NCBI GenBank assembly: GCA_027314795.1 | Contig: DAHVAE010000022.1 | Coordinates: 1-10,111 of the forward strand | Length of the DNA: 10,111 nucleotides | Source: Candidatus Saccharimonadota bacterium | GTDB lineage: Bacteria; Patescibacteriota; Saccharimonadia; Saccharimonadales; UBA4665 | Direction: 5' to 3' | Shown: in pieces, positions 1 through 10,111 of the stretch | How the letters are laid out: each line of letters opens with the position of its first letter | Numbering within the stretch: position 1 is the stretch's first letter | Notes under the pieces: generated by a model | What the model was told of the DNA's origin: nothing | Database searches by the model: none | The model's input: only the letters and a program-made list of their open reading frames with translations | Position numbers and translations under genes: made by a program

Positions 1-1
1 A

Positions 2-811
2 ACAAAGTCAGCAAAGATTGATACATCAAAACTTGCTGGACTACTCTTTTTTGAGCCTTCAACTAGAACGCGGGTAGGCTTCGAGACTGCCGTTTGGAAA
101 CTTGGTTGCAAAAGTATCATACTGGACGAAGCAAAGCCAAGCATATCAAAGGGCTGGCATGAAAGTATGAGCGATACTATTCGCACTATGAATGCTTACG
201 TGGATATGTACTTTATACGTCACTCTGACCCAAAGATTTTTGAACAGGTATTGCCATACACTTCCAGCCCAGTCGTTAATTGTGGCAATGGATACGATGA
301 ACACCCAACCCAAGCCCTTATTGACGCCTATGCAATTTGGGTTAGGTTTGGTCGGTTAGACGAACTGACGGTTACACTTATAGGCGATACTAGATACTCA
401 CGTGCTGCACACTCACTAGCACAATTACTAGTAAAGTTTAAGAAAACTAAGCTACTAGAAATAACTCCAAAGACTTTATCGCTACCAAAGAAATATATCC
501 AAGACTCTGGGCTTCAGCCTATTAGTATTACAAAAGCTGACCTTGGAAAAGAGCAAGTATTGTATAGTGCAGGCTTTCCGCCAATTAACCCTTCTGGTAC
601 TTTTAGCCAAACTATCGTACAAAAATATATTGTTACAAAAGAAGACGCCGAGAGACTAGGGCAAGACTGCATTATTATGAACCCATTACCGAGAATAGAC
701 GAAATTGAGCCAGAAGTAGATATGTCTTCAAAGGCTTACTACTTTCAGCAGAATGAGCTGGGGTTATATATGCGTATGGCTATTGCTGCAACTTTCTGTA
801 GTCTAGGCTAA
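2..811 (+). CDS. pyrB: Aspartate carbamoyltransferase-like protein, 5' end missing
   Basis: The reading frame is open from base 2, so the gene begins upstream; the ATG at 167 is internal. About 269 codons are visible, against roughly 310 residues in E. coli PyrB, so some 30-40 N-terminal residues are missing. Family function is carbamoyl phosphate plus aspartate to carbamoyl-aspartate, the committed step of pyrimidine synthesis in the cytoplasm. Numbering from the first full codon, FFEPSTRTR (16-24) is the carbamoyl-phosphate loop, KGWHES (50-55) fits the 80s loop with two extra residues, IRH (72-74) and HPTQAL (101-106) match the carbamoyl-phosphate-binding residues, and YSRAAHS (132-138) carries the E. 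coli Arg167 equivalent. Two conserved elements differ: the aspartate-binding RVQKER loop reads SAGFPPINPS (189-198), and HPLPR reads NPLPR (227-231). The C-terminal DEI...YYFQQ...RMA pattern is normal. No pyrI is visible. It could be a transcarbamylase with another amino-acid substrate; family membership is secure, exact substrate less so. Confidence 0.85.
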   Translation, partial: TKSAKIDTSKLAGLLFFEPSTRTRVGFETAVWKLGCKSIILDEAKPSISKGWHESMSDTIRTMNAYVDMYFIRHSDPKIFEQVLPYTSSPVVNCGNGYDEHPTQALIDAYAIWVRFGRLDELTVTLIGDTRYSRAAHSLAQLLVKFKKTKLLEITPKTLSLPKKYIQDSGLQPISITKADLGKEQVLYSAGFPPINPSGTFSQTIVQKYIVTKEDAERLGQDCIIMNPLPRIDEIEPEVDMSSKAYYFQQNELGLYMRMAIAATFCSLG

Positions 812-884
812 CAACTCAATTACAATTGCTGCGCGTCTAGCGCACAGACAAGCGATTTAACAGGCTTTACAGCGCGGACTTTAC

Positions 885-910
885 AAGATACATTAACAGA
901 GAAGTATCTT
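885..910 (-). terminator. Weak hairpin downstream of the tRNA gene
   Basis: AAGATAC (885-891) and GTATCTT (904-910) form a perfect 7-bp stem with a 12-nt loop. It sits just past the 3' end of the minus-strand tRNA and about 75 nt past the pyrB stop. No proper U tract follows on either strand, so it may be a processing or weak termination hairpin, or chance in AT-rich DNA. A second short stem, TGCGC/GCGCA, lies at 830-844, also without a U tract. Confidence 0.25.
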
Positions 911-932
911 TGACTGGCGCAAAATTCTGACT

Positions 933-1009
933 TGGTGACCCCTGCGGGATTCGAACCCGCGATCTTCTGGATGAGAACCAGATATCCTGGACCGCTAGAC
1001 GAAGGGGCC
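933..1009 (-). tRNA. tRNA-Glu (anticodon CUC), CCA encoded
   Basis: Read on the minus strand, this 77-nt stretch folds as a full cloverleaf. The acceptor stem is GGCCCCT with AGGGGTC (one G-U pair). The anticodon stem TCTGG/CCAGA encloses the loop TTCTCAT, giving anticodon CTC at positions 34-36, which reads GAG (Glu). The T arm has the standard GCGGG-TTCGAAT-CCCGC sequence. The discriminator base is A and the 3' CCA is encoded (plus-strand TGG at 933-935). Without CCA the gene spans 936-1009. It is transcribed away from the histidine kinase gene. Confidence 0.96.
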
Positions 1010-1024
1010 TCGGTTGTACAGTTC

Positions 1025-1030
1025 ATAATA
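1025..1030 (-). promoter_or_regulatory. Candidate -10 box for tRNA-Glu
   Basis: On the minus strand this reads TATTAT. It would place the transcription start near 1018, about 9 nt before the mature tRNA 5' end. No convincing -35 hexamer is seen at the right distance, so this is supported only by the -10 match and its position. Confidence 0.35.
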
Positions 1031-1032
1031 CA

Positions 1033-1047
1033 TTAACTTTAAGTTAA
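1033..1047. repeat. 7-bp palindrome between divergent tRNA and kinase genes
   Basis: TTAACTT, one T, then AAGTTAA form a perfect inverted repeat in the region shared by the divergent tRNA-Glu and histidine kinase promoters. It could be an operator, but such short AT-rich palindromes also arise by chance. Confidence 0.3.
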
Positions 1048-1084
1048 AAGCCTAGATTGCATATAGGGAATTAAATAGAGATAA

Positions 1085-1090
1085 TATAAA
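1085..1090 (+). promoter_or_regulatory. Candidate -10 box for the histidine kinase
   Basis: TATAAA (5 of 6 matches to TATAAT) ends 10 nt before the ATG at 1101, so a transcript would start only a few bases before the start codon. No Shine-Dalgarno sequence and no clear -35 hexamer are visible. It belongs to a pattern of near-leaderless starts in this window. Confidence 0.35.
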
Positions 1091-1100
1091 AGATAAACAT

Positions 1101-2441
1101 ATGCACTATCTACTTTTAGTTCCGGTGCTCGTCTTGCTAGTAGGGCTAGCAACTTTTGCCGTTGTCTATATTCCTAAGGTTAAGGACAAACAAAACCAAC
1201 CAAAACCGTCAAAAGATCAAGCAAAAGGCCTAGTAGGGGACAAAGACCAGCTAACAACAATCTTTAGCTCAATTGAAGATGGCTTAGTTCTAATTGACAG
1301 CAAAGGGATGATAGTACTATTTAACCTAGCCGCTGGTATTATTACCGGGTGGGACGTTAATGACACAATTGGCATCGGAGTTGATGTTGTAATCAAATTG
1401 TCTGACGATAAAGGCAACCTTTATGCTGGCTCAAATTATCCATTTAATAAAGTTTTTTCAACCGGACAATCAGTCAGAGAAAACAATGACTTCCTTATAA
1501 CTAGAGATAATAAACGAGTTTCAGTCAGCTTAAGTATTTCGCCGCTCAAAGATGGTAGTGGTAGAGTAACCGGAGCCGTAGCCTTAATCCGTAACATTAC
1601 ACAGGAAAAAGAACAGGAAGGCCGTTTAGGTGACTTCATTAGCACTGCCTCTCACGAAATGAGGACACCGGTTGCAGCTATCGAAGGCTACTTAGCTTTA
1701 GCCCTAAACGAGAAAGTTGCAACTATAGATTTTAAAGCTAGAGATTACCTCGAAAAAGCCCAAGAAGCCACTAGACATCTTGGTACTCTCTTTCAGGATT
1801 TATTAACCAGCGCTAAGGCCGAAGATGGTCGACTGACCAGTCATCCTGCGGTTGTTGAAATTGGCGACATGCTAAAAAACTTAACCGAAGACCTGAAGTT
1901 CATAGCTGAAAAACATGGGCTAGAAACAGAGTTCATAGTTGGCTCTTCATCATTAGTTAAAACCGCAGCCCAACAACAAGGTGGCGAACGCCAGATATCT
2001 CCTCTTTATTATGCTTACGTCGATCCGGACAGGCTAAGAGAAGTTATAACTAATCTCTACGATAATGCAATTAAGTACACTACTCAAGGCAAGATAACTA
2101 TTGGCCTAACCGGTGATGACGAGGTTGTCCAATTTTATGTAAAGGATACCGGCAGCGGTATACCAAGAGAAGATCTGCCGCACCTATTCCAAAAGTTTTA
2201 TCGTGTAGATAATTCAGCCACCAGAACAATTGGCGGTAATGGACTCGGCTTGTTTATTTGCCGTAAGATTATTGAATTATATAGCGGTCGCATATGGGTT
2301 GAAAGTGAGGTTGGCAAGGGTAGTACTTTTTATATAAACTTACCTAGACTATCTACCAAAAAGGCAACAGACATGCTGCAACAGAAAGATACCTCTAGCG
2401 TAATTACGCCGACGACCGATAACACTTTGGCAATATCATGA
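1101..2441 (+). CDS. Membrane-anchored PAS-domain sensor histidine kinase
   Basis: This 446-residue protein autophosphorylates on histidine and should pass phosphate to a response regulator, almost certainly the receiver protein 35 nt downstream. Residues 1-23 form a single hydrophobic helix anchoring it at the inner face of the membrane; there is no sizeable extracellular sensor. A PAS domain with its PAC end spans about 50-168 and is the probable cytoplasmic sensing module; its ligand cannot be read from sequence. The HisKA domain carries STASHEMRTP with phospho-acceptor His185. The ATPase domain shows the N box NLYDNAIKYT (318-327), G1 DTGSGIP (349-355), an F box around LFQKFYR (362-368) and G2 GGNGLGL (378-384). 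About 30 polar residues follow. The ATG is chosen because the anchor starts there; no Shine-Dalgarno sequence precedes it. It ends with TGA, evidence for TGA as stop here. Confidence 0.93.
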   Translation: MHYLLLVPVLVLLVGLATFAVVYIPKVKDKQNQPKPSKDQAKGLVGDKDQLTTIFSSIEDGLVLIDSKGMIVLFNLAAGIITGWDVNDTIGIGVDVVIKLSDDKGNLYAGSNYPFNKVFSTGQSVRENNDFLITRDNKRVSVSLSISPLKDGSGRVTGAVALIRNITQEKEQEGRLGDFISTASHEMRTPVAAIEGYLALALNEKVATIDFKARDYLEKAQEATRHLGTLFQDLLTSAKAEDGRLTSHPAVVEIGDMLKNLTEDLKFIAEKHGLETEFIVGSSSLVKTAAQQQGGERQISPLYYAYVDPDRLREVITNLYDNAIKYTTQGKITIGLTGDDEVVQFYVKDTGSGIPREDLPHLFQKFYRVDNSATRTIGGNGLGLFICRKIIELYSGRIWVESEVGKGSTFYINLPRLSTKKATDMLQQKDTSSVITPTTDNTLAIS

Positions 2442-2447
2442 TACAAT
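2439..2447 (+). promoter_or_regulatory. Extended -10 promoter for the receiver protein gene
   Basis: TGaTACAAT is an extended -10 element overlapping the last codon of the histidine kinase. Transcription from it would start near 2454, giving a leader of roughly 23 nt with no clear Shine-Dalgarno sequence. It suggests the receiver gene can be transcribed apart from the kinase. No -35 match is evident. Confidence 0.4.
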
Positions 2448-2476
2448 ATTTTAAGCGTAAGAATTAATAACTACTG

Positions 2477-3592
2477 ATGGCTAAAATATTACTAGTCGAA
2501 GACGATAACAACCTTAGAGAGATCTATGAGGCCCGACTCCAGGCAGAGGGCTATACTATAGTCTCTGCTCACGACGGCGAAGAAGCGCTAGTTGTCGCCA
2601 AAGCTGAAAAACCTGACCTCATCATATCTGATGTAATGATGCCCAAGATCAGCGGTTTTGAAATGCTAGATATACTTAGAAACACTGATACTCTACGGGG
2701 CGTCAAGGTCATAATGCTAACTGCATTAGGTCAAAACGATGATCAACAACGTGCCAACAAACTTGGTGCTGACCGCTATTTAGTTAAATCGCAAGTCACG
2801 CTAGAGGATATTGTTAACGAAGCTAACTCTGTATTGCAGGGTACCGCTCAGGCCGCTACAACGCCACCGTCACCAAACTCAGCAAGTACATCTCAAGCGC
2901 CGGCTGCTGAAACTGTATCTACGCCGCAGCCAGCAGTGCCTCAACCTGCCGTCAATATCCCGCCGCCAAATATCCCAAGTCCAACCCAGCCTAGCACTCA
3001 AGTAGTTCAAGATACACCAATGCCAACTGCGCCCATGCCGCCACCGGCAGCTCCTACTACCACAACAATACCAGTTGCTGAACCACCAGAAGTTGAACAA
3101 GAACCCGCTCAAGCAGTTAAGGAAACGCTGACAGTAAGTCCTCCGTCAACAAATACTAGCTTAGGTGAGTCTGAAGTTAGTGAGAAAAATGATGTAAATA
3201 ATCAAATTGAAAACTTTGCCAATGACCAATCAAGTACATCTTCTGTACCAAACAAAGCGGCTTTAGACGGCAATAATGAAATACCAACCAAAAATGATGC
3301 AGCTGAACCTTTCTTAACGCCTGAAGATAATGCGTCAGATGAAACAGCTAGCTATACACCTCAGCCCACTGGCAAAAAAGTCATCCAGCCTCTACCTTCA
3401 AGTGGCGATAAACCAAGTATAAATGAACTGTTAGCACGAGAAAAGGCTAAAGAAATAGTCTCAATACCGAAAGAAAGCGAAGATGATCCGCCTACAATGT
3501 CTGCTGCGGACTCTGCACCAGCTCCATCAAAACCAATTATTGCGCCGAGCTCAACAGGTAATAGTTCCGACCCAAACACTGTCGCTATTTAG
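2477..3592 (+). CDS. Response regulator receiver domain with long disordered tail
   Basis: Residues 1-123 are a complete CheY-like receiver: acidic pair Asp9/Asp10, phospho-acceptor Asp52 in IISDVMMP, Thr82 in MLTALG and Lys104 in YLVKSQ. It is the likely partner of the upstream kinase. From about residue 124 to 371 the protein has no recognisable fold: first a Pro/Thr/Ala/Gln-rich stretch with repeated PQPA, PPPN and APMPPP motifs (about 124-215), then a Ser/Asn/Asp/Glu-rich stretch. Near the end a short segment, PSINELLAREKAKE (about 311-324), looks helical and stands out from its surroundings. There is no winged-helix, HTH, GGDEF or other output domain, so direct DNA binding is unlikely; output may go through protein contacts made by the tail. 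The start fits the family (MAKILLVEDD). It ends with TAG. Confidence 0.92.
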   Translation: MAKILLVEDDNNLREIYEARLQAEGYTIVSAHDGEEALVVAKAEKPDLIISDVMMPKISGFEMLDILRNTDTLRGVKVIMLTALGQNDDQQRANKLGADRYLVKSQVTLEDIVNEANSVLQGTAQAATTPPSPNSASTSQAPAAETVSTPQPAVPQPAVNIPPPNIPSPTQPSTQVVQDTPMPTAPMPPPAAPTTTTIPVAEPPEVEQEPAQAVKETLTVSPPSTNTSLGESEVSEKNDVNNQIENFANDQSSTSSVPNKAALDGNNEIPTKNDAAEPFLTPEDNASDETASYTPQPTGKKVIQPLPSSGDKPSINELLAREKAKEIVSIPKESEDDPPTMSAADSAPAPSKPIIAPSSTGNSSDPNTVAI

Positions 3593-3603
3593 ACACTTCT
3601 CTA

Positions 3604-3609
3604 TATACT
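3604..3609 (+). promoter_or_regulatory. Leaderless-type -10 box for the pseudouridine synthase gene
   Basis: TATACT (5 of 6 consensus) ends exactly 6 nt before the ATG at 3616, so the predicted transcript would start at or next to the start codon. There is no Shine-Dalgarno sequence in the 23-nt gap. A -35 hexamer is not recognisable. Confidence 0.45.
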
Positions 3610-3615
3610 TAAACC

Positions 3616-4272
3616 ATGCGTATTAATAGATACATAGCTAGTGCCGGCAGTCTAAGTCGTCGACACGCTGATGAGTTAATCAAGCAGGGCAGGGTTAAGG
3701 TTAATGGAGTAACCGCCTTAACAGCTCAAGACGTTAAACCTGAGCAGCAAGTCACCTTAGACAATCAGGTATTAAACCCAGCAGCTAAAACTATCTTGTT
3801 AATGATAAACAAACCAATAGGCTATATTGTCAGCCGCAAAGGTCAAGGCGCGCCAACTATTTACTCATTACTTGAACAGCAGTACAAGAATTTGAAGCCA
3901 ATCGGCAGATTAGACAAGGATTCCACTGGTTTATTACTAATGAGTAATAACGGGGAGCTAATAAACCACTTAGCTCACCCAAGCTTTAATAAACAAAAGG
4001 TATATAGCGTAGTACTAAACAAAGAACTGACTACAGAAGCCCGAAAACAGATAGAAAAAGGTCTATTGCTTGATGATGGTCTAAGTAAAATGAAGATTGA
4101 AGACATATCGTCTAAGCACTTGACCGTCATATTGACAGAAGGTCGTAATAGGCAGATTAGACGAACATTTAAAGCCCTTGGATATGATGTTGTTAAGCTT
4201 GAACGGACGGCTTTTGGCAGTTATAGACTGGGTGATTTAAAACCAGGTGAATCTAAGGAAGTAAGTAGTTAA
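3616..4272 (+). CDS. rluB: RsuA/RluB-family rRNA pseudouridine synthase
   Basis: This 218-residue enzyme isomerises a specific uridine in ribosomal RNA to pseudouridine. An N-terminal S4 RNA-binding domain covers about 1-48 (MRINRYIASAG, SRRHADELI, GRVKVNG). The catalytic domain begins with INKPIGY (64-70) and contains the hallmark GRLDKDSTGLLL (97-108), with Asp100 the predicted nucleophile. The later family signature TEGRNRQIRR lies at 174-183. Length fits the RsuA/RluB/RluE/RluF group. The symbol rluB (23S rRNA helix 89 region) is favoured because rluB commonly lies close to der in other bacteria, as it does here 25 nt upstream; sequence alone does not exclude RsuA (16S target). The ATG precedes a textbook S4 start. 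No Shine-Dalgarno sequence is present. Confidence 0.9.
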   Translation: MRINRYIASAGSLSRRHADELIKQGRVKVNGVTALTAQDVKPEQQVTLDNQVLNPAAKTILLMINKPIGYIVSRKGQGAPTIYSLLEQQYKNLKPIGRLDKDSTGLLLMSNNGELINHLAHPSFNKQKVYSVVLNKELTTEARKQIEKGLLLDDGLSKMKIEDISSKHLTVILTEGRNRQIRRTFKALGYDVVKLERTAFGSYRLGDLKPGESKEVSS

Positions 4273-4273
4273 C

Positions 4274-4283
4274 CAAACGTTTG
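4274..4283. repeat. 10-bp palindrome overlapping the der promoter
   Basis: CAAACGTTTG is a perfect palindrome lying between the rluB stop and the der -10 box, sharing its last two bases with the TG of the extended -10. Its position would suit a repressor site, but it is short. Confidence 0.3.
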
Positions 4284-4290
4284 TTACAAT
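4282..4290 (+). promoter_or_regulatory. Extended -10, leaderless-type promoter for der
   Basis: TGtTACAAT is an extended -10 element whose hexamer ends 7 nt before the der ATG. The expected start of transcription is at or one base before the start codon. No Shine-Dalgarno sequence is present in the 25-nt gap after rluB. Confidence 0.5.
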
Positions 4291-4297
4291 ACACTCT

Positions 4298-5656
4298 ATG
4301 CCTTTAAAAACACCGATTGTAGCAATTGTAGGTAGGACTAACGTCGGTAAGTCCTCATTATATAATGCTGTCTTAAATCGACGGGAGGCTATTGTCGCCA
4401 GAGAAGCAGGCACAACTAGAGACAGTTTGATGGCAAAAGCTTATTGGCGAGACCATGAGTTTTGGTTAGTTGACACAGCCGGGCTCAAAGACCCTAAGGA
4501 CGAGTTTGAATTTACAATCCAAGAACAAATCTATCAAGCTGCAGAAAGTGCCAACGTTATCATAGTTATGGTTGAGGCTGATGTCCCAATCAATGATGAT
4601 GATCGTAAACTAGTAGACATAGCTCTTAAAAGTAAAAAGTCAGTAATTTTAGTTATCAATAAAATAGACAAAGCCAAAAAGTCTGACATCGACCATTATA
4701 CTAAGGTAGGTATAACTAGTTATGTATTAACATCGGTTACGCAAGGCAGAGGCATTGAGGAACTACTAGATAAAATAGTCTTGCAAAAACCAAAGCAAGC
4801 AGCAAGGTCTACGGAAACGAGTGATATTAAACTCGCCATCATCGGCCGACCAAATGTAGGCAAGTCATATCTATTTAATTCTTTAGCTAAGAAGCAACAA
4901 GCCATAGTATCAGAACGAGCTGGCACAACAAGAGATATTAACCGAGCAAATGTTAAGTATCATGGCAAGAATTTTGAGCTTATGGATACAGCAGGTATGC
5001 GTCGAGCAGGTAAGATTGAACTAGGTGTTGAACGTTTTAGCGTCTTAAGAACAATCAGCGCCATTGAACAATCAGATGTCTGCATATTAATCATGGACCA
5101 TGGTGAACTTAACGTTGGCCTGGATCTTAAGCTAGCTGGCTTAATTAAAGAAGCTGGCAAAGGTTTAATTTTAGCAGTGTCAAAATGGGATATATTAGAA
5201 GACAAAGACGCTTATACTCGTGACCACCTAGCTGCTTCAATAGCAAGTAACTTTGATTTTGTACCATGGGCACCGTTAATCTTCGTAAGTTCGGTAACTG
5301 GCCAAAACGTAACTAAAATTTTCGACATTGCCCTAGATATATATAAGAACAGAGCTAAACGAATAGCGACTAGTGAATTAAACAAATGGCTAGTTGACGC
5401 AGTCTCACATCATACTCCAGCTGGTTTAAAGAACAGAAATCCTAAACTAAACTACATAACCCAAGAAACAGATAACCCCACTCCAGCATTTAAGATTTTT
5501 GGGTCAAATACACGATATATTCATTTCAGTTACAGAAGGTATTTAGAAAAGCGTTTTAGATACAGTTACGAATTTAGCGGCACACCAGTAGAGTTCTGGT
5601 TCATTGAAAAACACATTGGCCACAAACATGGCTCTTCACCAACCAAAGACGATTAA
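4298..5656 (+). CDS. der: Ribosome biogenesis GTPase Der (EngA)
   Basis: Der is a double-GTPase protein needed for late assembly of the 50S subunit. Both G domains are complete. G domain 1 has the P loop GRTNVGKS (12-19), DTAG (59-62) and NKID (121-124). G domain 2 has GRPNVGKS (183-190), DTAG (230-233) and, at the guanine-recognition site, SKWD (295-298), where the usual Der sequence is NKWD. A C-terminal KH-like domain covers about 350-440, ending FSGTPVEFWF. At 452 residues the length is normal for Der. The protein ends in a short His/Lys-rich tail. The start is set by the P loop near residue 12 and by the promoter just upstream. The rluB-der neighbourhood is conserved in many bacteria and supports both calls. 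Confidence 0.97.
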   Translation: MPLKTPIVAIVGRTNVGKSSLYNAVLNRREAIVAREAGTTRDSLMAKAYWRDHEFWLVDTAGLKDPKDEFEFTIQEQIYQAAESANVIIVMVEADVPINDDDRKLVDIALKSKKSVILVINKIDKAKKSDIDHYTKVGITSYVLTSVTQGRGIEELLDKIVLQKPKQAARSTETSDIKLAIIGRPNVGKSYLFNSLAKKQQAIVSERAGTTRDINRANVKYHGKNFELMDTAGMRRAGKIELGVERFSVLRTISAIEQSDVCILIMDHGELNVGLDLKLAGLIKEAGKGLILAVSKWDILEDKDAYTRDHLAASIASNFDFVPWAPLIFVSSVTGQNVTKIFDIALDIYKNRAKRIATSELNKWLVDAVSHHTPAGLKNRNPKLNYITQETDNPTPAFKIFGSNTRYIHFSYRRYLEKRFRYSYEFSGTPVEFWFIEKHIGHKHGSSPTKDD

Positions 5657-5657
5657 C

Positions 5658-5687
5658 TTGACTGATCGACACTAAGTCTCGGATACT
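5658..5687 (+). promoter_or_regulatory. Promoter for pth, leaderless type
   Basis: TTGACT (5658-5663, 5 of 6) is followed after 18 bp by GATACT (5682-5687, 4 of 6), which ends 6 nt before the pth ATG. The -35 begins two bases after the der stop codon. The spacing predicts transcription starting at the start codon. No Shine-Dalgarno sequence is seen. Confidence 0.5.
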
Positions 5688-5693
5688 TTATTT

Positions 5694-6338
5694 ATGTCTT
5701 GGCTCCAAAAACGCCCTCAGATAAGTAATCCAACTCAGTTTTTTACCGTTGGGCTTAATACTACTGTTTTAATTGCTGGGCTAGGAAACCCAGGTAAAGT
5801 ATATACCGCTACCCGCCATAATATTGGCTTTCGATGTGTTGAAGAACTATGTAAGAAGACAGACGAATTCACTGGGTGGCAGTTAAAAAAAGACCTTAAA
5901 GTCGAGCTCAACTCTGCACAAATGTCAGATAAAAGGGTATTAGTTATTAGACCAACCACTTTCATGAATAATAGCGGCCAAGCTGTATCAGCGGTAGTAA
6001 ACTTCTATAAAATCCCAACAAGCAACATTTTAGTTATTCACGATGAACTCGATATAAACTTTGGCCAAATAAGATCCAGGGTAGGCGGTTCAGATGCTGG
6101 ACACAATGGAATCAAATCAATAACCGAGTCACTGGGAAATGAAAACTACGCTCGCATAAGAGTAGGCATAGGGCCTAAGAACCCTAAACTACTTGACTCT
6201 AAGGACTTCGTTTTAGCTAAATTTTCTGATGAAGAATCAAATCATCTGCCGAATCTATATAAAGAAGTGAATGCCTTGCTAACAGAGTATATCTATAGCG
6301 GCAAACTAGCTAGCGATACCAGATCATTCATAGTCTAA
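5694..6338 (+). CDS. pth: Peptidyl-tRNA hydrolase with N-terminal extension
   Basis: Pth cleaves the ester bond of peptidyl-tRNAs released from stalled ribosomes and recycles tRNA. All active-site elements are present: Asn32 in GLGNPG (29-34), catalytic His42 in TRHNIGF (40-46), Asn92 in TTFMNNSG (88-95), Asp117 in HDELD (116-120) and His137 in GHNGIKS (136-142). The protein has 214 residues; E. coli Pth has 194. Most of the excess is a 24-residue leader before VLIAGLGNPG, where typical Pth proteins start almost directly with this strand. The leader is not an annotation error: there is no ATG, GTG or TTG between 5694 and the motif, and an in-frame TAA lies at 5673-5675. The stop codon overlaps the U tract of the converging minus-strand RNA terminator. 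Confidence 0.96.
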   Translation: MSWLQKRPQISNPTQFFTVGLNTTVLIAGLGNPGKVYTATRHNIGFRCVEELCKKTDEFTGWQLKKDLKVELNSAQMSDKRVLVIRPTTFMNNSGQAVSAVVNFYKIPTSNILVIHDELDINFGQIRSRVGGSDAGHNGIKSITESLGNENYARIRVGIGPKNPKLLDSKDFVLAKFSDEESNHLPNLYKEVNALLTEYIYSGKLASDTRSFIV

Positions 6339-6382
6339 ACAAAAAGAGACTTCGGAGGGGGTGGGCACCGCCGAAGCCTCTT
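6337..6382 (-). terminator. Rho-independent terminator of the minus-strand RNA
   Basis: On the minus strand AAGAGGCTTCGG pairs with CCGAAGTCTCTT over 12 bp around a 15-nt loop and runs into TTTTTGTTT. One pair (6377 with 6349) is a G-U wobble on the minus strand but an A-C mismatch on the plus strand, and the U tract exists only on the minus strand, so the terminator faces left. The tract overlaps the pth stop codon. The hairpin may still slow plus-strand transcription out of pth, but it is not a proper terminator in that direction. Confidence 0.85.
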
Positions 6383-6648
6383 ATTGGAGACAACAAAAAT
6401 TGTCTCCGCTCCCTTCAACCCATCCCGGTGAAACTAAGAGGCTAAATATATTAAACATAGGCCTCCGTCGACCCTAAGGGGTCACCATTTAGGCTCACTT
6501 GAATACGGGAGTTTAAAGGGATTAGTTTGTTTTAGAGCGACTTTTTAAAGATAAGTGGAGGGTAACAACTTATTTTATACGCTCTAAAACAATCTAACAT
6601 TTGTTAGATGGGGTAAAGGTACTTGAGTCATATATTTCAGACTCATGA
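6337..6648 (-). ncRNA. Candidate structured non-coding RNA, unclassified, about 310 nt
   Basis: The gap between pth and the next protein gene holds a complete minus-strand transcription unit: a near-consensus promoter at 6655-6683, a start near 6648 and a strong terminator ending near 6337. In 5' to 3' order on the minus strand the RNA can form: a stem at 6640-6645/6624-6629; a 7-bp stem with 4-nt loop (6603-6609/6592-6598); a 13-bp perfect stem (6580-6592/6527-6539) continued by an inner stem 6568-6573/6551-6556; GACCC/GGGTC closing a 4-nt loop (6470-6483); an 8-bp perfect hairpin (6400-6407/6386-6393); then the terminator. Longer-range options include 6607-6612 with 6419-6424 and 6507-6511 with 6409-6413; some of these stems exclude each other. 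I see no tRNA-like end (tmRNA), no RNase P signature and no SRP domain IV motif. 6S RNA or a lineage-specific RNA remain possible. Confidence 0.75.
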
Positions 6649-6654
6649 ATTGCT

Positions 6655-6683
6655 ATTTTAACAAAATGATTATTTAATGTCAA
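6655..6683 (-). promoter_or_regulatory. Strong promoter of the minus-strand RNA
   Basis: On the minus strand TTGACA (6678-6683) is a perfect -35 hexamer, followed after exactly 17 bp by TAAAAT (6655-6660), 5 of 6 matches to the -10 consensus. Transcription would begin near 6648. It is among the best-matching promoters in the window and points away from the membrane-protein and topA genes. Confidence 0.8.
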
Positions 6684-6688
6684 TACTA

Positions 6689-6705
6689 TTTACTAAATTA
6701 GTAAA
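6689..6705. repeat. 8-bp perfect inverted repeat between divergent genes
   Basis: TTTACTAA, a central A, and TTAGTAAA form a symmetrical 17-bp site. It lies 6 bp upstream of the -35 box of the minus-strand RNA promoter and 2 bp before the ATG of the small membrane protein, and it contains the only -10-like sequence (TAAATT, 6694-6699) for that gene. This is a natural place for an operator controlling both directions. Confidence 0.45.
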
Positions 6706-6707
6706 CA

Positions 6708-6929
6708 ATGCAAATTGTTATTTTAATATTTGTTTACGCTTATGGTATATTAACTTTAGTGAAACGAATGATCACACTGGGCATGCTAATATTCTCAACC
6801 CTGTTTAGCTGGCTGGGCCAAGAAATAGACAAGGGTAATTGGCTTGGTGGTTGGAGTATTCTACTCGGGATTGTCGGTGCTTTTGTTGGTGTTTGGGTCG
6901 GATATAAAGCTTATAATTTGTATTTTTAA
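6708..6929 (+). CDS. Small two-helix membrane protein
   Basis: The frame encodes 73 residues with two hydrophobic segments: about 1-34 (with a Lys-Arg pair at 19-20) and about 46-70. Between them is a short polar stretch, GQEIDKGNW. The second helix, GGWSILLGIVGAFVGVWVGY, strongly resembles the C-terminal helix of the GlsB/YeaQ/YmgE (transglycosylase-associated) family, but the first half does not match that family clearly. The true start could be the ATG at 6768 or 6783, giving 53 or 48 residues; none of the three has a Shine-Dalgarno sequence. The topA -10 box lies inside its 3' end. Function is unknown; coding status rests on the membrane-protein composition and family-like motif. Confidence 0.65.
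   Translation: MQIVILIFVYAYGILTLVKRMITLGMLIFSTLFSWLGQEIDKGNWLGGWSILLGIVGAFVGVWVGYKAYNLYF
6912..6917 (+). promoter_or_regulatory. Candidate -10 box for topA
   Basis: A perfect TATAAT lies inside the last codons of the small membrane protein. It would give a start near 6924 and a leader of about 50 nt to the topA ATG. No good -35 hexamer is found 16-18 bp upstream, and the leader has no clear Shine-Dalgarno sequence. Confidence 0.4.
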
Positions 6930-6973
6930 TTTGCATTTGCATTAAACGATTAAATGAGCTTAAGTGTATTACT

Positions 6974-9229
6974 ATGGCTAAGAATTTAGTAATAGTTGAA
7001 AGCCCGGCTAAAGCTCGTACCATTGCCAGATTTTTAGGTAAAGACTACGAAGTTGAGAGTAGTTTTGGCCACGTCAGAGACCTGCCCAAAAAAGGTCTGA
7101 ATATAGATATAGAGGATAGTTTTAAGCCAAAGTATGAGGTCAGTGCGGATAAGAAAAAGGTAGTATCTAGCCTTAAAAAAGCAGCTAAAAATAAAGAGGT
7201 TTGGCTAGCTAGCGATGAAGATAGGGAAGGTGAAGCTATTGCTTGGCATTTAACTAAGGCACTTGGTTTAGACACAGATAAAACTAAACGAATAGTATTT
7301 CACGAGATAACTAAACCTGCCATTGAAAATGCTATTAAAAACCCCAGAACTATTGATGAAAAGTTAGTCGATGCCCAACAGGCTAGGCGAATACTGGATA
7401 GGTTAGTTGGTTATGAATTAAGCCCAGTTCTTTGGAAAAAAATTCAAGGTGGTTTAAGTGCTGGACGTGTTCAGTCTGTAGCAGTACGACTAATTGTCGA
7501 CAGAGAACGAGAGATCAAAGACTTTGATACTAAGTCTGCTTTTAAAATCACAGCTACATTTATCGATAAGGAGCAAGAATTCAATGGTGAACTTACTAGA
7601 CAAATTGAACTCTATGGTGATGCAAAGTCTTGGTTAGAAGAAGTCGAAAACGCCAGCTATACAGTTACGAACGTTAGCTCAAAACCTTCTATAAAAAACC
7701 CAAGTCCACCATTTATAACTTCAAGCTTACAACAAGAGGCTTCGAGAAGGTTGGGCTATTCAGTTAGGCAGACAATGACGCTCGCCCAACGACTATATGA
7801 AAACGGAGACATTACTTACATGCGTACAGACAGTACAATAATGTCCGAATTGGCACTTAAAGCTGCTGCTGAGTATATATATAAAGAATATGGCCAAAAG
7901 TATGCCAAAACCAGGCAATATAAGACGAAGCAAGCCAGCGCCCAAGAGGCTCATGAAGCCATAAGGCCGACAGACTTTAAAAAAACGTCAATAAGTGGGG
8001 ACAAACAACAAAATAACCTATACAAACTCATCTGGCAAAGGACGCTTGCTTCTCAAATGGCATCAGCCGAAAGCAAACGCACCGAAGTAAAGATCGAGAT
8101 TTCGACTAAAAAAGAGGATCATTTTATTGTTAAAGGCGAAGTGCTCTTATTTGATGGCTTTACTAAGGTCTATGGCACCACTAATGAAGATAGTATTCTA
8201 CCAAGTTTAAAAGACGGGCAAAAACTAAATTGCATTAAAGTTATAGCTACCGAAACCTTTTCGAGACCTCCTGCAAGGTACAGCGAAGCCTCGTTAGTCC
8301 GAAAACTTGAAGACTTAGGTATTGGTCGACCAAGTACCTATGCACCAACAATTTCTACTATCCAAACTAGGGGATATGTTGAAAAGACTAATCTTGAGGG
8401 TAGTGAACGCCAAGTTAGAATTATAGACATAAAAGACAAAAAACTCACCGAACATACCGACACGGTTATTACGGGTGCAGACAAAGGTAAGCTTTTACCA
8501 ACACCAGTAGCGGAGCTAACTACTGACTTTTTAGTTAAATATTTCGCAAGAATTGTCGATTACAAATTTACAGCTAAAGTAGAGGAAGACTTTGACGATA
8601 TAGCAGAAGGTAAGGAGAGTTGGGATGAGATGCTTAAACGCTTCTATGACTTTTTCCACCCACTCGTTGAAAAAACTGAAGATATTAAAAGAAGCGAGGT
8701 TGCAAAAGCTAGAAAACTTGGTGACGACCCAGTAACAGGTGAGCCAGTCTTTGCTCGTTTAGGTCGCTTTGGCCCATTAGTCCAGCGAGGCGATGCTGAA
8801 GATAAAACAAAAAAACCAGCTTTTGCACCACTCCCAGCTAACACGACCCTTGACAGCGTTACACTAGAACAAGCTCTTACTATGCTGGCCCTGCCAAGAG
8901 AAGTTGGTAAAACTAGTGATGGCAAACTAATTACTGCTAATTTCGGCCGCTTTGGCCCATATATAAAGGTAGAAAAACAATTTATATCTATAAAACCCCT
9001 TGACCCGCTAACTATTACCGAAAAAGAAGCCCGAGATAAGTATAATGAGCAGCAAAAGAAGGTAGCTGAGCGCAACATTCAAGAGTTTGATAGTGGCATT
9101 AAGGTATTAAACGGACCTTATGGGCCCTATGTAACAGATGGTAAGAAAAACGCTAGGTTGGCTAAAAGGATTGACCCTAAAAGAATAACAGAGTCAGAGG
9201 CTAAAGAATTACTTGCTAAAAAGTCTTAA
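6974..9229 (+). CDS. topA: DNA topoisomerase I (type IA)
   Basis: TopA relaxes negatively supercoiled DNA by transient single-strand cleavage through a tyrosine. The 751-residue protein has an N-terminal TOPRIM domain with Glu9 (VESPAKA) and the acidic triad in SDEDREGE (Asp81, Asp83, Glu85). The core includes DRLVGYELSPVLW (142-154), SAGRVQSVAVRL (162-173), and the active site TYMRTDS with catalytic Tyr282 and Arg284. HEAIRPT (327-333) and LEDLGIGRPSTYA (445-457) are further type IA signatures. The C-terminal part has no Cys4 zinc fingers; instead it carries repeats built round GRFGP (597-601), GRFGP (658-662) and GPYGP (714-718), as in zinc-less bacterial TopA with Topoisom C-terminal repeats. 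E. coli TopA is 865 residues, the difference being mainly this region. The start fits the family exactly, and an in-frame TAA lies at 6914-6916. Confidence 0.97.
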   Translation: MAKNLVIVESPAKARTIARFLGKDYEVESSFGHVRDLPKKGLNIDIEDSFKPKYEVSADKKKVVSSLKKAAKNKEVWLASDEDREGEAIAWHLTKALGLDTDKTKRIVFHEITKPAIENAIKNPRTIDEKLVDAQQARRILDRLVGYELSPVLWKKIQGGLSAGRVQSVAVRLIVDREREIKDFDTKSAFKITATFIDKEQEFNGELTRQIELYGDAKSWLEEVENASYTVTNVSSKPSIKNPSPPFITSSLQQEASRRLGYSVRQTMTLAQRLYENGDITYMRTDSTIMSELALKAAAEYIYKEYGQKYAKTRQYKTKQASAQEAHEAIRPTDFKKTSISGDKQQNNLYKLIWQRTLASQMASAESKRTEVKIEISTKKEDHFIVKGEVLLFDGFTKVYGTTNEDSILPSLKDGQKLNCIKVIATETFSRPPARYSEASLVRKLEDLGIGRPSTYAPTISTIQTRGYVEKTNLEGSERQVRIIDIKDKKLTEHTDTVITGADKGKLLPTPVAELTTDFLVKYFARIVDYKFTAKVEEDFDDIAEGKESWDEMLKRFYDFFHPLVEKTEDIKRSEVAKARKLGDDPVTGEPVFARLGRFGPLVQRGDAEDKTKKPAFAPLPANTTLDSVTLEQALTMLALPREVGKTSDGKLITANFGRFGPYIKVEKQFISIKPLDPLTITEKEARDKYNEQQKKVAERNIQEFDSGIKVLNGPYGPYVTDGKKNARLAKRIDPKRITESEAKELLAKKS

Positions 9230-9314
9230 ATTTTAAAGTAATATTTTGCAAGCCCGTAAAGGCTATGGAATACAAACGCTTTTAAAACAAAAGTATGCAC
9301 TATAGTCATTAATG

Positions 9315-9323
9315 TGCTACAAT
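9315..9323 (+). promoter_or_regulatory. Possible upstream extended -10 element
   Basis: TGcTACAAT resembles the extended -10 elements before der and the receiver gene. It could drive a longer transcript into the last gene, about 55 bp upstream of the main promoter. No -35 is obvious. The rest of the 173-nt gap after topA shows only weak stems (AGCC/GGCT at 9251-9264) and no convincing topA terminator. Confidence 0.3.
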
Positions 9324-9344
9324 ATTTTTGATAAGAAAACGGAG

Positions 9345-9373
9345 TTGACTTAAACGATCTAAAATTATATAAT
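9345..9373 (+). promoter_or_regulatory. Near-consensus promoter of the sigma-4/HARE-HTH gene
   Basis: TTGACT (9345-9350, 5 of 6) and a perfect TATAAT (9368-9373) are separated by the optimal 17 bp. Transcription should begin near 9380, leaving a leader of about 23 nt that contains an AGGA ribosome binding site. This is the best plus-strand promoter in the window. Confidence 0.8.
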
Positions 9374-9389
9374 TATCTTAATTTTAGAT
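9357..9389. repeat. 11-bp perfect inverted repeat bracketing the -10 box
   Basis: ATCTAAAATTA (9357-9367) and TAATTTTAGAT (9379-9389) are exact reverse complements with an 11-bp spacer. The left arm ends immediately before TATAAT and the right arm covers the expected start of transcription. The arms are offset by 22 bp, about two helical turns, so a dimer could reach both from one face. As RNA the right arm would be in the leader while the left arm is not transcribed, so a DNA operator is more likely than an RNA hairpin. Confidence 0.6.
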
Positions 9390-9391
9390 AC

Positions 9392-9395
9392 AGGA
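9392..9395 (+). promoter_or_regulatory. Shine-Dalgarno sequence of the last gene
   Basis: AGGA lies 7 nt before the ATG at 9403. It is the only convincing ribosome binding site among the protein genes in the window whose start is visible, and it decides the start together with the in-frame TAG at 9385-9387. Confidence 0.7.
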
Positions 9396-9402
9396 ATTAA
9401 TT

Positions 9403-10111
9403 ATGTCACCTGCAAAGACTGCAACTAAATTGTCAACAGAAAAACTAGCAAATGATGTTCTAGCCACTATTAATCGTGAGCGAGAAAGGGAGATAATTGC
9501 TAAGCGTTTTGGCTTATTCGATCGAAAAGAAACCCTAGAACAGATAGGTGAGTCTTTAGGTATTACCAGAGAAAGAGTTAGACAACTTGAAAAGTCCGTT
9601 GTTAGTCGACTAAAACAAGCTGCAGACCAGAGTAAATTACCCCGTATATCTGACTTTGAGTCAGCCGTTTTAGATAAACTAGCTTCGGTTGGTCAAATTG
9701 CCAAAACCTCAGTTTTAACAAATATGATAGTTGATAATATGGATAGGGAAGAGCAATCTCGTGTTACTTTTCTATCTGAACTTAGCCCAAATTTGATAAA
9801 TATAGCAGAAGACGACTATTACTACCCATCAATAGCTTCTAAAGCTGTATTTGATGAAAAAAGTATCAAGGACAATGTCGAGAAGATAATCGAAGCTGTC
9901 AGCAAGTTCGGACAACCAAAAAAAATTGATGCAATTACTAAAAGTGCAGGGTTAACTGATAGCAAGCAGGCCCAAGCGCTTGCAACAGCATCTAAACAAC
10001 TTGCAACTTTAAATGGACAATGGGGACTCGTTAAATGGCCGATGGTTAACCCCAAGAACATTAGAGATAAAATCTACGTTATTCTTAAAGAAAATGGCAA
10101 ACACATGCACT
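9403..10111 (+). CDS. Sigma-70 region-4-like HTH plus HARE-HTH protein, 3' end missing
   Basis: The frame runs open from the ATG at 9403 past the window edge; 236 codons are visible. Residues 25-72 (RERER, AKRFGLFD, TLEQIGESLGITRERVRQLE) match sigma-70 region 4, the -35-recognising helix-turn-helix, but no sigma regions 1-3 precede it. A helical linker of about 130 residues of unknown fold follows. At about 206-236, WGLVKWPMVNPKNIRDKIYVILKENGKHMH looks like the start of a HARE-HTH, the winged-helix type also found in the RNA polymerase delta subunit of Bacillus. I therefore infer an RNA-polymerase-associated or DNA-binding regulator rather than a classical sigma factor. The gene has its own strong promoter, an operator-like repeat and a ribosome binding site. 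The real size, complete HARE domain and any further domains lie outside the window. Confidence 0.85.
   Translation, partial: MSPAKTATKLSTEKLANDVLATINREREREIIAKRFGLFDRKETLEQIGESLGITRERVRQLEKSVVSRLKQAADQSKLPRISDFESAVLDKLASVGQIAKTSVLTNMIVDNMDREEQSRVTFLSELSPNLINIAEDDYYYPSIASKAVFDEKSIKDNVEKIIEAVSKFGQPKKIDAITKSAGLTDSKQAQALATASKQLATLNGQWGLVKWPMVNPKNIRDKIYVILKENGKHMH

Follow-up and report, generated by a model that had tools for sequence, protein, structure and literature searches.

A probable gene of its own for a large, structured non-coding RNA conserved across an order of Saccharibacteria

The window, by which we mean the whole stretch of 10,111 nucleotides analysed here from a contig of Candidatus Saccharimonadota, carries on its minus strand a candidate RNA gene in the region between pth and topA. 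In agreement with the initial annotation, which had described a gap without a protein gene, the ORF scan detected no protein-coding ORF of 60 amino acids in the pth-topA gap and no ORF longer than 38 amino acids overlapping positions 6345-6650, and thus a protein-coding reading of the gap is rejected. A hydrophobic ORF of 73 residues (6708-6929, plus strand) is located between the RNA and topA; it has no match in Pfam, and relatives of it occupy the same place in many loci. The elements of the RNA gene are as follows.

6678..6683, minus strand: -35 box TTGACA, found by promoter scan and kept in relatives
6655..6663, minus strand: extended -10 box TGTTAAAAT, 17 nt downstream of the -35 box and kept in relatives
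6337..6648, minus strand: RNA gene of about 310 nt, beginning at the inferred start and ending just beyond the U tract
6624..6645, minus strand: 5' hairpin P1 (UGAGUC / GACUCA), 8 of 8 pairs changed on both sides in relatives
6610..6622, minus strand: C-rich leader GUACCUUUACCCC, a possible alternative partner of the P5 3' strand
6593..6608, minus strand: P2, UCUAAC (6608-6603) with GUUAGA (6598-6593), competing with outer P3
6527..6592, minus strand: P3, a 13-bp helix of UUGUUUUAGAGCG with CGCUCUAAAACAA, from folding and comparison
6598-6594 with 6525-6521, minus strand: outer extension of P3, GUUAG with CUAAU
6553..6571, minus strand: P4 hairpin with the near-invariant loop UUACCCUCC at 6565-6557
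6410..6521, minus strand: P5 closing helix, UCCCUUUAA (6521-6513) with UUGAAGGGA (6418-6410)
6419..6511, minus strand: P6-P10 branched domain within P5, from comparison of relatives
6419..6422, minus strand: UGGG, candidate pseudoknot partner of CCCA in the terminator loop, with no covariation
6386..6407, minus strand: optional hairpin GGAGACAA / UUGUCUCC (8-bp stem), absent in 7 of the 27 sequences of alignment A2
6341..6382, minus strand: terminator hairpin with U tract and near-invariant apical loop UGCCCACCC (6367-6359)

The minus-strand promoter proposed at the outset (TTGACA, 17 bp, TAAAAT) was found in its place: the boxes at 6683-6678 and 6660-6655 are separated by 17 nt, TG precedes the -10 box, and the score is 11 of 12. 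Four promoter-like sites occur in the 851-base region against 2.4 +/- 1.7 in shuffles, and a consensus match is weak evidence by itself; weight is carried by its conservation. By a threshold set on our own score, a TTGAC/T box followed at 16-18 nt by a -10-like hexamer is present in 106 of the 108 distinct members of the family (window included), with a spacer of exactly 17 nt in 94 of those 106. The RNA measures approximately 310 nt in the window and 255-527 nt among the members measured. The perfect stems reported initially, one of 13 bp (6592-6580 with 6539-6527) and one of 8 bp (within 6407-6386), were both recovered, as was the terminator stem with its U tract at 6382-6341, including the G-U pair. 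The list produced by our terminator scan lacks the window's terminator, probably because only loops of 3-8 were allowed. In 26 of 27 sequences P5 contains a U-G pair, and each of two inner helices contains a G-U pair (22 and 25 of 27). These wobble pairs settle the minus strand, which the initial annotation had also supported by a G-U pair of the terminator.

The minus strand folds with an energy of -106.7 kcal/mol (z -7.1), a value reached by none of 100 shuffles, and the plus strand folds well too (z -5.9). Since the evidence from the single sequence is modest, the number of promoter-like sites included, the case rests on comparison. RNAalifold applied to 26 full sequences gave 57 pairs, 29 of them changed on both sides. 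For the 3' structure drawn by hand on 27 sequences, compensatory changes were observed in 33 of 51 pairs, whereas the same structure slid by 1-3 columns yielded 6-15; 96.2% of cells are paired in the former, versus 39-51% in the latter. A second set of 24 sequences, of which 15 are divergent (L121-L135) and three rows (the window, L115 and L120) are shared with alignment A2, showed compensatory changes in 41 of 54 pairs and 94.3% of cells paired, against 40-53% in slid structures; this alignment, on which its slid and shuffled controls were run as well, was fitted to the model and leans towards it. Covariation in the pth-topA regions of relatives, to which the initial annotation had looked, is therefore present above the slid controls, as is characteristic of a structured non-coding RNA gene. 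Alignments A1 and A2 are without L012 and L026, which end before the terminator, A1 and A3 are without L015, which has a large insertion, and all three are without L024, where P5 was not caught by the pattern.

The individual helices differ in how much they vary. In the 5' arm of close relatives 8 of 25 pairs are changed on both sides, a number that 47 of 500 shuffles also reach, and 11 of the 18 P3 pairs are invariable; in divergent relatives such as L131 the P3 sequence is altered and the pairing retained. P5 has a mean pairing probability of 0.57 in single-sequence folding. The P6-P10 domain enclosed by it comprises CCCG/CGGG, GUGAG/UUUCAC, a small CC-UAAAU-GG hairpin, a GACCC/GGGUC hairpin and an arm at approximately 6468-6434, and looks to be missing in the shortest relatives (for instance, L133). 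The terminator stem is longer in the 24-sequence set, where two extra pairs form in all 24 sequences (at one of the two, A-U replaces G-C in 11 sequences) and another position is paired in 13; the extension leaves the nine-base loop UGCCCACCC.

Two loops are near-invariant. The P4 loop motif UACCCUCC is present in 106 of the 108 distinct members, none of which was gathered by means of it; one of the two others has ACCCUCU in its place and the second is interrupted by a contig end. The terminator loop UGCCCACCC is found in 107 of 108 members and GGUGGG 5' of it in 102 of 108; as 77 of the 108 were gathered by a pattern comprising the terminator loop and UUGAAGGG, and hence have both motifs by construction, the remaining 31 were counted apart, giving 30 of 31 for UGCCCACCC and 28 of 31 for GGUGGG. 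The RNA coordinates used in collecting members were those of R1, a covariance model of the 3' domain. Both loops are predicted to be unpaired, with mean probabilities of 0.91 for UACCCUCC (106 sequences) and 0.84 for UGCCCACCC (105 sequences). The putative pseudoknot strands CCCA and UGGG show no covariation, and its exceptions are the 6 of 108 members that lack GGUGGG and L018, in which UGGG is broken. GUUAG is predicted to pair with the 5' UCUAAC at a mean probability of 0.57 (75 sequences) and with the 3' CUAAC at 0.43 (96 sequences), and both partners (6593-6608 and 6521-6525 in the window) are retained in many relatives, so that a conformational switch between them is possible according to the folding model. 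The C-rich leader GUACCUUUACCCC could pair with the P5 3' strand, at a mean predicted probability of 0.22 (99 sequences).

The distribution of the RNA was analyzed with R1 (27 sequences) and with R2, a model of the 5' arm (28 sequences), which match the window at 6524-6337 and 6611-6513, respectively. An R1 match was detected in 38 of 40 genomes of approximately 0.6-1.6 Mb drawn evenly across the order, the window's own included, and in neither of the other two (G116 and G118). Of the 38 positives, 37 have a single match; G093 has a tandem second, weaker match to the 3' domain (L155:1234-1374 and 1501-1665). DNA similarity at E <= 0.01, in many cases partial, was observed in 155 of 198 genomes including the own one, and 28 of the 30 loci taken from this search are complete RNAs (window included), with promoter, principal stems and terminator in common. 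Under stricter filters, which miss true positives such as G125 (negative there, positive in the 40-genome search), 22 of 379 genomes of the phylum were positive: 21 of 32 in the order and, with a weak match of 23 bits, one of five others in the class, which by subtraction leaves 0 of about 342 genomes in the other classes. An exact gapped pattern run over named genomes retrieved 77 stretches, all but two of them labelled Saccharibacteria, Saccharimonadales, Saccharimonadia, Saccharimonas, Patescibacteria or simply 'bacterium'; viral contigs gave no match to it. The two exceptions, labelled Parcubacteria (L039) and Chlamydiae (L114), show the arrangement of pth and der known from Saccharibacteria and thus are probably mislabelled or misbinned contigs. 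On this sequence evidence, the RNA family is lineage-restricted and near-universal in the window's order.

No Rfam family (release 15) reaches or approaches its gathering score on the RNA in the window or in the loci of 20 relatives. Two low matches were dismissed: MIR4378 (28.7 bits, cut-off 90) reflects a mere long hairpin, and AaHKsRNA41 in L124 (23 bits, cut-off 97) falls outside the RNA. The segment GUUUUAGAGC of P3 has an apparent resemblance to CRISPR-type RNA, an identity rejected because divergent relatives change GUUUUAGAGC and keep the pairing. The initial annotation had recognised neither tmRNA, RNase P nor SRP RNA, and none of these models matches at the locus. RNase P RNA class A (RF00010) and tmRNA (RF00023) are large conserved RNAs similar in length to this one and have a housekeeping role such as is proposed for it, but each lies at a separate place in the window's genome (G000:C35 and G000:C68, respectively); of 60 relatives, 55 have a match for RNase P RNA and 44 one for tmRNA above the cut-off. 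SRP RNA, known as a universal RNA, was detected neither with RF00169 (0 of 60 and 0 of 39 genomes; controls 11 of 14 and 12 of 14) nor with RF01854 (0 of 40 genomes; controls 10 of 14). Its protein Ffh exceeded the cut-off in 0 of 13 genomes, with one match of 18.7 bits, while all 14 controls matched and 10 of them exceeded it. Thus, these searches detected no SRP RNA and no Ffh over the cut-off though most controls match, and the Saccharibacteria genomes examined may lack the signal recognition particle. The RNA described here differs from a missing SRP RNA in that neither SRP model matches it. Among the titles and abstract openings listed in searches of open-licence literature, none describes such an RNA, and it represents a real RNA family that is, as far as Rfam and these titles and abstract openings show, undescribed.

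The above analysis suggests, at a confidence we regard as good, that the locus is an independent gene, with its own sigma-70 type promoter and intrinsic terminator, whose product is a large, structured non-coding RNA of a new family in this order of Saccharibacteria and would act in trans as a particle. The gene is well supported and the novelty lies in the RNA family; the mechanism is what we infer from it. The size, independence, conservation and single copy of the RNA make a trans-acting particle the best proposal, namely a stable RNA-protein complex that would have a housekeeping role. The long P3/P4 arm would offer UACCCUCC to a partner, either a protein or another RNA, the terminator hairpin may fold back through pairing of its loop CCCA with UGGG beside P5, and the GUUAG strand could switch between its two conserved partners.

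A branched core with near-invariant loops, peripheral hairpins that vary and pairings that may alternate would also suit a self-contained ribozyme or a ligand-binding RNA with a chemistry of its own. We consider this unlikely, as no gene under its control is seen downstream and the terminator faces another gene. Unlike a riboswitch or leader, the RNA has no same-strand gene downstream: it terminates towards pth, topA being divergent, as the initial annotation had argued.

An alternative role is suggested by the P4 loop itself. CCUCC is the core of the anti-Shine-Dalgarno sequence, and UACCCUCC, predicted unpaired and near-invariant, contains it, so that the RNA might be a base-pairing regulator masking Shine-Dalgarno sequences, in the manner of the anti-Shine-Dalgarno sRNA RsaE, with which it shares a C-rich, predicted unpaired loop. 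Plain complementary motifs are indeed enriched: AGGAG precedes 47 and GGAGG 26 of 530 ORFs (6 and 3, or 4 and 2, in control stretches), GGAGGG precedes 8 of 530 (1 and 0 in controls), and GAGGGTA occurs 77 times in 780 kb against 55.7 expected. However, GGAGG precedes just 1.1% of 374 ORFs in a set that over-represents the same neighbour genes, besides the 26 of 530 elsewhere, and none of the longer complements is in excess: GAGGGT precedes 3 of 530 ORFs (4 and 1 in controls), GGAGGGTA occurs 13 times (13.0 expected) and GGAGGGT 47 times (54.8 expected). As the motifs precede few genes and longer complements are not in excess, a role of this kind is weakened, and we regard it as quite improbable. 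GGTGGGC is also above expectation (123 against 87.3). Shine-Dalgarno motifs precede few genes in L163-L201 and L039-L115. A -10-like TATACT is located just upstream of the start codon of 33 of 530 ORFs (6 and 1 in controls) and is the top hexamer in 374 other ORFs, an enrichment that, judged from sequence, would be expected for leaderless mRNAs. Pairing of five conserved strands with 23S rRNA found no support in the 23S-bearing stretch of CP025011 (16S lies outside it): the longest perfect complements run to 6-9, which 23-100% of shuffles attain as well.

Of the two options named initially, 6S RNA, here as a very divergent form that binds RNA polymerase, is now highly improbable, while the other, a family restricted to the lineage, is supported by covariation, by the lack of an Rfam match and by a range that covers the order with one weak match in the class. 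Similarly to 6S RNA (RF00013), the RNA stands alone with its own promoter and has an order-wide housekeeping distribution. A hidden 6S RNA is conceivable because 6S is recognised weakly in this order (7 of 60 genomes at E <= 0.001, none over the cut-off), none turns up close to RNase P in the window's own genome or in G097 and G109, and two genomes with a weak 6S candidate gave no match to this RNA (by R1 in G116, by DNA similarity in G033). However, 6S RNA is a long hairpin whose central open bubble mimics a promoter, whereas the covarying fold here is branched with two C-rich loops, and the Rfam 6S model does not match it. Moreover, five of the seven weak candidates share a contig with RNase P at a distance of 0.4-2.6 kb, that of G116 among those near RNase P, and two are on other contigs of draft genomes; G006, G019 and G094 have this RNA as well, on a contig other than the candidate's. 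Loci L031-L034 and L203 carry sub-threshold 6S candidates, several of them near RNase P, and a lineage-specific 6S model is probably needed.

Finally, the RNA could act in cis on pth, as an antisense or 3' end element, or be no more than a bidirectional terminator, given that its end and the pth stop codon are at most a few bases apart in the window and that pth is tail-to-tail with it in 102 of 112 loci; this has very little probability, as conservation extends to the promoter and the 5' domain, which are distant from pth, and in 54 of the 102 the terminator loop and pth are more than 100 bases apart, in some more than 1 kb. These 112 loci have the exact terminator loop (77 come from the pattern scan), and some repeat a genome or stop at contig borders; topA is divergent in 94 of them and the contrary arrangement occurs in none. 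The RNA therefore faces pth, as first described, wherever pth is seen, but the distance from the loop to pth is 100 bases or less in no more than 48 of the 102 loci, and an antisense role on pth is not general.

The preferred reading, a trans-acting RNA of its own family, places it beside OLE, GOLLD, ROOL and raiA, orphan large bacterial RNAs that are complex, lineage-restricted and were first found by comparison. It is large, complex, lineage-restricted and found by comparison as they are, and is set apart from them by the search of Rfam release 15, a copy that may not hold all four. Few structured RNAs are retained throughout an entire bacterial order, and many of those proved to be core machines or major regulators. 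It is possible, though doubtful, that the RNA is a large RNA machine of a new class, which would be near-universal within a single order of ultrasmall bacteria, alternate between two folds via GUUAG and perform a core task in cells with no detected SRP and few Shine-Dalgarno motifs. The few cultured members of Saccharibacteria are epibionts growing on other bacteria (PMC10633639). In cultivable, transformable Saccharibacteria the RNA is a ready target for gene removal and for RNA-protein pull-down.
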